From contig NZ_JAOWKZ010000002.1 in the NCBI RefSeq assembly GCF_025751495.1, forward strand, positions 248,001 through 312,000: 64,000 nt of DNA, written 5' to 3'. A program made the position numbers and the translations under genes. The DNA comes from Albidovulum litorale. GTDB lineage: Bacteria; Pseudomonadota; Alphaproteobacteria; Rhodobacterales; Rhodobacteraceae. The notes beneath the pieces are model-generated. The model was not told the DNA's origin. It saw only the letters and a list, made by a program, of their open reading frames with translations, and did no database searches. Below are positions 1 to 64,000 of this stretch, piece by piece; the stretch's first letter is position 1; every line of letters starts with the position of its first letter.

Positions 1-97
1 CCCCATGCGCGGCGCAGGCTGCGTCGATCCCGTCGAGCAGCGTCTCGATATTCTCCGCCTCGTTCTTCGCGGGAATGACTATGGAAACCGTAACCAT
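1..97 (-). CDS. Family 2 glycosyltransferase, N-terminal fragment (cut by window edge)
   Basis: The minus strand opens with ATG at 97 and reads MVTVSIVIPAKNEAENIETL before running off the window after about 32 residues. The hydrophobic beta strand followed by PAKNEAENI is the classic start of a GT-A (GT2) glycosyltransferase, in which the first strand and following loop bind the nucleotide part of the sugar donor. Dolichol-phosphate-mannose synthase-like and polyisoprenyl-phosphate glycosyltransferases begin this way. The donor, acceptor and remaining domains lie outside the window, so substrate cannot be judged. It is transcribed in the same direction as the exporter and the second glycosyltransferase-like gene upstream, which suggests a small surface-carbohydrate neighbourhood (inference). 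Confidence 0.75.
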   Translation of the reverse strand, partial: MVTVSIVIPAKNEAENIETLLDGIDAACAAHG

Positions 98-192
98 GGG
101 CGCCCCGGAAGTCGGCTTGTGTCAATGTATCGGGTCTGCGTCTGGCGGTGGTACTTCACCGGACTGCGATTGTAAATGAGCGCGGGTCGCGG

Positions 193-1101
193 TCAGCGCA
201 AGCGCAGGGGTGGCGTTGCAGGTGTGGCGACGACCTGACCCAGGCGCCGTTCGCGGTGGAACGTGTAGATGCCGGTTGCGATGATGATGCCCGCACCCAC
301 AAGGGTAAGCGTGTCCGGCAGTTCTGCGAAAGCGACCCAACCCAGTGCAATGGCGAAGACAAGGGCGGTGTAGCGGAACGGCGCGACGACTGCGACCTCT
401 CCGACACGCATCGCCATCACGATAAGCAGATATCCCAGGATCAGGAACGCGGCGGCCATGCCGATGAGCGCTGCGATGCCCGGCCGGACCGGCGCCCAGC
501 CGGAAAATGGCAAAAGACAGGCGGCCGCAACGGTGACCGAGGCACCGGCAAGGAAGGCGACGCTGATCGACGGCACCTCCGCCGAAAGGCGACGGGTGGA
601 AAGGTCGCGGATGACGACAAATCCGACCGAAGCCAGCCCGACAAGCGCCCAGCGGTCAAATCCTTCGGTGCCGGGCCGTACGATCAACAAGACCCCGGCA
701 AAGCCGACGCCGATCGCGGCCATCCGGCGCCAGCCAACCGGCGCCCTGAGCGCCACAGCGGCGGCCAGAGTGACGGCCAGCGGCAGCGCCTGCATGATGG
801 CCGAGAGATTGGCCAGCGGCATATGCCGGAGCGCGGCCAAAAAGGTCAGCGTGGCCGCTACTTCGGACAAGGATCGCATGATCAGCAAACGGCCGTCCCC
901 CGGCGGAAACCGGAACCGAAGCCGACCCTGCCGCATGCCGATCACGACAAGCGCCAGAACCGCGAGCGCGCCGCGCAGAACAATCGCCTGCGCCAGCGGC
1001 AGTTCCGCCGTCACCGCCTTCATGCAGCTGTCGTTGATCGTGAAGGCCGCCATGGCGAGGCTCATATAGAACGCCCCGCGCAGGTTTTCGTTCGCGATCA
1101 T
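193..1101 (-). CDS. DMT-superfamily (EamA) transporter
   Basis: This is a 302-residue very hydrophobic protein with roughly ten predicted membrane spans arranged as two similar halves, the hallmark of EamA-domain drug/metabolite exporters in the inner membrane. The first span holds the typical asparagine-rich start (AFTINDSCMKA), and the second half repeats the pattern, ending in a basic cytosolic tail. Related proteins export amino acids, nucleobases or other small metabolites, but the substrate cannot be read from sequence. Its ATG overlaps the stop of the upstream glycosyltransferase-like gene by four bases, so the two are translationally coupled. A second EamA gene of different sequence occurs at 39466. 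Confidence 0.85.
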   Translation of the reverse strand: MIANENLRGAFYMSLAMAAFTINDSCMKAVTAELPLAQAIVLRGALAVLALVVIGMRQGRLRFRFPPGDGRLLIMRSLSEVAATLTFLAALRHMPLANLSAIMQALPLAVTLAAAVALRAPVGWRRMAAIGVGFAGVLLIVRPGTEGFDRWALVGLASVGFVVIRDLSTRRLSAEVPSISVAFLAGASVTVAAACLLPFSGWAPVRPGIAALIGMAAAFLILGYLLIVMAMRVGEVAVVAPFRYTALVFAIALGWVAFAELPDTLTLVGAGIIIATGIYTFHRERRLGQVVATPATPPLRLR

Positions 1102-1940
1102 GCCTGCCCCTGATCCCGCGCGGCCATTGAAGCCATCTTCAGCGCTCCGGCAAGGCGGTCGGGCTCAATGCCGAAACGGCGGCGCAGGGTGTAGCGCGCC
1201 GGACCGGGTTCCATCGGGTCAGCGAAGTTGCGACCGGTCACGGTGCTGTCGTTCCACCCGTGGACGCCGCGCACGAACATGATCTGATCCTGAAGGCTGA
1301 GCGTTGTCATGTGACGATAGACCAGATGATGCGGGTAATCGAAGACCGATTTATCGTGATCCGGGGGCATGAAAAGTGTCAGCGCCGGGGTCCAGCAGGA
1401 CGCCGCCACCCTGTGCACGCTGACCTCTTGGCCGGTTCCGTTCAGCGCCAGCCCCTTGCAGTGATCGAGCGCGACGAGCGGCTGAAAGGCATAGGCCGGT
1501 GCGGCGAGGGCCTCGAAATCCGACCGCACGCGCCGGACGTAATCGGTGGCGACCGCGTCGTCATCGTCGAGCCGGAACTGCGCGACGATATCGGCGCTTT
1601 TGTCGACCCGGTCCAGCATCACCTGGCGTGAGACTTCGCGCAGACGTCCGGGCGGCAGGAACAGAAGCTCGATCGGCGGTACATCCGCGACAAGTTGTTG
1701 CAGATGGCCGCGCCATGGTTCGGGATAATCCTCGCCCGTCGCGATCACGAGGTGGAAATCGGGATCGCTCTGCGCCCGGATCGATGGCATGAACACATGC
1801 TCGAACCATGCCATCCGCGTGGTCAGGCGCAGCGGATCGTAAAGCTCGCGTCGGCGCTCTTCGAAATCCTGCGACGGCTTCTGAAACCCGTTGGTCACGA
1901 GAAGCGAAAAGCGGCACATTCCAAGGACCTGAATTCGCAA
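1098..1940 (-). CDS. Putative rhamnosyl transferase-like glycosyltransferase
   Basis: The 280-residue cytosolic protein begins with the MCRFSLL strand typical of the bacterial putative rhamnosyl transferase family and carries a run of four aspartates (FRLDDDDAV, about residues 123-131) in the position of the metal-binding DxD motif of GT-A glycosyltransferases. It is full length for the family. Acceptor and sugar are unknown; the family name rests on a few characterised relatives, so the function is only general. It is the first gene of a two-gene unit, with its stop overlapping the start of the EamA exporter. The spacer back to the rpoC terminator is about 140 bases and shows no strong SD-like sequence directly before the start. 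Confidence 0.7.
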   Translation of the reverse strand: MRIQVLGMCRFSLLVTNGFQKPSQDFEERRRELYDPLRLTTRMAWFEHVFMPSIRAQSDPDFHLVIATGEDYPEPWRGHLQQLVADVPPIELLFLPPGRLREVSRQVMLDRVDKSADIVAQFRLDDDDAVATDYVRRVRSDFEALAAPAYAFQPLVALDHCKGLALNGTGQEVSVHRVAASCWTPALTLFMPPDHDKSVFDYPHHLVYRHMTTLSLQDQIMFVRGVHGWNDSTVTGRNFADPMEPGPARYTLRRRFGIEPDRLAGALKMASMAARDQGQA

Positions 1941-2034
1941 GGTTTACCTTTCCGTGCCGGGTCTTCTGCCGGGGGTGGTTCCGGCGGGGGCAGGATGTGG
2001 TTGCCCTACCCGCTTGTCAATCGCCCACAAAAAA

Positions 2035-2057
2035 GCCCCCCGCCGATGGCGGAGGGC
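2035..2057 (-). terminator. Rho-independent terminator of the rpoBC operon
   Basis: On the minus strand a ten-pair GC-rich stem (arms 2035-2044 and 2048-2057, one G-U pair, three-base loop) is followed by a run of seven T residues (positions 2034-2028). It begins 27 bases past the rpoC stop. It has all parts of an intrinsic terminator and closes the long secE-to-rpoC transcription unit. Confidence 0.92.
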
Positions 2058-2083
2058 CATTTATCAGTCAGGCACGCAGACCG

Positions 2084-5000
2084 TCAGTCGCGGCTTTCGT
2101 AGGTTTCCACCAGACCGCTGTCGATATCCATGTCGATCACGTCGTCCAGCACCTCTTCGCTCGGCGCGGCAAGCTGGGCGGCCTGCTCGGCCTCGGCCTT
2201 GCGCTGTTCGATGACCGACTGGTCACGGTCATGGGCGATCTTACGCACGCGCATGGTCGCGCCACCGGTACCGGCCGGGATCAGGCGGCCCACGATGACG
2301 TTCTCTTTCAGGCCGACCAGACGGTCGCGCTTGCCCTGAACCGAAGCCTCGGTCAGGACCCGCGTGGTTTCCTGGAACGATGCCGCCGAGATGAACGACC
2401 GGGTCTGGAGCGAGGCCTTGGTGATACCAAGGAGCACCGGCTCGCCCGTGGCGGGGGTGCCGCCGCGCGCGATGACCTTGTCGTTCTCTTCGTCGAACTC
2501 CGACTTGTCGATATGCTCGCCCTTCAGAAGCGTCGAATCCCCAGAGTCGAGAATTTCGATCTTCTGCAGCATCTGGCGGACGATCACCTCGATATGCTTG
2601 TCGTTGATCTTCACGCCCTGAAGCCGGTAGACGTCCTGCACCTCATCGATGAGGTAGTCGGCCAAGGCCTCGATCCCCATGATGCGCAGGATGTCATGCG
2701 GCGCCGGGTTGCCGTCCATGATGTAGTCGCCCTTCTGGACATGGTCACCTTCCTGAACCGGAATGTGCTTGCCCTTCGGCACCATGTATTCGACCGGCTG
2801 CAAGGACTCGTCGATCGGCTCGATGGTGATCCGACGCTTGTTTTTGTAGTCCTTGCCGAAGCGGACATAGCCCTCGATCTCGGCGATGATGGCGTGATCC
2901 TTCGGACGACGCGCTTCGAAGAGTTCCGCCACGCGGGGAAGACCCCCGGTGATGTCCTTCGTCTTCGCACCTTCGCGCGGGATACGCGCCACGACGTCAC
3001 CAGCCTTGATGTCCTGCCCGTCTTCGATCGACAGAATGGCGTCGACCGACATCGGGTAGCTGACCGGGTTGCCGGCATCGTTGCGCACAGGCTCGCCCGT
3101 CGCCGGGTCCATCACGATGATCTCCGGTTTCAGATCGCTGCCCTTGGGCGCAGTGCGCCAGTCGGTGACGATCTTCTGGGTCATGCCCGTCGCTTCGTCG
3201 GTATCGTCGCGGACCGAGATGCCCGAAACGAGGTCGACGAATTTCGCCACACCCGCCTTTTCAGCGATGATCGGCAGGGTGTACGGATCCCATTCAAAGA
3301 GCTTGGCGCCACGCTTGACGGTCTGGCCGTCCTTGACGTGGATTTTCGCACCATAGCTGATCTTGTGGGCAGCCCGTTCCTGACCGTTCTCGTCGATGAT
3401 CGCGATCTGCATGCTCCGGCCCATGACGATCTGCTCGCCATTTTCGTTTTCCAGAAGCATCGGGTTGCGGAACTCGACCTTGCCTTCCTGGCTGGCTTCC
3501 TGGAAGGACTGCTGGCCACCTTGCGCGATACCGCCGATGTGGAAGGTCCGCATCGTCAGCTGCGTGCCCGGTTCGCCGATCGACTGGGCGGCGATGATAC
3601 CGACCGCTTCGCCGATATTGACCTGAGTACCACGGGCAAGGTCGCGACCGTAGCAGGCCGCGCAGATGCCGTCCTCGGCCTCGCAGGTCAGGGCCGAGCG
3701 GATACGGACAGACGCGACGCCCGCGGCTTCCACCGCGTCCGCCTTGCGTTCGTCGATCAGCTCACCCGCACGGACGATCACCTCATCCGAACCCGGAACC
3801 AGCACGTCATCGGCCGAGGTCCGGCCGAGGATGCGCTCGCTCAGCGGCGAGACAACTTCACCGTCATTGACGGCGGCCGAGGCCGTGATCGCCCGGTCGG
3901 TGCCGCAATCCGGCATCCGCACGATGCAATCCTGCGCCACGTCCACAAGACGGCGGGTCAGGTAGCCCGAGTTCGCGGTCTTGAGCGCGGTATCGGCCAG
4001 ACCCTTGCGGGCGCCGTGGGTCGAGTTGAAGTATTCAAGAACGGTCAGACCTTCCTTGAAGTTCGAGATGATCGGCGTCTCGATGATCTCGCCCGACGGC
4101 TTGGCCATCAGGCCGCGCATACCGCCAAGCTGCTTCATCTGAGCGGGCGAACCCCGGGCACCGGAGTGCGACATCATGTAGACGCTGTTTGGCTCTTTCT
4201 CGGCGCCCGCATCGTCTTTGCGAACGGCAGAGATTTCGCCCATCATCGCGTTGGCGACGGCGTCGGAACATTTCGACCAGGCATCGACGACCTTGTTGTA
4301 CTTCTCACCCTGGGTGATCAGACCGTCCATGTATTGCTGTTCGAATTCCTTCACCTGATCGCGGACCTCGTTGACGATGGTCCACTTCGAATCCGGGATG
4401 ACCATGTCATCCTTGCCGAAGGAGATGCCCGCCTTGAAGGCTTCGCGGAAGCCCATGCCCATGATCTGGTCACAGAAGATGACCGACTCTTTCTGACCGC
4501 AGAAGCGGTAGACGGTGTCGATGACGTTCTGCACGTCCTTCTTCCTGAGAAGACGGTTCACAAGGTCGAATGGCGCCTTGGTGTTCTTCGGCAGAAGCGC
4601 GCCCAGCCGCACGCGGCCCGGGGTGGTTTCGAACCGCTTCAGAACTTCGTTGCCTTCCTCGTCGATCTGGGGAATGCGCGCGGTGATCTTGGCGTGCAGA
4701 TGCACAGCACCCGCGTCAAGCGCGTGCTGAACCTCATCGACCGAGGCAAAGACCATGCCTTCGCCCTGCATCCCTTCACGCATCATCGACACGTAGTAGA
4801 GACCCAGAACCATGTCCTGCGACGGAACGATGATCGGCGCGCCGTTGGCGGGCGACAGAACGTTGTTCGTCGACATCATCAGGACGCGCGCTTCCAGCTG
4901 GGCTTCCAGCGAAAGCGGCACGTGAACGGCCATCTGGTCACCGTCGAAGTCGGCGTTGAAGGCCGAGCAGACGAGCGGGTGAAGCTGGATCGCCTTGCCT

Positions 5001-6337
5001 TCGATCAGGACCGGCTCGAACGCCTGAATGCCCAGACGGTGCAGCGTCGGCGCGCGGTTCAGAAGGACCGGATGCTCGCGGATCACCTCGTCGAGGATAT
5101 CCCAGACTTCCGGACGCTCTTTCTCCACGAGCTTCTTGGCCTGCTTGACGGTCGAGGAAAGCCCCTTCGCCTCAAGCCGCGAGTAGATGAACGGCTTGAA
5201 GAGTTCGAGCGCCATCTTCTTCGGCAGACCGCACTGATGCAGCTTCAGTTCCGGGCCGGTCACAATGACCGAACGGCCCGAGAAGTCGACGCGCTTACCC
5301 AGAAGGTTCTGACGGAAGCGGCCCTGCTTACCCTTAAGCATGTCCGACAGCGACTTCAGCGGGCGCTTGTTGGCGCCCGTGATGACACGGCCACGGCGGC
5401 CGTTGTCGAACAGAGCGTCGACCGATTCCTGCAGCATCCGCTTTTCGTTGCGGACGATGATGTCGGGCGCGCGCAGTTCAATGAGCCGCTTCAGACGGTT
5501 GTTCCGGTTGATAACCCGGCGATAAAGGTCGTTCAGGTCCGAGGTCGCGAAACGGCCACCATCCAGCGGCACCAGCGGGCGCAGCTCCGGCGGGATGACC
5601 GGAACGACGGTCAGCACCATCCATTCCGGGCGGTTGCCGGATTCGATGAAGTTCTCAACGATCTTCAGCCGCTTGATGATCTTCTTCGGCTTCAGTTCCC
5701 CGGTCGCTTCCTTCAGCTCCTCGCGCAGCTGCTCGGCGGTCGCCTCAAGGTCGATCGCGGCCAGCATCTCGCGGATCGCTTCCGCGCCGATATTGGCGGT
5801 GAAAGCATCGGCGCCATACTGGTCCTGCGCGTCGAGGTATTCCTCTTCGGTCAGAAGCTGGCCGTAGGAGAGATCCGTCAGACCCGGCTCGATCACAACG
5901 TAGTTCTCGAAATAGAGGATGCGCTCAAGATCGCGCAGCGTCATGTCGAGCATGAGGCCGATACGGCTCGGCAGCGATTTCAGGAACCAGATATGCGCGA
6001 CGGGGGCGGCCAGTTCGATATGGCCCATCCGCTCGCGCCGCACCTTCTGGAGCGTCACTTCCACACCGCATTTCTCGCAGACGACGCCACGATACTTCAT
6101 GCGCTTGTACTTGCCGCAGAGACATTCGTAGTCCTTGATCGGCCCGAAGATACGGGCACAGAACAGGCCGTCACGCTCCGGCTTGAACGTGCGGTAGTTG
6201 ATCGTCTCGGGCTTTTTGATCTCACCGAACGACCACGACAGGATCCGCTCGGGCGAGGCGAGCGAGATCTTGATCTCGTCGAACTGCTTCGGCGGGGTCA
6301 GCGGGTTGAACGGGTTGGTTGAGAGTTCCTGGTTCAT
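2084..6337 (-). CDS. rpoC: DNA-directed RNA polymerase subunit beta'
   Basis: This 1417-residue subunit forms one jaw of the RNA polymerase active-site cleft and holds the catalytic magnesium. The N-terminal zinc ribbon is visible as CLCG (Cys72, Cys74) and CEKC (Cys87, Cys90). The universal [12 protein letters not shown] catalytic loop lies at about residue 465, and the second zinc site ([11 protein letters not shown]) near residue 890. Length matches alphaproteobacterial RpoC. It lies 48 bases after rpoB and is last in the operon, followed by an intrinsic terminator. Nothing is truncated. A long open frame on the opposite strand over the same bases is a codon-bias shadow. Confidence 0.99.
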
Positions 6338-6385
6338 CTTGCGTCCTTCATATCAGGGGATGGGAAAGTGGGGGCGCGTACGCCC

Positions 6386-10519
<4,134 letters not shown>

Positions 10520-10654
10520 GCTCGTCGTCACCTTTCGTCTCTTCGCGGGTGTGGTACCGTCGGGGACACGGGACCACGCCGCTTGCGAATGAAGGGGGCC
10601 GGTTCAATTCATGCCCTCCGTCCCACCGGAAAGCTCCCGAACCGTTAACCTCGC

Positions 10655-10702
10655 CTTGGAAGGGACATCCTTTACGTCAGGGCAATGGAAGCCCCTTCCA
10701 AG
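10655..10702 (-). ncRNA. Long stem in the rplL-rpoB spacer (processing-type hairpin)
   Basis: Two perfectly complementary ten-base arms (10655-10664 and 10693-10702) enclose a 28-base loop in the rplL-rpoB spacer. In Escherichia coli this spacer carries an RNase III-cut stem that separates the ribosomal protein and polymerase parts of the transcript. The position matches, but no cleavage is shown here and the sequence is unrelated as far as I can see. Confidence 0.45.
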
Positions 10703-10713
10703 ACAGGTTCGGC

Positions 10714-10738
10714 TGGGCCCGGGGAATGCCCGGACCCA
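10714..10738 (-). terminator. Attenuator-like hairpin after rplL
   Basis: A ten-pair GC-rich stem (arms 10714-10723 and 10729-10738, one wobble on the minus-strand RNA, five-base loop) starts 37 bases past the rplL stop. It lacks a following U run, so a full intrinsic terminator is unlikely. Partial termination or RNA stabilisation between rplL and rpoB, where expression must fall severalfold, is the likely role (inference from the known attenuator at this place in other bacteria). Confidence 0.45.
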
Positions 10739-10774
10739 GCCATATTCTCACGTCGGGACCGAAGCCCCGGACGA

Positions 10775-11149
10775 CTACTTGAGCTCGACCTTGGCGCCAG
10801 CCTCTTCGAGCTTCTTCTTGATCTCTTCGGCTTCGGCCTTCGCCGCGCCTTCCTTGACCTTGCCGCCGGCCTCAACGAGGTCCTTGGCTTCTTTCAGGCC
10901 GAGACCGGTGATCGCGCGCACTTCCTTGATCACGTTGATCTTCTGTGCGCCGGCGTCGGTCAGGACGACGTCGAATTCGGTCTTTTCTTCCGCAGCTTCA
11001 GCAGCGGCAGCCGGACCAGCAGCCATCATGACGGCACCACCGGCGGCCGGCTCGATGCCATATTCGTCCTTCAGGATGGTCTTGAGTTCCTGCGCTTCGA
11101 GAAGCGTCAGGCCCACGATTTGTTCGGCGAGTTTCTTCAGATCAGCCAT
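10775..11149 (-). CDS. rplL: 50S ribosomal protein L7/L12
   Basis: The 124-residue protein forms the flexible stalk that recruits translation factors to the ribosome. The N-terminal dimerisation helix ([18 protein letters not shown]) is followed by an Ala/Gly-rich hinge (about residues 36-52) and the compact C-terminal domain with [19 protein letters not shown] and the [10 protein letters not shown] motif. Length and order are standard. It follows rplJ with a 66-base gap as usual, and the spacer to rpoB contains an attenuator-like hairpin, consistent with L12 being needed in excess. Confidence 0.98.
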
Positions 11150-11215
11150 TTCTCTGTTCCGTTCCTAAGTTTGTGATCCAACGACGGGTTTCACCCCACG
11201 AAGGCACTAGATTGC

Positions 11216-11731
11216 TCACGCGGCTTGCCGCTCTTCCAAAGTGGAAAGGATGCCCGCGATGTTCGAAGCAGGTGCGCCAATGGCCCCGGCGATGTTCGAA
11301 GCGGGGGCGCCGATGCAGCCGACGATGGAAGCGATAAGCTCCTCGCGCGACGGCATGGCGGCCACGGCTTTGACACCGGCCTGGTCCAGAGCCGTATCGC
11401 CCATAGCGCCACCAAGAATTTCGAACTTCTCGTTCTTCTTGGCATAGGCATCCGCGACCTTCGCAGCAGCGACAGGGTCCTCGGAATAGGCGAGTACGGT
11501 CATACCCGTGAGAAGGTCACCGATGCTTGCGCAGGGCTTTCCCTCAAGGGCGATCTTGGCGAGCCTGTTCTTGGCGACGCGGACGGACCCACCCGCTTCA
11601 CGCATGGATGCGCGCAGGTCCTGCATCTGAGCAACTGTCATGCCTTCGTAGTGGGCAACCACCACGACGCCAGAGCTTTCAAAGATCTGGCCGAGTTCCT
11701 CGACCACTTTCTCTTTCTGGGCTCTATCCAC
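11216..11731 (-). CDS. rplJ: 50S ribosomal protein L10
   Basis: L10 (171 residues) anchors the L7/L12 dimers to 23S rRNA at the stalk base. The N-terminal globular half ([20 protein letters not shown], then [11 protein letters not shown]) and the Ala-rich C-terminal helix that binds several L12 dimers are both present. The C-terminus contains a near-exact tandem duplication of a short unit ([11 protein letters not shown] then [11 protein letters not shown], at + strand 11250-11300), which lengthens or reiterates the helix entry. In many bacteria L10 with L12 binds the leader of its own mRNA; the 230-base hairpin-rich spacer upstream is the expected place. Confidence 0.97.
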
Positions 11732-11850
11732 AGTTTCACTCCAAGTATGGGGGTTTCCCCCCGGCTCAGTTCTGGTCCCCGAAAGGACCGTTCGGGTCCG
11801 TGATGGTCCCGAGGCCAGGATCGCCCGAGGCTAGCCCCGGTAAATCTCGT
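11732..11850 (-). promoter_or_regulatory. Probable L10 autoregulatory leader upstream of rplJ
   Basis: The spacer directly upstream of rplJ holds alternative GGTCC/GGACC pairings. A small hairpin has arms 11774-11778 and 11785-11789, and further GGACC and GGTCC copies lie within the next 40 bases upstream in the transcript, so mutually exclusive stems can form. This is where L10-L12 complexes bind the mRNA leader in other bacteria. I infer the function from position; the secondary structure was not computed. Confidence 0.4.
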
Positions 11851-11936
11851 CTCGTTCCCCATCTCAGGAAGGATTTATGGGGTCTCCCCCACCCTCCGTC
11901 TCGGACAGGACGAGGCCTTTGCAGGCCCCGCCATTC

Positions 11937-11955
11937 GCCGGATCAAAGACCCGGC
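11937..11955 (-). terminator. Hairpin just downstream of rplA
   Basis: An imperfect stem (GCCGG arms at 11937-11941 and 11951-11955 with an additional A-T/G-C pairing inside) begins seven bases after the rplA stop. There is no T tract, so it may be an attenuator or RNA-stability element between rplKA and rplJL rather than a full terminator. Confidence 0.3.
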
Positions 11956-11961
11956 AAATTC

Positions 11962-12660
11962 TTACTGGGCGCTCGCCGACGCGAGGTCGACCGACACGCC
12001 CGGGCCCATGGTCGAGGACAGCGACACCTTCTTGAGGTAGGTGCCCTTCGCGCCCGTGGGCTTGGCCTTGGAGACCGCGTCGATGAAGGCGCGGACGTTT
12101 TCCGCCAGCTTGCCCTCGTCGAACGAGACCTTGCCGATACCGGCATGGATCACACCGGCCTTTTCGACCTTGAACTGGACTTCGCCGCCCTTCGCCGCCT
12201 CGACAGCCGCTTTCACGTCCATCGTCACGGTGCCGACCTTCGGGTTCGGCATCAGGTTGCGCGGGCCGAGGATCTTACCCAGACGGCCGACGACCGGCAT
12301 CATGTCCGGGGTCGCGATGCAGCGATCGAACTCGATCTTGCCCGACTGGATCGTCTCCATCAGGTCTTCGGCACCGACGATATCGGCACCCGCCGCGGTG
12401 GCCTCATCAGCCTTGGCGCCGCGGGCAAAGACCGCAACGCGCACCGTCTTGCCAGTGCCGTTCGGGAGCGTCACGACGCCACGGACCATCTGGTCGGCGT
12501 GACGGGGATCGACACCCAGGTTCATCGCGATTTCAAGCGTCTCGTCGAACTTGGCCGACGCGGCGCCCTTGATCAGCTTGACGGCATCCTCGACCGAGAG
12601 GTTCGACTTGCCTTCGAAAGCGGCCTTCGCGGCCGTTGTGCGTTTTCCGAGCTTGGCCAT
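11962..12660 (-). CDS. rplA: 50S ribosomal protein L1
   Basis: L1 (232 residues) forms the mobile stalk beside the E site and represses its own operon in many bacteria. The sequence has the [10 protein letters not shown] start, the [21 protein letters not shown] segment read in two parts across residues 25-46, and the typical KVGTVTMDV and [10 protein letters not shown] blocks. It lies three bases after the rplK stop, so rplK and rplA are one translation-coupled pair. No anomaly is visible. Confidence 0.98.
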
Positions 12661-12663
12661 GAC

Positions 12664-13116
12664 TTACCCCTTCACCTCGATACCGATCGAACGGGCGGAG
12701 CCGAGGATGATCTGCATCGCGGCTTCGACGTCGTTCGCGGAAAGGTCCTTCATCTTGGCTTCGGCGATTTCACGCACCTGGGCCACGGTCACGTAGCCAG
12801 CGGTCTCACGACCCGGCTTTTCCGAACCCTTCGGACGGTTACGCTTGCCAACCGGCTTCAGGCCGGCCGCCTTCTTGAGGTAGAAGGACGCCGGCGGCGT
12901 CTTCGTCTCGAAGCTGAACGACTTGTCGGCATAGTAGGTGATCACGGTCGGAACCGGGGCGCCCTGCTCCATCTCCTGCGTCTTGGCGTTGAACGCCTTG
13001 CAGAATTCCATGATGTTGATGCCGCGCTGGCCCAGAGCCGGACCAACGGGGGGCGACGGGTTTGCAGCACCCGCCTTGATTTGCAGCTTGAGCTGCCCAA
13101 CCACTTTCTTGGCCAT
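12664..13116 (-). CDS. rplK: 50S ribosomal protein L11
   Basis: L11 (150 residues) sits in the GTPase-associated centre of the 50S subunit. The proline-rich N-terminal [19 protein letters not shown] block (about residues 20-38), which contacts thiostrepton-type ligands and release factors, and the C-terminal rRNA-binding domain ending in [10 protein letters not shown] are intact. It is seven residues longer than enterobacterial L11, normal for this class. It opens the rplKA unit, 90 bases downstream of nusG. Confidence 0.98.
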
Positions 13117-13205
13117 CTGGCCTCTCCTTCATCACTGGCACCCGGGTGGGGTGCAGTTTAGTGGTCCGGTCCGGGCCCTAGCCCTCGCCTCCCACGGTTC
13201 ACACG

Positions 13206-13739
13206 TCAGGCGACTTTTTGCACCTGCGTGAATTCCAGCTCGACCGGCGTCGGCCGGCCGAAGATCGACACCGTCACCTTCAGGCGGCTCGAATCCTCGT
13301 CCACTTCCTCGACCATACCCGAGAAGCCGTCGAACGGCCCGTCGGTCACCTTCACCTGCTCGCCAACCTCGAAACGGATCAGATTGCGCGGCGCGGCCTC
13401 GCCTTCCTCGACGCGGTTCAGGATCGCGTTCACCTCGGCGTCCCGCATCGGCATCGGCTTGCCCTGGGGGCCAAGAAAGCCGGTCACGCGGTTGATCGAG
13501 GTGATCAGGTGATAGCCCCGGTCGGTCATTTCCATATGCACCAGCACATAGCCCGGCATGAAGCGGCGCTCAGACGTCACCTTCTTGCCGCGACGGATCT
13601 CCAGCACTTCCTCGGTCGGCACGAGAACCTCGTCGATCTCGTCCTCAAGGCCCTTCTCGGCGACCGAATGCTTGATCTGTTCGGCGATCTTCTTCTCGAA
13701 ATTCGAGAGAACGCTCACCGAATACCACCGCTTCGCCAT
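13206..13739 (-). CDS. nusG: Transcription termination/antitermination factor NusG
   Basis: NusG (177 residues) binds the RNA polymerase clamp to suppress pausing, and through its KOW domain bridges to Rho or ribosomal protein S10. The N-terminal NGN domain (KRWYSVSVLSNFEKKIAEQI and the FMPGYVLVHMEM strand) and the C-terminal KOW motif (FEVGEQVKVTDGPFDGFSG, about residues 122-140) are both complete. It follows secE after a 181-base spacer that contains a palindrome but no other gene, and leads into rplK. Confidence 0.98.
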   Translation of the reverse strand: MAKRWYSVSVLSNFEKKIAEQIKHSVAEKGLEDEIDEVLVPTEEVLEIRRGKKVTSERRFMPGYVLVHMEMTDRGYHLITSINRVTGFLGPQGKPMPMRDAEVNAILNRVEEGEAAPRNLIRFEVGEQVKVTDGPFDGFSGMVEEVDEDSSRLKVTVSIFGRPTPVELEFTQVQKVA

Positions 13740-13888
13740 CTGCCTTCGACCCCGCTCGACCGGTGATACGTCACCGGATTATTCCAGAATTCCAATGGGT
13801 TGCCCCAGCTTTGCCCGAACAAAAAACAGCGCGCATACCGAATCGTTGCGCGCCGGTGCCGGGAAAGTTGGCCTCAACTACAAGCCTT

Positions 13889-13907
13889 GGCCTTGAATTT
13901 CAAGGCC
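13889..13907 (-). repeat. Palindrome in the secE-nusG spacer
   Basis: The sequence GGCCTTGAA is mirrored by TTCAAGGCC around a single base (13898). It forms an eight- to nine-pair stem 14 bases after the secE stop. It has no U tract, so it is better read as a transcript-stabilising or weak attenuating hairpin than as a terminator. Confidence 0.4.
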
Positions 13908-13920
13908 GAATGACCCGTGA

Positions 13921-14115
13921 TCAGCCGCCCAGCCCCAGCACCGCCAGAAGCCCGAACTGGATGATCCTGTCGACGAGGAAGAAGAAGAGCGACGTAATGG
14001 CCGCCATGACGAAGACCATGATCGTGGTCGTCACGACCTCCTTGCGAGTCGGCCAGTGAACCTTTGCGGTTTCCGAGCGGACCTGCTGGAGGAACTGAAG
14101 CGGATTGGTGGCCAT
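13921..14115 (-). CDS. secE: Preprotein translocase subunit SecE
   Basis: The 64-residue protein is the short, single-membrane-span form of SecE that clamps SecY in the general secretion channel. An amphipathic helix (LQFLQQVRSETAKVHWP) with the conserved VxWPxRKE motif (VHWPTRKEVV) is followed by one hydrophobic span. This is the usual size for alphaproteobacteria, which lack the two extra N-terminal spans of E. coli SecE. It is the first gene of the ribosomal/polymerase block, with a promoter-like sequence about 40 bases upstream. Confidence 0.97.
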   Translation of the reverse strand: MATNPLQFLQQVRSETAKVHWPTRKEVVTTTIMVFVMAAITSLFFFLVDRIIQFGLLAVLGLGG

Positions 14116-14151
14116 GGTCGTGTTCGCCTTCGGTCTCGTTGCAACGGACGG

Positions 14152-14180
14152 GAAATACGCGGCCCCGCGCGTGAATTCAA
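14152..14180 (-). promoter_or_regulatory. Candidate sigma-70 promoter of the secE-nusG unit
   Basis: On the minus strand a TTGAAT box (14180-14175) and a TATTTC box (14157-14152) are separated by exactly 17 bases, with the secE start about 36 bases further on. The -35 element is close to consensus and the -10 element moderate. This is a match by eye only. Confidence 0.45.
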
Positions 14181-14225
14181 GCCTGTCCGGTCGTTTCCTA
14201 TGACGGTGGCTGGCTGAAACCCACC

Positions 14226-14549
14226 TTACGGGCCAAGCTGTGGGCCGGAAACGTCGGGATTGATGAACTCTGCTTCGATCCGGATCGCGAACTCGTCACC
14301 GACCACCAGCGTGGTGCCCGGTGACGGGATGCCGAATCCGATCCCGAAATCCGACCGCCAGATCGTGCCTGTCGCCGAAAAGCCCAGATGATTGACCGAA
14401 AACATGCGCCGGGTGTGACCGGCGTCCAGAAGATAATGTCCTGCAGGGGCTTCGGTCGGCTTCGGAGTGATGGCTGGGCTTTCCTCCGCCACGCTAGCGG
14501 CGCCGAGACCAACTATCAAAACGGTCGCAGCCAGCTTGGACCGAAACAT
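14226..14549 (-). pseudogene. YceI-family protein with internal deletion
   Basis: The 107-codon frame starts with a signal peptide (MFRSKLAATVLIVGLGAASV). It continues with the YceI start (HYLLDAGHTRRMFSVNHLGFS) and jumps directly to the YceI end (TGTIWRSDFGIGFGI, then VGDEFAIRIEAEFI). YceI proteins are periplasmic lipocalin-like barrels of about 190 residues that bind polyisoprenoid lipids. Here about 85-95 central residues are missing, so the barrel cannot close. Both normal junctions contain GFS, which suggests deletion between short matching sequences. The frame stays open, so I call it a decayed gene rather than a new fold. The ATG at 14549 has a GAGGG eight bases upstream; two earlier in-frame starts exist. 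Confidence 0.75.
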
Positions 14550-14710
14550 CACAATGACCCTCATGACCTCGTTTACCACGATCCGGTCCGTGCCGGGTGA
14601 ATTCAACAAGCGCGCAATCGCTGCGCGCTAATCGGCGCGGCTCCGCCGCCGACAATCTGCTGGAATTCCCCCGGCCGCATGCCCAAAGTGGCGCCAGAAC
14701 GGAGAACCCG

Positions 14711-16129
14711 ATGACCCTGACCGCACGCCTCGCCGATCTTCTCGGACCGGCCCATGTCCTGACCGGAGCCGACGCTGACCGCTATGGTCGCGACTGGACC
14801 GGGAAGTATGACAGCCGCCCTCTTGCTGTCCTGCGTCCGGCGAATACCGATGAGGTCGCCACCATCCTGCGTCTGGCTCAGGCCGAATCCGTGCCCATCG
14901 TGCCTGCCGGCGGGCGAACCGGCCTGACCGGCGGGACGCATGCCGAAGGCGTTCTGATGCTTTCGCTCGAACGGATGAACCAGATCCGGTCTATCCGGCC
15001 CGACGCCCGCGTCGCGGTGGTCGAAGCGGGGGTGATCCTGTCGTCACTGCATGACGCCGCCGCGGCAGAGGGCCTTTATTTCCCGCTCTGGTTCGGCGCG
15101 CGCGGGTCCGCCACGATCGGCGGAGTCCTGTCGACCAATGCCGGCGGGTCAAACGTCCTGCGCTACGGTTCCACCCGCGCACTTTGCCTCGGGCTGGAGG
15201 TGGTGCTGGCCGATGGCAGGGTGATGAACCTGATGTCGGAACTGCACAAGGACAATTCCGGTTACGACCTGAAGGACCTCTTCATCGGCGCCGAGGGAAC
15301 GCTGGGGATCATCACGGCGGCGGTCATGAAACTCGTCCCCGCGCCCCGCGCCCACGCGACTGCAATGCTTGCCGTATCGTCGCTTGACGCGGCGCTGACG
15401 CTTCTCAACCGCTTGCAGGAGGCGACCGGCGGCCTAGTCGAAGCCTTTGAATTCATGCCGCGTGACTACATGGAACAGCTCCGCGACCGCCGCCCGGACC
15501 TCGGCCAGCCCTTCACCGAGATCCATGATGTGACGATCCTTGTCGAGCTTGGCGCCACCGCCCCGCGTGACACGGCGCCCGGACCTGACGGTGCCGTTCC
15601 CCTGACGGCCCTTCTCGAAGACACGCTTGGCGCGATGCTGGAAGAGGGGCTGATCCTCGACGCGGTCATCGCATCCTCCGAGGCCCAGCGCTCGGCGATC
15701 TGGGCGCGGCGTGAGGCAGCGGCTGAGATCGCGACCGGTGTTGGCCACAGCGTCGACTTCGATGTGGCGCTGCCGCTCGACCGGGTGGAGATGTTTCTGA
15801 GCCGGATGCAGGCGGACCTGCAAAGGATCGACCCCGGAGCATGGACCAATACGGTCGGCCATCTCGGTGACGGGAACATTCACCTTGCCGTCTTCCCGAC
15901 GCGCGAGGATTCCGCGCTCGACAACCGTCTGACTGAAGACGTTGAGGAAATCGTGCGTGAACTTGGCGGCTCCTTCTCGGCCGAACACGGGATCGGCCTG
16001 TCGAAACTTCCCTCGATGCGGCGGCGGAAGGACCCCGTGGCGCTCGACATGATGCGGGCGGTGAAGGCCGCATTCGATCCGAAGAACATCCTGAACCCCG
16101 GAAAAACCCTACCCGACGCGACGTCCTGA
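14711..16129 (+). CDS. FAD-binding oxidoreductase of the GlcD / D-2-hydroxyacid dehydrogenase family
   Basis: The 472-residue enzyme has an N-terminal PCMH-type FAD-binding domain (PVLRP-like region followed by PIVPAGGRTGLTGGTHA, about residues 58-77, and GSATIGGVLSTNAGGSN near 135). Its C-terminal FAD oxidase domain ends in HLGDGNIHLAVF and FSAEHGIGLSKL, whose histidines are the metal/substrate ligands of D-lactate, glycolate and D-2-hydroxyglutarate dehydrogenases. It therefore probably oxidises a D-2-hydroxyacid, passing electrons to a carrier; the exact substrate is not determined. I start at 14711 because GGAG lies six bases upstream and the sequence before it is not family-like. It stands alone, so no glcE/glcF partners are present here. 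Confidence 0.9.
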   Translation: MTLTARLADLLGPAHVLTGADADRYGRDWTGKYDSRPLAVLRPANTDEVATILRLAQAESVPIVPAGGRTGLTGGTHAEGVLMLSLERMNQIRSIRPDARVAVVEAGVILSSLHDAAAAEGLYFPLWFGARGSATIGGVLSTNAGGSNVLRYGSTRALCLGLEVVLADGRVMNLMSELHKDNSGYDLKDLFIGAEGTLGIITAAVMKLVPAPRAHATAMLAVSSLDAALTLLNRLQEATGGLVEAFEFMPRDYMEQLRDRRPDLGQPFTEIHDVTILVELGATAPRDTAPGPDGAVPLTALLEDTLGAMLEEGLILDAVIASSEAQRSAIWARREAAAEIATGVGHSVDFDVALPLDRVEMFLSRMQADLQRIDPGAWTNTVGHLGDGNIHLAVFPTREDSALDNRLTEDVEEIVRELGGSFSAEHGIGLSKLPSMRRRKDPVALDMMRAVKAAFDPKNILNPGKTLPDATS

Positions 16130-16205
16130 CATCCCGGCCCCGGCGTCAGTCTTGACCTGAACCTACCAGCGGCGGACTCTGGCGCCGCTTTGACAGGGGA
16201 GTCAC

Positions 16206-16931
16206 ATGGACCGACTGGCGCTGATGTTCAGACACCGTTCGATCCTCGGCGTTGCCGCCGCGATCATGATCGGCGTCGGTATCGTCGCCAGTTCCGGCAT
16301 CGCATGGCTCTGGGCACTGGCCCTGCTTGGCATTCCGGCCCAGATGCTGAACGAATACAATATGCACCGGTTCATCCTCCACCTGCGGCCGCCTCAACGG
16401 CAGTGGCAGTTCGACCTGCTCTACCGCGCGCATTACGGGCATCATGACTTTCCGACCAACCGCGAGCTTTTCTTCGCGCCGGATTTCGTGGTCTTCCCGG
16501 CCCTTGCGATCAACTTCGTGCTGGTCTGGGGTATTCTGGCCCTGTTTGGCGCCGCATGGGCCATTCCCGGCGCGGCGGCCATTGTGCTGATCGGCGGCGG
16601 CACGACATTCTTTGCTTATGAGTGGTTCCATTCGACGGCCCACCTGCCGGTGAAAAAGACCGCCGTCGAACGCCACGTTACGACGCTGCACAACCAGCAT
16701 CATTTCCGCGATTTCTCGAAATGGTTCCACGTCACGGCAGGGGGCGAGATCATCGACCGGGCGATGGGGACGGCGATCGATAAGGACGCCTTGAAATCTC
16801 AGCAGCGGATCGAATTCATCCGCACGCTCGGTTTGCGTCCCGACGATCCCCGACTCGTCGCGGCGCGACACCGCTTTGCCGGTCGCTACGGGTTGACTGA
16901 CGACGAGATCACCCGCGCCGCCCGCGCCTGA
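16206..16931 (+). CDS. Fatty acid hydroxylase-superfamily membrane protein
   Basis: The 241-residue membrane protein carries the His clusters of the di-iron fatty acid hydroxylase/sterol desaturase superfamily: MHRFILH (His54, His59), HYGHH (His76, 79, 80), FHSTAH (His142, 146) and LHNQHH (His162, 165, 166). Hydrophobic spans surround them, as in integral-membrane di-iron oxygenases whose active site faces the cytosol. Relatives hydroxylate fatty acids, carotenoids or sphingoid bases, so a lipid substrate is likely but not identified. It stands alone between the GlcD-like gene and hemC, which is convergent with it. Confidence 0.85.
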   Translation: MDRLALMFRHRSILGVAAAIMIGVGIVASSGIAWLWALALLGIPAQMLNEYNMHRFILHLRPPQRQWQFDLLYRAHYGHHDFPTNRELFFAPDFVVFPALAINFVLVWGILALFGAAWAIPGAAAIVLIGGGTTFFAYEWFHSTAHLPVKKTAVERHVTTLHNQHHFRDFSKWFHVTAGGEIIDRAMGTAIDKDALKSQQRIEFIRTLGLRPDDPRLVAARHRFAGRYGLTDDEITRAARA

Positions 16932-16972
16932 AATTCAGCTTTCAGGAATGTTGCGGCTGACACTCGGCCCGC

Positions 16973-17923
16973 TCAACGCCAGTCGAAAAAGTCCGCAGGT
17001 GCCTGCGACAGAAGCTCCCGCGCAAGATCGGACCCGGCCTCGGCGGCGTCAGCCGCGGCGAACCGCCGTTCACCCCGGATCACCTCCGACCCGTCGGGGC
17101 GCAGGATTTCACCGCGCAGCCACAATCCCGCGCCTTCATGCACGGCAAGCCCGGCAATCGGCGTTTCGCATGACCCGTCAAGCGTCGCGAGGAACGCGCG
17201 CTCGGCGGTCAGCCGCTCGGCGGTCGGGGCATCGTGGATCGCCGCCAGCAACTCGCCCGCGCGCGCACAGCTTTCGCGCCGCTCGATCCCGATTGCACCC
17301 TGCGCGACGGCAGGCAACATCTCCTCGACCTCGATCGCGCCTTTCGCGACATAGCCCATACCCAGACGGTTAAGCCCGGCCATGGCAAGAAACGTCGCCG
17401 TGGCGACACCATCCTCAAGCTTTTTCAGCCGCGTCTGCACATTGCCGCGGAACTCCACCAGCTTCAGGTCCGGCCGCCGGTTGGCAAGCTGCGCGCGCCG
17501 CCGCAGCGAGGACGAACCGACAACCGCCCCGTCGGGCAGGTCTGCGAGCGAGGCGACTTTGGGCGAGACAAAGGCATCGCGCACGTCTTCACGCGGCAGG
17601 TAGCAGTCGAGCACCAGCCCAGCGGGCTGTTCGACCGGCATGTCCTTCATCGAATGGACCGCGATATCGATGGCGCCCGCCAGCAGCGCCTCTTCGATTT
17701 CCTTGGTGAAAAGGCCCTTGCCGCCGATCTCCTTGAGCGGTCGGTCGGCCGCGATCAGCGCGCGGTCGTCACCGGTCGTCTTGATGATGACGATCTCGCA
17801 GCAGTCTTCCGTCAGCCCATGGGCTTCCATCAGGCGCGAACGGGTTTCGAAAGCCTGCGCCAACGCCAGCGGAGAGCCGCGGGTTCCAATCTTTAACGGT
17901 TTTTGAGCACTTGGTTTGGTCAT
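16973..17923 (-). CDS. hemC: Hydroxymethylbilane synthase (porphobilinogen deaminase)
   Basis: HemC (316 residues) joins four porphobilinogen units into hydroxymethylbilane in tetrapyrrole synthesis. The N-terminal KIGTRGSPLALAQA segment, the GAIDIAVHSMKDMP block with its substrate-binding lysine and aspartate, and the cofactor-attachment LDGSCETPIAG (Cys near residue 247) are all present. The start ATG is preceded by a 103-base divergent spacer shared with hemE. The head-to-head hemC/hemE arrangement recurs in Rhodobacterales and allows joint control of the pathway. The protein is complete. Confidence 0.98.
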   Translation of the reverse strand: MTKPSAQKPLKIGTRGSPLALAQAFETRSRLMEAHGLTEDCCEIVIIKTTGDDRALIAADRPLKEIGGKGLFTKEIEEALLAGAIDIAVHSMKDMPVEQPAGLVLDCYLPREDVRDAFVSPKVASLADLPDGAVVGSSSLRRRAQLANRRPDLKLVEFRGNVQTRLKKLEDGVATATFLAMAGLNRLGMGYVAKGAIEVEEMLPAVAQGAIGIERRESCARAGELLAAIHDAPTAERLTAERAFLATLDGSCETPIAGLAVHEGAGLWLRGEILRPDGSEVIRGERRFAAADAAEAGSDLARELLSQAPADFFDWR

Positions 17924-17980
17924 GCCCCCGGCATAGCCGCGACAGATTGCCCGCGCAATGGGCCCAATCCCGGGATCGCC

Positions 17981-18009
17981 TTGACATCCCGTCGCAGGGC
18001 GGGGTCAAA
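17981..18009 (+). promoter_or_regulatory. Candidate hemE promoter
   Basis: A perfect TTGACA (17981-17986) lies 17 bases ahead of GTCAAA (18004-18009) in the hemC/hemE spacer. The -35 element is ideal, but the -10 box is weak, which could mean an activator is needed. Only 17 bases separate it from the hemE start, so transcription would begin almost at the SD; confidence is low. Confidence 0.3.
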
Positions 18010-18026
18010 GAGGCGACGGAGGCATC

Positions 18027-19052
18027 ATGACCAAGAAAATCCTGCGCGCCCTTGCCGGTGAAACCCTGCCCACCCCGCCCATCTGGATGATGCGGCAGGC
18101 AGGCCGCTATCTGCCTGAATATAAGGCAACAAGGGCCGAGGCAGGGGATTTTCTGTCGCTCTGCTACAACCCCGATCTCGCGGCAGAGGTCACATTGCAG
18201 CCGATCCGCCGCTACGGTTTCGACGCGGCGATCCTGTTTGCAGATATTTTGTTGGTACCTCAGGCACTTGGTTGCGATCTCTGGTTCGAAACCGGCGAAG
18301 GGCCGCGATTGTCTACGATCGGGAATCCGGGCGACCTTGCGCGCCTGAAGGATCGCGACGGCATTCACACAACACTTGGACCTGTCTACGAAACCGTTCG
18401 CATCCTCAGGCGGGAACTGCCGTCGGAAGTAACGCTGATCGGTTTTGCCGGAGCGCCGTGGACAGTCGCGACCTACATGATCGCCGGGCGCGGCACCCCC
18501 GATCAGGGCCCGGCCCATGCACTGAAGGCCAGTGACCGGGCGACCTTCACCGCGCTCATCGACCTTCTGACCGGGGCAACCATCGACTATCTCTCGGCTC
18601 AGATCGAGGCTGGGGCCGAGGTGGTGAAGCTCTTTGACAGCTGGGCCGGATCGCTCAAGGGGCAGGATTTCGATGATTTCGCGCTGGCCCCGGCCAAACG
18701 CATCATCGCGGAACTAAAATCCCGCCATCCCGGCCTGCCCATCATTGCCTTCCCTCGGGAAGCGGGGGACCGTTACGAGGGCTTTGCGAAAGCCACCGGC
18801 GCCGATTGCGTCGCGCTCGACAATTCGGTGGCGGCGGAATGGGCGGCGGCGCATGTGCAGAAGGATGGATGCGTTCAGGGCAACCTCGACCCTTCGCTGC
18901 TGGTGACCGGCGGCGACAGGCTGGTGAGCGAAACGAAGCGGATCGTAGCAGCCTTTTCGAAAGGCCCACATATCTTCAATCTCGGCCACGGGATCACCCC
19001 CGATGCCGATCCCGAGAACGTGCACCGCATGATTGAAGCCGTGCGCGGCTGA
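18027..19052 (+). CDS. hemE: Uroporphyrinogen decarboxylase
   Basis: HemE (341 residues) removes four acetate carboxyls from uroporphyrinogen III to give coproporphyrinogen III, the branch leading to heme and bacteriochlorophyll. The diagnostic N-terminal [16 protein letters not shown] motif (about residues 23-38) with the substrate-binding arginines is intact, and [13 protein letters not shown] and the C-terminal [16 protein letters not shown] signatures are also seen. A GGAGG sits six bases before the start. It diverges from hemC; gene order suggests joint regulation of two non-consecutive heme steps. Confidence 0.98.
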
Positions 19053-19056
19053 GCCC

Positions 19057-19803
19057 TTAAAGACCACGCGAAAAGAGCGATATGCCGGGGGCGACGCCTA
19101 TCTGCAGCCCAGCCAGTGCACGCATATGCCAGGCAAGGGCAAGGTTCGAGGAAATCACCGGGCGGCCAATACGCCGCTCCGCCTCGGCCGCGATCCCGGC
19201 CACGCGCAGATTGGTGCAGGAAACAAAGACCGCATCGCATTCGGCCTGCCCGGCCACCGTCTCGATGGAGGCAAGGATGCTTTCGGGTGATATCCGCGCC
19301 ACAACCCTGTCGTCGCCCTCCTCGAAGGACGCGAAGGCGGTGATCTCAAGTCCGTTCGCAACAAGAAGTGCCCGCATCGCGGCCGACACGCTTTCGACAT
19401 AGGGCGTCACGAAACCCAGACGCCGGACGCCCAGCGCCTGACAGGCCGCAAGCGTGGCACTGATCGGATCGGTGACCTCGGCCTCGGGATGCACCTGCCG
19501 CACACGATTTCGTACCCCCTCGGGCCCGATCACCGTAGCACCTGAGGTGCAGCCGTAGCCGACCACATCGAGCGGCCGCTCAGGCAGCATTGCAACGGCT
19601 GCTGGCAATGCGTCGGCCATGCTTGCCAAGGTCTCGGTCGTGACTTCGGGCGGCATCACGATGCGGGTGTGGTAAAGCGCGACGTCCGGTTCCGGGACAA
19701 GGAACCGCATCTCGGTTTCAAGGGTTTCGTCCGCCGGCAACACGACGAGCCCCAATGCGGCCCGCGCGCCCATCCCGACGTCGATCTCAAACGGCAACTT
19801 CAT
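19057..19803 (-). CDS. Aspartate/glutamate racemase-superfamily enzyme (maleate isomerase/EutA-like)
   Basis: The 248-residue protein has the two catalytic cysteine motifs of the Asp/Glu racemase superfamily, GYGCTSGAT (Cys85) and VSCTNLR (Cys196). Its spacing and the LYHTRIVMP block are like maleate cis-trans isomerase, arylmalonate decarboxylase and the ectoine-utilisation protein EutA. It probably acts on a small dicarboxylic acid or a related acid by proton abstraction, with no cofactor. I start at 19803, where GGGGGAAG precedes the ATG; a longer upstream frame is not family-like. It is divergent from an Lrp/AsnC regulator with a shared control region. In ectoine-degrading bacteria EutA and an Lrp-type regulator co-occur, but the other ectoine genes are absent here. 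Confidence 0.75.
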   Translation of the reverse strand: MKLPFEIDVGMGARAALGLVVLPADETLETEMRFLVPEPDVALYHTRIVMPPEVTTETLASMADALPAAVAMLPERPLDVVGYGCTSGATVIGPEGVRNRVRQVHPEAEVTDPISATLAACQALGVRRLGFVTPYVESVSAAMRALLVANGLEITAFASFEEGDDRVVARISPESILASIETVAGQAECDAVFVSCTNLRVAGIAAEAERRIGRPVISSNLALAWHMRALAGLQIGVAPGISLFSRGL

Positions 19804-19879
19804 CGCTTCCCCCGAAACGGGCGGCGCCAATCGCCTCCATCCTTGTCGTCTAACGCAAATATGGGGCGAAGTTTGCCCG

Positions 19880-19957
19880 ATGATGCACCAGAATAGTCCG
19901 AAATTAGTATCATACTGCACTTTTCATGATGCATTTCCACCTTGGCGGCTGCATCAT
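19880..19957. promoter_or_regulatory. Three copies of ATGATGCA in the racemase/lrp control region
   Basis: Two direct copies (19880-19887, 19926-19933) and one inverted copy (19950-19957) of the same eight-base word lie in the 187-base divergent spacer. Copies two and three form an inverted repeat. Such arrays are typical operators for octameric Lrp/AsnC regulators, so I infer binding by the neighbouring regulator. Confidence 0.45.
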
Positions 19958-19990
19958 GCTTCAACCGCAGCAGGATCACCCCAAACCGCC

Positions 19991-20461
19991 ATGGCCTATT
20001 CCCTCGATCAATTTGATCTAAAGCTTCTCGAACTCCTCCAGCATAACTGCCGCCAGACGGCGGATGTGCTGAGCGAACATCTCGGTCTGTCGCCTGCGGC
20101 CGTCCAGAAACGGCTGAAAAAGCTGCGCGATACCGGAGTGGTCGAGGCAGAGATCGCCATGGTCAGCCCGCGTGCGGTCGGGCGCAACATGACCATCATC
20201 GTTGAAGTGTCGATGGAACGGGAAAACACCAGCGTGCTGGAAAGTTTCAAACGCCGGATGCGGGCGGAACCATTGGTCCAGCAATGTTACTACACGACCG
20301 GCGAGGCGGATTTCATGCTGATCCTCGTGGTGCGGGATATCGAAGAATACCAGACATTCACGCAGGAGAACTTTTTCGGCTCGCCTGAGGTCAGCAAGTT
20401 TACCACCTCCATCGTGATGGACCGGGTGAAGGTCGGGCTGGCGGTCAGCCTCGACGATTGA
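19991..20461 (+). CDS. Lrp/AsnC family transcriptional regulator
   Basis: The 156-residue protein has an N-terminal winged helix (FDLKLLELLQHNCRQTADVL, then LGLSPAAVQKRLKKL, about residues 7-46) and a C-terminal RAM/ACT-like domain (VEVSMERENTSVLESF, then CYYTTGEADFMLIL). The RAM domain binds amino acids or related effectors and builds the octamer. The start at 19991 gives the family-typical MAYSLDQFD opening. It diverges from the racemase-like enzyme and precedes adenine deaminase by 49 bases, so either neighbour may be its target, the racemase being more likely because the repeated motif lies between them (inference). Confidence 0.9.
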   Translation: MAYSLDQFDLKLLELLQHNCRQTADVLSEHLGLSPAAVQKRLKKLRDTGVVEAEIAMVSPRAVGRNMTIIVEVSMERENTSVLESFKRRMRAEPLVQQCYYTTGEADFMLILVVRDIEEYQTFTQENFFGSPEVSKFTTSIVMDRVKVGLAVSLDD

Positions 20462-20510
20462 TGCACCGTCCGACAGCCGACGCGACCGGTGAAAGAAAGG
20501 CAGAGAAACG

Positions 20511-22208
20511 ATGACTGAACTGGAACGCCGGATCGCGGCCGGGCGCGGCGATGAACCTTCGGACATCGTGCTGAGGGGCGGGCAGCTTCTTGATGTCGTG
20601 ACGGGTGCGCTCATCGGTGGCGACGTCGCGATCCGCGGCGATACCATCGTCGGGATCGGGGCAGACTATGACGGTCGCGAGGTGATCGACGTCACCGGCC
20701 TGACGCTCGTACCCGGTTTCATCGACACCCATCTTCATATTGAAAGCTCGCTCGTCACGCCGTTTGAATTCGACCGCTGCGTCGCCCCACGCGGGGTAAC
20801 AACAGCGATCTGCGATCCGCATGAGGTCGCCAATGTGATCGGGGTCGAGGGCATCCGCTATTTTCAGGAGGCAAGCCGTCACACGCTGATGGATATCAAG
20901 GTGCAGCTCTCCTCCTGCGTGCCCTCGACCCATATGGAGACGGCGGGCGCCCGGATCGACGCGGCGGACCTTGCGCCATTGATGAACCATCCGTCGGGCA
21001 TCGGTCTGGCCGAGTTCATGAACTATCCCGGCGTCATCCACCGTGACCCGGGGGTAATGGCGAAGCTCGCGCTCTTCGAAGACGGCCATATCGACGGCCA
21101 TTGCCCGCAGCTTTCGGGCCGCGACCTGAACGCCTATATCGCCGCCGGCATCCGCACCGAGCATGAGGCGACGACGGCCGAAGAGGCGCTGGAGAAGCTT
21201 TCCAAGGGGATGCGGGTACTGATCCGCGAAGGGTCGGTGTCGAAGGATCTGGAGGCTCTGGCGCCGATCCTGACCGAAGCGACATCGGCCTATCTGTGTC
21301 TCTGCACCGACGACCGCAATCCCCTGGACATCGCCGAACACGGTCATCTCGACTACATGATCCGGCGGCTGATCGAAAAGGGAGCCTCTCCACTCGCCGT
21401 CTATCGCGCGGCGTCATTGTCGGCGGCCGAAGCCTTCGGGCTGAAAGACCGCGGCCAGATTGCACCGGGCAAAAGGGCCGATATCGTCGCAGTGGATAAC
21501 CTTGAGGGCTGCCATGCGCAGCTTGTGCTATGCGCTGGACGGGTCGTGAACGATGCCGCCTTCGCCGCACGGACAACCATCCCCCCGGTCGGGCGTGGCT
21601 CCGTCAAGGCGCCGGCAGTGAAGCCTGATGATTTCCGTGCCCGTGCGAACCGCCCGGAAACCGACGTGATCGGCATTATCGAAGGCAAGATCATCACCGA
21701 ACATCTGAGGGAAAACATCGCAATTACAGATGGCGACAAGCGGCCCGATCCGATGCGCGACCTGATCCGCATCGCGGTGGTGGAGCGGCACGGCAAGAAC
21801 GGCAACATTGCCACCGGATTCGTGAAGGGCTTCGGTCTGACGACCGGGGCGATCGCATCCACGGTCTGCCACGATCACCACAACATTGCGGCGGTCGGGG
21901 TCGACTATGCCGACATGGCGCTTGCCGCGAACCGGTTGTCGGAGATCGAAGGCGGCTTCGTTGTTGCAAATGGTGGCAAGGTGCTGGCCGAACTGGCGCT
22001 GCCGGTGGCAGGGCTGATGAGCCTTGAGCCGTTCGAGACGGTGCGGGACCGCCTCATGGTCCTGCGCGATGCCGCCAAGGGATTGGGCGTGACGCTGGAG
22101 GAACCCTTCCTGCAACTCGCCTTCCTCGCTCTGCCCGTGATCCCCGCCCTGAAGATCACTGACCGGGGCATGGTGGATGTCACAAAATTCGAGATCATTC
22201 CGGGCTAG
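20511..22208 (+). CDS. ade: Adenine deaminase
   Basis: The 565-residue amidohydrolase converts adenine to hypoxanthine and ammonia for purine salvage or catabolism. The metal-binding [16 protein letters not shown] (about residues 67-82), the [10 protein letters not shown] block and the C-terminal adenine-deaminase-specific domain ([20 protein letters not shown]) identify the bacterial Ade family rather than adenosine deaminase. Length is usual. It follows the Lrp-type regulator on the same strand, but may have its own promoter. No partner purine genes are adjacent. Confidence 0.95.
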
Positions 22209-22453
22209 GCCCCATCAAAGACGCGCTAAAGCTTTCGTTTCCCGTCACGATCTGAATCTGCTCCAAGGGGGATACCCTTCAGGTTAGGCCATCCTTTCAC
22301 GAAACACCGCCCGCACTGCCACATATCCGTCACACGATTGTAACATCCGGTGGATTTCTTCACATCACTGCAAATATATGCCATCCCGGCTTGCTTTGGA
22401 CACAATCCATAGGCACCATCCGATCAGGCCCTGCCGCAGAAAAGGAGATATGC

Positions 22454-23473
22454 TTGGGCATCAGCGCCTTGACCCCGCCGCCGCGTCCGGAGGATCTGCA
22501 CGAAACCCTTCTGGAATTTCCCGACAACCGGCTTCTGATAGATTTGTGCGGTGAGTTTGACCGCAATCTTGCACAGATCGAGCATCAGTTAGGGGTCCAT
22601 ATCCTGCGCCGCGGCAATCAAGTCGCTGTCGTGGGGTCGGCTGAGGCGCGTGGCCAGGCGGCAGCGGTGCTGCAAACGCTTTATGGCAAGCTGGAATCGG
22701 GCCGCCCCATCGACGCAGGCGAGATCGACGCCGCAATCCGCATGGGCGAGGGCACGAAGGCGGAACCCACCAGTCTTGACGAACAGCTTGAGATGTTCGC
22801 GGGCGGCCGCTACGAAATCCGTACCCGCAAGAAGCAGGTCGAGCCGCGCACCGAAGCGCAGAAGGCTTATGTAAAAAACCTCTTTTCCAACGAACTGGCC
22901 TTCGGCATCGGCCCGGCCGGCACCGGCAAGACCTATCTGGCGGTCGCGGTTGGCGTCACCATGCTGATCGGCGGCCATGTCGACCGGATCATCCTGTCGC
23001 GTCCCGCGGTTGAGGCGGGCGAACGTCTGGGCTTTCTGCCCGGTGACATGAAGGAAAAGGTCGATCCCTACATGCAGCCGCTCTACGACGCGCTGAACGA
23101 TTTCCTGCCCGCCAAGCAAGTGCTGAAACTGCTGGAAGAAAAACGGATCGAGATCGCGCCGCTGGCCTTCATGCGCGGGCGCACGCTCTCCAACGCGTTC
23201 GTGGTGCTGGATGAGGCACAGAACGCCACGACCATGCAGATGAAGATGTTCCTGACCCGTCTGGGCGAGGGCAGCCGCATGGTCATCACCGGCGACCGGA
23301 CGCAGGTTGACCTGCCGCGTGGCGTGAATTCCGGCCTTGCCGATGCCGAGCGCATCCTGAAGGACGTGAAGGGCATCAGCTTCAACTACTTCACCGCGAA
23401 GGACGTGGTGCGTCATCCGCTTGTGGCCCGCATCATCGAAGCTTATGACGCCGAAGATGGAGTCACTGGTTGA
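22454..23473 (+). CDS. PhoH family ATPase (PhoH-like, YbeZ type)
   Basis: The product of about 339 residues is a PhoH-family P-loop ATPase with a KH-like N-terminal RNA-binding part (LLIDLCGEFDRNLAQIEHQL). Its Walker A is GIGPAGTGKTYLA near residue 152, and Walker B is FVVLDEAQNAT near 255. YbeZ-type PhoH proteins cooperate with the endoribonuclease YbeY in RNA quality control; the genes overlap here. I choose a TTG start at 22454: it has AGGAG seven bases upstream and gives the family start GISALTPPPRPED, whereas the upstream ATG (22391) lacks an SD. A 245-base spacer before it contains no gene. Confidence 0.9.
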   Translation: MGISALTPPPRPEDLHETLLEFPDNRLLIDLCGEFDRNLAQIEHQLGVHILRRGNQVAVVGSAEARGQAAAVLQTLYGKLESGRPIDAGEIDAAIRMGEGTKAEPTSLDEQLEMFAGGRYEIRTRKKQVEPRTEAQKAYVKNLFSNELAFGIGPAGTGKTYLAVAVGVTMLIGGHVDRIILSRPAVEAGERLGFLPGDMKEKVDPYMQPLYDALNDFLPAKQVLKLLEEKRIEIAPLAFMRGRTLSNAFVVLDEAQNATTMQMKMFLTRLGEGSRMVITGDRTQVDLPRGVNSGLADAERILKDVKGISFNYFTAKDVVRHPLVARIIEAYDAEDGVTG

Positions 23474-23963
23474 TACGATGATTGAGGACGACCGCTGGGA
23501 GGCATTTGGCCTGTCGGCGCTTGCCGATCGCGCCGCGCGCGGGGTTCTGGCCGAGCTGGGCCTGCCGGGACAGGGGTTTGAGATCAGCCTGCTGGGCTGT
23601 GACGATGCCCGCATCGCCACGCTGAACGCTGATTTCCGGGGCAAGCCTCAGCCGACCAACGTGCTCTCTTGGCCGTCGGAGGAACGCGGTGCCGAAGAGG
23701 ACGGCGGCACCCCCGATCCGGTGGAACCCGGCGATGCAGAGATGCTTGAAGAACTCGGCGATATCGCCATCGCGTGGGAAACCTGCGCCCGTGAAGCGGA
23801 TGAGCAGGGCAAGCCCGTGGCCGATCACGTTACGCATTTGATTGTTCACGGAGTGTTGCATTTACTCGGCTATGACCATGTAAGAGAGCGGGATGCCGCC
23901 TTGATGGAGTCGACTGAGACACGAATTCTTGTAAAAATGGGCATAGCCAACCCATATGAGTGA
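23457..23963 (+). CDS. ybeY: Endoribonuclease YbeY (rRNA maturation factor)
   Basis: YbeY (168 residues) is a zinc-dependent endoribonuclease for 16S rRNA 3'-end maturation and ribosome quality control. The metal-binding HLIVHGVLHLLGYDH motif (near residues 128-142) is complete, and the PTNVLSWPSEE block precedes it. The start at 23457 gives MESLVDTMIEDDRW as in relatives and overlaps phoH by 17 bases; the ATG at 23478 is an alternative. An insertion rich in Glu, Asp and Pro (about residues 76-98, around GDAEMLEE) is longer than in E. coli but common in Rhodobacterales. Confidence 0.95.
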   Translation: MESLVDTMIEDDRWEAFGLSALADRAARGVLAELGLPGQGFEISLLGCDDARIATLNADFRGKPQPTNVLSWPSEERGAEEDGGTPDPVEPGDAEMLEELGDIAIAWETCAREADEQGKPVADHVTHLIVHGVLHLLGYDHVRERDAALMESTETRILVKMGIANPYE

Positions 23964-24002
23964 ACCGGTGCCGAAACGGGCCGGATGATTTGGAAAGGAC
24001 AA

Positions 24003-24890
24003 ATGGGCGAAACCGCAGACGGGTCTATGATGGCGCAAGACGCGCCCGACCCCTCAGACAGTAGCGAACAGCGCGGCTTTTTTGGTCGCATCATCGACGC
24101 TTTCTCTCCCTCCGAGGCCGGTACCGACGAGCAGGCGAAGCCGCACGAGGAGGTGGGCGAACGCAACATTGGCACGCCCCTGCCCGGCATCGGCAACCTG
24201 CGCCGGATGCGGGTCGAGGATGTGGCGATCCCCAAGGCCGAGATCGTCGCGGTCCCCGTGACCGCCACGATGGACGAACTGGTTGCGAATTTCCGCCAAA
24301 GCGGCTTTTCGCGCCTGCCGGTCTTTAAGGGCACACTGGATAGCCCGCTCGGTCTCATCCACCTCAAGGATCTCGCGCTTGAGCAGGCCTTCAGCGACCC
24401 GAAACCGCGCTTTTCCCTGCGCAAGATGCTGCGTCCCCTGCTCTATGCGCCGCCCTCTATGCCCATTGGCGTTCTCTTGCAGAAGATGCAGTCAGAACGC
24501 ATTCACATGGCTCTCGTCATCGACGAGTACGGCGGTGTCGACGGGCTGCTGACGATCGAAGACCTCATTGAAACCGTCATCGGAGAGATCGAGGACGAAC
24601 ACGATACGTCCGAAGATGGCCTGTGGCATGAGGAAAAACCGGGGCAGTACATTGTCCAGTCCCGCGCACCGCTCGATGAATTCGAGGCCGAGATCGGTAT
24701 GAAACTAGCGGCCGAGGAAGAGGGCGAAGAAATTGACACGCTTGGCGGGCTCGTCTTCATGCTGGTGGGCCGGGTGCCCGCGCGCGGCGAGGTGATCCCG
24801 CACGAAAGCGGCGCCGAGTTTGAAATCGTCGACGCCGATCCCCGCCGCATCAAGCGGCTGAGGGTGCGCCTGCCACAGGCCGCAGCCTGA
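24003..24890 (+). CDS. corC: CorC-family protein with CBS domains (magnesium/cobalt efflux or hemolysin-C-like)
   Basis: This cytosolic protein of about 295 residues has tandem CBS domains (about residues 60-190, including PKAEIVAVPVTATMDEL and the ERIHMALVIDEYGGVDGLLT block) and a C-terminal CorC_HlyC domain (DTLGGLVFMLVGRVPARGE). It lacks the membrane DUF21 domain. In E. coli the homologous gene lies between ybeY and lnt and is implicated in magnesium/cobalt homeostasis. The start at 24003 has GAAAGG five bases upstream; an ATG 18 bases earlier is possible. It is followed two bases later by lnt, so the two are coupled. Confidence 0.92.
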   Translation: MGETADGSMMAQDAPDPSDSSEQRGFFGRIIDAFSPSEAGTDEQAKPHEEVGERNIGTPLPGIGNLRRMRVEDVAIPKAEIVAVPVTATMDELVANFRQSGFSRLPVFKGTLDSPLGLIHLKDLALEQAFSDPKPRFSLRKMLRPLLYAPPSMPIGVLLQKMQSERIHMALVIDEYGGVDGLLTIEDLIETVIGEIEDEHDTSEDGLWHEEKPGQYIVQSRAPLDEFEAEIGMKLAAEEEGEEIDTLGGLVFMLVGRVPARGEVIPHESGAEFEIVDADPRRIKRLRVRLPQAAA

Positions 24891-24892
24891 CC

Positions 24893-26422
24893 GTGAAATT
24901 CCGCCCGCTGGCCTTCTTCCGGAGCGACAACCGGCCAGACGGCCTGCGTCTTGCGCTTTCCGCCCTTCTCGGCGCGGTCATGGCACTCGGGCAGGCGCCG
25001 TGGTCGCTCTGGTGGCTGGCGCTTCCCGCGCTCACGCTTCTCATCCGCCTGATCGCGGTCGAAAGGCGGGCGGCGCAGGCGGTCTGGCTCGGCTGGATCG
25101 CCGGGGCGGGATATTTCGCGGCGGGCCTCTTCTGGATCGTGGAGCCGTTCTTCGTTGACGCGAAGACCTATGGCTGGATGGCGCCGTTTGCGCTTTTCTT
25201 CATGTCCTTCGGCATGGCCCTGTTCTGGGCACTGGCGGCAGGTATCGGCACAATGGGGCGCAGCCCCGGCATCCGCGCGGTCGGCTTCGCATTCGGGCTG
25301 GCTGCGACCGATCTTTTGCGCGGCTATATCTTCACCGGGTTTCCCTGGGCGCTCATCGGCCATATCTGGATCGGCACACCGATAGCACAGGCCGCGGCGT
25401 TTGTCGGGCCGGTCGGGCTTTCGGCGCTGACTGCCTTCGCCGCGGCGCTGCCGGTTCTGGCGGTGACCAATGGAACACGCATTGGTCTTGCTGTTTTGTC
25501 CGTCGCTGGTCTGGCAGCCGTATGGGCCACCGGCGCTGCGCGGCTGGCAGCACCCGAAACACCGCGCGACCCTGCGATTCAGGTCCGCCTGATCCAGCCC
25601 AATGCCGCCCAGCACCTCAAATGGCGCGGCGATATGTGGCGCATCTTTCTTGACCGGCAGATGGACCAGACCGCCCTGCTTGCGAACACACCGCTCGACC
25701 TCATCGTCTGGCCGGAAACGGCGGTGCCCTTCCTGCTGTCGGATTCGGCCGGGTTCTTTGCGGCATTGGCGGACAGGTCGAACGGCGTGCCGGTCGCCTT
25801 CGGCATCCAGCGCGAAGAGGGCCTGCGCTTTTTCAACAGCCTCGCGGCCATCGACAGCGAGGCGCGCGTCACCGCCGTCTATGACAAATGGCACCTCGTC
25901 CCCTTCGGTGAATACATCCCCTTCGGCGACGTGATGGCGGCGTTTGGCATCGCCGCTTTCGCCGCGCAGCAGGGCAACGGCTACAGCCCCGGTCAGGGCC
26001 CGGTCGTGCTTGATCTCGGCAAGGCGGGGCGGGTGTTGCCTCTGATCTGTTACGAGGCGGTCTTTCCGCAGGACCTGCGGGTGAAGGGTGATCGGCCCGA
26101 CTGGATTTTGCAGATCACCAATGACAGCTGGTTCGGCAATATCGTCGGGCCCTACCAGCATCTGGCACAGGCGCGGCTTCGGGCCATCGAACAGGGGCTG
26201 CCGCTCTTGCGTTCTGCCAATACCGGGGTGACAGCGGTTATTGACGCTAAGGGACGCATCCTCGACAGCCTGCCCCTGAACACAGAAGGTGTTCTGGATA
26301 CTGCTGTTCCACCAGCCCTGGCACCCACGCTTTACTCCCGAACCGGTGACCTTCCGGCAACAATCCTGGTCGGTCTGGGCCTTTTGGGTCTGATTACCCT
26401 TCGCCGCCGACAATCCGATTGA
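24893..26422 (+). CDS. lnt: Apolipoprotein N-acyltransferase
   Basis: Lnt (509 residues) adds the third acyl chain to the N-terminal cysteine of lipoproteins at the periplasmic face of the inner membrane. Several N-terminal membrane spans (to about residue 200) are followed by a nitrilase-fold domain with the expected catalytic triad: Glu in VWPETAVPF, Lys in DKWHLVPFGEYIP and Cys in ICYEAVFP. The start is GTG two bases after the corC stop, a tight coupling that supports the start. A final membrane span near the C-terminus closes the protein. Lipoproteins in this window (mlaA and the 45319 gene) are potential substrates. Confidence 0.96.
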   Translation: MKFRPLAFFRSDNRPDGLRLALSALLGAVMALGQAPWSLWWLALPALTLLIRLIAVERRAAQAVWLGWIAGAGYFAAGLFWIVEPFFVDAKTYGWMAPFALFFMSFGMALFWALAAGIGTMGRSPGIRAVGFAFGLAATDLLRGYIFTGFPWALIGHIWIGTPIAQAAAFVGPVGLSALTAFAAALPVLAVTNGTRIGLAVLSVAGLAAVWATGAARLAAPETPRDPAIQVRLIQPNAAQHLKWRGDMWRIFLDRQMDQTALLANTPLDLIVWPETAVPFLLSDSAGFFAALADRSNGVPVAFGIQREEGLRFFNSLAAIDSEARVTAVYDKWHLVPFGEYIPFGDVMAAFGIAAFAAQQGNGYSPGQGPVVLDLGKAGRVLPLICYEAVFPQDLRVKGDRPDWILQITNDSWFGNIVGPYQHLAQARLRAIEQGLPLLRSANTGVTAVIDAKGRILDSLPLNTEGVLDTAVPPALAPTLYSRTGDLPATILVGLGLLGLITLRRRQSD

Positions 26423-26460
26423 CCGCACGGCATGGCGGGGATAGTCAGGCTCGACGAACC

Positions 26461-26505
26461 GTCACAACGGCTTCCTGGCGTGACGGGGATAACCCCAATG
26501 GAGCA
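26461..26505 (+). ncRNA. SAM/SAH riboswitch upstream of metK
   Basis: The 45-base segment directly before metK has GTCAC (26461-26465) pairing with GTGAC (26480-26484). The loop ACAACGGCTTCCTGGCG and the downstream TGGAGCA (26499-26505) match the core of the SAM/SAH riboswitch found in Rhodobacterales metK leaders as I remember it. The 3' part holds the Shine-Dalgarno GGAG, so folding of the pseudoknot with ligand hides it and represses translation of SAM synthetase. An extra GGGG-ATAA-CCCC hairpin sits between the halves. The identification is from consensus recall and was not checked with a covariance model. Confidence 0.88.
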
Positions 26506-26509
26506 CTTC

Positions 26510-27676
26510 ATGTCCCGACAGAATTACGTTTTTACCTCCGAAAGCGTTTCGGAAGGCCATCCGGACAAGGTTTGTGACCGGATTTCCGATGCCGTCCTCG
26601 ATGCATTTCTTGCTGAAGATCCGCAATCCCGCGTCGCCTGTGAAACCTTTGCCACGACCGACCGCGTCGTCATCGGTGGCGAGGTGCGCGGCCCCGGTTC
26701 CGTCATTGAACGGGTCGAGGATATTGCCCGCGAATGCGTCAGGGATATCGGCTATGAGCAGGATGGCTTTCACTGGGCCAACCTGAAGGTCGACAGCTAT
26801 CTGCATGCGCAATCCGCCGATATCGCGCAGGGCGTCGATGCCAGCGGCAACAAGGATGAAGGCGCAGGCGATCAGGGCATCATGTTCGGCTATGCCGTCG
26901 ATGAGACGCCAGAGCTTATGCCCGCGCCGATCCTCTATTCACACGCGATGCTTCGCCGTCTGGCCGAGGTTCGCAAGAACGGCACCGAGCCGAAGCTTGG
27001 CCCCGACGCCAAGTCGCAGCTTTCGATCCGCTATGAGAATGGCAAGCCGGTCGAGGTGACCTCGCTCGTGCTTTCGACCCAGCATCTCGACGCGACGATG
27101 TCCTCGGGTGATGTGCGGGCGCTGGTGGAGCCCTATATCCGCGAAGTTCTGCCGGAGGGCTGGCTGACCGCAGCCACCGAATGGCACGTCAATCCGACCG
27201 GCAAGTTCGTCATCGGCGGCCCGGACGGGGATGCGGGCCTGACGGGGCGCAAGATCATCGTCGACACTTATGGCGGGGCGGCCCCCCATGGCGGCGGCGC
27301 GTTTTCCGGCAAGGACCCGACCAAGGTCGACCGCTCGGCGGCCTATGCCGCGCGGTACCTTGCCAAGAACGTCGTGGCGGCGGGGCTGGCGAAACGCTGC
27401 ACGCTGCAACTGTCCTACGCGATCGGTGTGGCCAAGCCTCTGTCGATCTATGTTGACACCCACGGCACTGGCGAGGTTGACGAGGCCGCGATCGAACGCG
27501 CCGTGGCGCAGGCGATGGACCTCACCCCGCGCGGTATCCGCACCCATCTCGGCCTCAACAAGCCGATCTATCAGCGCACGGCGGCCTATGGCCATTTCGG
27601 CCGCGCGCCGGATGCGGATGGCGGGTTCTCGTGGGAAAAGACCGACCTTGCCGAGGCGCTGAAGAAAGCTCTCTGA
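26510..27676 (+). CDS. metK: S-adenosylmethionine synthetase (methionine adenosyltransferase)
   Basis: MetK (388 residues) makes S-adenosylmethionine from methionine and ATP. Signature blocks are [15 protein letters not shown] (about residues 10-24), [12 protein letters not shown] near 117, and the glycine-rich [19 protein letters not shown] near 262, all standard. The start at 26510 gives [13 protein letters not shown] and uses the riboswitch-embedded GGAG six bases upstream. An in-frame ATG at 26498 would lie inside the riboswitch and is rejected. A strong terminator follows 24 bases after the stop, so metK is probably a single-gene unit with feedback control by its own product. Confidence 0.99.
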
Positions 27677-27700
27677 GCCAAAGGCGACGAAGTCAATGCG

Positions 27701-27730
27701 GCCCCGCCTCCAAAAAGGGCGGGGCTTTTT
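27701..27730 (+). terminator. Rho-independent terminator of metK
   Basis: The arms GCCCCGCC (27701-27708) and GGCGGGGC (27718-27725) form an eight-pair GC stem with a nine-base loop, followed by TTTTT. It starts 24 bases after the metK stop. It separates metK from the convergent DUF1330-like gene, and the A run in the loop may allow weak function on the other strand. Confidence 0.93.
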
Positions 27731-27737
27731 CATTGGA

Positions 27738-28019
27738 TCATCCGATCAGCACGATCTCGCTGTCACCCGCCTTTTGGCGTAGGGCGTGCACCTCGGCCAG
27801 TTCGGGGTCGTTGATCCAACCCAAAGCCGCATCGCGGTCGGGAAAAGATAGAAGCACGACCCTGCCCGGAAGCGCCGCATCGCCTTCGAGCCGCGTCGGC
27901 TCTGTCGTCATCGCTTCGGGCTTCGCGCCCCATTTGGCCAGTGCAGGTCCAGCCTTGCTGGCATAGGATGCGAACGTGTCTGGGTCGGTGATGGTCAGTC
28001 GGACAACGGCGTAGATCAT
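27738..28019 (-). CDS. DUF1330-like small protein
   Basis: The 93-residue protein (start MIYAVVRLTITDPDTFASYA) is a single ferredoxin-like dimeric alpha-beta barrel domain of the DUF1330 type, with FPDRDAALGWINDPELAEV near the end. Members form dimers and some are monooxygenase- or isomerase-like, but no reaction is known for most. It diverges from a LysR-type regulator whose true start lies 94 bases away. By the usual LysR rule the regulator may control this gene (inference). Confidence 0.75.
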   Translation of the reverse strand: MIYAVVRLTITDPDTFASYASKAGPALAKWGAKPEAMTTEPTRLEGDAALPGRVVLLSFPDRDAALGWINDPELAEVHALRQKAGDSEIVLIG

Positions 28020-28097
28020 GGCGGTTCCTTTCTCGGTTGCAGGGGGAATGTACGGCCGCGCCAGAGATGCGAAAACGCGTGATATTGCAGGTTATAC

Positions 28098-28111
28098 ATG
28101 CGATAACGCAT
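28098..28111. promoter_or_regulatory. Palindrome ATGCG-ATAA-CGCAT before the LysR-type gene
   Basis: This near-perfect 14-base inverted repeat ends three bases before the LysR-type ATG, in the divergent spacer. It could be an autoregulatory operator. It has no T-N11-A LysR box spacing that I can recognise with confidence. Confidence 0.3.
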
Positions 28112-28113
28112 GC

Positions 28114-28989
28114 ATGAAGGATGCGGCTTGGGATGATCTGAAAACAGTGATGGCGCTCGTGCGGCACGGGTCGCTGGCGGCGGCCGGTGCCGCACTCAGG
28201 CTCAATTACACGACCGTTGCCCGAAGGATCGCACGGGCCGAGGCGGCGCTGGGGACAACACTCTTTGAACGCCTGAAGGACGGCTACGTGCCAACAGATG
28301 CCGCGATGCTTGTCGCCGCCCATGCCGGCGAGATGGAGGCGTGCGAACATGACCTGATGCGAAGGCTTGCCGGGCGGGACGGCACGCTGGAAGGCGCGCT
28401 CACCATCACCGCCCCGCAACTCCTGATCGCATATGTGCTGCCCACGGCGCTCGCGCAGTTCCGGGCGCTTTATCCAAAGGTGGACCTCAGGGTGCGGGCG
28501 ACGAACGATATCCTCGACCTGTCGCGGCGCGAGGCCGATCTTGGCATAAGGATCAGCCGGACGCCGGGGGACACGCTGACCGGCCTGCGGCTTGCAGAAC
28601 AACATTCGGCGAGTTTCGCGAGCCCCGGCTGGGCTGAGCGGATCGCGAAAGACCCGGGCGCGCCCATCGACTGGATCCTCTACGAGACGCATGACGACGT
28701 GCCAAAAGCCGCCCGCGAAGCCTATCCGTCAAGCCGGGTCCAATACCGCTTTGACGACATGATCGCGATGGCGGGCGCCGCGCAGGCCGGGCTTGGCGTG
28801 GTGCGGATGCCGATGTTCCTCGGGCGCTCATTGCCCGGGCTGATGCAGGTGCCGCTTTTGCCGCCGCAACCTTACATGGATGTCTGGATGGTGGCCCATC
28901 CCGATGTCTGGCCCGGCGCCAAGGTCCGGGCCTTCCGCGATGTGCTGAAGGCCGACATGAAGACCCGGCGGGCCTTATTCGTCGCCTGA
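28114..28989 (+). CDS. LysR family transcriptional regulator
   Basis: The 291-residue regulator has the N-terminal winged helix-turn-helix ([20 protein letters not shown], with [20 protein letters not shown] following, about residues 5-45) and the C-terminal periplasmic-binding-protein-like effector domain. I start at 28114; the longer frame upstream is not conserved and overlaps the divergent spacer. The effector is unknown. Its recognition helix reads [10 protein letters not shown] rather than the more common SQPAVSRQI, a variant typical of a subgroup of alphaproteobacterial LysR proteins. Confidence 0.88.
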
Positions 28990-29056
28990 TGTGACAGGCT
29001 TGACGCCGCTCCACCGCTCTGACAGGGCAGAAGCACAACTGCCCAAGGGGAATGAC

Positions 29057-29521
29057 ATGCCCAAGACCGACGTTTCCGGCCTGACCCAGCTCGGTCAGGA
29101 CACAACGCAACCGACTTCGCCAGAAGAGGCGGTGCTGGAACGCGTGCCCGCCGGTCATTCCGGCACCAAATATGTCGTACGGTTCACCGCGCCGGAATTT
29201 ACCTCGCTCTGCCCGATGACCGGCCAGCCCGACTTTGCCCATATCGTCATCGACTATGTGCCGCGCGACTGGCTGGTCGAAAGCAAGAGTCTGAAGCTCT
29301 ATCTCTTCTCCTTCCGCAACCACGGCGCGTTCCACGAGGATTGCACGATCGACATCGGCAAGAGGCTGGTGGCCTTGCTCGATCCCGAATGGCTCCGGAT
29401 TGGTGCCTACTGGTATCCGCGCGGCGGCATCCCGATTGATGTCTTCTGGCAGACGGGCACGCCACCGGAAGGCGTCTGGATACCCGACCAGGGCGTACAG
29501 CCCTACCGGGGACGAGGCTGA
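29057..29521 (+). CDS. queF: NADPH-dependent 7-cyano-7-deazaguanine reductase (QueF)
   Basis: QueF (154 residues) reduces preQ0 to preQ1 for queuosine, the modified base at tRNA position 34. The catalytic cysteine is in [12 protein letters not shown] (Cys52) with Asp59 nearby, and the NADPH/substrate motif [20 protein letters not shown] follows. This is the short, unimodular type. The start at 29057 has AAGGGG six bases upstream. No other que genes are in the window; mnmD, another wobble-modification gene, is about 9.7 kb away. Confidence 0.95.
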
Positions 29522-29604
29522 CGACCTTCGGCGGAGCCAAGGCCTGAACCGAGGTCCGACAATCCGTCCGACCTTGGTCCGTTCCCCTACCCGCCGCACC
29601 GTCA

Positions 29605-29645
29605 GTAATCTGGTCCCATCGTGCATCACAGCACAATCAGATTAC
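29605..29645 (+). promoter_or_regulatory. Nested inverted repeat in the leader of the Gly/Ser Tat protein gene
   Basis: GTAATCTG (29605-29612) and its exact complement CAGATTAC (29638-29645) enclose a second hairpin, GTGC (29621-29624) with GCAC (29631-29634). The outer 3' arm ends three bases before the AGGAG ribosome-binding site. It may be an operator at the promoter or an mRNA leader structure controlling translation. Confidence 0.45.
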
Positions 29646-29659
29646 ACAAGGAGACCGAC

Positions 29660-29989
29660 ATGAGCAGCGACACCACCACTCTCTCACGGCGCAAGGCGCT
29701 GACCCGCCTCGGCGCGCTTGCACTTGGCGCTTACACGATCCCGGCCTTCACGACGCTCAGCAAGGCCGAGGCCAAAGGCTCGGGTTCATCGGGCGGCGGG
29801 TCCGGTGGCGGGTCCGGCAATTCGGGATCCAGCGGGAACTCCGGGTCGAGCGGGAACTCCGGCGCCAGCGGATCCGGCGGATCGCACGGGACAACCGGCG
29901 CGAGCGGCAGCGAGAGCAACTCGAGCGGGACGACGGGCCCGAGCGTCTGCTCCGGACCGGGTGACGACGACGCCGGCTGCGGTGCTTGA
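29660..29989 (+). CDS. Tat-signal, Gly/Ser-repeat small protein (possible modified precursor)
   Basis: The 109-residue product starts with a twin-arginine signal (SRRKALTRLGALALGAY, arginines at 10-11, cleavage expected near residue 38 after SKAEA). The mature part is low complexity: GSGSSGGGSGGGSGNSG, then repeated NSGSSG units, GGSHGTTGASGSESNSSGTT, and a tail with two cysteines (Cys97, Cys107) and an acidic DDD between them. AGGAG lies six bases before the ATG. I know no family for it. The neighbour encodes an HPr-kinase/PqqD fusion, so this protein may be the substrate peptide whose serines are modified (inference). An alternative is a structural, collagen-like or adhesive secreted protein. 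Confidence 0.8.
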   Translation: MSSDTTTLSRRKALTRLGALALGAYTIPAFTTLSKAEAKGSGSSGGGSGGGSGNSGSSGNSGSSGNSGASGSGGSHGTTGASGSESNSSGTTGPSVCSGPGDDDAGCGA

Positions 29990-30017
29990 TCCCGATCAAC
30001 GCAGGCAGGTTGCATGA

Positions 30018-30056
30018 GACCCGACCGGAGCGGTAATGCTTCGGGCGGGTCCTTTT
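30018..30056 (+). terminator. Hairpin terminator between Gly/Ser protein and kinase genes
   Basis: Two 14-base arms (30018-30031 and 30038-30051) pair with one mismatch and one wobble around a six-base loop, followed by CTTTT. It lies 28 bases after the small gene's stop. Its short U tract suggests partial termination, which would give far more small-protein message than kinase message, as in many precursor-peptide operons. Confidence 0.75.
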
Positions 30057-30086
30057 CCTGATGGATCGCAAGTCGATGGAAGATAG

Positions 30087-31310
30087 GTGAGCCGGTCTAT
30101 CGATCTCATATTTGACGGATTGTCAGGACCGGTTCGGCTGAACGGTTGCGAAGAGTTGCTGCAGCCGATCCGAACCATCCTGCCCCATTGGCCGTTTGCG
30201 ACAATGCCATCGGCAGATGCCGCAGAGCCGATTACGATAATCTCGCCCGCATCGCGTGGCCGCTATTCCAGCGTCTGCCTGTCATCTGGTGGCAAAACCC
30301 GGGTCTATGACGCCATCGACGCCGTCTGCGACATGATCGTGGAACTGTCCTGGGAAATGCTCCGCTCTGGCCAGTGGCTGATGTGCCTTCACGCTGCGGC
30401 GATCGAGATGGCCGGGCGGCTGGTGATCGTTCCGAATGTGCGGCGCTCGGGCAAGAGCACACTGACAGCCTGCCTCGCCCGGCGCGGCTACCCGATATTC
30501 TCAGACGATTTCGTTCCGGTTCGTCTGGGCGATGACGGCATCCTCATGGGCCATGCCAACGGCATCTGTCCGCGCCTGCGCCTGCCGCTGCCCAAGGATT
30601 TCAGCGCGGGGTTCCGCGATTGGGTGGAGGCTGATCCCGGCCCGGCCAACAGTCGGTACAAGTATCTGACAGGGCCGGTTTTGCCACCCAATGGCACTGC
30701 CCGGCCGCTCGGCGCGATTGTCATTCTGGACCGAAGGCCGAATGCCTCTACCGAATTGCAGCCGATGGATGAGGGCGCCGCCATGAAGGCGCTGCTTCAC
30801 CAGAATTTCGCACGCTCCGTGCATTCAGCGACGATTCTCAACGTCCTGAAGGTTCTGCTTTCGGTGATAAAACCACTGCGGCTGAGTTACGCTAATGCCG
30901 AAGTGGCGGCCGACTTTCTGGCTGCGGCCTTCACAGACTGGCAAGGTCCGCCGCCTGTGGCGTCAGATACGGAACGGCTGGCCTTCCGCGAAATCGACGA
31001 AGACACACTCACAGCGGCACAGCCGGTCTTTTACGAAGACCGCGTCTATGAGCGGGCCAGCGGCATCACCGAAATGTCCATGAACGGTCACCACTACCTG
31101 ACGGATCGTTCCGGCCTCGGCATTCACAGCCTGAATTCTGGTGCATTGGCAATCTGGCGCTTGCTGGAGGAGCCCATGCGTCTTGCGGATGTGTCCGAGG
31201 TGTTATCGGCCGCCTTTCCGGACGTACCACACGAGCAGATCGCAAAAGACTGCGCCGAGGTGCTACGCCGCTTCGTGGAAAACCGGCTGGTCACTGCGCC
31301 GGACAAGTGA
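30087..31310 (+). CDS. HPr-kinase-like domain fused to PqqD-like peptide-binding domain
   Basis: Residues about 90-160 resemble the HprK/serine-kinase P-loop domain: CLHAAAIEM (100-108), Walker-A-like PNVRRSGKSTLT (116-127) and SDDFVPVR (139-146). Residues about 330-407 (HSLNSGALAIWRLLE to VLRRFVENRLV) match the PqqD/RRE fold that binds precursor peptides. HprK-like kinases phosphorylate serine, including in lasso-peptide precursors, so a role in modifying the adjacent Gly/Ser protein is plausible (inference). The first glycine of the P-loop is replaced by Asn117, so activity needs proof. The start is GTG at 30087 with GGAAG five bases upstream. No transporter or protease gene is adjacent. 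Confidence 0.75.
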   Translation: MSRSIDLIFDGLSGPVRLNGCEELLQPIRTILPHWPFATMPSADAAEPITIISPASRGRYSSVCLSSGGKTRVYDAIDAVCDMIVELSWEMLRSGQWLMCLHAAAIEMAGRLVIVPNVRRSGKSTLTACLARRGYPIFSDDFVPVRLGDDGILMGHANGICPRLRLPLPKDFSAGFRDWVEADPGPANSRYKYLTGPVLPPNGTARPLGAIVILDRRPNASTELQPMDEGAAMKALLHQNFARSVHSATILNVLKVLLSVIKPLRLSYANAEVAADFLAAAFTDWQGPPPVASDTERLAFREIDEDTLTAAQPVFYEDRVYERASGITEMSMNGHHYLTDRSGLGIHSLNSGALAIWRLLEEPMRLADVSEVLSAAFPDVPHEQIAKDCAEVLRRFVENRLVTAPDK

Positions 31311-31336
31311 GGTCGGTGTGCCGACCGGATTGTCCT

Positions 31337-31465
31337 TCAACACTCCGGCGAAACCGCTGCAATGTTCCCGCCCGCACAATTATTCTTGTTCCCCGCATGA
31401 CCCGTTTCGGCGCCCGCTGCGGCCAGGGTAAGGAGCACAAAGGTCATTACAACAAATTCACGCAT
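31337..31465 (-). CDS. Possible 42-residue secreted cysteine-containing micro-protein
   Basis: A short minus-strand frame encodes a clear signal-peptide-like start (MREFVVMTFVLLTLAAAGAE) and a short mature tail with two cysteines ending SPEC. It converges on the HPr-kinase/PqqD gene with 26 bases between stops. There is no good Shine-Dalgarno before the ATG, and coding bias cannot be judged at this length. It could be a small peptide linked to the neighbouring system or a chance frame. Confidence 0.35.
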   Translation of the reverse strand: MREFVVMTFVLLTLAAAGAETGHAGNKNNCAGGNIAAVSPEC

Positions 31466-31574
31466 GGCAGGTATCCGGTCGGTTCGGTCACCACCGACTA
31501 TGGATCGCCTTTCTTAAGGCATGGTTACCCCGGGGAAAATCACTCCGACGTCAGACGGTTGGCGGATCATGAGA

Positions 31575-32000
31575 TCAGATGCGCCCTGTTGCGCTCAGTT
31601 CCATCTCTGCCTTGTCCCCGGCCTTGCGTTCAGCCGCTGCCCCGGGCTTTCGCATCATCACGAAACGCCCCGCCCAGCCGGGTTGCGAGGGAAAGAACCA
31701 GCGGCCCTCGATCCGGGTCAGCGTTGCATTGGCGCGACCCGAATAGATCGGGTGGTCGTCTGCCTCAAATCCAAGATAGGTCTTGGTGAAATGCACCGAT
31801 CCTTTGGAGTGATTGCCCGTGATGACCGCATGCAGCGTACCGTCCAGTTCGGGCCGGAAGGTATTCCCCTCGGTCGTCTCGCCGTTCAGAAACCCGGTAT
31901 CTTCAATCAGGTCGGCCTCGAAAGGCACAGGTCCGGGTCCGGCGTCGTATTCGTAGCGGCCCAGCCAGCGCCCCGTCAGTGTCGTGAAGGTCCGGGCCAC
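31575..32000 (-). CDS. Hypothetical protein, beta-rich, downstream of smc
   Basis: I do not recognise a named family. The 141-residue product has alternating beta strands with conserved-looking turns (LTGRWLGRYEYD at the start, HFTKTYLGFEADD, IEGRWFFPSQPGW) reminiscent of small lipocalin-like or DUF1579-like barrels, and an Ala/Lys/Glu-rich C-terminal tail. No signal peptide or membrane span is seen, so it is probably cytosolic. It begins nine bases after the smc stop, so it is likely co-transcribed with smc, but no functional link follows. Confidence 0.7.
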   Translation of the reverse strand: MARTFTTLTGRWLGRYEYDAGPGPVPFEADLIEDTGFLNGETTEGNTFRPELDGTLHAVITGNHSKGSVHFTKTYLGFEADDHPIYSGRANATLTRIEGRWFFPSQPGWAGRFVMMRKPGAAAERKAGDKAEMELSATGRI

Positions 32001-32009
32001 CGGTCCGCC

Positions 32010-35000
32010 TCAAGCGACCAGCGCTTCGGCGCGCTTGAGATCGACGCTGACCAGCTGACTGACCCCCTGCTCCTGCATGGTCACACCAAAGAGCCGGTCC
32101 ATCCGCGCCATCGTCACCGCATGGTGGGTGATGATCAGGAATCGTGTGTCCGTGCGCCGGGTCATCTCGTCCAGAAGATCGCAGAATCGTGTGACGTTCG
32201 CGTCATCCAAGGGCGCGTCGACCTCATCCAGCACGCAGATTGGTGCGGGGTTGGCAAGAAAGACGGCAAAGATCAGGGCGAGCGCGGTCAGTGTCTGCTC
32301 ACCGCCCGACAGAAGCGACAGCGTCGCCAGTTTCTTGCCCGGTGGCTGGCACATGATCTCCAGCCCCGCCTCCAGCGGATCGTCGCTTTCGACCAGCACC
32401 AGATTGGCCTCGCCGCCGCCGAAGAGATGGGTGAAGAGCATGCGGAAATTGCTGTTGACCTGCTCGAACGCGGTCAGCAGCCGCTCGCGCCCCTCGCGGT
32501 TCAGCCCGGCAATGCCCGAACGCAGTTTCTTGATCGCCTCTTCCAGGTCGGCCTTTTCCATGACCAGATTGTCATGCTCTTCCTGCACCTCTTTCGCGTC
32601 TTCCTCGGCGCGCAGGTTCACCGCGCCCAAGGCGTCGCGCTGGCGACGCAGACGATGGACATCGTTATCCAGCGCCTCGGCAGAGGGCATCCGGTCGGGA
32701 TCGGTATCGAGGCTCTGGAGCAGCTCGCCCGGTTCCTTCTCGGTCTCCTCCCGGATGCGTTCGGCGGAATAAGCCACGGTTTCGCGGGCGGCATCGGCGC
32801 GCGCCTCGGCACGGGCGCGGGCCTCGCGCGCTTCGGACGCCGCGCGTTCTGCCTCGCGCTCGGCATCTGTGGCCTGCCGCAGCATCGTTTCAGCCTCGGC
32901 CAGTCGGTCGGCGGCGGCCCGGCGGCGGGTCTCGGCGGTGTCGATGGCGTCGGTCAGTTCCGCGCGCTTGGCGGCGATTTCGGCCGGCGCGGCGGAGGCC
33001 TCTTTCAGCTCCGCCTCAGAGGCGGTCTTGCGCTCGGCCAGTTCCGCCGACCGTTTTTCAGCCGTCTCCAGCCGGTGCTTCCAGCCCGAGATTTCCTTGG
33101 TGATCTCCTGCCGCCGCTTGGTGCGCGCCTCGCCCTCGCGGCGGATCTCGTCATGGGCCGAACGTTTGGCCATCATCGTCATCCGCGCCGCCTCGACCGT
33201 CATCTTGACGTCCTCGACCTCGGCCCGTGCGGCGTCAAGGTCGGGCAGTGCCTTGACCGCTCCCTCGGCCTCGCGCAGCTGCTTGCGGGCGGTCAGGGCC
33301 TCTTCCTCATAACGCGCCACGGCCAGCCGGGCGCTTTCCAGCTTCCCGCCCGCGATGGACCGGTCGGCCTCGGCCTTGGACAGCGCGCGCGACGCTTCAG
33401 CCATGCGCCGGTCGGCATCGCGCCGCGCCTCGCGGGCAGCGCGATCGGCCTCGGTCGTCTCGCGCAATTGCCGGACGAGCAGGTCATGCGCCTGCCGCGC
33501 GCCTTCGGCCCGCCCCGTCGCTTCCTCCAGATCGCGCTTGAGGTCGGTCAGACGGTTCAGTTGCTGAAGCCGAAGTGCCGCGGCGGTCGGTGCGTCCTCG
33601 GCACCGGCCCGGAACCCGTCCCAGCGCCAGAGATCACCCTCGACCGAGACAAGCCTTTGGCCCGGTTTCAGAAGCGGTTGCAGCCGCGCGCCATCGGTCT
33701 TGTCAACAAGGCCGATCTGGCCGATGCGGCGGGCCAGAACCTCGGGAACGGTCACGTGGTTCGAGAGCGCCGATACGCCCTCAGGCAGGGTCTGCGCCTG
33801 ACCGTAACCCGGCAGCACCGCCCAACCGGACCGCGCCTGCGCTTCGACGACGGGCGCGCGTAGATCGTCGGCCAACGCCGCGCCCAGCGCCTTTTCAAAG
33901 CCCTTCTTCACCGTCACCCGGTCGAGAAGCTGCTTGCCGGTCGCGGCCTCGCGTTCAACGAGCTTTTGCAGCGCCGCTGCCTCGGCCTTCAGAGCCCCCG
34001 CCTCGCCTTCGGCTTCGGACAGGGCCGCGCGGGCCTCGGTTTCGCGCGCCTGCGCATCGCTGCGCGCCTCGTCGGCGGCGACCAACGCGGCCTCCGCAGC
34101 CTCTGCACCATTGGTTGCCGCCGCCTGCGCTTCCTCCGCCGCCTTCAGGTCGGCCGAAGCGCGCGACAAAGCCGTCTCAGCCTCGGCCGCTGAAAGCTTG
34201 GCTTTCGCCGCCTCGGCCTCGTTCTTTTCAAGGGTCGAACGGCTGTCGGACAAAAGCCGGTGCGCCGACTGGTGGCGGGCCGAAAGCCGGGCCACATCCT
34301 CGGTCAGTTCCGAATGCGCGGTTTCGCGGTCCGACAGCACCCGCGCGGCATCCTGCGCCGCCTCCAGCGCGTCGGTCAGGCGTGCCTCGTGTCCCTCGGC
34401 CGCCTTGACGATCTGCGCCTGCTCCCAGTCCAGCCGCCCTATCGTCTCGCCCGCATCGCGGTTGAGCCCGGCCTCGCGCTCCATGTCGCGGGCAAGCTGC
34501 TCGATCCGGTTCTGCAGCGTCTCGATGGTCTGAAGCGCGCGGGCCTCCTGATCGTTCAGCGTGTCGCGCTGGACCTGCAGGCGCTGCAGCACCGCCGCCG
34601 CAATGGCCTCTTCCTCGCGCAGGGGTGGCAGGGCCTGTTCGCGTTCACCGCGCGCCTTGGCGGCGGTGCGCGCGGCGGCCTCGGCCTGCGCGGCAAGCTT
34701 GGTGCGCTCGGTCAGACCGGCCTCGGCCGCTGCCCGCGCCTCATCCGCCTCGCGCCAGCGGCGGTAAAGCAGCATGCCCTCGGCACGGCGCAGTTCATTG
34801 CCGATCTCGCGGTAGCGCGCCGCCTGCCTCGCCTGCCGGGCCAGCGTCTGCAGCTGGTTGGCCAATTGTTCGATGACATCGTCAACGCGCGCAAGGTTCT
34901 GCTCGGTCCCGTTCAGCTTCAGTTCGGCCTCGTGCCGCCGTTGGTAAAGGCCGGATATCCCCGCCGCCTCTTCCAAAATGCGGCGGCGGTTCTTCGGCTT

Positions 35001-35465
35001 TGCATTGATCAGTTCCGCGATCTGCCCCTGCCGCACCAGCGCCGGGGAATGCGATCCCGTAGAGGCATCGGCAAAGAGCATCTGCACATCCCGCGCGCGA
35101 ACCTCTTTGGTATTGGCCTTGTAGGCGGAACCGGCATCGCGCGTGATGCGCCGCACGATCTCAAGCGCGTCCTGATCGTTGAAGCCCGAGGGCGCAAGCC
35201 TTTCGGTGTTGTCGATGGTGATCGACACCTCGGCGAAGTTGCGCGCGGGCCGGGTCGCTGCCCCGGCGAAGATCACGTCCTCCATCCCGCCACCGCGCAT
35301 CGCGGTCGGGCGGTTTTCACCCATGACCCAGCGCAAGGCTTCCAGCAGGTTCGACTTGCCGCAGCCGTTCGGCCCGACGACACCCGTCAGCCCGTCATGG
35401 ATCAGAAGGTCCGTCGGATCGACGAAGCTCTTGAAGCCGTTCAGTCTGAGCCGTGTGAAACGCAA
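32010..35465 (-). CDS. smc: Chromosome segregation protein SMC
   Basis: SMC (1151 residues) is the condensin ATPase that organises and segregates the nucleoid with ScpA/ScpB. The N-terminal GFKSFVDPTDLLIHDGL and Walker A GPNGCGKSN (31-39) are followed by two long coiled-coil arms around a Gly-rich hinge (near residues 510-650, with SVEGDLWRWDGFR) and the C-terminal head with LSGGEQTLTALAL signature and Walker B VLDEVDAPLDD. I start at TTG 35465, giving MRFTRLRLNGFKSF like relatives; another in-frame TTG lies at 35501, and a strong GGAGG between the two leaves the choice open. No scpA/scpB genes are nearby. Confidence 0.97.
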   Translation of the reverse strand: MRFTRLRLNGFKSFVDPTDLLIHDGLTGVVGPNGCGKSNLLEALRWVMGENRPTAMRGGGMEDVIFAGAATRPARNFAEVSITIDNTERLAPSGFNDQDALEIVRRITRDAGSAYKANTKEVRARDVQMLFADASTGSHSPALVRQGQIAELINAKPKNRRRILEEAAGISGLYQRRHEAELKLNGTEQNLARVDDVIEQLANQLQTLARQARQAARYREIGNELRRAEGMLLYRRWREADEARAAAEAGLTERTKLAAQAEAAARTAAKARGEREQALPPLREEEAIAAAVLQRLQVQRDTLNDQEARALQTIETLQNRIEQLARDMEREAGLNRDAGETIGRLDWEQAQIVKAAEGHEARLTDALEAAQDAARVLSDRETAHSELTEDVARLSARHQSAHRLLSDSRSTLEKNEAEAAKAKLSAAEAETALSRASADLKAAEEAQAAATNGAEAAEAALVAADEARSDAQARETEARAALSEAEGEAGALKAEAAALQKLVEREAATGKQLLDRVTVKKGFEKALGAALADDLRAPVVEAQARSGWAVLPGYGQAQTLPEGVSALSNHVTVPEVLARRIGQIGLVDKTDGARLQPLLKPGQRLVSVEGDLWRWDGFRAGAEDAPTAAALRLQQLNRLTDLKRDLEEATGRAEGARQAHDLLVRQLRETTEADRAAREARRDADRRMAEASRALSKAEADRSIAGGKLESARLAVARYEEEALTARKQLREAEGAVKALPDLDAARAEVEDVKMTVEAARMTMMAKRSAHDEIRREGEARTKRRQEITKEISGWKHRLETAEKRSAELAERKTASEAELKEASAAPAEIAAKRAELTDAIDTAETRRRAAADRLAEAETMLRQATDAEREAERAASEAREARARAEARADAARETVAYSAERIREETEKEPGELLQSLDTDPDRMPSAEALDNDVHRLRRQRDALGAVNLRAEEDAKEVQEEHDNLVMEKADLEEAIKKLRSGIAGLNREGRERLLTAFEQVNSNFRMLFTHLFGGGEANLVLVESDDPLEAGLEIMCQPPGKKLATLSLLSGGEQTLTALALIFAVFLANPAPICVLDEVDAPLDDANVTRFCDLLDEMTRRTDTRFLIITHHAVTMARMDRLFGVTMQEQGVSQLVSVDLKRAEALVA

Positions 35466-35595
35466 ATGCCGAGCCTTTGATTGATTCCTCCGGGTCTGCA
35501 ATCCTTGGGCGGACGGGGCCGTGAGTCAATGCTTCAGCCCCGCATGTGGCGGTTTGAGGCTGGTTATCCACAAGATATCGGGAAGACGTCTCAAA

Positions 35596-35621
35596 GTAAG
35601 GTGGGTTAAAACCCACCTTAC
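35596..35621. repeat. Perfect 26-base palindromic element (REP-like)
   Basis: Twelve-base arms GTAAGGTGGGTT and AACCCACCTTAC flank AA. The 3' arm recurs exactly at 14218-14229, and a related GGGCGGGT/ACCCGCCC hairpin lies at 43410-43429. It lies in the 250-base smc/GFA-GNAT spacer, between divergent genes, which argues against a terminator. This looks like a dispersed extragenic palindrome. Confidence 0.65.
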
Positions 35622-35715
35622 CAAAGGCCGTAGTGTCCGGATCGACCGGGCGCGGTTCGCCCTTGACCGAGCTTGAATTTGGGCGCCAACTTTCATCGCA
35701 CGACCGGAGGGAACC

Positions 35716-36564
35716 ATGGACGGCGGAGCCGGAAGATGCCTGTGTGGAGCGGTGCGATTTGCCTTTGATGGCGCACCCAACTGGCAGATGCATTGCCACT
35801 GCGAAAGCTGCCGCCGGGCGACGGCCTCACCCTTCACGAGCTTCCTTGCGGTCAACCATGCGACCTTCCGCTGGGCGGGCACTCCCCCGGCCGCGCGAGA
35901 CTCGACGCCCGGGGTCACGCGCTATTTCTGTGCCGCCTGCGGCACACCGATGGGCTATCAAAGTCCGTCCCGCGCACATGAGATCGACCTTTACGCCGCA
36001 ACGCTGGACGACCCAACGGCCTACGCCCCAACCGGCCACGTCCACTGGAACGAACGCCTGCCATGGCTGCACCTGAACGACGGGCTGCCAGTTCATCGAA
36101 CTCCCCGACGTCTGACCGGACAAGAGGACATGGCCCCGGTCCTCGGCCTTCTCCATGCCGCCTTCGCTTACATGGAAGGTGTGATCGACCCGCCCTCATC
36201 CCTGCACCGGCTGACCGCAGACGGCATCGCCCGGCAGGCGCGCGATGGCGAGGTTTGGGTTCTGGAAGATGCAGGGCGGATCATCGCCTGCCTGTTCCTG
36301 ACGCCGGAACCGGATCACCTCTATATCGGCAAGCTGGCGGTGGAGGACGGTTTCCGTGGGCAGGGTCTGGCCCGTCAGCTTGTTGGTCATGCGGCTGACA
36401 GGGCACGGAAACTTGGGCTTCACCGCCTGACCCTGCAATCGCGTGTCGAACTGACCGGCAATCATGCCGCGTTTCAGGTGATGGGGTTCGAAAAGACCGG
36501 CGAAACGGCGCATGAAGGGTATGACCGGCCAACCAGCTTTACCTTCACAAAGGCGGTGTCCTGA
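35716..36564 (+). CDS. GFA-type zinc protein fused to a GNAT acetyltransferase
   Basis: The first 125 residues are a GFA/CENP-V domain, named for glutathione-dependent formaldehyde activation. Its zinc-binding cysteines are in CLCG (Cys8, Cys10), HCHCESC (Cys27, 29, 32) and CAAC (Cys72, Cys75), and it ends in the family-typical HVHWNERLPWLHL. After a linker, residues about 138-282 form a GNAT acetyltransferase with GKLAVEDGFRGQGLARQLV, whose RGQGLA loop (214-219) binds acetyl-CoA. The frame is continuous. The two halves are normally separate, so a substrate link can only be guessed. Four or five genes nearby do not suggest a pathway. Start 35716 has GAGGGAACC upstream. Confidence 0.82.
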   Translation: MDGGAGRCLCGAVRFAFDGAPNWQMHCHCESCRRATASPFTSFLAVNHATFRWAGTPPAARDSTPGVTRYFCAACGTPMGYQSPSRAHEIDLYAATLDDPTAYAPTGHVHWNERLPWLHLNDGLPVHRTPRRLTGQEDMAPVLGLLHAAFAYMEGVIDPPSSLHRLTADGIARQARDGEVWVLEDAGRIIACLFLTPEPDHLYIGKLAVEDGFRGQGLARQLVGHAADRARKLGLHRLTLQSRVELTGNHAAFQVMGFEKTGETAHEGYDRPTSFTFTKAVS

Positions 36565-37061
36565 TGCCGCCCCTTTCCCGGATCGTCGTGGTAGGCGCGA
36601 CCCTTGCAGTGACCAGCCCTGCTGCGGCTGCGCCTCTCGACGGCAAGAGCTACATCATCGAACTGTCGTCGCCGCAATTTAGCAGCGGCTATGGCGAATA
36701 CCTCGTGCCACCTCTGGTCAAGGCCCTGCGGAAAGAGCGGTTGCGGCAGACGACAGGGACAGAGGCCGACATCGTCGTCAATGTCCTGACAGCATCCGAT
36801 GTCGGACAATGGATGAACACGGCAGAGGGTCGTGCGTGGCTTTATTCCGTTTCGGTCACGGTCGGCGTGTCGCCCGGCACATACACGCTTCCTCACGATG
36901 GCACCCCCGCATTTGGCGTGCGGGCGGACCTCGGCACACCGAATCCTGACCGCGAGGATGAACTGTCCTGCCTGATTGGACTTGCCGCCCGCACCGCCAT
37001 CCGGAACTACCCCGCTGAAGGCGTGTTCACGACGGACGGACAGTCCTGCCTCAGGAAATAG
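36564..37061 (+). CDS. Secreted hypothetical protein
   Basis: I do not recognise the family. The 165-residue product begins with a signal peptide (VVVGATLAVTSPAAAAPLDG, cleavage after the Ala run near residue 24) and has two cysteines (in ELSCLIG and DGQSCLRK) that could form a disulfide bond in the periplasm. The mature part has mixed strands and helices. Its start overlaps the GFA-GNAT stop by one base, so the two are translated together. That pairing of a cytosolic acetyltransferase and a secreted protein is not explained. Confidence 0.75.
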   Translation: MPPLSRIVVVGATLAVTSPAAAAPLDGKSYIIELSSPQFSSGYGEYLVPPLVKALRKERLRQTTGTEADIVVNVLTASDVGQWMNTAEGRAWLYSVSVTVGVSPGTYTLPHDGTPAFGVRADLGTPNPDREDELSCLIGLAARTAIRNYPAEGVFTTDGQSCLRK

Positions 37062-37149
37062 CCCCTGCGCACGGGTTATGTGCGAAAATGAATGTTTATG
37101 TAGACTCATGACGACTTATGTCTCCGTTTGAACAGAAACAGGAGCTATC

Positions 37150-37701
37150 ATGTCTCATCCTCGCCTTCTCGGAATTGCTGGTGCCCTGCGCACCGGATCG
37201 ACCAACCGCCTGCTCGTCCGCGAAGCGGCACGGCTTTTCGGGCCCGCCGACTTCACCGAAGCCGATCTGCACCTGCCGCTCTATGACGGTGACGTCGAAG
37301 AGCGGGGAATGCCGGAAGCGGTTACGCGGCTTGCCGATCAGATCGCGGCATCCGACGCCATCGTGATCTCGACCCCGGAATACAATTCCGGTATCTCCGG
37401 CGTTCTCAAGAACGCGCTCGACTGGGTCAGCCGTACCGGCAAGCCATGGCAGGACAAACCCGTTGCGATCCTCTCTGCCGCAGCCGGGCGGTCTGGCGGG
37501 GCGCGGGCGCAGTTTGCCCTCAGGCTTGCATTGACCCCGTTCCGCCCCCGCCTGCTGAGCGGCCCGGAAGTGATGATCTCGGAATCCTACGCGGCCTTCG
37601 ACGATAATGGCCGCCTCATCGACGCGAACTCGGTCGAACTCCTGGGATCACTCATGAACGAACTGCGCGCCGAATCAGCGCCGCTGGCGGCGGCGGCCTA
37701 A
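37150..37701 (+). CDS. NADPH-dependent FMN reductase family protein
   Basis: The 183-residue flavodoxin-fold protein has the FMN-binding GIAGALRTGSTNRLL loop (about residues 8-22) and the dimer/flavin motif STPEYNSGISGVLKNALDW (near 76-94), which define the NADPH-dependent FMN/azo/quinone/chromate reductase family. It probably reduces quinones or other electrophiles with FMN; the physiological substrate is unknown. AGGAG lies six bases before the ATG. Its stop overlaps the stop of the convergent FAD oxidoreductase by three bases, so the transcripts collide. Confidence 0.88.
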   Translation: MSHPRLLGIAGALRTGSTNRLLVREAARLFGPADFTEADLHLPLYDGDVEERGMPEAVTRLADQIAASDAIVISTPEYNSGISGVLKNALDWVSRTGKPWQDKPVAILSAAAGRSGGARAQFALRLALTPFRPRLLSGPEVMISESYAAFDDNGRLIDANSVELLGSLMNELRAESAPLAAAA

Positions 37702-38738
37702 AGGTTGTCCCCGACGCGGAAACCGTCGGGGACCCGATCGCGCCCCTCCAGCACCAGATCGGCCATCACTTCGGCCACTTTCGGCGCCATGCCGAACCCG
37801 ATCTTAAACCCGCCATTGGCAATGTAATGGCCCGGACGACCGGGCCATTCGCCCAGGATCGGAGCCCGGCTTTTCGCGCGCGGCCTGATACCTGCCCAAC
37901 GCTCGATCACTTTCGCATGGCGCAGGACCGGCATGACCGCCTCGGCCCGCGCGATCACGGCGTCAAGCTGAGCGTCGGTCGTGTCCGCGCGATCGAACCC
38001 GCGCTCGGTGGTTGAACCGACGCCGACCGTCCCATCAGCATGCGGAACGATATGGATACCGTCCGCGAAGATCTGCGGCAGGTCGCGCGCGTCGAGTGCC
38101 AGCAGCGCGGATTGGCCTTTGACGCCCGTGCCAACCGGTGCCGATAGCTCACGCGACAGATCGATCAGGCCCTGATTGCCGGTGGCCCAGACAACGCGCC
38201 CGTCCTGAGGGGTGGTGTCGTGCCGGATATCCACGCCCTTCCCCTTGAGCGCGGCGGCAAGGCTTTCGATCGCGGCGCGCGGATGAAGGCGGGCGGTAAG
38301 CGTGTCGTGGACGAGATAGCCCGTCGGGGTGTCTGGGGCCCAGCGGTCCCCGTCCGCGCTGACCACGCGCCACTCGGCACGGCCCCGCCAAAGTTCTTTC
38401 GCCGATACCTCGCGCGTCCGTGCCAAAGCCAAAGCCGCATCGTCGGCCAGCGGCTGCAGCCGACCGGTTCGGCCATAACCCGAAGAAAGACCGGACACGG
38501 AATCGACTTCGGGCCAGAAGTGTTCGGCCATCATCAGGCTCTCGAACTGGAACTGCTTCTTCGAATTCCAGTTCTCCAGCGTATGCGGGGCGAGCGCGCC
38601 GACGGTTCCGCCGCTTGCCCCGGCGCCGGGCCGGTACGGATCAATCACACGCACTGTCGCGCCGCGCTTCTGGCAGGCCCAAGCGATCGAGAGGCCGAAG
38701 ATGCCCGCCCCCATCACCGTCACATCCACGATTGCCAT
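37698..38738 (-). CDS. FAD-dependent oxidoreductase, candidate stand-alone MnmC1 (cmnm5U oxidase) partner of MnmD
   Basis: The 346-residue DAO-family enzyme opens with the GxGxxG dinucleotide site (VMGAGIFGLSIAWACQKRGA) and has ASGGTVGALAPHT and a C-terminal GVGSTTERGF / HYIANGGFKIGFG block that close the FAD site. Members include glycine oxidase, D-amino acid dehydrogenase and the C-terminal half of bifunctional MnmC, which turns carboxymethylaminomethyluridine to aminomethyluridine in tRNA. Directly divergent (44 bases) is mnmD, the methyltransferase half of MnmC, so I infer this is the missing oxidase half. Glycine oxidase (ThiO-like) is the main alternative. Confidence 0.72.
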   Translation of the reverse strand: MAIVDVTVMGAGIFGLSIAWACQKRGATVRVIDPYRPGAGASGGTVGALAPHTLENWNSKKQFQFESLMMAEHFWPEVDSVSGLSSGYGRTGRLQPLADDAALALARTREVSAKELWRGRAEWRVVSADGDRWAPDTPTGYLVHDTLTARLHPRAAIESLAAALKGKGVDIRHDTTPQDGRVVWATGNQGLIDLSRELSAPVGTGVKGQSALLALDARDLPQIFADGIHIVPHADGTVGVGSTTERGFDRADTTDAQLDAVIARAEAVMPVLRHAKVIERWAGIRPRAKSRAPILGEWPGRPGHYIANGGFKIGFGMAPKVAEVMADLVLEGRDRVPDGFRVGDNL

Positions 38739-38782
38739 CGCTGCGCCCTTCGCCTAACTGCCCGCACAGAGGGGTATGGCAG

Positions 38783-39469
38783 ATGAGCCTAAAGGACCAG
38801 AGTGAGAAGGTCACATGGCGCGACGGCGGCACGCCGGTGTCGTCCCTGTTCGACGACCCCTATTTCTCGCTCGCCAACGGTCTGGCCGAAACCCGACATG
38901 TCTTTCTGGCCGGGAACGATCTGCCCAAGCGGTTCCGCGACGGGTTCCACATCGCCGAACTGGGCTTCGGCACCGGGCTGAACCTTCTGGCAACGCTGAT
39001 CGCGTGGTCTAGCGTCGGAACGGAGGGGCGGCTGTCCTATACGAGCTTCGAGGCGTTCCCGATGCCCGCCGATGACATGGCGCGGGCACTGGCCGCTTTT
39101 CCCGAACTGCTTGAAACCGCTGAGCCGCTTCTTGCCGCATGGGCGGAGGGAAAGCGTCGCTTCGCCCTCGGAACCGTCAATGTCGAGGTGATCGTGGGCG
39201 ATGCGCGTTCGACGCTGCCAACATGGCAGGGCAAGGCCGATGCATGGTTCCTCGACGGTTTCTCACCCGCCAAGAACCCCGAACTGTGGTCCGGGGACCT
39301 GATGGCAGAGGTCGCCCGCCATACGGCGCCCGAAGGCACCTTCGCCACCTATACTGCGGCGGGCTTTGTCCGCCGGGGATTGCAGGCGGCGGGGTTTCAG
39401 GTAGAGCGGGCCAAGGGTTACGGGTTCAAGCGGCACATGACTCGCGGGAAAATGGACGAGGCGCGATGA
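38783..39469 (+). CDS. mnmD: tRNA (5-methylaminomethyl-2-thiouridine) methyltransferase, MnmD
   Basis: MnmD (228 residues) methylates aminomethyluridine at tRNA position 34 to 5-methylaminomethyluridine. The SAM-binding ELGFGTGLN motif (59-67) and the DGFSPAKNPELW block near residue 160 are characteristic. It lacks the FAD half found in E. coli MnmC. Start 38783 has GAGGGG nine bases upstream; the in-frame sequence before it is not family-like. It diverges from the FAD oxidoreductase and its stop overlaps the start of an EamA exporter by four bases (ATGA). Confidence 0.92.
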   Translation: MSLKDQSEKVTWRDGGTPVSSLFDDPYFSLANGLAETRHVFLAGNDLPKRFRDGFHIAELGFGTGLNLLATLIAWSSVGTEGRLSYTSFEAFPMPADDMARALAAFPELLETAEPLLAAWAEGKRRFALGTVNVEVIVGDARSTLPTWQGKADAWFLDGFSPAKNPELWSGDLMAEVARHTAPEGTFATYTAAGFVRRGLQAAGFQVERAKGYGFKRHMTRGKMDEAR

Positions 39470-40344
39470 ACGACCAGAACTTCCGCCTCGGCGCGATCCT
39501 GATGACCGCGACCAGCTTCGTCTTCGCCATGCAGGACGGTATCTCGCGCCATCTGGCCAGCGAATACAATGTCTACATGGTGGTGATGATCCGCTACTGG
39601 TTCTTCGCGGTCTTCGTGATGACGGTCGCCTCGCGCAAGGCGGGGGGCATACGCGCCGCAACGAAGACTCATTTCCCAGTAATTCAGGTCTTCCGCGGCG
39701 TGCTGCTGGCAACCGAGATCTGCGTGATGGTGACCGCGTTCACGCTCCTTGGCCTTGTAGAAAGTCATGCAGTCTTTGCCTGCTACCCCTTGCTGATCGC
39801 CGCCCTCTCCGGCCCGGTACTAGGCGAAAAGGTCGGCTGGCGGCGCTGGACAGCGATTGGCATCGGCTTTGTCGGCATCCTGATCATCCTCGAACCCGGC
39901 TACCGCGTCTTTTCGCCCGAGGCGCTGGTGCCGCTGATTGCAGCCCTGATGTTCGCGCTTTACGGGCTCCTGACCCGCTATGTCGCGCGGAAGGACCGTT
40001 CGGCGGTCAGCTTCTTCTGGACCGGGGTGTCAGGCGCCGTGGTGATGACTGGTGTCGGGATATTCCACTGGGAACCGATGGTCCCGCGCGACTGGGGCTG
40101 GATGGCAGTGCTCTGCTGCACGGCGGCTGGGGCCCACTGGCTGATGATCCGTGCGCTGGAAGTGGCAGAGGCGAGCGCGATCCAGCCCTTCGCCTATCTG
40201 CAACTGGTCTTCGCCACCGCGCTCGGCATGGCAGTTTTCGGCGAGGTGCTGGAGCCGAACGTGGCCATCGGCGCATTGATCGTCGTCGGTGCGGGTCTGT
40301 TCACTCTCTGGCGGGCACGTATCAAGGCGCCGAAGCCAGAGTAA
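39466..40344 (+). CDS. DMT-superfamily (EamA) transporter
   Basis: This 292-residue inner-membrane protein has about ten hydrophobic spans in two EamA repeats, beginning MTATSFVFAMQDGISRHLA, with GEKVGWRRWTAIGIGFVGIL in the first half and IQPFAYLQLVFATALGMAVF in the second. It is of the same superfamily as the exporter at 193-1101 but clearly distinct in sequence. It is translationally coupled to mnmD, but no link between tRNA modification and export is established. Substrate unknown. Confidence 0.88.
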   Translation: MNDQNFRLGAILMTATSFVFAMQDGISRHLASEYNVYMVVMIRYWFFAVFVMTVASRKAGGIRAATKTHFPVIQVFRGVLLATEICVMVTAFTLLGLVESHAVFACYPLLIAALSGPVLGEKVGWRRWTAIGIGFVGILIILEPGYRVFSPEALVPLIAALMFALYGLLTRYVARKDRSAVSFFWTGVSGAVVMTGVGIFHWEPMVPRDWGWMAVLCCTAAGAHWLMIRALEVAEASAIQPFAYLQLVFATALGMAVFGEVLEPNVAIGALIVVGAGLFTLWRARIKAPKPE

Positions 40345-40423
40345 TCCGGAAGCGGTGCATCCTTGGGCATTCGCACCTTCGTTGCGCCGGAAGGATTTTG
40401 GACCAAAATCCTTCCCGCCACCA

Positions 40424-42364
40424 TCACCGTCCCTTGAGTTCATTCATAAAATCAAGCGGCCCCGTCTGCCCCGACAGACGCGCGCGGTAGATTGGCAGGC
40501 TTTCCGCGACACGCATCACATAGGTCTGTGTCTCGCGGAACGGAATCGCCTCAATCCAGTCGATCGGATCAACGCCCTCGGCACGCGGGTCGCCCAATTC
40601 CGCGATCCAGCGCCGCGAGCGGCCCGGCCCGGCATTGTAGCCCACCGCGACCAAGAGAGGCGAATTGCCGAATTCGTCTACCAGTTGGTCGAGATAGGCC
40701 GCCCCCAGCCGAGCGTTGTACTGCCAGTCCGTCGTCAGCTTCGCCTTCTCGTAACTGACTCCGATCTTTTTCGCCATCATCTCGGCCGTGCCGGGCATCA
40801 CCTGCATCAGCCCCCGCGCCCCGGCATGCGAGATGACACGGTGATTGAATTCGCTTTCCCGCCTTGCAATGGACAAGGCCAATTCGGGACGCACCGGCAG
40901 GTCAAGCCCCGACAGCGCGGGCACCGGGAAGTAGGCCGAGGGCCAGATCACCCCTTTTTCGGCTGCCGCCTTGGCGAGCGACAGCGCGACATAGGGTTCC
41001 TTCGCCTCGACCGCCATCCCGGCGAGCGCACCGATTTCATAGCCCGAAAGCCCCTCGCCCAGATGTAGCAAGAATCGCGCGGCGAGCGTTTCATCGCCAG
41101 CCGCCATCAATTCCCGCGCAGCCAGAAGGACCGAAGACTGCGCAAAGGGCTGACTGCGCCAGTCGGGATAGGTCTCGCCCCCCGCCATCGCGGGCGACAG
41201 CGGCAGGCCGACCTTTTCAGCCGAGAGGAGCCCATAGAAAGCCGTGGGGTACCGCGCGCCTTCGGCATAGGCGGCCTGCGCCTCGCCCGGCATTCCCAGC
41301 GTCTCATAGGCGCGACCGCGCCAGTATCCGGCGCGCGACAGGCTGATCGGGCCGTTTACGGCCCTCTGGAACCGGTCGAAATGCGCAAGCGCTGTCTTGG
41401 CATCCCCGAGTTTGCGCAGGGCGATGTAACCCGCAAGCCATTCCAGATCGGCGTAATCCGAACCCGATCTCAGATGGTGTTCAGCCGCCATCCGGTAGGC
41501 GCGCCGCGCATCGCCCTCCCGCATCTCCTTGCGGGCAAGACGTCGGCGCCAGTCGGCCCATTGATCCGGATCGCCAAGAGCTTCGGCACTGACCGACCGT
41601 TCCAGAAGAAGCTCATCTGCGCTGTCATAAAGGTCCTTGCGGATGCGCCAGCGGAACCGGTCATAGGCCAGCCCACCCGAATTCACTGCCGTTTCCGGCA
41701 GCTTCGCAATCAGCCCGTCCACGCCGGGATCGCTGGCCTGAAGGGCGATGCGCGCCTCGGCCAGCGCGCGGGTATAGGCGCTGTTCAGGGGCAGCATGCG
41801 GCGGGCATCGGCGACCTTGCCCTCGCGCAGAAGTGTGGCAGTGCGGCCATCATGGTGATCTTTCAGGATCGCGGCATGGCGGGCGACGAAAAGGTCATGC
41901 TCGGCACCTGTAAGCGAAAGCGTCCGCCAAGCGCGCACCGCTTCCTCGGCCGCCGCCTGACCCTGACCACGCGCCTGATAGGCAGCGATCAGCGCGAGGC
42001 TGCCCATCCCGGTCTGCGGTTTCAGCGCCGAAAAATAACCGATGATCACATCGGCGGAGGTGTCGGCGGTAATAGCGCCTTCGCCCTTTTGCCGCAGAAG
42101 CGGCAAACCTGGCCAGTCGGGATGGCGCTGAAGGAAATCGACATATTCGCCGAACGCTCCGTTGCCATCGCGCAAGCGTTCCCAGTCGATCACAGCTGCG
42201 GCCAGAGGCCCGGCCTTGCGGGCCGTAGCCACCGCCGTGGCCCAGTCACGCTGATCGGCCGCGGATAGCGCCGCGCGGAACCCCGCCGGATCATCGGCAC
42301 GGGCCATCACGGGCAGAAGGAGGGCCAGCGCAAAGGGCGCGGCACGCAGGGCATTGCGGATCAT
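40424..42364 (-). CDS. slt: Soluble lytic murein transglycosylase
   Basis: This is a large, 646-residue periplasmic lytic transglycosylase that cleaves peptidoglycan to 1,6-anhydro-muropeptides. After a signal peptide ([20 protein letters not shown]) comes a long alpha-superhelical region rich in paired helices, the doughnut of Slt70. The C-terminal lysozyme-like domain has the catalytic Glu in ARRESEFNH and the [10 protein letters not shown] motif near residue 540. The ATG at 42364 was chosen because the signal peptide begins there; a longer frame upstream is not secretory. It diverges from dapA, which supplies a peptidoglycan precursor pathway. Confidence 0.93.
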
Positions 42365-42513
42365 GTTTATCACTGCTTCGATTGGTTTTTTCCAAGGATA
42401 TGGGCGCCCGCCCGCCCCCGCAACACACAAACTTGGCAACGGCAGACAATCGCTATAGGTTCCGCGCGATTTCAACCGGGCGAGTCTCGCCCGCCACACC
42501 AAAGGAGCGTGTC

Positions 42514-43389
42514 ATGTTCAAAGGGTCCTTCCCAGCCCTCGTCACGCCGTTCAAGAACGGCGAGCTGGATCTGGACACGCTCAAGAAACTCGTCGAATGG
42601 CATATCGCCGAAGGCAGCCACGGGCTCGTCCCCGTCGGCACGACCGGTGAAAGCCCGACCTTGAGCCATGAAGAGCATGTCCGCGTGATCGAAGCGGTGG
42701 TCAAGGCCGCCGCGGGCCGCATCCCGGTCATCGCCGGGGCCGGGTCCAATTCGACCGAGGAAGGGATCGACCTGATCCGCGGGGCCGAGAAGGCCGGCGC
42801 GGACGCGGCGCTTGTCGTGACGCCCTATTACAACAAGCCCACCCAGCGCGGGCTTTACGCGCATTTCAAGGCGATGCACGACGCCTGCACGCTGCCGATC
42901 ATCATCTACAATATCCCCGGCCGTTCGGTCGTGGATATGAGCCCCGAGACGATGGGTGAATTGGCAAAACTGCCGCGCATCGTCGGGGTCAAGGACGCAA
43001 CCGGCAAGATCGAGCGGGTGAGCCAGCAGCGCGCGCTCTGCGGGCGCGACTTTGTCCAGCTTTCGGGCGAGGACGCGACCGCGCTTGGCTTCAACGCCCA
43101 TGGCGGCGTCGGCTGCATCTCGGTCACCGCCAATGTCGCGCCGAAGCTCTGCGCGGAGTTTCAGGAAGCGACTTTGGCAGGCGATTACGCCACCGCGCTT
43201 GCCTATCAGGACCGGCTGATGCCGTTGCATGAGGCGATCTTTATCGAGCCGGGTCTGGCAGGCGCGAAATACGGGCTGTCGCAGCTTGGGCTCTGCTCGG
43301 AAGACGTGCGCATGCCGCTGACCACGCTCCTGCCCGAAACCAAGGCGAAAATCGACGCAGCCATGCGTCACGCCGGTCTTGTGAACTGA
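42514..43389 (+). CDS. dapA: 4-hydroxy-tetrahydrodipicolinate synthase
   Basis: DapA (291 residues) condenses pyruvate with aspartate semialdehyde in the lysine/diaminopimelate pathway. The Schiff-base lysine is Lys160 in VGVKDATG; Thr43 and Thr44 in GTTGESPTL and Tyr132 in YNIPGRS complete the catalytic triad and proton relay. AAAGGAG precedes the start at 42514. Diaminopimelate is a peptidoglycan cross-linker, in line with the divergent murein transglycosylase. A palindromic hairpin lies 20 bases after the stop. Confidence 0.98.
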
Positions 43390-43409
43390 TCCAATGCTTG
43401 CGGACGGTC

Positions 43410-43429
43410 GGGCGGGTCTCAACCCGCCC
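43410..43429. repeat. Hairpin GGGCGGGT/ACCCGCCC after dapA
   Basis: Eight-base arms flank a four-base loop, with no T tract after it. It resembles the 35596 palindrome (GGTGGGTT/AACCCACC), so I class it with a possible dispersed palindrome family rather than as an intrinsic terminator. The rest of the 237-base gap to the next gene shows nothing else that I can support. Confidence 0.5.
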
Positions 43430-43626
43430 ATCCTGAATACCCTCCCGCTTACCGGGCGCGAGACGTGATTTTCGGACACAGCACCGCAGCCCGGTTCATG
43501 GGCTACAAGACACTGTTTCAATTGCACGAATATCTGTAGGCTGCGGCTCGGCCCGGCTTCTTACCTGCCGCCCTTACACGCGGGCGGGGAACCGGTCTGT
43601 CCAAACCGTCCCGCAAGAGGCCTGCC

Positions 43627-45288
43627 ATGACACCCGACCTGATCCTTACGAATGCACGTATCCTGACGATGAACCCGGCCTGTCCCCGCGCCGAGGCGGT
43701 TGCCGTTTCCGATGGCCGCATCATCGCAGTGGGAAACCGTGCCGAAATCGAGAGGATGGCGCTTTCGGATACCGAGGTCATCGATTGCGGAGGGTCCACG
43801 CTTCTGCCGGGTTTCTTCGAAAGCCACCTGCACCTTTTCTTCGGCGGCGCCGAACTCGCCCATCTGCAATTGACGCACGTGGAAGGCGAGGACGCGCTCG
43901 CGCGGGCGTTCCATGCCTTCGCGGCGGCAAACCCCGACGCGCCGCTTCTGATGGCGCAGGGCGGGCATTACGCGATCCTCGACCATCCGATGACCCGCCA
44001 TGACCTTGACCGGATCATCCCCGACCGTCCCATCGCCATTTGCGCGCATGACCATCACACGGTCTGGGCCAACACCGCCGCGCTGCGGGTCGCGGGTATC
44101 CTTGAGGGTGCGGAGATGCCCCACGGGCACGAGGTGGTGATGGGCGCTGACGGGCTTGCCACCGGCGAACTCAGGGAGTTTGAGGCATTCGGCCCGGTCA
44201 TCGCCATCGGCGGCGAAAAGCGCCCCAATCTCGGCATCGCGACGGGCGAGGAACCTTCGCCCTGGCCCAGTGAGGCCGAACAGGCCATCGACCGCGCCAA
44301 GATCGCCAATGGCCTCGCCCATGCGGCGAAGCATGGCATCACCTCGATGGTAAACATGGACGGCAACCATTATACGCTCGACCTGCTCAGGGGCCTGCAG
44401 GCCGAGGGCAAGCTGACCGCCCGGGTCAAGGTGCCGTTCCACTTCAAGCCGCACATGGACCTTTCGGCGCTCGACCGTGCCGATGCGATGACCCGCGACT
44501 TTGACGACGACTGGCTGACCTCGGGTTTCGTCAAGATGTTCATGGACGGGGTGATCGATTCAGGTACCGCGTTCCGGCTCGATTCCTACCCCGGACGGCC
44601 CGGCTACCATTCCGAACCCTTGTTCCCCGGCCCGCGGTTCAACGAGATCGCGACCGAGATCGACCGGAGAGGCCTGCAGATCGCCGTCCACGCAATCGGC
44701 GACGGCGCGGTCCGGACCACGATCGACGGCTACGAAGCGGCACAGAAAGCCAATGGCAAGCGCGACAGCCGGCACCGGATCGAGCATATCGAGATGATCG
44801 ACCCGTCTGATATTCCGCGTCTCGGCGCACTCGGCATCACCGCCTCTCTGCAACCGCCTCACGCGCCGGGAGCAATGGATTTCGCACTTTATCCGGCCCT
44901 CGACACGATCGGTGCCGACCGGCTTAAGGACGCCTATCTCTGTCGCACGCTGGCCGAGGCGGGCGCTCCGCTCGCCTTCGCTTCGGACTGGCCGGTGACC
45001 GACATATCGGTGATGCGCGGCATCGGCGCCGCCCTGACCCGCCCCGCCTATCCCGGCGCTTCGGACGAGCGTGTACCCCTGATGCAGGTGCTGCACGCCT
45101 ATACGGCAGGCGGCGCTTGGGCAGCGCATCGAGAGCATGTGACCGGCACGCTGAAACCCGGTTTAGCCGCCGATATCGTCGTTCTGTCCGGCGATATCGA
45201 GGCGACCGCACCGGATAAGATCGGCGAGATGGACATAGCGCTGACAATCTGCGGCGGCCGGATCACATATGATGGGCGAGGCAGCTGA
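43627..45288 (+). CDS. Amidohydrolase of the YtcJ/N-acyl-amide hydrolase type
   Basis: The 553-residue metal-dependent hydrolase has an N-terminal beta sandwich (LILTNARILTMNPACPRAEA), the metal-binding GFFESHLHLFFG (about residues 63-74) and HAIGDGAVRTTIDGYE (about 352), RHRIEHIEM (near 380) and a C-terminal AFASDWPVTDISVM block. This is the YtcJ-like amidohydrolase family; some members deacylate or hydrolyse cyclic amides. The substrate is not known. It stands alone after dapA and 31 bases before a convergent lipoprotein gene. Confidence 0.88.
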   Translation: MTPDLILTNARILTMNPACPRAEAVAVSDGRIIAVGNRAEIERMALSDTEVIDCGGSTLLPGFFESHLHLFFGGAELAHLQLTHVEGEDALARAFHAFAAANPDAPLLMAQGGHYAILDHPMTRHDLDRIIPDRPIAICAHDHHTVWANTAALRVAGILEGAEMPHGHEVVMGADGLATGELREFEAFGPVIAIGGEKRPNLGIATGEEPSPWPSEAEQAIDRAKIANGLAHAAKHGITSMVNMDGNHYTLDLLRGLQAEGKLTARVKVPFHFKPHMDLSALDRADAMTRDFDDDWLTSGFVKMFMDGVIDSGTAFRLDSYPGRPGYHSEPLFPGPRFNEIATEIDRRGLQIAVHAIGDGAVRTTIDGYEAAQKANGKRDSRHRIEHIEMIDPSDIPRLGALGITASLQPPHAPGAMDFALYPALDTIGADRLKDAYLCRTLAEAGAPLAFASDWPVTDISVMRGIGAALTRPAYPGASDERVPLMQVLHAYTAGGAWAAHREHVTGTLKPGLAADIVVLSGDIEATAPDKIGEMDIALTICGGRITYDGRGS

Positions 45289-45318
45289 CACTGACCCGCC
45301 CCGCCAAGGCTTTCCCGT

Positions 45319-45969
45319 TTATTCCGCGAAATACGGCTTGCATTGCGGTGAGTCGCGGTTGGCGTCATTCTGACACTTTTTAGGAAGAGCCCTCTGCGTG
45401 GCCGCGCCGACGGGCTTTTGCGCCACCGCGCCAGGTGCCATTGTTGGCCCCTCAACTAGTGTCCAGATGCGTGCCGCAAACTCCTGAGACAACTGACGCA
45501 ACTCAACCTCCGGCTCATCTAGTGTCGCGACGGCAATCAGACCACCCGGAACCCAACCACCCCCGCCGGAACTGACCTTAGTTGGAGGCATTAGGACGGC
45601 GCCGCTTTGAATGTCACGAATTGTCACACGACCTTCCATGACGCTTTCACCACCAATCATAAAGGCTTGGCCAGCCGATAGGATGTTGACACTCTCGATT
45701 TCGATGTGAAGCCTCGATCTTCGGTTTCCGCGCCCGACCCCGACAAGCACATCGTTCGCTGCCTTTTGCACCGCAGCTTCGATCTGCCGCGCGGATAACA
45801 CCCTGCCTTGGCTGGCCGCTCCGATTGGCGCAACGTCAACGGTCACTTGCGTAACATTGATGCTTCTCTGTGCTTCGGCGCTTATCGCCGCTGCCTTCGG
45901 AGCTGGCCCCGCGCAAGCGGATAACCACAGCGCTGCTGCTATACAAACCAGTGTAGGAACATTCTTCAC
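45319..45969 (-). CDS. Putative lipoprotein
   Basis: The 216-residue product has a lipoprotein signal peptide (MKNVPTLVCIAAALWLSAC, lipobox LSAC, lipidated Cys19 in the mature position). The mature part has long strands around TRDIQ-like and GGESVMEGRVTIRD motifs and two cysteines near the C-terminus (KKCQND and PQCKPY). No family is recognised. Base composition here is visibly more AT-rich than in neighbouring genes, which suggests a foreign or recently acquired segment. It lies between an amidohydrolase (convergent) and a type I secretion pair on the same strand, 239 bases away, without obvious linkage. Confidence 0.75.
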   Translation of the reverse strand: MKNVPTLVCIAAALWLSACAGPAPKAAAISAEAQRSINVTQVTVDVAPIGAASQGRVLSARQIEAAVQKAANDVLVGVGRGNRRSRLHIEIESVNILSAGQAFMIGGESVMEGRVTIRDIQSGAVLMPPTKVSSGGGGWVPGGLIAVATLDEPEVELRQLSQEFAARIWTLVEGPTMAPGAVAQKPVGAATQRALPKKCQNDANRDSPQCKPYFAE

Positions 45970-46208
45970 GGCATTCTCACTTCATGATGGCCGCGTCAGA
46001 ACCCCGTCGCGGCGGGCAGGTGTTTTCAACAACAGCTCGCGCGAGGGTAGCGTATCAGAGTGATTAGCAAATCAGAACAACAACTTAACGGGTAATCGAA
46101 CGTCAAAAATCAACACGGGGTTGTTCCATGAAAACCGCCTCAATCCCATTCCTGAAAGCCACGACCGGTATTCGTCGGCTTTAGCTGGGCTGACGACAGT
46201 CGTAACGT

Positions 46209-47501
46209 TCAGCTTTCGCGGAAGGCGCGGTTGAAATACTCGGCAAGCGGCTTGACGAGATAGGCCAGCGGTGTGCGGTCGCCGGTGCGGATAAAGACCT
46301 CGACCGGCATACCGGGGATGATCGCCTGACCGGCAAGCTTGTCGAGTTCGTCCGGTTCCAGCACGACCTCTGTGCGGTAGTAGCTGAGCTGGCTCGCCTC
46401 GTCGGTCAGCGCGTCGGCCGAGATACGGGCGACCTGACCGAAAAGCTCGGGCGTCGTGCGGCTGTCGAAGGCCGAAAACCGCAAAGTGACTTCCTGTCCG
46501 ATCTGCACCTCGTCCACGTTGATCGGCGCGACGCGGGCCGCGATCACCAGCGGCCGGTCCTGCGGCACGAGGAAAAGCACCGGGTCGGCGGCACGGATGA
46601 CCGAGCGTGGGGTTGTCACCTGAAGCGCATGGACGATGCCTGAAACCGGTGCGCGTATCTCCAGTCGGTCGATCTGTTCGGTCAGCGAGCGGCGGCGTTC
46701 TGCCAGTTCCAGTTCGCGATAACCCAGATCGCGAAGCTGGCTGTTGGCCTCTTCCCGCCGCGTGCTGCCGCGTTTCAGGATCTCGATGTCGATCTCCGTG
46801 ACCTTGCCCTCGGCCTCGGCCTTCGCGGCGTCCAGTTCCCCCGCCGATCCGGCAAGCCGCGCCTTTTCGCGTTCCAGCGCAAGCACCCGGCCAGCCTGGG
46901 TCAGCCCCCGGTCTAGCAGCGTCTTCAGGTCGGCCAGTTCCTCGCCGATCAGCCGCAACTGATCGTCGGCCGAAACACGCTGGGCGGCGATACCCTCGAT
47001 CTGGTTGGCGATCTGGCCACGGCGGCGCTGAAGCTGGTCGATCTCGTTCGCCTCGGTCTCGCGCCGCGCGGCAAAGAGCCGTTCCTGACCCTTCATCAGC
47101 ACTGCGATCTCGGGCCGTTCGGCGCTGGTTGAGCGAAGCTCTTCCGGGAAGGCGATGGTCTCGGCGTCGTCGCGCTCGGCCTCCAACCGCCCGCGCCTGG
47201 CGAGGATCTCGAAGAACTGGCCTTCGACGATGGTGAGTTCCGACCGAAGGAGCGTGCCGTCGAGCCTGAGAAGCGGATCACCTGCCGCAACCAGATCGCC
47301 ATCCTTGATGAGGATTTCGGCGACCACACCGCCATCCGGGTGCTGAACGACCTGACGGTTCTGCTCCACCTCCACCTGACCACCAGCGACGACGGCACCG
47401 GCGATCTCGGTTGTCACCGACCAGAGGCCGAAACCGCCGACCAGAAGGGCAAGCGCCACGCCGCCGAGCAGAAGCGGGCCGCGAACCGATGGCGTCGTCA
47501 T
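46209..47501 (-). CDS. HlyD-family periplasmic adaptor of a type I secretion system
   Basis: The 430-residue membrane fusion protein has one N-terminal membrane span (LLLGGVALALLVGGFGLWSV), a lipoyl-like beta domain (GQVEVEQNRQVVQHPDGGVV), a long coiled coil of about 150 residues and the C-terminal GMPVEVFIRTGDRTPLAYL block of type I secretion adaptors. It bridges an inner-membrane ABC transporter with an outer-membrane TolC-type channel. Its start overlaps the stop of the ABC transporter gene by four bases. No TolC gene and no RTX-repeat cargo gene are in the window. Confidence 0.92.
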   Translation of the reverse strand: MTTPSVRGPLLLGGVALALLVGGFGLWSVTTEIAGAVVAGGQVEVEQNRQVVQHPDGGVVAEILIKDGDLVAAGDPLLRLDGTLLRSELTIVEGQFFEILARRGRLEAERDDAETIAFPEELRSTSAERPEIAVLMKGQERLFAARRETEANEIDQLQRRRGQIANQIEGIAAQRVSADDQLRLIGEELADLKTLLDRGLTQAGRVLALEREKARLAGSAGELDAAKAEAEGKVTEIDIEILKRGSTRREEANSQLRDLGYRELELAERRRSLTEQIDRLEIRAPVSGIVHALQVTTPRSVIRAADPVLFLVPQDRPLVIAARVAPINVDEVQIGQEVTLRFSAFDSRTTPELFGQVARISADALTDEASQLSYYRTEVVLEPDELDKLAGQAIIPGMPVEVFIRTGDRTPLAYLVKPLAEYFNRAFRES

Positions 47502-49234
47502 GTCACGCCTCCCTGCCCCTTGGCCCGGGTGATTTCGCTGGCATTCTTGACCATGGTCTTCAGCACCTCATCGCGCGGGCCGTAAGCCCGGCGCAATCCG
47601 CCGTCGAGGATCATAAGATCGTCGCATTCCTGGATGGCCGCCGGGCGGTGAGCCATGATCAGGACCGAGCGGTCATCGGCCTTCATGGCCTTGATCGCCG
47701 CGTTCAGCGCCATGGAGCCTTCATTGTCGAGGTTGGAGTTCGGCTCGTCGAGAACGAGGATCACGGGGTCACCATAAAGCGCACGGGCAAGGCCGATCCG
47801 CTGGATCTGGCCACCCGACAGCCGACCGCCAGCCTGACTGACGCGGGTATTGTAGCCCTCGGGCAGATCGAGGATCATCTGATGTGCCGCGGCCTTCTGC
47901 GCGGCTGCAACAATGGCCGCGTCATCGGGGGTCTCTTCCAGCCGGGCAATGTTTTCGGCGATGGTGCCGTCGAACAGCGTAACGCGCTGGGGCAGGTAGC
48001 CGACATGGCGGCCGAGCTCGTCAGGGTCGTACTGATCAAGCGTCGCGCCATCCAGCCGGACCCAGCCACCGGCGGGTCGCCACACACCGGTCAGGGCATG
48101 GGCAAGGGTCGATTTGCCCGCGCCGGAAGGACCGATGACGCCCAGCGCCTTTCCCGGTTCCAGACGGAACGAGACCATGCGCAGCGAGGCCGCCGACTGA
48201 CCGGGCGGCACGACCGTCAGCTGGTTGACCTCCAGCATCGCGCGCGGCTTTGGCAGCGCGGTGCGCTGCGGTTGCGGCGGTACCGCAGAGAGAAGCGCGG
48301 CCAGACGGCGGCGGCCTTCGGAGGCGCGTTGCACAAGGGCCCAGCCGCCAATCGACTGTTCCACCGGTGCCAATGCCCGTCCCATGAGGATCGAAGAGGC
48401 AATCATCGCACCCGGTGTCAGCTCGCCCTTCAATACCAGATAAGCGCCAAGGGCCAGCATCGCCGATTGCAGGAACAGCCGGAAGGTTTTCGAAAACGTC
48501 GTGAACGTGCCTGACCGGTCCCCCGCCGAGACGGCCTGGGTCATTGCCTCGGCCCGTGCCTTGGCCCAGCGGACGAAGCTCGTCCCCCGCATGCCAAGGC
48601 TCTGGATCAGGTCAGCCTCGTCCCTCAGCTGGTCCGAGAGACGGTCGGCCTGCTGGCTGGCGGCCGTGGCGCCAAGAACCGCGCGCCGCGTCGTCGACTG
48701 GTTGGCAAAGGTCGTGGCGATCAGCACCGCGCCACCAGCCATGGCCAGAAAGCCGAGCCAGGGGTGGAAGATGAAGACAGCTGCAAGGAAGACCGGCGCC
48801 CAGGGCATGTCAAAGAGCGCGAGAAAAACCGGAGAGGCCAGCAATTGCCGGATCGCGTCAAGATCGCGCAGGCCCGTCGCGGCAACCGGATCGCCGGGAT
48901 GAAGCGCGCTGCGTTGAAGGACGGCCGAGAAGACCCGCGCCTCCAGTGCAGATTGATAGCGCCCGGCGGCGCGCGCCATGACCCGTCCGCGCGCCAGGTC
49001 CAGAAGACCCATCATCGCAAAGAGGAAGGCCACGAGAGCGAAGAGCGCTAGCAGCGTCTCCTCTGACCGGCTGCCCAGCACCCGGTCATAGACCTGCAGC
49101 ATGAAGATCGGGCCGGTCAGCATCAGGAGGTTGACGAAAGCTGAAAAGAGCCCGACGGCCCAGAGCAGCCCGCGTTGCTCGGCCTGCGCCGCCGCCAGTT
49201 CCTCTCGCCCCCGGCTGAGGTCGGTCTGCGCCAT
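47498..49234 (-). CDS. Type I secretion ABC transporter (PrtD-type permease/ATPase)
   Basis: The 578-residue protein has an N-terminal six-span membrane domain (about 20-310) without a C39 peptidase domain. The nucleotide-binding domain has Walker A GPSGAGKSTL (near residue 365), the LSGGQIQRIGLARALYG signature and Walker B PVILVLDEPNSNLD. PrtD-like transporters export C-terminal-signal proteases, lipases and RTX proteins in one step. The HlyD-type adaptor follows with a four-base overlap. It diverges from the mlaA gene with a 140-base spacer. The cargo cannot be named. Confidence 0.93.
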   Translation of the reverse strand: MAQTDLSRGREELAAAQAEQRGLLWAVGLFSAFVNLLMLTGPIFMLQVYDRVLGSRSEETLLALFALVAFLFAMMGLLDLARGRVMARAAGRYQSALEARVFSAVLQRSALHPGDPVAATGLRDLDAIRQLLASPVFLALFDMPWAPVFLAAVFIFHPWLGFLAMAGGAVLIATTFANQSTTRRAVLGATAASQQADRLSDQLRDEADLIQSLGMRGTSFVRWAKARAEAMTQAVSAGDRSGTFTTFSKTFRLFLQSAMLALGAYLVLKGELTPGAMIASSILMGRALAPVEQSIGGWALVQRASEGRRRLAALLSAVPPQPQRTALPKPRAMLEVNQLTVVPPGQSAASLRMVSFRLEPGKALGVIGPSGAGKSTLAHALTGVWRPAGGWVRLDGATLDQYDPDELGRHVGYLPQRVTLFDGTIAENIARLEETPDDAAIVAAAQKAAAHQMILDLPEGYNTRVSQAGGRLSGGQIQRIGLARALYGDPVILVLDEPNSNLDNEGSMALNAAIKAMKADDRSVLIMAHRPAAIQECDDLMILDGGLRRAYGPRDEVLKTMVKNASEITRAKGQGGVT

Positions 49235-49374
49235 CTGACACTCCTGCCTTGGCGGATTTCCCGCCGAACCGAAACCTTCTCCGGTCTGTTACTTGCAACC
49301 GCTCCATTCGGCTTTTAAGCCTAAAGAACGGACATTCTGCCCTGCCGTCGATTATTCGGAAAGATAGAAAGAAA

Positions 49375-50139
49375 ATGATCGGAAATCCATTGATGAGTTT
49401 TTTTGACAGGCGGGGCGTTGCCGGAGTGTCGGCGGCAATCCTCTTGCTGACCGGGGCGTGTTCGGCGCCTGAGCCGGGGGCAGAGTTCAATGACCCCCAT
49501 GAGGCGCATAACCGTGCCGTTCACGAGGAAAACCTTGCGATGGACCGGGCGCTCTTTGGCGGTGGCAAGCCTGACAAGAAACCGCTTTTACCGCAGCCGG
49601 TGGCGAACACTCTTGGCAATGTCGCGGACAATCTCGGCACACCAAGCGATGTGATAAACAACGTGCTTCAGGTTCGGCCGAAGCCCGCGCTGACCAATAC
49701 GGTGCGCTTTGTGGTCAACTCGACCGTCGGCATCCTCGGCCTGTTCGATCCCGCAACAGCAATGGGCATCTACGCCGACGAGACCGACTTCGGCGAGACA
49801 CTCCACGTCTGGGGCGTCCGTGAAGGCGCCTATCTCGTCGTGCCCGTGGCCGGTCCCACGACCGAACGCGATCTGGCCGGAACCGTTGTCGACGCGATCA
49901 TCGATCCGGTGGGGGCGCTGACCGGCCCGCCGGAGAGCTACTATATCGGCGCGGCGAAGCTCGGGGGGAAGGTCGCGGACCGGCAGCGATATGGCGATAC
50001 CATCGATTCAATCCTATATGAAAGCGCAGACAGCTATGCCCAGATGCGCCTTATCTACCTGCAGAACCGCCATTTCGAGCTTGGCATAGAAGATGAAGCC
50101 GATGTGTTCGATCCGTATGAGGACCCCTATGCCCAGTGA
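49375..50139 (+). CDS. mlaA: MlaA-type lipoprotein (phospholipid retrograde transport)
   Basis: MlaA (about 254 residues) sits in the outer membrane as a donut that removes misplaced phospholipids from the outer leaflet. The signal peptide ends in the lipobox LLTGAC, followed by FNDPHEAHNRAVHEENLAMD, RFVVNSTVGILGLFDPAT (near residue 130) and DFGETLHVWGV, all family signatures. The start at 49375 or the ATG at 49393 is possible; the second leaves a better GGA spacing. Its stop lies inside mlaC. No mlaFEDB genes are nearby, so the inner-membrane part of the system must be elsewhere. Confidence 0.9.
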   Translation: MIGNPLMSFFDRRGVAGVSAAILLLTGACSAPEPGAEFNDPHEAHNRAVHEENLAMDRALFGGGKPDKKPLLPQPVANTLGNVADNLGTPSDVINNVLQVRPKPALTNTVRFVVNSTVGILGLFDPATAMGIYADETDFGETLHVWGVREGAYLVVPVAGPTTERDLAGTVVDAIIDPVGALTGPPESYYIGAAKLGGKVADRQRYGDTIDSILYESADSYAQMRLIYLQNRHFELGIEDEADVFDPYEDPYAQ

Positions 50140-50734
50140 CCTGACCCGCCGCAACCTCATGATTGGTTTGCCCGCCAGTGTCGCGCTGGCCGCGCTTCCT
50201 CATGGCGCGTGGGCCTTGAATACCGGTCAGGCCAAGGCGCTCGTCGATAAGGTCGTGGGAGAGGTCAATACCGTCATCGCCTCGGGCAAGTCCGAATCCG
50301 CGATGTTCAAGGATTTCGAGCGGATCTTCGTGCGGTATGCCGATGTCCGCTTCATCGCCCAAAGCTCTCTCGGGCCGGCGGGTCGCAGTGCCTCAAAGTC
50401 GGATCTGAATGCCTATGTCAAAGCCTTCCAGGGCTATATCTCGCGCAAATACGGTCGCCGGTTCCGCGAATTCATCGGTGGCAGGATCGAAGTGCAGGAA
50501 GCGCGGCCGCTGAAGAGCTTCTTTGAGGTGCGCTCGGTCGCGCATCTGCGGGGGCAGGCGCCGTTCCGGCTAGACTGGCATGTGTTCGACAAGTCGGGCA
50601 AGCATCTGTTCTTCAATATCATCATCGAAGGCGTGAACATGCTTGCCGCCGAACGGACCGAGATCGGGGCGATGCTGGACAAGCGCCGCGGCGATATCGG
50701 CGCGCTGGCAGCAGATCTTCAGCGCGCGGGCTGA
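50129..50734 (+). CDS. mlaC: MlaC-type phospholipid-binding protein
   Basis: MlaC (201 residues) is the periplasmic carrier that takes lipids from MlaA to the inner-membrane MlaFEDB complex. The N-terminus is a signal peptide with twin arginines (LTRRNLMIGLPASVALAA), possibly Tat-exported, followed by the Ttg2D/MlaC domain with RRFREFIGGRIEVQEARPL and FNIIIEGVNMLAAERTEIG. It overlaps mlaA by 11 bases, which confirms the pairing. A compact inverted-repeat element follows the stop. Confidence 0.88.
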   Translation: MPSDLTRRNLMIGLPASVALAALPHGAWALNTGQAKALVDKVVGEVNTVIASGKSESAMFKDFERIFVRYADVRFIAQSSLGPAGRSASKSDLNAYVKAFQGYISRKYGRRFREFIGGRIEVQEARPLKSFFEVRSVAHLRGQAPFRLDWHVFDKSGKHLFFNIIIEGVNMLAAERTEIGAMLDKRRGDIGALAADLQRAG

Positions 50735-50741
50735 GTCTGCG

Positions 50742-50806
50742 CGCTCCTCGTGCGCCCGCAAGCGGGCTTCTCGTCGCGACGAGCAGGCGTAGCCGCGTGA
50801 GGAGCG
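50742..50806. repeat. Multi-hairpin extragenic element between mlaC and PBP genes
   Basis: An outer stem (CGCTCCTC at 50742-50749, GAGGAGCG at 50799-50806) encloses three hairpins: GCCCGC-AA-GCGGGC (50754-50767), the perfect 14-base palindrome CTCGTCGCGACGAG (50770-50783) and GGC-GTA-GCC (50786-50794). It separates two convergent genes and probably acts as a two-way terminator or is a dispersed repeat. The first hairpin lacks a strong T tract. Confidence 0.5.
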
Positions 50807-50808
50807 GT

Positions 50809-53004
50809 TCAGTTCCGGTTGCCGAGGATCGCGTTCAGCAGTTCGAGTATCGGATCGTTCTGTCGCCGTTGCGGCGCGGGCTGCTGCGGCATCGGCTGGC
50901 CTTGCGCGATCTGTCCCGAATCGTAGGTCTGCCCCTGATAGACCGGCGGCGGCAGCTCTTCGGGCCGGATCATCGGAAGCGCTGTGGAGGGCAGGTCGGC
51001 TTCGATCCGCACCATAACCTCGCGCCAGATATCAGCCGGCAATCCACCGCCGGTAACGCCGGTCAAAGGCGTGTTGTCGTCATTGCCCATCCAGACACCG
51101 ACCACATAATCGGCGGTGAAGCCGATGAACCATGCGTCACGGTAATCCGAGGTCGTTCCGGTCTTTCCCGCCGCCTGATGCCGGTCAAGCAGCGCCCGCC
51201 GCCCGGTGCCGCGCTCGATCACCTGAGTCATCATATAGGTCAACTGCCGCGCAGCGCTTTCCGAGATCACCCTCTCGCCGATACCGCCTTCCTGCCCCAT
51301 CAGGGCTTCGTCGTCGCCCTGAATGCGCAACTCGATCAGCCCGTAAGGCCGGACAGACGATCCACCGTTCAGGATTCCGGCATAGGCGCCTGTCATCTCC
51401 AGAAGCGTTGCGCCGGAAGAACCGAGAACAATGGCCGGCCCCTGCGCCAGATCGGATTTAAGGCCGAAATCGCCCGCGACCTGACGCACCGCCTCCAGTC
51501 CCACGGCCTGGCTGACCCGCACGGTGGCCGTATTGATCGAATGCGTCAGCGCATCGGTCAGCGTGATCATGCCCCTGAACTCGGGCGTGTAGTTCTTGGG
51601 TGTCCATTCGCCCGATCCCTTGACGTAGAGCGTGATCGGCGCGTCATCGACAAAGGAGTTCATGTTGTAGCCAAGGTCGAGTGCCGCGGCATAGACAAAG
51701 GGTTTGAAAGTGGAGCCAACCTGACGCAGCGCCTGCGTCGCCCGGTTGAACGCGCCCGAGACTTGCGTCTTGCGCCCGCCGACCATAGCCCGCACGGCGC
51801 CGTCGGCCGACATAACCACGATCGCGGCCTGCGCGGCGGAGCCCTCTTTGACCTTGGTGTCGAAAACGTAGGCCAGCGCCTCTTCGGCCGATTTCTGGAT
51901 ATCTTGATCGAGTGTCGTTTTGACGATCACATCTTCGGTCGTGTCCTGCGTCAGAAAGGCCGGGCCGGAATCCATCACCCAGTCGGCAAAATAGCCTCCC
52001 GCCTTGGCCTCGGCGGCCTGCGACAGCCTTGCGGGGCTTTCGATCGCCTCCTTGTATTGCAGGTCGGTCAGATAACCCTGATCGTGCATCAGCCCCAGAA
52101 CCACCGAGGCGCGGTCCTGCGCCCGTTGCAGATCGCCCGTGGGCGCATAGCGGGACGGCGCTTTCAGAAGGCCGGCCAGCATCGCCGCCTGTGCCGGATT
52201 CACCTCATTCGCCGACTTGCCGAAATAGCGCTGCGCGGCGGCCTCAAACCCCCGTGCTCCCGCGCCGAGATAAGCACGGTTCAGGTAGAGCGTGAGGATA
52301 TTTGCCTTGCCGTATTTCGCCTCCATCGCGAATGAGAAGGGGACCTCCTTCAGCTTCCGCCATTTCGATGAAACACGGCAGTCAGCCTCGTAATCAGCCT
52401 CGCTCTTCCAGACTGTCGAATCGTAGGGAACGCCAAGGCAGATGAGTTTCGCCACCTGCTGGGTGATGGTCGATCCGCCGTTGCCTTCCAGCGGCCCGCG
52501 CCCCTCGCTCAGGTTGATGCGGATGGCGGATGCAATGCCGCGGGGCGAGATGCCGAGATGGCGATAGAACCTCTTGTCCTCGGTCGCGATGATGGCGTTC
52601 TTGAGATAGGGCGACACCGTGTCGGACGAAATCTGCCCGCCGAAGGTTTCACCCCGCCAGGCATAAACCCGGCCTTCACGGTCAAGCATCGTGACCGAGC
52701 CCTTGGTGCGGGCGTCGATGAGCGACTCAAGCGCCGGAAGCTGGGCGTAATAGTAAAGCGTGAAAAGGCCGACAATGATTGCCCCCATCGCGCCAAGCCG
52801 CCAGCCGACACCCCATATGGCACGCCAGATCAGCCGGACCAATCCGGTGACCAGCCGGACAGGCCAGCTTGCCTTGCGCGCCGCCCGGCGCGGTTTCGCC
52901 GCCCGCGCCTGTTTTGGCGCGGCTTTGGGCTTTGCCTTTGAGGCGGCCTTCGCATAGCGCCGTTCGGCGACCAGAGGGGGTTTTTTGCCGCCCGTTTTGC
53001 TCAT
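50809..53004 (-). CDS. Class A penicillin-binding protein (bifunctional transglycosylase/transpeptidase)
   Basis: The 731-residue envelope enzyme polymerises and cross-links peptidoglycan. After a basic, Lys/Ala-rich cytosolic tail comes one membrane span (GAMGAIIVGLFTLYYYAQL). The GT51 transglycosylase domain has ATEDKRFYRHLGISPRGI and GGSTITQQVAKL. The transpeptidase domain carries the catalytic SxxK in QVGSTFKPFVYA, the SxN motif (HSINTATV) and the KTGT motif (AAGKTGTTSDYRD). The C-terminus is a Pro/Gln-rich tail. The start at 53004 gives MSKTGGKKPP; an upstream frame is not needed. It is convergent with mlaC and diverges from glnK. Confidence 0.95.
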   Translation of the reverse strand: MSKTGGKKPPLVAERRYAKAASKAKPKAAPKQARAAKPRRAARKASWPVRLVTGLVRLIWRAIWGVGWRLGAMGAIIVGLFTLYYYAQLPALESLIDARTKGSVTMLDREGRVYAWRGETFGGQISSDTVSPYLKNAIIATEDKRFYRHLGISPRGIASAIRINLSEGRGPLEGNGGSTITQQVAKLICLGVPYDSTVWKSEADYEADCRVSSKWRKLKEVPFSFAMEAKYGKANILTLYLNRAYLGAGARGFEAAAQRYFGKSANEVNPAQAAMLAGLLKAPSRYAPTGDLQRAQDRASVVLGLMHDQGYLTDLQYKEAIESPARLSQAAEAKAGGYFADWVMDSGPAFLTQDTTEDVIVKTTLDQDIQKSAEEALAYVFDTKVKEGSAAQAAIVVMSADGAVRAMVGGRKTQVSGAFNRATQALRQVGSTFKPFVYAAALDLGYNMNSFVDDAPITLYVKGSGEWTPKNYTPEFRGMITLTDALTHSINTATVRVSQAVGLEAVRQVAGDFGLKSDLAQGPAIVLGSSGATLLEMTGAYAGILNGGSSVRPYGLIELRIQGDDEALMGQEGGIGERVISESAARQLTYMMTQVIERGTGRRALLDRHQAAGKTGTTSDYRDAWFIGFTADYVVGVWMGNDDNTPLTGVTGGGLPADIWREVMVRIEADLPSTALPMIRPEELPPPVYQGQTYDSGQIAQGQPMPQQPAPQRRQNDPILELLNAILGNRN

Positions 53005-53253
53005 TGTTCCGAAAACCCGATACTGCTCTTGGGGCGCGACCATACAGCCATGGCGCGGGAATGTGGAGCCGTGCCGGTTCACGTTTCACTTCACCCTTTG
53101 CCCAAAAAAGCGGCAATCCGCCTGAATCTTGCCAATGAACCGGGATTCTCCGGATTCACCTCACCCAAAGGGGTCGGAAATCTTGTCATGCTGCACCGCA
53201 GCGTTTCCGCTGACGCCGAGGCCCGCGACGGGCCGTCTCAGAAGGAGAGGGAT

Positions 53254-53592
53254 GTGAAATACATCATAGCGGCGATCAAGCCCTACAAGCTCGACGAGGT
53301 GCGCGAGGCGCTGACGGCGATCGGCGTCCGAGGCATGATGGTGAGTGAAATCAAGGGCTTCGGCACTCAGTCAGGACATACCGAGATCTATCGCGGCGCG
53401 GAATATGCGGTGAATTTTGTGCCGAAGATGAAGCTGGAAATCGCGGTCAGCGCGTCCCTTGCCGACGACGTGATCGCGACAATCGCCAAGGTCGCGAAGA
53501 CAGACAAGATCGGCGACGGCAAGATTTTTGTCCTCGACCTGAAGGACGCCTTGCGCGTCAGGACCGGAGAGACCGGGGAGGACGCGCTGTGA
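53254..53592 (+). CDS. glnK: Nitrogen regulatory protein PII (GlnK type)
   Basis: The 112-residue trimeric PII protein senses nitrogen status and binds ATP/ADP and 2-oxoglutarate. The uridylylated Tyr51 lies in the T loop GAEYAVNFVPK, and KIGDGKIFVLDLKDALRVRTGE is the C-terminal nucleotide-binding block. The start is GTG at 53254 with AAGGAG six bases upstream. The next gene is amtB, overlapping by four bases at an alternative GTG start, so this is the GlnK-type PII that plugs the ammonium channel when nitrogen is plentiful. I found no sigma-54 box in the upstream 250 bases. Confidence 0.96.
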   Translation: MKYIIAAIKPYKLDEVREALTAIGVRGMMVSEIKGFGTQSGHTEIYRGAEYAVNFVPKMKLEIAVSASLADDVIATIAKVAKTDKIGDGKIFVLDLKDALRVRTGETGEDAL

Positions 53593-53615
53593 GCGATAAT
53601 TTCAAGGGGATGACG

Positions 53616-54929
53616 ATGATGAAATCTGTAAGTCTGGCGGGGCTGCTCGCAACGCTGTCGGCACTTCCAGCCTTCGCGCAGGAAGCGGCGGCGGAGGTAA
53701 TGGACAAGGGTGACGTGGCCTGGATGATGGTCTCCACCCTTCTCGTGCTCTTCATGATCCTGCCGGGGCTCGCGCTGTTCTATGGCGGGCTGGTGCGGTC
53801 GAAGAACATGCTGTCGGTGCTGATGCAGTGCACGATGATCACCGCGATGGTCATGGTGATCTGGGTGGTCTATGGCTATTCCTTTGCCTTCGGCGGCGGG
53901 ACGGGGCCGTTCTTCGGGGGCTTCGGCAAGCTCTTCCTTGCAGGTGTTACGGCTGACAGCATGGCCGCGACGTTCACCGATGGCGTGGTGATCCCGGAAT
54001 ATGTCTTCATCGCCTTCCAGATGACCTTCGCCGCGATCACGCCCGCGCTGATCGTCGGGGCCTTTGCCGAACGCATCAAGTTCGGCGCGGTCATGCTCTT
54101 TTCTGCGCTCTGGGTTACGGTGGTCTATTTCCCGGTTGCCCACATGGTCTGGGACGGCGCGGGCCTGATCTTCAACATGGGGGCCCTGGACTTCGCCGGT
54201 GGCACGGTCGTGCATATCAATGCCGGTATCGCGGCGCTGGTCGGCGCCTACTTTGTCGGTCCGCGCATCGGGCTTGGCAAAGACATGATGGCGCCTCATT
54301 CGATGACGCTGACCCTCGTCGGCGCGGGCATCCTTTGGGTCGGCTGGTTCGGATTCAACGCAGGCTCCAACCTTGAGGCCAATGGCGGCGCGACGCTCGC
54401 GATGATCAACACGTTTACCGCGACGGCGGGCGCGATCCTTGCCTGGGCTGGGCTGGAGGCAGTGATGCGCGGCAAAGCGTCAATGCTGGGCGCGGCTTCG
54501 GGTCTGGTTGCGGGGCTTGTCGCCGTAACCCCGGCGGCGGGGTCGGTCGGGCCGGTGGGCGCGATCGTGCTGGGCGCGATTGCCTCGGCCGTCTGCTACT
54601 TCTTCGTCGCGGTGGTGAAGAACAAGATGGGCTATGACGACAGCCTCGACGTCTTCGGCATCCACGGGATCGGCGGCATCATCGGCGCCATCGGCACGGG
54701 CATCTTCACCGCGCCCGGCCTCGGCGGCACCGGCGGCGAGGACTATGCGATGGCGGCACAGACCTGGATCCAGATCCAGGCGGTGGTGATCACCATCCTG
54801 TGGTGCGGTATCGCCTCGGCAGTGCTCTACTTCATCGTCGACAAGACGATCGGCCTGCGCGTTGCCAATGATGACGAGCGTCGGGGTCTCGACCTCACCT
54901 CGCACGGCGAAAGCGCCTATCACGCCTGA
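53616..54929 (+). CDS. amtB: Ammonium transporter AmtB
   Basis: AmtB (about 437 residues) is an inner-membrane ammonium channel of eleven spans after a cleavable signal peptide (LAGLLATLSALPAFAQ). Family blocks include GDVAWMMVSTLLVLFMILPG, the two pore histidines in VVHINAGIAALVG and DVFGIHGIGGIIGAIG, and the GWFGFNAGSNL segment. I start at 53616 because AAGGGG lies six bases upstream. A GTG at 53589 overlapping the glnK stop would extend the protein by nine residues, and ATGs at 53610 and 53619 are also open. Paired with glnK. Confidence 0.97.
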   Translation: MMKSVSLAGLLATLSALPAFAQEAAAEVMDKGDVAWMMVSTLLVLFMILPGLALFYGGLVRSKNMLSVLMQCTMITAMVMVIWVVYGYSFAFGGGTGPFFGGFGKLFLAGVTADSMAATFTDGVVIPEYVFIAFQMTFAAITPALIVGAFAERIKFGAVMLFSALWVTVVYFPVAHMVWDGAGLIFNMGALDFAGGTVVHINAGIAALVGAYFVGPRIGLGKDMMAPHSMTLTLVGAGILWVGWFGFNAGSNLEANGGATLAMINTFTATAGAILAWAGLEAVMRGKASMLGAASGLVAGLVAVTPAAGSVGPVGAIVLGAIASAVCYFFVAVVKNKMGYDDSLDVFGIHGIGGIIGAIGTGIFTAPGLGGTGGEDYAMAAQTWIQIQAVVITILWCGIASAVLYFIVDKTIGLRVANDDERRGLDLTSHGESAYHA

Positions 54930-54944
54930 GCTATCCCCCGGGGC

Positions 54945-54983
54945 TCGGCGGCCTGCCTCCGGCGGGGGTATTTGGACAATGAA
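54945..54983 (+). repeat. CCTCCGGCGGGGGTATTTGG-type extragenic element
   Basis: The short spacer after amtB has a GC inverted pair (CCTCCGGCGGGGG) leading to GTATTTGG and a purine-rich GAAGAAG stretch. I recall similar sequences (GGGATATTTGG, then AAGAAGAAGG) downstream of many genes in Rhodobacterales genomes, possibly a conserved end-of-gene element. That is from memory only. Confidence 0.35.
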
Positions 54984-55011
54984 GAAGCAGGGGCGGTTGT
55001 CCCTGCTTTTT
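54984..55011 (+). terminator. Rho-independent terminator of glnK-amtB
   Basis: Arms AAGCAGGG (54984-54991) and CCCTGCTT (55000-55007) form an eight-pair stem with an eight-base loop, followed by TTTTTT ending near 55011. It sits 55 bases after the amtB stop and is a clear intrinsic terminator, facing the convergent hypothetical gene. Confidence 0.92.
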
Positions 55012-55052
55012 TGCTGATCACGCCCGCGGTGACGAGGCCCGGGGCCTCGGGA

Positions 55053-55607
55053 TCACTTGGCGGTGCGAATACTCAGCAACGTCTTCCCGAGACGCTTCTG
55101 CACCGTCCCAATTGAGCTTTGAGCGCCGCGGATGGCGTGGTCGCGCGCCGGTTGGCCGGTTTCCTTGTAAAGGGCCGCCGCCGCATCAAATTCATCTGCC
55201 AGGATCATCTCGGCGATCTGAGGCGCCAATTCGATCAGAACGTTCAAATTCTCGACCGCAGCCTCGGCGCCCTTCAATTCATCCTCGGTCGCGACGTCGC
55301 TTTTCCGGATGCTGCTATGCGCCCGCGCCACTTCCAGCTTGGCGCTGTCGGCATTGCTGCGGATCACGTAGTCGTTTCCGATTTCCTTATCCATGGCGCG
55401 CCAGCCGCCGCGCTCCGCTTCGATGCTGTAGACCATGTAATGGTTCAATTGGCTCGTCATGCGTTCAAGGACCTGCAAAGAACCCAGCAGACGCAGCTCT
55501 GCCGATGCGCGGGCCGCAAGTTGCTGCGGTGTTTCCTGCGCGTGGGCAGGCAGACCGGACAATGTGAAACAAAGGCCCGTTGCCAGGGCCATCCCGAGCG
55601 CACGCAT
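55053..55607 (-). CDS. Secreted helical protein of unknown family (paralogue A)
   Basis: The 184-residue product has a signal peptide (GMALATGLCFTLSGLPAHAQ, cleavage near residue 23) and an almost wholly helical mature part, with heptad-like hydrophobic spacing (LRLLGSLQVLERMTSQLNHYM). It resembles periplasmic four-helix-bundle sensor domains, but there is no membrane anchor or output domain. It shares the layout, and the C-terminal half (IAEMILADEFDAAAALYKET against MVPLLEAGDIKKATSLYAQR), with the gene just upstream at 55727, so the two look like diverged duplicates. GGGGGAGGAT precedes the start. Function unknown. Confidence 0.75.
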   Translation of the reverse strand: MRALGMALATGLCFTLSGLPAHAQETPQQLAARASAELRLLGSLQVLERMTSQLNHYMVYSIEAERGGWRAMDKEIGNDYVIRSNADSAKLEVARAHSSIRKSDVATEDELKGAEAAVENLNVLIELAPQIAEMILADEFDAAAALYKETGQPARDHAIRGAQSSIGTVQKRLGKTLLSIRTAK

Positions 55608-55726
55608 TTCCTATCCTCCCCCTTCGAATGCATCGACCTTAGCATTCCGCCGCGCTTTCTGGCAAAACGGCCGGTCGTCAGGCATGTGCAGCGTTCGGTG
55701 AACTCGTGGCCTGAGCGAGAAGATGG

Positions 55727-56305
55727 TCAGCGGCAGCGCAGCGACATCAGCTTCAGCTGTCGCTCGAGTCCGGAGGACATTGTGTAGGCTGCGCCAACGG
55801 CGGCCACCTGTGCCGGGACTGAGCGTTGCGCGTAAAGGCTGGTTGCCTTCTTTATGTCCCCGGCCTCCAGCAGCGGCACCATCGAATGACCGATCGCGAT
55901 GATTTCATTCGCGCTGGTCTCGATTTCGGACAGCCTTGCCGCGCCATCGTCGTCCAGCGGCAGGCGGCGGCCAGCAATCAGGACGGCGTGAATGGCGCTT
56001 TGTCCCTTGTCCATACGTTTCCCGAGAAACCCGGTCGGGCCAAAAAAGCCGCCGTCATCCATACTGCTGATGACGATGCCATGATCGACCTCGAGGATCG
56101 CCTCGGATTGCGCCTGCATGAGGGTCGCGACCTCCAGTTGCAACTTGCGAAAGACGGCGACGGAGGCGTGCTGGTTCGCGAGTCGCTGCGGATCGCATTC
56201 CGCCGATTGCGCGATCGCACGGATGGGCGTCAGGTTTGCTCCCGCAGAGAGCAAGATAGCTGCGAGACTGACGAACAAGCGCGATACACGCGGTTTGCGT
56301 TTCAT
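55727..56305 (-). CDS. Secreted helical protein of unknown family (paralogue B)
   Basis: The 192-residue product has a longer signal peptide (SRLFVSLAAILLSAGANLTP, cleavage near residue 33) and a helical mature region of matching length to paralogue A, including the LLEAGDIKKATSLYAQRS repeat-like helix. Two cysteines (one near residue 37 and one near the C-terminus) could form a disulfide bond, which paralogue A lacks in those places. A GGGGGAGGG precedes the start. The pair lies 119 bases apart, on the strand opposite to amtB and downstream of the aminotransferase, and may be co-transcribed. Function unknown; a sensory or lipid-binding helical bundle is only a guess. Confidence 0.75.
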   Translation of the reverse strand: MKRKPRVSRLFVSLAAILLSAGANLTPIRAIAQSAECDPQRLANQHASVAVFRKLQLEVATLMQAQSEAILEVDHGIVISSMDDGGFFGPTGFLGKRMDKGQSAIHAVLIAGRRLPLDDDGAARLSEIETSANEIIAIGHSMVPLLEAGDIKKATSLYAQRSVPAQVAAVGAAYTMSSGLERQLKLMSLRCR

Positions 56306-56386
56306 TCGGACACCCTCCCCCGATGGCTGGATTCACCCTACCACAGAAGGGGGAACGTGTCCTCTGAAAGCCCCGAACGCCGGGGA

Positions 56387-57568
56387 TCAGATCCCCACGT
56401 CGATGATCGCGCGGGCGAGGATCGGCACCGTGTTCGCGTTCAGACCGGCGATGTTGAGGCGTGAATCGCCGACCATGTAGATGCCGTGTTCGGTCTTCAG
56501 CCGCTCCACCTGTTCCGGTGCCGCACCGAGGCGCGAGAACATGCCGCGATGCTGGGCGATGAAGCCGAAACGGTCGGAGCCGGAGGCTTTTTGCAGCTCT
56601 TGCGCAAGCTGTTCGCGCAAGGACAGCATGCCCAGCCGGACCTCTTCCAGCTCCTTGGCCCAGTCGGCCCGCAAGGCCGGGTCGTTCAGGATCATCGTCA
56701 CCAGCCGCGCGCCGTGATCGGGCGGGAAGGAGAAGTTCTGTCGGTTGAGATAGGCGAGCGTGCCTTGAGTGACCTCTTTCGCGGCAGGGTCCGACAGCGC
56801 GATGAGCGCACCGGTGCGTTCGCGGTAGATGCCGAAGTTCTTCGAGCACGAGGCGGCGATCAGCACCTCTGGCAAGCGCGAGGCGATGAGCCGCACGCCG
56901 GAAGCATCTTCTTCCAGCCCGTCGCCGAAGCCCTGATAGGCGATGTCGATCATCGGGGTGGCACCTGTCTTGCCCAGCAGGTCAGCGACCGCCCGCCATT
57001 CCGGCCCGGTCAGGTTCGCGCCAGTCGGGTTGTGGCAGCAGCCATGCAGCAGGACCACGTCGCCCGCCTTCGCCTGCGCCAGATCCTCCATCATCGCGGT
57101 GAAGTCGACCGCGCGGGTGTCGTTGTCGAAATAGCGGTACATCCGGACCTTCATGCCGAGATGTTTCAGGATCGACAGGTGGTTGGGCCAGGTCGGGTCC
57201 GAAACCCAGACCGTGGCATCGGGCGAGGCCATGCGGATCAGCTCAAATGCCTGACGGCAAGCGCCGGTGCCGCCCGGTGTCGCGACGGAGGAGATGCGGT
57301 CGGCCGCGACCGCGTCGCCAAGGACCAAAGCCGCCATCGCGGCGTTGAATTCGGGCTCCCCCGCGAGGCCGGTATAGGACTTGGTTGTTTCGACTTCCCA
57401 AAGCTGTTTTTCGGCCGCCTTCACCGCGCGCATGACCGGGGTCACGCCGTCCGCGTTCTTGTAGACGCCGACGCCGAGGTCGATCTTGTCCTTGCGGGGA
57501 TCGGCCTTGAACTGGCCTATCAGCATCAGGATTTTATCCGCCGGTTGCGGTTTCAATGTGCCCAGCAT
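56387..57568 (-). CDS. tyrB: Aromatic/aspartate aminotransferase
   Basis: The 393-residue PLP enzyme has the class I aminotransferase N-terminus of the AspC/TyrB type (PADKILMLIGQFKADPRKDK with DLGVGVYKN), the substrate-binding loop LLHGCCHNPTGAN (near residue 180) and the PLP lysine in ASCSKNFGIYRERTG (near 247). It transfers amino groups between aromatic amino acids or aspartate and 2-oxoglutarate, as in tyrosine, phenylalanine and aspartate synthesis. Whether aspartate or tyrosine is preferred cannot be read from sequence. It follows sulfurtransferase sseA on the same strand with a 15-base gap, a likely operon. Confidence 0.92.
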   Translation of the reverse strand: MLGTLKPQPADKILMLIGQFKADPRKDKIDLGVGVYKNADGVTPVMRAVKAAEKQLWEVETTKSYTGLAGEPEFNAAMAALVLGDAVAADRISSVATPGGTGACRQAFELIRMASPDATVWVSDPTWPNHLSILKHLGMKVRMYRYFDNDTRAVDFTAMMEDLAQAKAGDVVLLHGCCHNPTGANLTGPEWRAVADLLGKTGATPMIDIAYQGFGDGLEEDASGVRLIASRLPEVLIAASCSKNFGIYRERTGALIALSDPAAKEVTQGTLAYLNRQNFSFPPDHGARLVTMILNDPALRADWAKELEEVRLGMLSLREQLAQELQKASGSDRFGFIAQHRGMFSRLGAAPEQVERLKTEHGIYMVGDSRLNIAGLNANTVPILARAIIDVGI

Positions 57569-57583
57569 GGCGATGCTCCTCAG

Positions 57584-58435
57584 TTAGCCGGTGACGACCT
57601 TCAGGTCGCCATACATGCCCCATTCAGCCCAGGACCCGTCATAGAGCGCGTGATCGCGCTTGCCGATCCGCTCCATCGCAAGCGAGAGGATCGCGGCAGT
57701 AACGCCCGAGCCGCAGGTGGTGATCGCGGGTTTGGACAGGTCGACGCCAGCCTCGGCGAAGACCTTCTTAAGATCGTCCGGGCCCTTCATCGTATTGTCG
57801 CCGTTCAGGACCGCGCGGTAGGGGACGTTCTTCGAATTCGGGATATGACCGGAACGCAGCCCTTTGCGCGGCTCCGCCTCCTCCCCTTTGAAGCGGGGGG
57901 CGCCGCGGGCATCGACGATCTCATAATCGCCGAGCTTGGATGCGGCCGCGACCTGGGTGACATCCTTCACCAGATGCGCCTGACGGCTGACGGTGATGTG
58001 GCGGTCGCGCAGCACCGGGGGCATGTCCTCCACGGGTCGCCCCTCGGCCTGCCATTTCGGGAATCCGCCGTCGAGAACCGCGATGTCGGTCTTGCCCATC
58101 AGACGGAAATTCCACCAGACCCGAGCGGCGGAGAAAAGGCCAGCCCCGTCATAGACCACGACCTGATGGCCGTCGCCCACGCCCATCGCCCGCATGCGGG
58201 AAATGAACTTCTCCGGCGGCGGTGCCATATGCGGCAGGTTTGACCGCTGGTCCGAAATCTCGTCGATATCGAAGAAGCGCGCGCCGGGGATATGGGCGGC
58301 CTGATACTCGGCCTTCGCGTCTCGGCCCATGTCGGGCAGGTACCAGGAGGCATCGAGAATCCGCAGGTCAGGGTCCTTCAGATGGGCCTGAAGCCATTCT
58401 GTCGATACCAGCGTTTTCGGATCGTCCCCGGACAT
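57584..58435 (-). CDS. sseA: 3-mercaptopyruvate/thiosulfate sulfurtransferase
   Basis: The 283-residue protein has two rhodanese domains. The inactive N-terminal one has LVSTEWLQAHLKDPDLRILD, and the active C-terminal one has the catalytic TCGSGVTA loop (Cys241). The loop CGSGVTA is the mercaptopyruvate sulfurtransferase type rather than the CRKGVTA of thiosulfate sulfurtransferases. It moves sulfur from 3-mercaptopyruvate, a product of cysteine transamination, to cyanide or protein thiols. A neighbouring aminotransferase could supply the mercaptopyruvate (inference). Confidence 0.93.
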   Translation of the reverse strand: MSGDDPKTLVSTEWLQAHLKDPDLRILDASWYLPDMGRDAKAEYQAAHIPGARFFDIDEISDQRSNLPHMAPPPEKFISRMRAMGVGDGHQVVVYDGAGLFSAARVWWNFRLMGKTDIAVLDGGFPKWQAEGRPVEDMPPVLRDRHITVSRQAHLVKDVTQVAAASKLGDYEIVDARGAPRFKGEEAEPRKGLRSGHIPNSKNVPYRAVLNGDNTMKGPDDLKKVFAEAGVDLSKPAITTCGSGVTAAILSLAMERIGKRDHALYDGSWAEWGMYGDLKVVTG

Positions 58436-58505
58436 GGATGCCCCCCTTCATGGATGTCCCAGCATTATCCGGGCGAGGCGGGCGGGTGCAAGCCGTTATG
58501 CCCGC

Positions 58506-58976
58506 CTATCCCTGTTTCAGCAGCCGCTCTTTTTGCCGGTTCCAGTCGCGTTTCGCGCTGGTCTCGCGCTTGTCATGGGCCTTCTTGCCCTTGGCAACAC
58601 CGATCTTCAGCTTCACCATGCCGCGATGGTTGAAATACATCACCAACGGCACCAGCGTCATGCCCTCGCGCCCCACGGCCTGCCAGAGCCGTGACAATTC
58701 CTTCTTGGAAACCAAGAGCTTGCGCCTGCGACGCTCTTCATGCCCGAAGACGCCGGCCTGCTTGTAGGGGGCAATATAGCCGTTGATCAGCCACAACTCG
58801 CCATTCTCGACCGAGGCATAGCTGTCGGCGATATTCGACTGGCCGGTGCGAAGCGATTTCACCTCGGACCCGGTCAGCACGATGCCGACCTCGAGATCGC
58901 TCTCGATGAAGTAATCGAACCGCGCGCGGCGGTTTTCGGCGATCACCTTGTAGTTGGGGTCTGATTTCTCGGCCAT
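58506..58976 (-). CDS. smpB: SsrA-binding protein (tmRNA-binding) SmpB
   Basis: SmpB (156 residues) carries tmRNA to stalled ribosomes for trans-translation. The OB-fold has [20 protein letters not shown], the [14 protein letters not shown] block and the basic [19 protein letters not shown]-terminal tail that occupies the mRNA channel. The ATG at 58976 gives the normal [18 protein letters not shown] start; a longer frame upstream is not needed. The ssrA gene is not visible nearby. It is the last gene before the TauE/SafE exporter, which diverges from it. Confidence 0.96.
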
Positions 58977-59165
58977 GGTCGGGCAGAGATAGGCGAGGCG
59001 GGCGCGCAAGTCCAGAAGTGCCGATCATGCCGTAGGCATTGTGTCGCATATCCGTAGCGCCGGCGTAGGTTTTCCGTAGCTACGGACCGTGCGCTGCGGT
59101 AACGCGTCGCGAGGGGGTTGGGCAGGGCGACACCCGGCGATGGGGGCAGGGAGGAGCTTGCGAGG

Positions 59166-59930
59166 ATGGAGTTCGGGGGTGCCGCGACGCTGTTTCTCTT
59201 TCTTGCCGGGACCGTCGGCGGCGCGGCATCCGCCATCGCCGGCGGCGCGTCGTTCTTTACCTTTCCCGCGCTGATCCTTGCCGGGCTGCCGCCGCTTGTC
59301 GCGAACGCGACGAACTTCGTCGGGCTGGTTCCCGCGAACCTTGCCGCGCTGCCCGCCTACCGTCACGAATTGCGGGCGATCGGCCGGGGCCTGATCGCAC
59401 CCTTCGTCGTCGGCGGGGCGGGCGGCATCCTCGGGGCGCTTCTGCTTGTCGTTCTGGGGGCGGAGATCTTCAACAGCGCGGTCCCCTGGCTGATCGGCTT
59501 CGCCACCCTCCTCTTCGCCGTCGCGCCGAAGGTGCGCCTCGTTGTCGCCCGGCGCGCCGGCGACAGGACAAGGTACGGGCTTTCCGGTCTTGCCAGCCTG
59601 TTCCTGTTGTCCGTCTACGGCGGCTATTTCGGCGCCGGTCTCGGGCAGATCATGCTGGCCGCGCTGATCCTGATGGGAGAGGACGAGTTCCACCGCGCCA
59701 ACGCCCTAAAAAACGCGGTGATCGGCTTTATCAGCCTCATCGCCTGCGGGGTCTACATCGCCGGGGGCTCGGTCCACTGGCCCTATGCCTTCGCTGTCAT
59801 GGCCGGTGCGGCGCTTGGCGGCTATGCCGGAGGGGCGGCCGCGCGCAAGGTGCCGGTCCGGGTCCTGCGCGGAGGCGTGATCGGTTTCGGCATGATCCTG
59901 ACCGTGACCGCATTCCTGAGGGCGGCCTGA
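59166..59930 (+). CDS. TauE/SafE-family sulfite/organosulfonate exporter-like permease
   Basis: The 254-residue membrane protein has about seven or eight spans in two TauE/SafE repeats, including GTVGGAASAIAGGASFFTFPAL with NATNFVGLVPAN, and the second-half counterpart GGYFGAGLGQIMLAAL. TauE/SafE permeases carry small anions such as sulfite, sulfoacetate or other organic anions. The substrate is unknown. I start at 59166, where GGAGG lies ten bases upstream; a longer N-terminal frame is not family-like. Confidence 0.87.
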   Translation: MEFGGAATLFLFLAGTVGGAASAIAGGASFFTFPALILAGLPPLVANATNFVGLVPANLAALPAYRHELRAIGRGLIAPFVVGGAGGILGALLLVVLGAEIFNSAVPWLIGFATLLFAVAPKVRLVVARRAGDRTRYGLSGLASLFLLSVYGGYFGAGLGQIMLAALILMGEDEFHRANALKNAVIGFISLIACGVYIAGGSVHWPYAFAVMAGAALGGYAGGAAARKVPVRVLRGGVIGFGMILTVTAFLRAA

Positions 59931-60020
59931 AACGGTCCGCGCGCCCGGATCGGTCTTCACGCTGGTGGAAATAACTGCGATGGTGTGGACCTACAGGCAC
60001 ATCCGCATCCAGAGGCAGGC

Positions 60021-60470
60021 ATGTTCATCCAGATCGCGCTAGGCACGGCCCTGATCCTGCTGACGATCCTGATCGCGGGGCTGGCCTTCTGGGCGCTGGA
60101 GGTCCTTCTGAACCGGACGCGGCCTTGGCTGCTTCAGGAACCGCACCGGCCGAAACTGGCGCTGGTGCTGTCGATCACGGTGGTCTGGGTTCTTGGAACG
60201 GTCACGGCAGGTGTTTGGGTCTGGGCCTTCGCGTTTCGTGCGCTTGGCATCTTCGCGACGATGGAGGGTTCGGTCTATTTCGCGCTTGTGGCCTTCACCA
60301 CGCTCGGCTTCGGCGACATCCTGTTGCCGGTCGACTGGCGGCTTCTTGGCGGCATGGCGGCGGCGAACGGGCTGCTGTCGATGGGGCTCATGACGGCGAT
60401 GCTGATCGAGGTCTTGCGGCATGTTCGGCTGGGCCAGATGGAAATGCGCAGGAAGGGGGCGGAGACATGA
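60021..60470 (+). CDS. Small ion-channel-like membrane protein
   Basis: The 149-residue membrane protein has two hydrophobic N-terminal segments (ALGTALILLTILIAGLAFWAL, and LSITVVWVLGTVTAGVWVWA), a pore-helix-like segment with the selectivity-filter sequence TTLGFGD (near residue 102, like the TVGYG signature of K+ channels), and a third span (GLLSMGLMTAMLIEVL). It matches the Ion_trans_2-like family of one-pore channels, though with GFGD in place of GYGD. Its stop overlaps the proC-like start by four bases, so the two genes are translationally coupled. Confidence 0.8.
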   Translation: MFIQIALGTALILLTILIAGLAFWALEVLLNRTRPWLLQEPHRPKLALVLSITVVWVLGTVTAGVWVWAFAFRALGIFATMEGSVYFALVAFTTLGFGDILLPVDWRLLGGMAAANGLLSMGLMTAMLIEVLRHVRLGQMEMRRKGAET

Positions 60471-61267
60471 GGATCAGGGGCAAGCTCGGTATCGTCGGCG
60501 GCAACGGGCAGTTGGGCAGCGCGATCGCGCAGGGCCTGCTGACGGCAGGTGCGATCGCGCCCGAAGACCTCTGGATCTCGGCGCGTTCGGGGCGGGCCGA
60601 GGCTTTGGACAACTGGCCCGGCATAGCGGTCACCACCGACAATATGGCCTTGGCCGGGGCTTGCGACACGATCCTGATGTCGGTTCCGCCCGCCGGTTTC
60701 GGAAAGGTCGGCATTACGGCGCCTGACCGGCTCGTCGTGTCGGTCATGGCTGGCGTCACCCGCGAAAGGCTTAGCCCAGAAACCGGCGCGGCGCGGGTCG
60801 TACGGGCGATGTCGAGCCCGGCTGCCGCCGACCGGATGGCCTATTCGCCCTGGATCGGGTCTGCCGCTGTTACCGATGCCGACCGCGAAACGATCCACGC
60901 GCTCTTTTCCGCCATCGGTCAGACTGACGAGCTGGATGACGAGGCCCATATCGATCATTTCACCGCGATGACAGGGCCCGTGCCGGGCTTCGTCGCGCTC
61001 TACGCAGATTGCATGATCCGCTACGCGTGTGCGGCGGGAATCGCGCCGGAAACCGCCGAACGCGCGGTCCGGCAGCTCTTTCTGTCCAGTGGCGCGGTTC
61101 TGGGTGCGAGCCAGGAAAGCCCGGCCGAACAGGTGCGGGCGATGGTGGACTATGCAGGGACGACGGCGGCGGGCCTTCTGGCGATGGAGCGCGCGGGGCT
61201 GGAAGAGGTGATCGCCACCGGCCTTGATGCGGCAGTTGCGCGGGCAAGACGCATCGGCGAAGAGTGA
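60467..61267 (+). CDS. Pyrroline-5-carboxylate reductase family protein
   Basis: The 266-residue protein has a Rossmann NAD(P)H fold (LGIVGGNGQLGSAIAQGL, about residues 7-24) and the P5CR-type C-terminal dimer domain (RMAYSPWIGSAAV with PAEQVRAMVDYAGTTAAGLL, like the ProC GGTT-type signature). ProC makes proline from pyrroline-5-carboxylate. The similarity is to ProC-like proteins and the glycine-rich substrate loop is not fully standard, so another related reductase is possible. It overlaps the ion-channel-like gene start-to-stop. Whether it is the sole proC cannot be decided here. Confidence 0.8.
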   Translation: MRIRGKLGIVGGNGQLGSAIAQGLLTAGAIAPEDLWISARSGRAEALDNWPGIAVTTDNMALAGACDTILMSVPPAGFGKVGITAPDRLVVSVMAGVTRERLSPETGAARVVRAMSSPAAADRMAYSPWIGSAAVTDADRETIHALFSAIGQTDELDDEAHIDHFTAMTGPVPGFVALYADCMIRYACAAGIAPETAERAVRQLFLSSGAVLGASQESPAEQVRAMVDYAGTTAAGLLAMERAGLEEVIATGLDAAVARARRIGEE

Positions 61268-61333
61268 CCGCGACTGCCGTTGGCCAAAGGTCCTGATCAA
61301 GCAGCGGTGTAGCGGTCCCCAGCCGGGGTGGCG

Positions 61334-62161
61334 TCACTTGGTCGGGTGGAACCGTCCAGCTGGCGAGGGCGTAAAGATCTCGCATCCATCCGCTGTCACG
61401 CCGACCGAATGTTCGAACTGCGCCGAAAGCGACTTGTCGCGCGTCACGGCGGTCCAGTCATCGGCGAGAACCTTGGTCTCGGGCCGACCGAGATTGACCA
61501 TCGGTTCGATGGTAAAGAACATGCCCTCTTCGAGACGCGGGCCGGTACCCGCCCGTCCGTAATGCAGGACGTTTGGCGGCGCGTGGAAGACCCGGCCCAA
61601 CCCATGGCCGCAGAAATCGCGCACGACGGACATGCGCTGCGCCTCGACATAGGACTGGATCGCAAAGCCGATATCGCCGAACGTATTGCCCGGCCTGACC
61701 GCCTCGATCCCCAGCATCAGCGCGTCATGGGTGACCTGAATCAACCGCTCTGCCTTGCGGGACAACTGGCCCGCCACATACATCCGGCTGGTATCGCCGT
61801 ACCAGCCATCGACGATCACGGTGACGTCGATATTCAGGATATCGCCGTCCTTCAGGACCTTCGGCCCCGGAATGCCGTGACAGACGACATGGTTCACGGA
61901 AATGCAGGAGGCATGCTGATAGCCGCGATAGCCGATCGTGGCCGACCGCGCGCCCGCCGTTTCGACCCGATTGCGGATGAAGTCGTCGAGAGCCTCGGTC
62001 GTCACCCCGGGCTCCACAAGCGCTGCCACCTCGTCAAGAATCTCGGCCGCGAGCCGCCCGGCCGCGTGCATACCGGCGAAATCGCCGGGCTCATAAAGTC
62101 TGATCCCGTCCTTTGTCAGACGGCCGCGGGGATCATCCACGGGGCTCTCCTTCTGTCTCAT
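61334..62161 (-). CDS. map: Methionine aminopeptidase, type I
   Basis: Map (275 residues) removes the initiator methionine from new proteins. The dinuclear metal ligands are visible: Asp residues in LNIDVTVIVDGWYGDTSRMY, the His of FCGHGLGRVFHAPPNV, and the Glu residues of LEEGMFFTIEPM and AQFEHSVGVT. CISVNHVVCHGIPG is the substrate-binding strand. Length is typical for a type I enzyme with a slightly extended N-terminus. It is convergent with the proC-like gene and diverges from the CinA-domain protein. Confidence 0.96.
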   Translation of the reverse strand: MRQKESPVDDPRGRLTKDGIRLYEPGDFAGMHAAGRLAAEILDEVAALVEPGVTTEALDDFIRNRVETAGARSATIGYRGYQHASCISVNHVVCHGIPGPKVLKDGDILNIDVTVIVDGWYGDTSRMYVAGQLSRKAERLIQVTHDALMLGIEAVRPGNTFGDIGFAIQSYVEAQRMSVVRDFCGHGLGRVFHAPPNVLHYGRAGTGPRLEEGMFFTIEPMVNLGRPETKVLADDWTAVTRDKSLSAQFEHSVGVTADGCEIFTPSPAGRFHPTK

Positions 62162-62260
62162 GCCGGTCTAGATAGTCAACAAAACCGGCCTTGGCCAGAG
62201 GCCGGGTCTTTCCCCCGCCCGGCCCCTTGCGTAAAGCTTTTGCCAAACGAGGTAACGCCC

Positions 62261-62992
62261 ATGCCCAATCCCAGCGCCGCCATCCTGATCATCGGGGATG
62301 AAATCCTCTCTGGCCGCACCCGCGATGCCAATATGCATTACCTCGCGGGCGAGCTGACGCGGATCGGGATTGATCTGAAGGAGGTGCGGGTTGTCAGCGA
62401 CGACCGTGCAGCCATCGTTGCGGCGGTGAACGCGCTTCGCGGCGCCTATGACCACCTTTTCACCTCGGGCGGGATCGGGCCGACGCATGACGACATCACC
62501 GCCGATGCGGTGGCCGAGGCCTTCGGCATGGCGCTTGGCATCCGCGAGGATGCCCGCGCGCTGCTTGCCGCGCATTACGAGCGCTCGGGTCTGGAGTTCA
62601 ACGCCGCGCGCCAGCGCATGGCGCGTATCCCCGAGGGCGCCGTTCTGATCGACAATCCGATCTCCGCCGCGCCCGGCTTTTCCCTGGAGAATGTCCATGT
62701 CATGGCGGGGGTGCCGAACATCTTTCAGGCCATGGTCGCCTCTCTCTTGCCACGCCTGACCGGTGGCAAACCGCTCCTCAGCCAGACCTTGCGGATCGAT
62801 CAGGGCGAAGGCGTCATCGCCGCGCCGCTGGCCGAACTGGCCGCGGAGTTCGATGACGTCTCCTTCGGCTCTTACCCCTTCATCCAGAACGGCGCCTATG
62901 GGTCAAACATCGTCATCCGCGGTACCGATGCCGCCCGGATCGATGCGGCGATGGCCCGTCTGGCGGCGCTTTTCCCGCGGGGCGGCGCATGA
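62261..62992 (+). CDS. CinA N-terminal-domain protein (molybdopterin-binding, MoaB/MogA-like)
   Basis: The 243-residue protein is the MoaB/MogA-like half of CinA: LIIGDEILSGRTRDANMHYL at the start and LFTSGGIGPTHDDITADAV (near residue 68) are the molybdopterin-binding family motifs. It lacks the C-terminal nicotinamide-nucleotide amidase domain of full-length CinA. Short forms like this are common in alphaproteobacteria and are of uncertain role. GAGG lies eight bases before the ATG. Its stop overlaps the start of the next GNAT gene by four bases (ATGA). Confidence 0.85.
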   Translation: MPNPSAAILIIGDEILSGRTRDANMHYLAGELTRIGIDLKEVRVVSDDRAAIVAAVNALRGAYDHLFTSGGIGPTHDDITADAVAEAFGMALGIREDARALLAAHYERSGLEFNAARQRMARIPEGAVLIDNPISAAPGFSLENVHVMAGVPNIFQAMVASLLPRLTGGKPLLSQTLRIDQGEGVIAAPLAELAAEFDDVSFGSYPFIQNGAYGSNIVIRGTDAARIDAAMARLAALFPRGGA

Positions 62993-63696
62993 GCGACCTC
63001 TTCGCTGTCACCGAGGCGACCTGGCCCGCTGCCGCCTTTCACAAGGTCGGACCCTTCCTTGTGCGCGAGGGCAAGGGCGGCGGACAGCGCGTATCCGCCG
63101 CGACGGCTGAGGGCGATTGGACCGGGGCCGATATCGACGCGGTCGAGGTGGCGCAGAAGGGGCTGGGCCAGCATCCGCTGTTCATGATCAGGCCGGACGA
63201 CACCGGGCTGGATGCGGCGCTTGCCGCGCGGGGCTATACGGTCAAGGACCCGGTTAACCTCTATGAGGCCCCCGTCAGCGCGCTTCTGGGAGAGGTCAAG
63301 CGCCTCTCGGCCTTCACCATCTGGCCGCCCCTCGCCATCATGCGCGACATCTGGGCCGAGGGCGGGATCGGGCCGGACCGCATCGCGGTGATGGAGCGCG
63401 CGAAGGGGCCGAAAACGACCGTCCTCGGCCGCGTCAACGATCGTGCGTCGGGCGCGGCCTATATCGCGATTCACGGAAAAACCGCTATGTTGCACGCTTT
63501 GCACATTGTCCCGGACCAGCGTCGGCAAGGATCCGCCGTCAACATGATGCGAGAAGCCGCCAAATGGGCGCAAGATCATGGGGCAGAACGGTTTTCTGTG
63601 TTGGTTGTGCAATCAAACAACGCGGCGATTGCGCTCTATACTTCCCTGAACATGCAACTTGTGGGACACTATCACTACCGCTCATATAAGCCGTAA
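62989..63696 (+). CDS. GNAT family acetyltransferase
   Basis: The 235-residue protein has an N-terminal variable domain and a C-terminal GNAT acetyltransferase core, where HALHIVPDQRRQGSAVNMM holds the acetyl-CoA loop RRQGSA and VVQSNNAAIALYTSLNMQLVG the last strands. Substrate unknown. It is translated in tandem with the CinA-domain gene (four-base overlap). It is unrelated to the GNAT half of the fusion at 35716, beyond the shared fold. Confidence 0.85.
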   Translation: MSDLFAVTEATWPAAAFHKVGPFLVREGKGGGQRVSAATAEGDWTGADIDAVEVAQKGLGQHPLFMIRPDDTGLDAALAARGYTVKDPVNLYEAPVSALLGEVKRLSAFTIWPPLAIMRDIWAEGGIGPDRIAVMERAKGPKTTVLGRVNDRASGAAYIAIHGKTAMLHALHIVPDQRRQGSAVNMMREAAKWAQDHGAERFSVLVVQSNNAAIALYTSLNMQLVGHYHYRSYKP

Positions 63697-63712
63697 GAGG
63701 CAAGGGGAGCAG

Positions 63713-64000
63713 TTGAAAGATATAGGCCACACCCCCACGGCCCTCGACCTGCCCATGGTCGAGCCCCTTCCGGACGCAACCCGGAAGTACTTCGACATCT
63801 GCGCTGAAAAGCTGGGTCTCGTGCCCAATGTGTTGAAGGCCTACGCCTTCGACATCGACAAGCTGAACGCCTTCACCACGATCTATAACGACCTGATGCT
63901 GGCAGACAGCGGCCTGACCAAGCTTGAACGCGAGATGATCGCGGTTGCGGTGTCGTCCATCAACCGCTGCTGGTATTGCCAGGTCGCCCATGGCGCTGCG
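63713..64000 (+). CDS. AhpD/carboxymuconolactone decarboxylase-like peroxidase-related protein, N-terminal part (cut by window edge)
   Basis: A TTG start at 63713 (AAGGGG five bases upstream) opens a frame of 96 codons that reaches the window edge. It contains the CxxC-type active site CWYCQVAHG (Cys86, Cys89, His93), which defines AhpD-like alkylhydroperoxidases and peroxidase-related enzymes. The preceding helices (TKLEREMIAVAVSSIN) are also typical. It would reduce organic peroxides through the two cysteines. The remainder lies outside the window. It begins 16 bases after the GNAT gene. Confidence 0.85.
   Translation, partial: MKDIGHTPTALDLPMVEPLPDATRKYFDICAEKLGLVPNVLKAYAFDIDKLNAFTTIYNDLMLADSGLTKLEREMIAVAVSSINRCWYCQVAHGAA

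Follow-up and report, generated by a model that had tools for sequence, protein, structure and literature searches.

A Tat-signal protein paired with a fused HprK-like kinase and RRE domain: a candidate system for leader-guided phosphorylation before export

Introduction

The closest described relatives of the gene pair reported here are the lasso-peptide kinases that work with a B1 RRE (BsfK/BsfB1; ThcoK and SyanK; the pseudomycoidin kinase), which share with it a PqqD-type RRE and a YxxPxL leader motif (PMC10368454, PMC8498205). In Bradymonas, a precursor serine is the target of the lasso kinase BsfK, which also accepts threonine there and is greatly accelerated by the RRE BsfB1 (PMC10368454). 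Leaders of lasso peptides share the conserved motif YxxPxL, whose residues are reported to be needed for recognition by the B1 RRE (PMC10368454). Our locus differs in having kinase and RRE in one protein, a Tat signal as the leader, and a longer repeat protein or larger cargo as the substrate. Export would be by Tat, whereas many lasso clusters come with an ABC transporter (PMC10368454).

HPr-rel-A (NCBIfam TIGR04352 for the kinase, TIGR04353 for the PqqD protein) and SynChlorMet (ScmC/ScmD) are named systems that likewise combine an HprK-related kinase with a PqqD-like protein. HprK itself is alike in fold and in its H/GKS/DD core, but our protein has an extra RRE domain and scores under the Hpr_kinase_C cut-off. 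Fam20C is an animal secretory-pathway kinase, unrelated in fold and compartment, that makes multiply phosphorylated secreted proteins; the product here would likewise be multiply phosphorylated and secreted, but modification would precede export. To our knowledge, the modifying enzyme of the DUF2063/DUF2282 systems is not a kinase. These systems resemble ours in pairing an RRE partner (DUF2063-associated) with a RiPP precursor (DUF2282) that carries a general secretion signal, but that signal is Sec rather than Tat, and no specific recognition motif is reported for it (PMC12710340).

We found no description of the whole assembly (HprK-like kinase, PqqD/RRE domain, and Tat-leader precursor) in the open-licence literature, in line with an earlier reading made from the sequence alone (the sequence-only reading), which knew of no described system with this composition; subscription papers could describe it. 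Open-licence papers joining HPr kinase with PqqD, or with RRE and lasso, all concern lasso peptides, and none was found under the names HPr-rel-A or SynChlorMet. For RiPP, twin-arginine, and kinase together, only a phage-display paper appeared, and for RRE with twin-arginine a hot-spring metagenome paper. The main text of RRE-Finder and of its 2025 update contains no word beginning “kinase”. The parts are known, the assembly was not met in the papers searched, and we file it as a variant of RRE-guided peptide phosphorylation that is neither a lasso system nor HPr-rel-A.

The gene pair

The window (the whole stretch of DNA that was analysed, 64,000 nucleotides) contains the two genes next to each other on the same strand. 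Their features are as follows.

29660..29989, + strand: small gene for a Tat-signal, Gly/Ser-rich, putatively exported protein of 109 residues, the candidate precursor/substrate (open reading frame; its counterpart adjoins every full-length fused kinase examined)
29687..29749, + strand: leader recognition region, RR (residues 10-11) through YTIPAF (residues 25-30), with a YxxP-x-hydrophobic motif (invariant residues; motif shared with lasso leaders)
29774..29944, + strand: Gly/Ser-rich core (residues 39-95), the proposed phosphorylation region (composition; serines unchanged in D. aestuarii)
29948..29980, + strand: two-cysteine tail, Cys97 to Cys107 (cysteine counts across 23 precursors)
30018..30051, + strand: attenuator-like, GC-rich intergenic hairpin with CTTTTCC after it (sequence and fold)
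30087..31310, + strand: fusion protein of 407 residues (GTG start), a kinase of HprK/PEPCK fold with a PqqD/RRE domain at its C-terminus (profiles, alignment, AlphaFold model, PDB matches)
30390..30509, + strand: kinase active-site residues H102, G122-K123-S124, and D140-D141 (invariant in 28/28 aligned fusions; BsfK-like spacing)
31044..31295, + strand: PqqD-like RRE domain at residues 320-403 (strands and then three helices in the model; PDB sequence matches)

Both open reading frames lie where the sequence-only reading had placed a 109-residue Tat-signal Gly/Ser protein with a two-cysteine tail and, directly after it, an HprK-like/PqqD fusion. The small protein starts with the ATG at 29660 and has RR at residues 10-11, then a hydrophobic stretch, then AEA at residues 36-38, i.e., all the features of a Tat substrate (twin arginine, hydrophobic region, and AxA). 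The NCBIfam Tat model TIGR01409 gives it 13.8 bits, under its cut-off of 16.7. Glycine makes up 37% and serine 31% of the mature part, in which cysteines stand at positions 97 and 107.

Serine is present in each core of the 23 precursors from the same family, always among the four commonest core residues, while its partner residues differ from core to core (Gly, Ala, Pro, Glu, Arg, Val). Exactly two cysteines occur in 14/23 and none in 8/23 (one of the 23 precursors is partly masked). A Ser/Thr at every third residue is significant (p<=0.02) in 23 of 40 leader proteins, and we therefore dropped a strict Ser-x-x triplet as a universal hallmark. The pattern is significant neither in the window's small protein (p=0.11) nor in four precursors tested from family f51.

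Compared with Defluviimonas aestuarii, a named relative with the same pair and a 96% identical kinase, both genes are under purifying selection: pN is 0.017 and pS 0.113 for the precursor (pN/pS about 0.15), and pN is 0.020 and pS 0.199 for the kinase.

The fusion protein

Pfam PqqD matches residues 345-402 of the fusion (E=2.2e-8, 34.8 bits against a cut-off of 23.4). An RRE is defined here as strands followed by three helices (PMC12710340), and the AlphaFold model predicts strands at 320-349 and helices at 351-398. In sequence, the PDB entry that best matches this domain is TbiB1 (5v1u, E=3.2e-8). Next come 9x8z (E=5e-8), which is a PqqD family protein, TfuB1 (6jx3, E=5.1e-5), and a lasso PqqD chaperone; TbiB1 and TfuB1 are lasso B1 proteins. 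By profile, predicted fold, and these PqqD/B1 matches, the last domain is an RRE.

The kinase part has PDB sequence matches to HprK (3tqf, 1jb1, 2qmh). For the whole fusion, a model built on an alignment of 28 fusions has a pLDDT of 93.6 and a pTM of 0.90; among solved structures it is closest in fold to PEPCK (E 8e-6) and HprK (E 4e-5), with TM-scores of 0.2-0.4 over the whole chain and about 0.5 by HprK length. Judged by model and sequence, the protein has an HPr kinase fold with an HprK-like H...GKS...DD core. Its H-K spacing of 21 and K-D spacing of 17 equal those in BsfK (H148...K169-S170...D186-D187), for which the acceptor is known to be serine, with threonine accepted (PMC10368454). 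The P-loop of the window protein, PNVRRSGKS, is atypical in missing two usual glycines. In BsfK, G166A and G168A keep near-wild-type activity, and a change of G163 lowers activity (PMC10368454).

Profile models of known kinase families fit less well. Pfam Hpr_kinase_C gives 11.8 bits against a cut-off of 33.3 and TIGR00679 is absent among the profile matches up to E=1, so we do not place the protein in the canonical HprK family. HPr-rel-A was rejected likewise: TIGR04352 gives the fusion 46.7 bits (E=2.1e-12), far under its cut-off of 200, and TIGR04353 gives a relative 16.4 bits against a cut-off of 35. For the PqqD and HprK profile search proposed in the sequence-only reading, PqqD matched over its cut-off and HprK was matched in sequence and fold, but the HprK-type profiles stayed under their cut-offs. 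This genome also has a separate, weak HprK-type match (E=0.08) in a 156-residue frame, which may be its ordinary HprK.

Co-occurrence across genomes

A full-length fusion stands next to a Tat-signal protein in 40/40 sampled genomes that have one, from seven families and including the genome of the window. Among 295 genomes sampled from the same family, 23 (this genome included) have the fusion at E<=1e-10, and in all 22 others it is immediately preceded, on its own strand, by a small Tat-signal reading frame; among these 22, the kinase of G123 is in two frames, for which reason the kinase alignments do not include it, and the precursor of G032 is partly masked. Six further full-length fusions came from a phylum-wide sample of 398 genomes, each with an adjacent leader reading frame (6/6). 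In family f51 the fusion is present in 12/121 genomes, eight of them new, with an adjacent leader frame in 12/12, and a class sample (385 genomes) added three new fused cases with the leader adjacent in 3/3. Co-occurrence of the two genes, which had been proposed as a check from the sequence alone, is thus found in every sampled genome with a full-length fusion. Neither missing co-occurrence nor a missing profile match, two of the three outcomes that the sequence-only reading had listed as refuting, was observed.

Of six plasmid records examined, three, from Shinella and Paracoccus marcusii, show the pair as well, and on one P. marcusii plasmid the small reading frame is interrupted by a frameshift. 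All six plasmid records annotate the enzyme merely as “PqqD family protein”, and the system is therefore easily overlooked.

In other members of the class, a kinase encoded by its own reading frame of about 280-330 residues is frequent. From 29 class genomes without a full-length fusion, we examined 25 loci. H/GKS/DD spacing is present in 19/25 of the split-type kinases (spacing search), and a PqqD-like frame directly follows the kinase in 14/25 (motif search), with one more, in G310, found by eye; the one such frame that was scanned has a Pfam PqqD score of 51.5 bits. A leader frame stands beside the kinase in 14/25. Among the remaining 11 genomes, nine have the leader gene elsewhere at E<=4.2e-7 (in six of these 25-43 kb off on the same contig), one has a weak leader match (4.3e-5), and one has none. 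Many split-type cores show, by eye, PSxC and a second cysteine with few serines, so a high number of serines is not defining. The defining trait seems instead to be the combination of leader, kinase, and RRE, with a variable number of serines.

A lasso-type motif within the Tat signal

The signal is uniform in length: from three residues before RR to one past AxA, it spans 33 residues without gaps in 23/23 precursors, and RR, Y, P, and both Ala (A30 and A32) are invariant in all of them. The motif YxxPx[LFMVI] is present in 39/40 leader proteins and in 16/17 of those not used for defining it; the exception, the leader protein at the second locus of G206, is without the motif proline. The adjacent-leader search in the f51 and class loci required YxxPx, so these loci are no test of the motif. 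As a comparison, this genome has 31 other Tat-model matches, and among the 29 inspected (16 of them over the model cut-off) the motif occurs within 40 residues in one, outside the hydrophobic region.

A profile of the whole precursor matched 36/295 family genomes at E<=0.001 and also gave intermediate matches outside the strong set, in G047 (8e-9) and G041 (4e-7); there is an HprK-like frame near the match in G041, and nothing of the kinase kind was recognised near that in G047. Because of these two matches we made a leader-only profile, i.e., one without the Ser-rich part, and ran it on the same 295 genomes. It gave 35 matches at E<=4.1e-8, none of them outside the 23 kinase genomes and G196; 23 of these leaders had been used to build the profile and 12 had not, and the strong set is the same as with the whole precursor. 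G196 is a 64%-complete genome whose contig stops ~300 bp past its precursor gene. In 15 other family genomes the leader-only profile gave only weak matches, the best being 9e-6 in G007, a genome that carries a PqqD-HprK fusion of another type.

The YxxP-x-hydrophobic sequence within the Tat signal corresponds to the known lasso-leader motif and is thus a specific argument for the proposed binding of the leader by the RRE. For comparison, PadeB1 has an affinity of about 5 nM for its leader (PMC5067487). Against this must be weighed the lasso precursor BsfA, in which the single changes Y(-17)A and L(-12)A leave phosphorylation unaffected (PMC10368454).

Assignment to a lasso-peptide cluster was considered and rejected. 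The leader motif is of the YxxPxL type (last place L, F, M, V, or I), but no asparagine-synthetase-like cyclase or B2 protease was recognised among the window's reading frames within some 5 kb (by eye, with profiles on two flanking frames) or among the neighbour families common to fused loci (by eye).

Other cargo under the same leader

The same leader is found both on small stand-alone repeat proteins and, by way of a Ser-containing linker, on larger exported cargo, and the set of substrates is therefore open. At six loci, a second leader gene follows the kinase and encodes a Ser-rich linker and a C-terminal PepSY-related region (Pfam PepSY gave 26.6 and 20.0 bits, over and under the cut-off of 24, for the two scanned; the rest were assigned by similarity). 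These six loci also hold a response regulator and a histidine kinase (Pfam for one pair). The leader precedes a subtilase in G135, in G026, and on plasmids (Pfam Peptidase_S8 in the three scanned: G135, G026, and Shinella), with leader-subtilase and kinase on different contigs in G026. ECF sigma and anti-sigma-like genes lie beside the subtilase gene in G135, in G283, and on the Shinella and P. marcusii plasmids; on the G283 subtilase, the leader-only profile found no leader.

This genome has a second leader protein on another contig (leader E=2.4e-13), consisting of the leader, a Ser/Gly linker, and a 115-residue domain. This domain has no Pfam match, and its confident structure model (pLDDT 91.3) has no PDB match better than E=0.012.

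The suggestion made from the sequence alone, that the kinase phosphorylates the “many serines” of the small protein, therefore needs a wider wording: none of the 23 family precursors has a core without serine, but several split-kinase relatives are Ser-poor, and protease and PepSY-like cargo bear the leader too.

Homologues of this second substrate with and without the leader differ in their linkers. We compared 13 of 16 matched genomes, leaving out G1143 (contig end), G008 (different architecture), and G003. All 11 leader-less homologues have 6-54 acidic linker residues (8-70%) with Asp runs of 3-13, whereas the two leader-bearing homologues (this genome and G1136, 89% identical in the domain) have 0-1 acidic residue and 47-52% Ser+Thr. 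Three of the 11 leader-less genomes (G043, G070, and G024) were checked for absence of the kinase. Eight leader-less linkers from the same genus are also Ser-rich (27-49% Ser+Thr), so the difference is mainly a loss of Asp, and the contrast in acidic residues amounts to one evolutionary event. If the kinase phosphorylates linker serines, then the linker would be acidic in leader-bearing and leader-less proteins alike. The loss of Asp is thus a hint at phosphoserine and at function.

Proposed mechanism

We think it probable that this is a system of leader-guided modification before export, with the Tat leader recognised by the RRE and Ser/Thr of the core phosphorylated by the kinase. The C-terminal RRE of the fusion would bind the Tat signal peptide through the embedded lasso-type YxxP-x-hydrophobic motif, and the attached HprK-fold kinase would then phosphorylate Ser/Thr in the low-complexity core that follows the leader. 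The phosphorylated protein would be exported by Tat and its leader removed at AxA, and the product may be a polyanionic phosphoserine stalk or coat, which is our guess. That the modification is phosphorylation is suggested by homology, the conserved catalytic residues, serine in 23/23 family cores, and the loss of Asp runs in the second substrate. Some lasso kinases polyphosphorylate one serine (PMC8498205), and polyphosphorylation of a single serine would fit here as well as many single sites. Regarding export, an ABC-type ATPase gene lies within ~6 kb on either side at five fused loci (named by eye), and an exporter other than Tat is therefore possible at these.

A fuller version of this mechanism is one that we advance tentatively, as a realistic possibility rather than the expected outcome. 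It would be a dedicated pre-export phosphoserine-tagging system: a lasso-type RRE reads a motif inside the Tat signal, the kinase covers Ser-rich stalks, whether of stand-alone or of cargo proteins, with a phosphate coat, and this coat takes the place of the genome-encoded Asp runs of leader-less relatives, making the whole a new RiPP-like class whose targets include both peptides and proteins.

If the mechanism is right, the export signal doubles as the docking site of the modifying enzyme, and modification and export could therefore be ordered. Leader-guided modification would also extend from small peptides to larger secreted proteins (subtilases and PepSY-like proteins), and Alphaproteobacteria, together with family f51 of another class, would have a concrete and testable source of exported proteins that are phosphorylated at several sites.

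Alternative explanations

The strongest alternative, which we consider unlikely but worth keeping in view, is that the RRE-kinase marks a single, non-repeat site (a serine near the cysteine pair or in the leader), or that the phosphate is converted further by glycosylation or elimination, with the serine repeats being a flexible stalk. The Ser-poor PSxC...C cores of many split-type precursors (seen by eye) would suit a single site, as would the Ser-rich linkers in leader-less relatives of the second substrate. Lasso kinases also modify one serine, and the phosphate of pseudomycoidin is then glycosylated by a nucleotidyltransferase (PMC8498205). However, serine is kept in all 23 family cores while the neighbouring residues change, and no lyase or cyclase was recognised by eye in neighbour families common to at least three fusion loci. 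Phosphoglycosylation via NTP_transf_5 was rejected, since this family has no match in 22/29 genomes tested, including this one, and in the other seven lies away from the kinase.

Redox-enzyme maturation chaperones hold back Tat-signal proteins, and the fusion could in principle do the same for proofreading or regulation, its kinase domain being a regulatory switch with another substrate or none. NCBIfam does label PqqD-type proteins as peptide chaperones, the leader is gapless at 33 residues in 23/23 precursors, and regulators stand at several loci (response regulator and histidine kinase in six; ECF sigma and anti-sigma in two and on plasmids). We nevertheless regard this reading as improbable: the catalytic H, GKS, and DD are fully conserved (28/28), which argues for catalysis, and a chaperone alone leaves the serines in all 23 family cores unexplained.

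The fallback of the sequence-only reading, a secreted repeat protein that lies beside an unrelated kinase by chance, appeals to the Gly/Ser low-complexity frames that GC-rich DNA can yield, but adjacency in 40/40 fusion genomes of seven families with a specific conserved leader, together with a reverse search in which strong leader matches were confined to kinase genomes and one truncated contig, leaves it with next to no probability.

The intergenic hairpin

The GC-rich hairpin between the two genes is visible in the window, where a terminator scan gave nothing, and we therefore do not call it a canonical terminator. We tested folding in 17 intergenic stretches, leaving out loci with abutting or doubtful gene borders: 11 of the 17 have a z-score of -2.5 or lower, and that of the window is -1.3. 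A structure of this kind, present at many loci after the precursor gene, would fit an excess of substrate over enzyme.

Precursors and leader proteins

Some repeats of the precursors in f51, a family of another class with fusion-bearing genomes, read YDRP, with Asp in place of Ser, and these variants are in line with an equivalence of Ser and Asp.

L082:5454-5933, example of an f51 precursor, repeat unit YSRPx

Asp runs occur in the linkers of leader-less homologues of a second leader-bearing protein encoded by the A. litorale genome.

L092:4962-5648, minus strand, second leader-bearing protein, contig C9

The C-terminal domain of this protein comprises 115 aa and matches no Pfam family; its structure model is confident, and a search of the PDB with it gave no good match.

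Two further loci carry a precursor ORF and a leader protein gene.

L171:3400-3960, frameshift-broken precursor ORF, Paracoccus marcusii plasmid
L135:3980-5213, leader protein with two Cys, an Arg-rich segment and repeats of SSSGG

On the plasmid, the precursor gene is unannotated and the kinase is intact. The L135 leader motif keeps its Tyr and lacks the Pro, and the gene adjoins a signal-peptidase-I-like ORF.

Related kinase loci and gene neighbourhoods

Two loci lie in other genomes of the family.

L097:4030-6540, Tat-like small ORF, NTP_transf_5 and PqqD-HprK fusion, genome G007
L096:1397-2849, small Gly/Ser exported-looking protein, then HprK-like kinase, genome G041

G007 belongs to the same taxonomic family, its fusion has the reverse domain order of the window fusion, and its locus, which adjoins genes resembling polysaccharide genes, is possibly a sister system with phosphoglycosylation. 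In G041, approximately 230 bp, containing another small ORF, separate the Gly/Ser protein gene from the downstream kinase gene; at 278 aa, the kinase ORF is apparently not long enough to include an RRE.

Among the split kinases, encoded as ORFs of their own, a PrrA/RegA-like response regulator (named by eye) adjoins the kinase at L086 and L189, and several such genomes have leader genes approximately 40 kb away; the whole arrangement may represent conserved synteny. Around fusions, five fetched stretches (L058, L068, L071, L072 and L073) contain an ABC-type ATPase gene, again named by eye; these are probably generic transporters.
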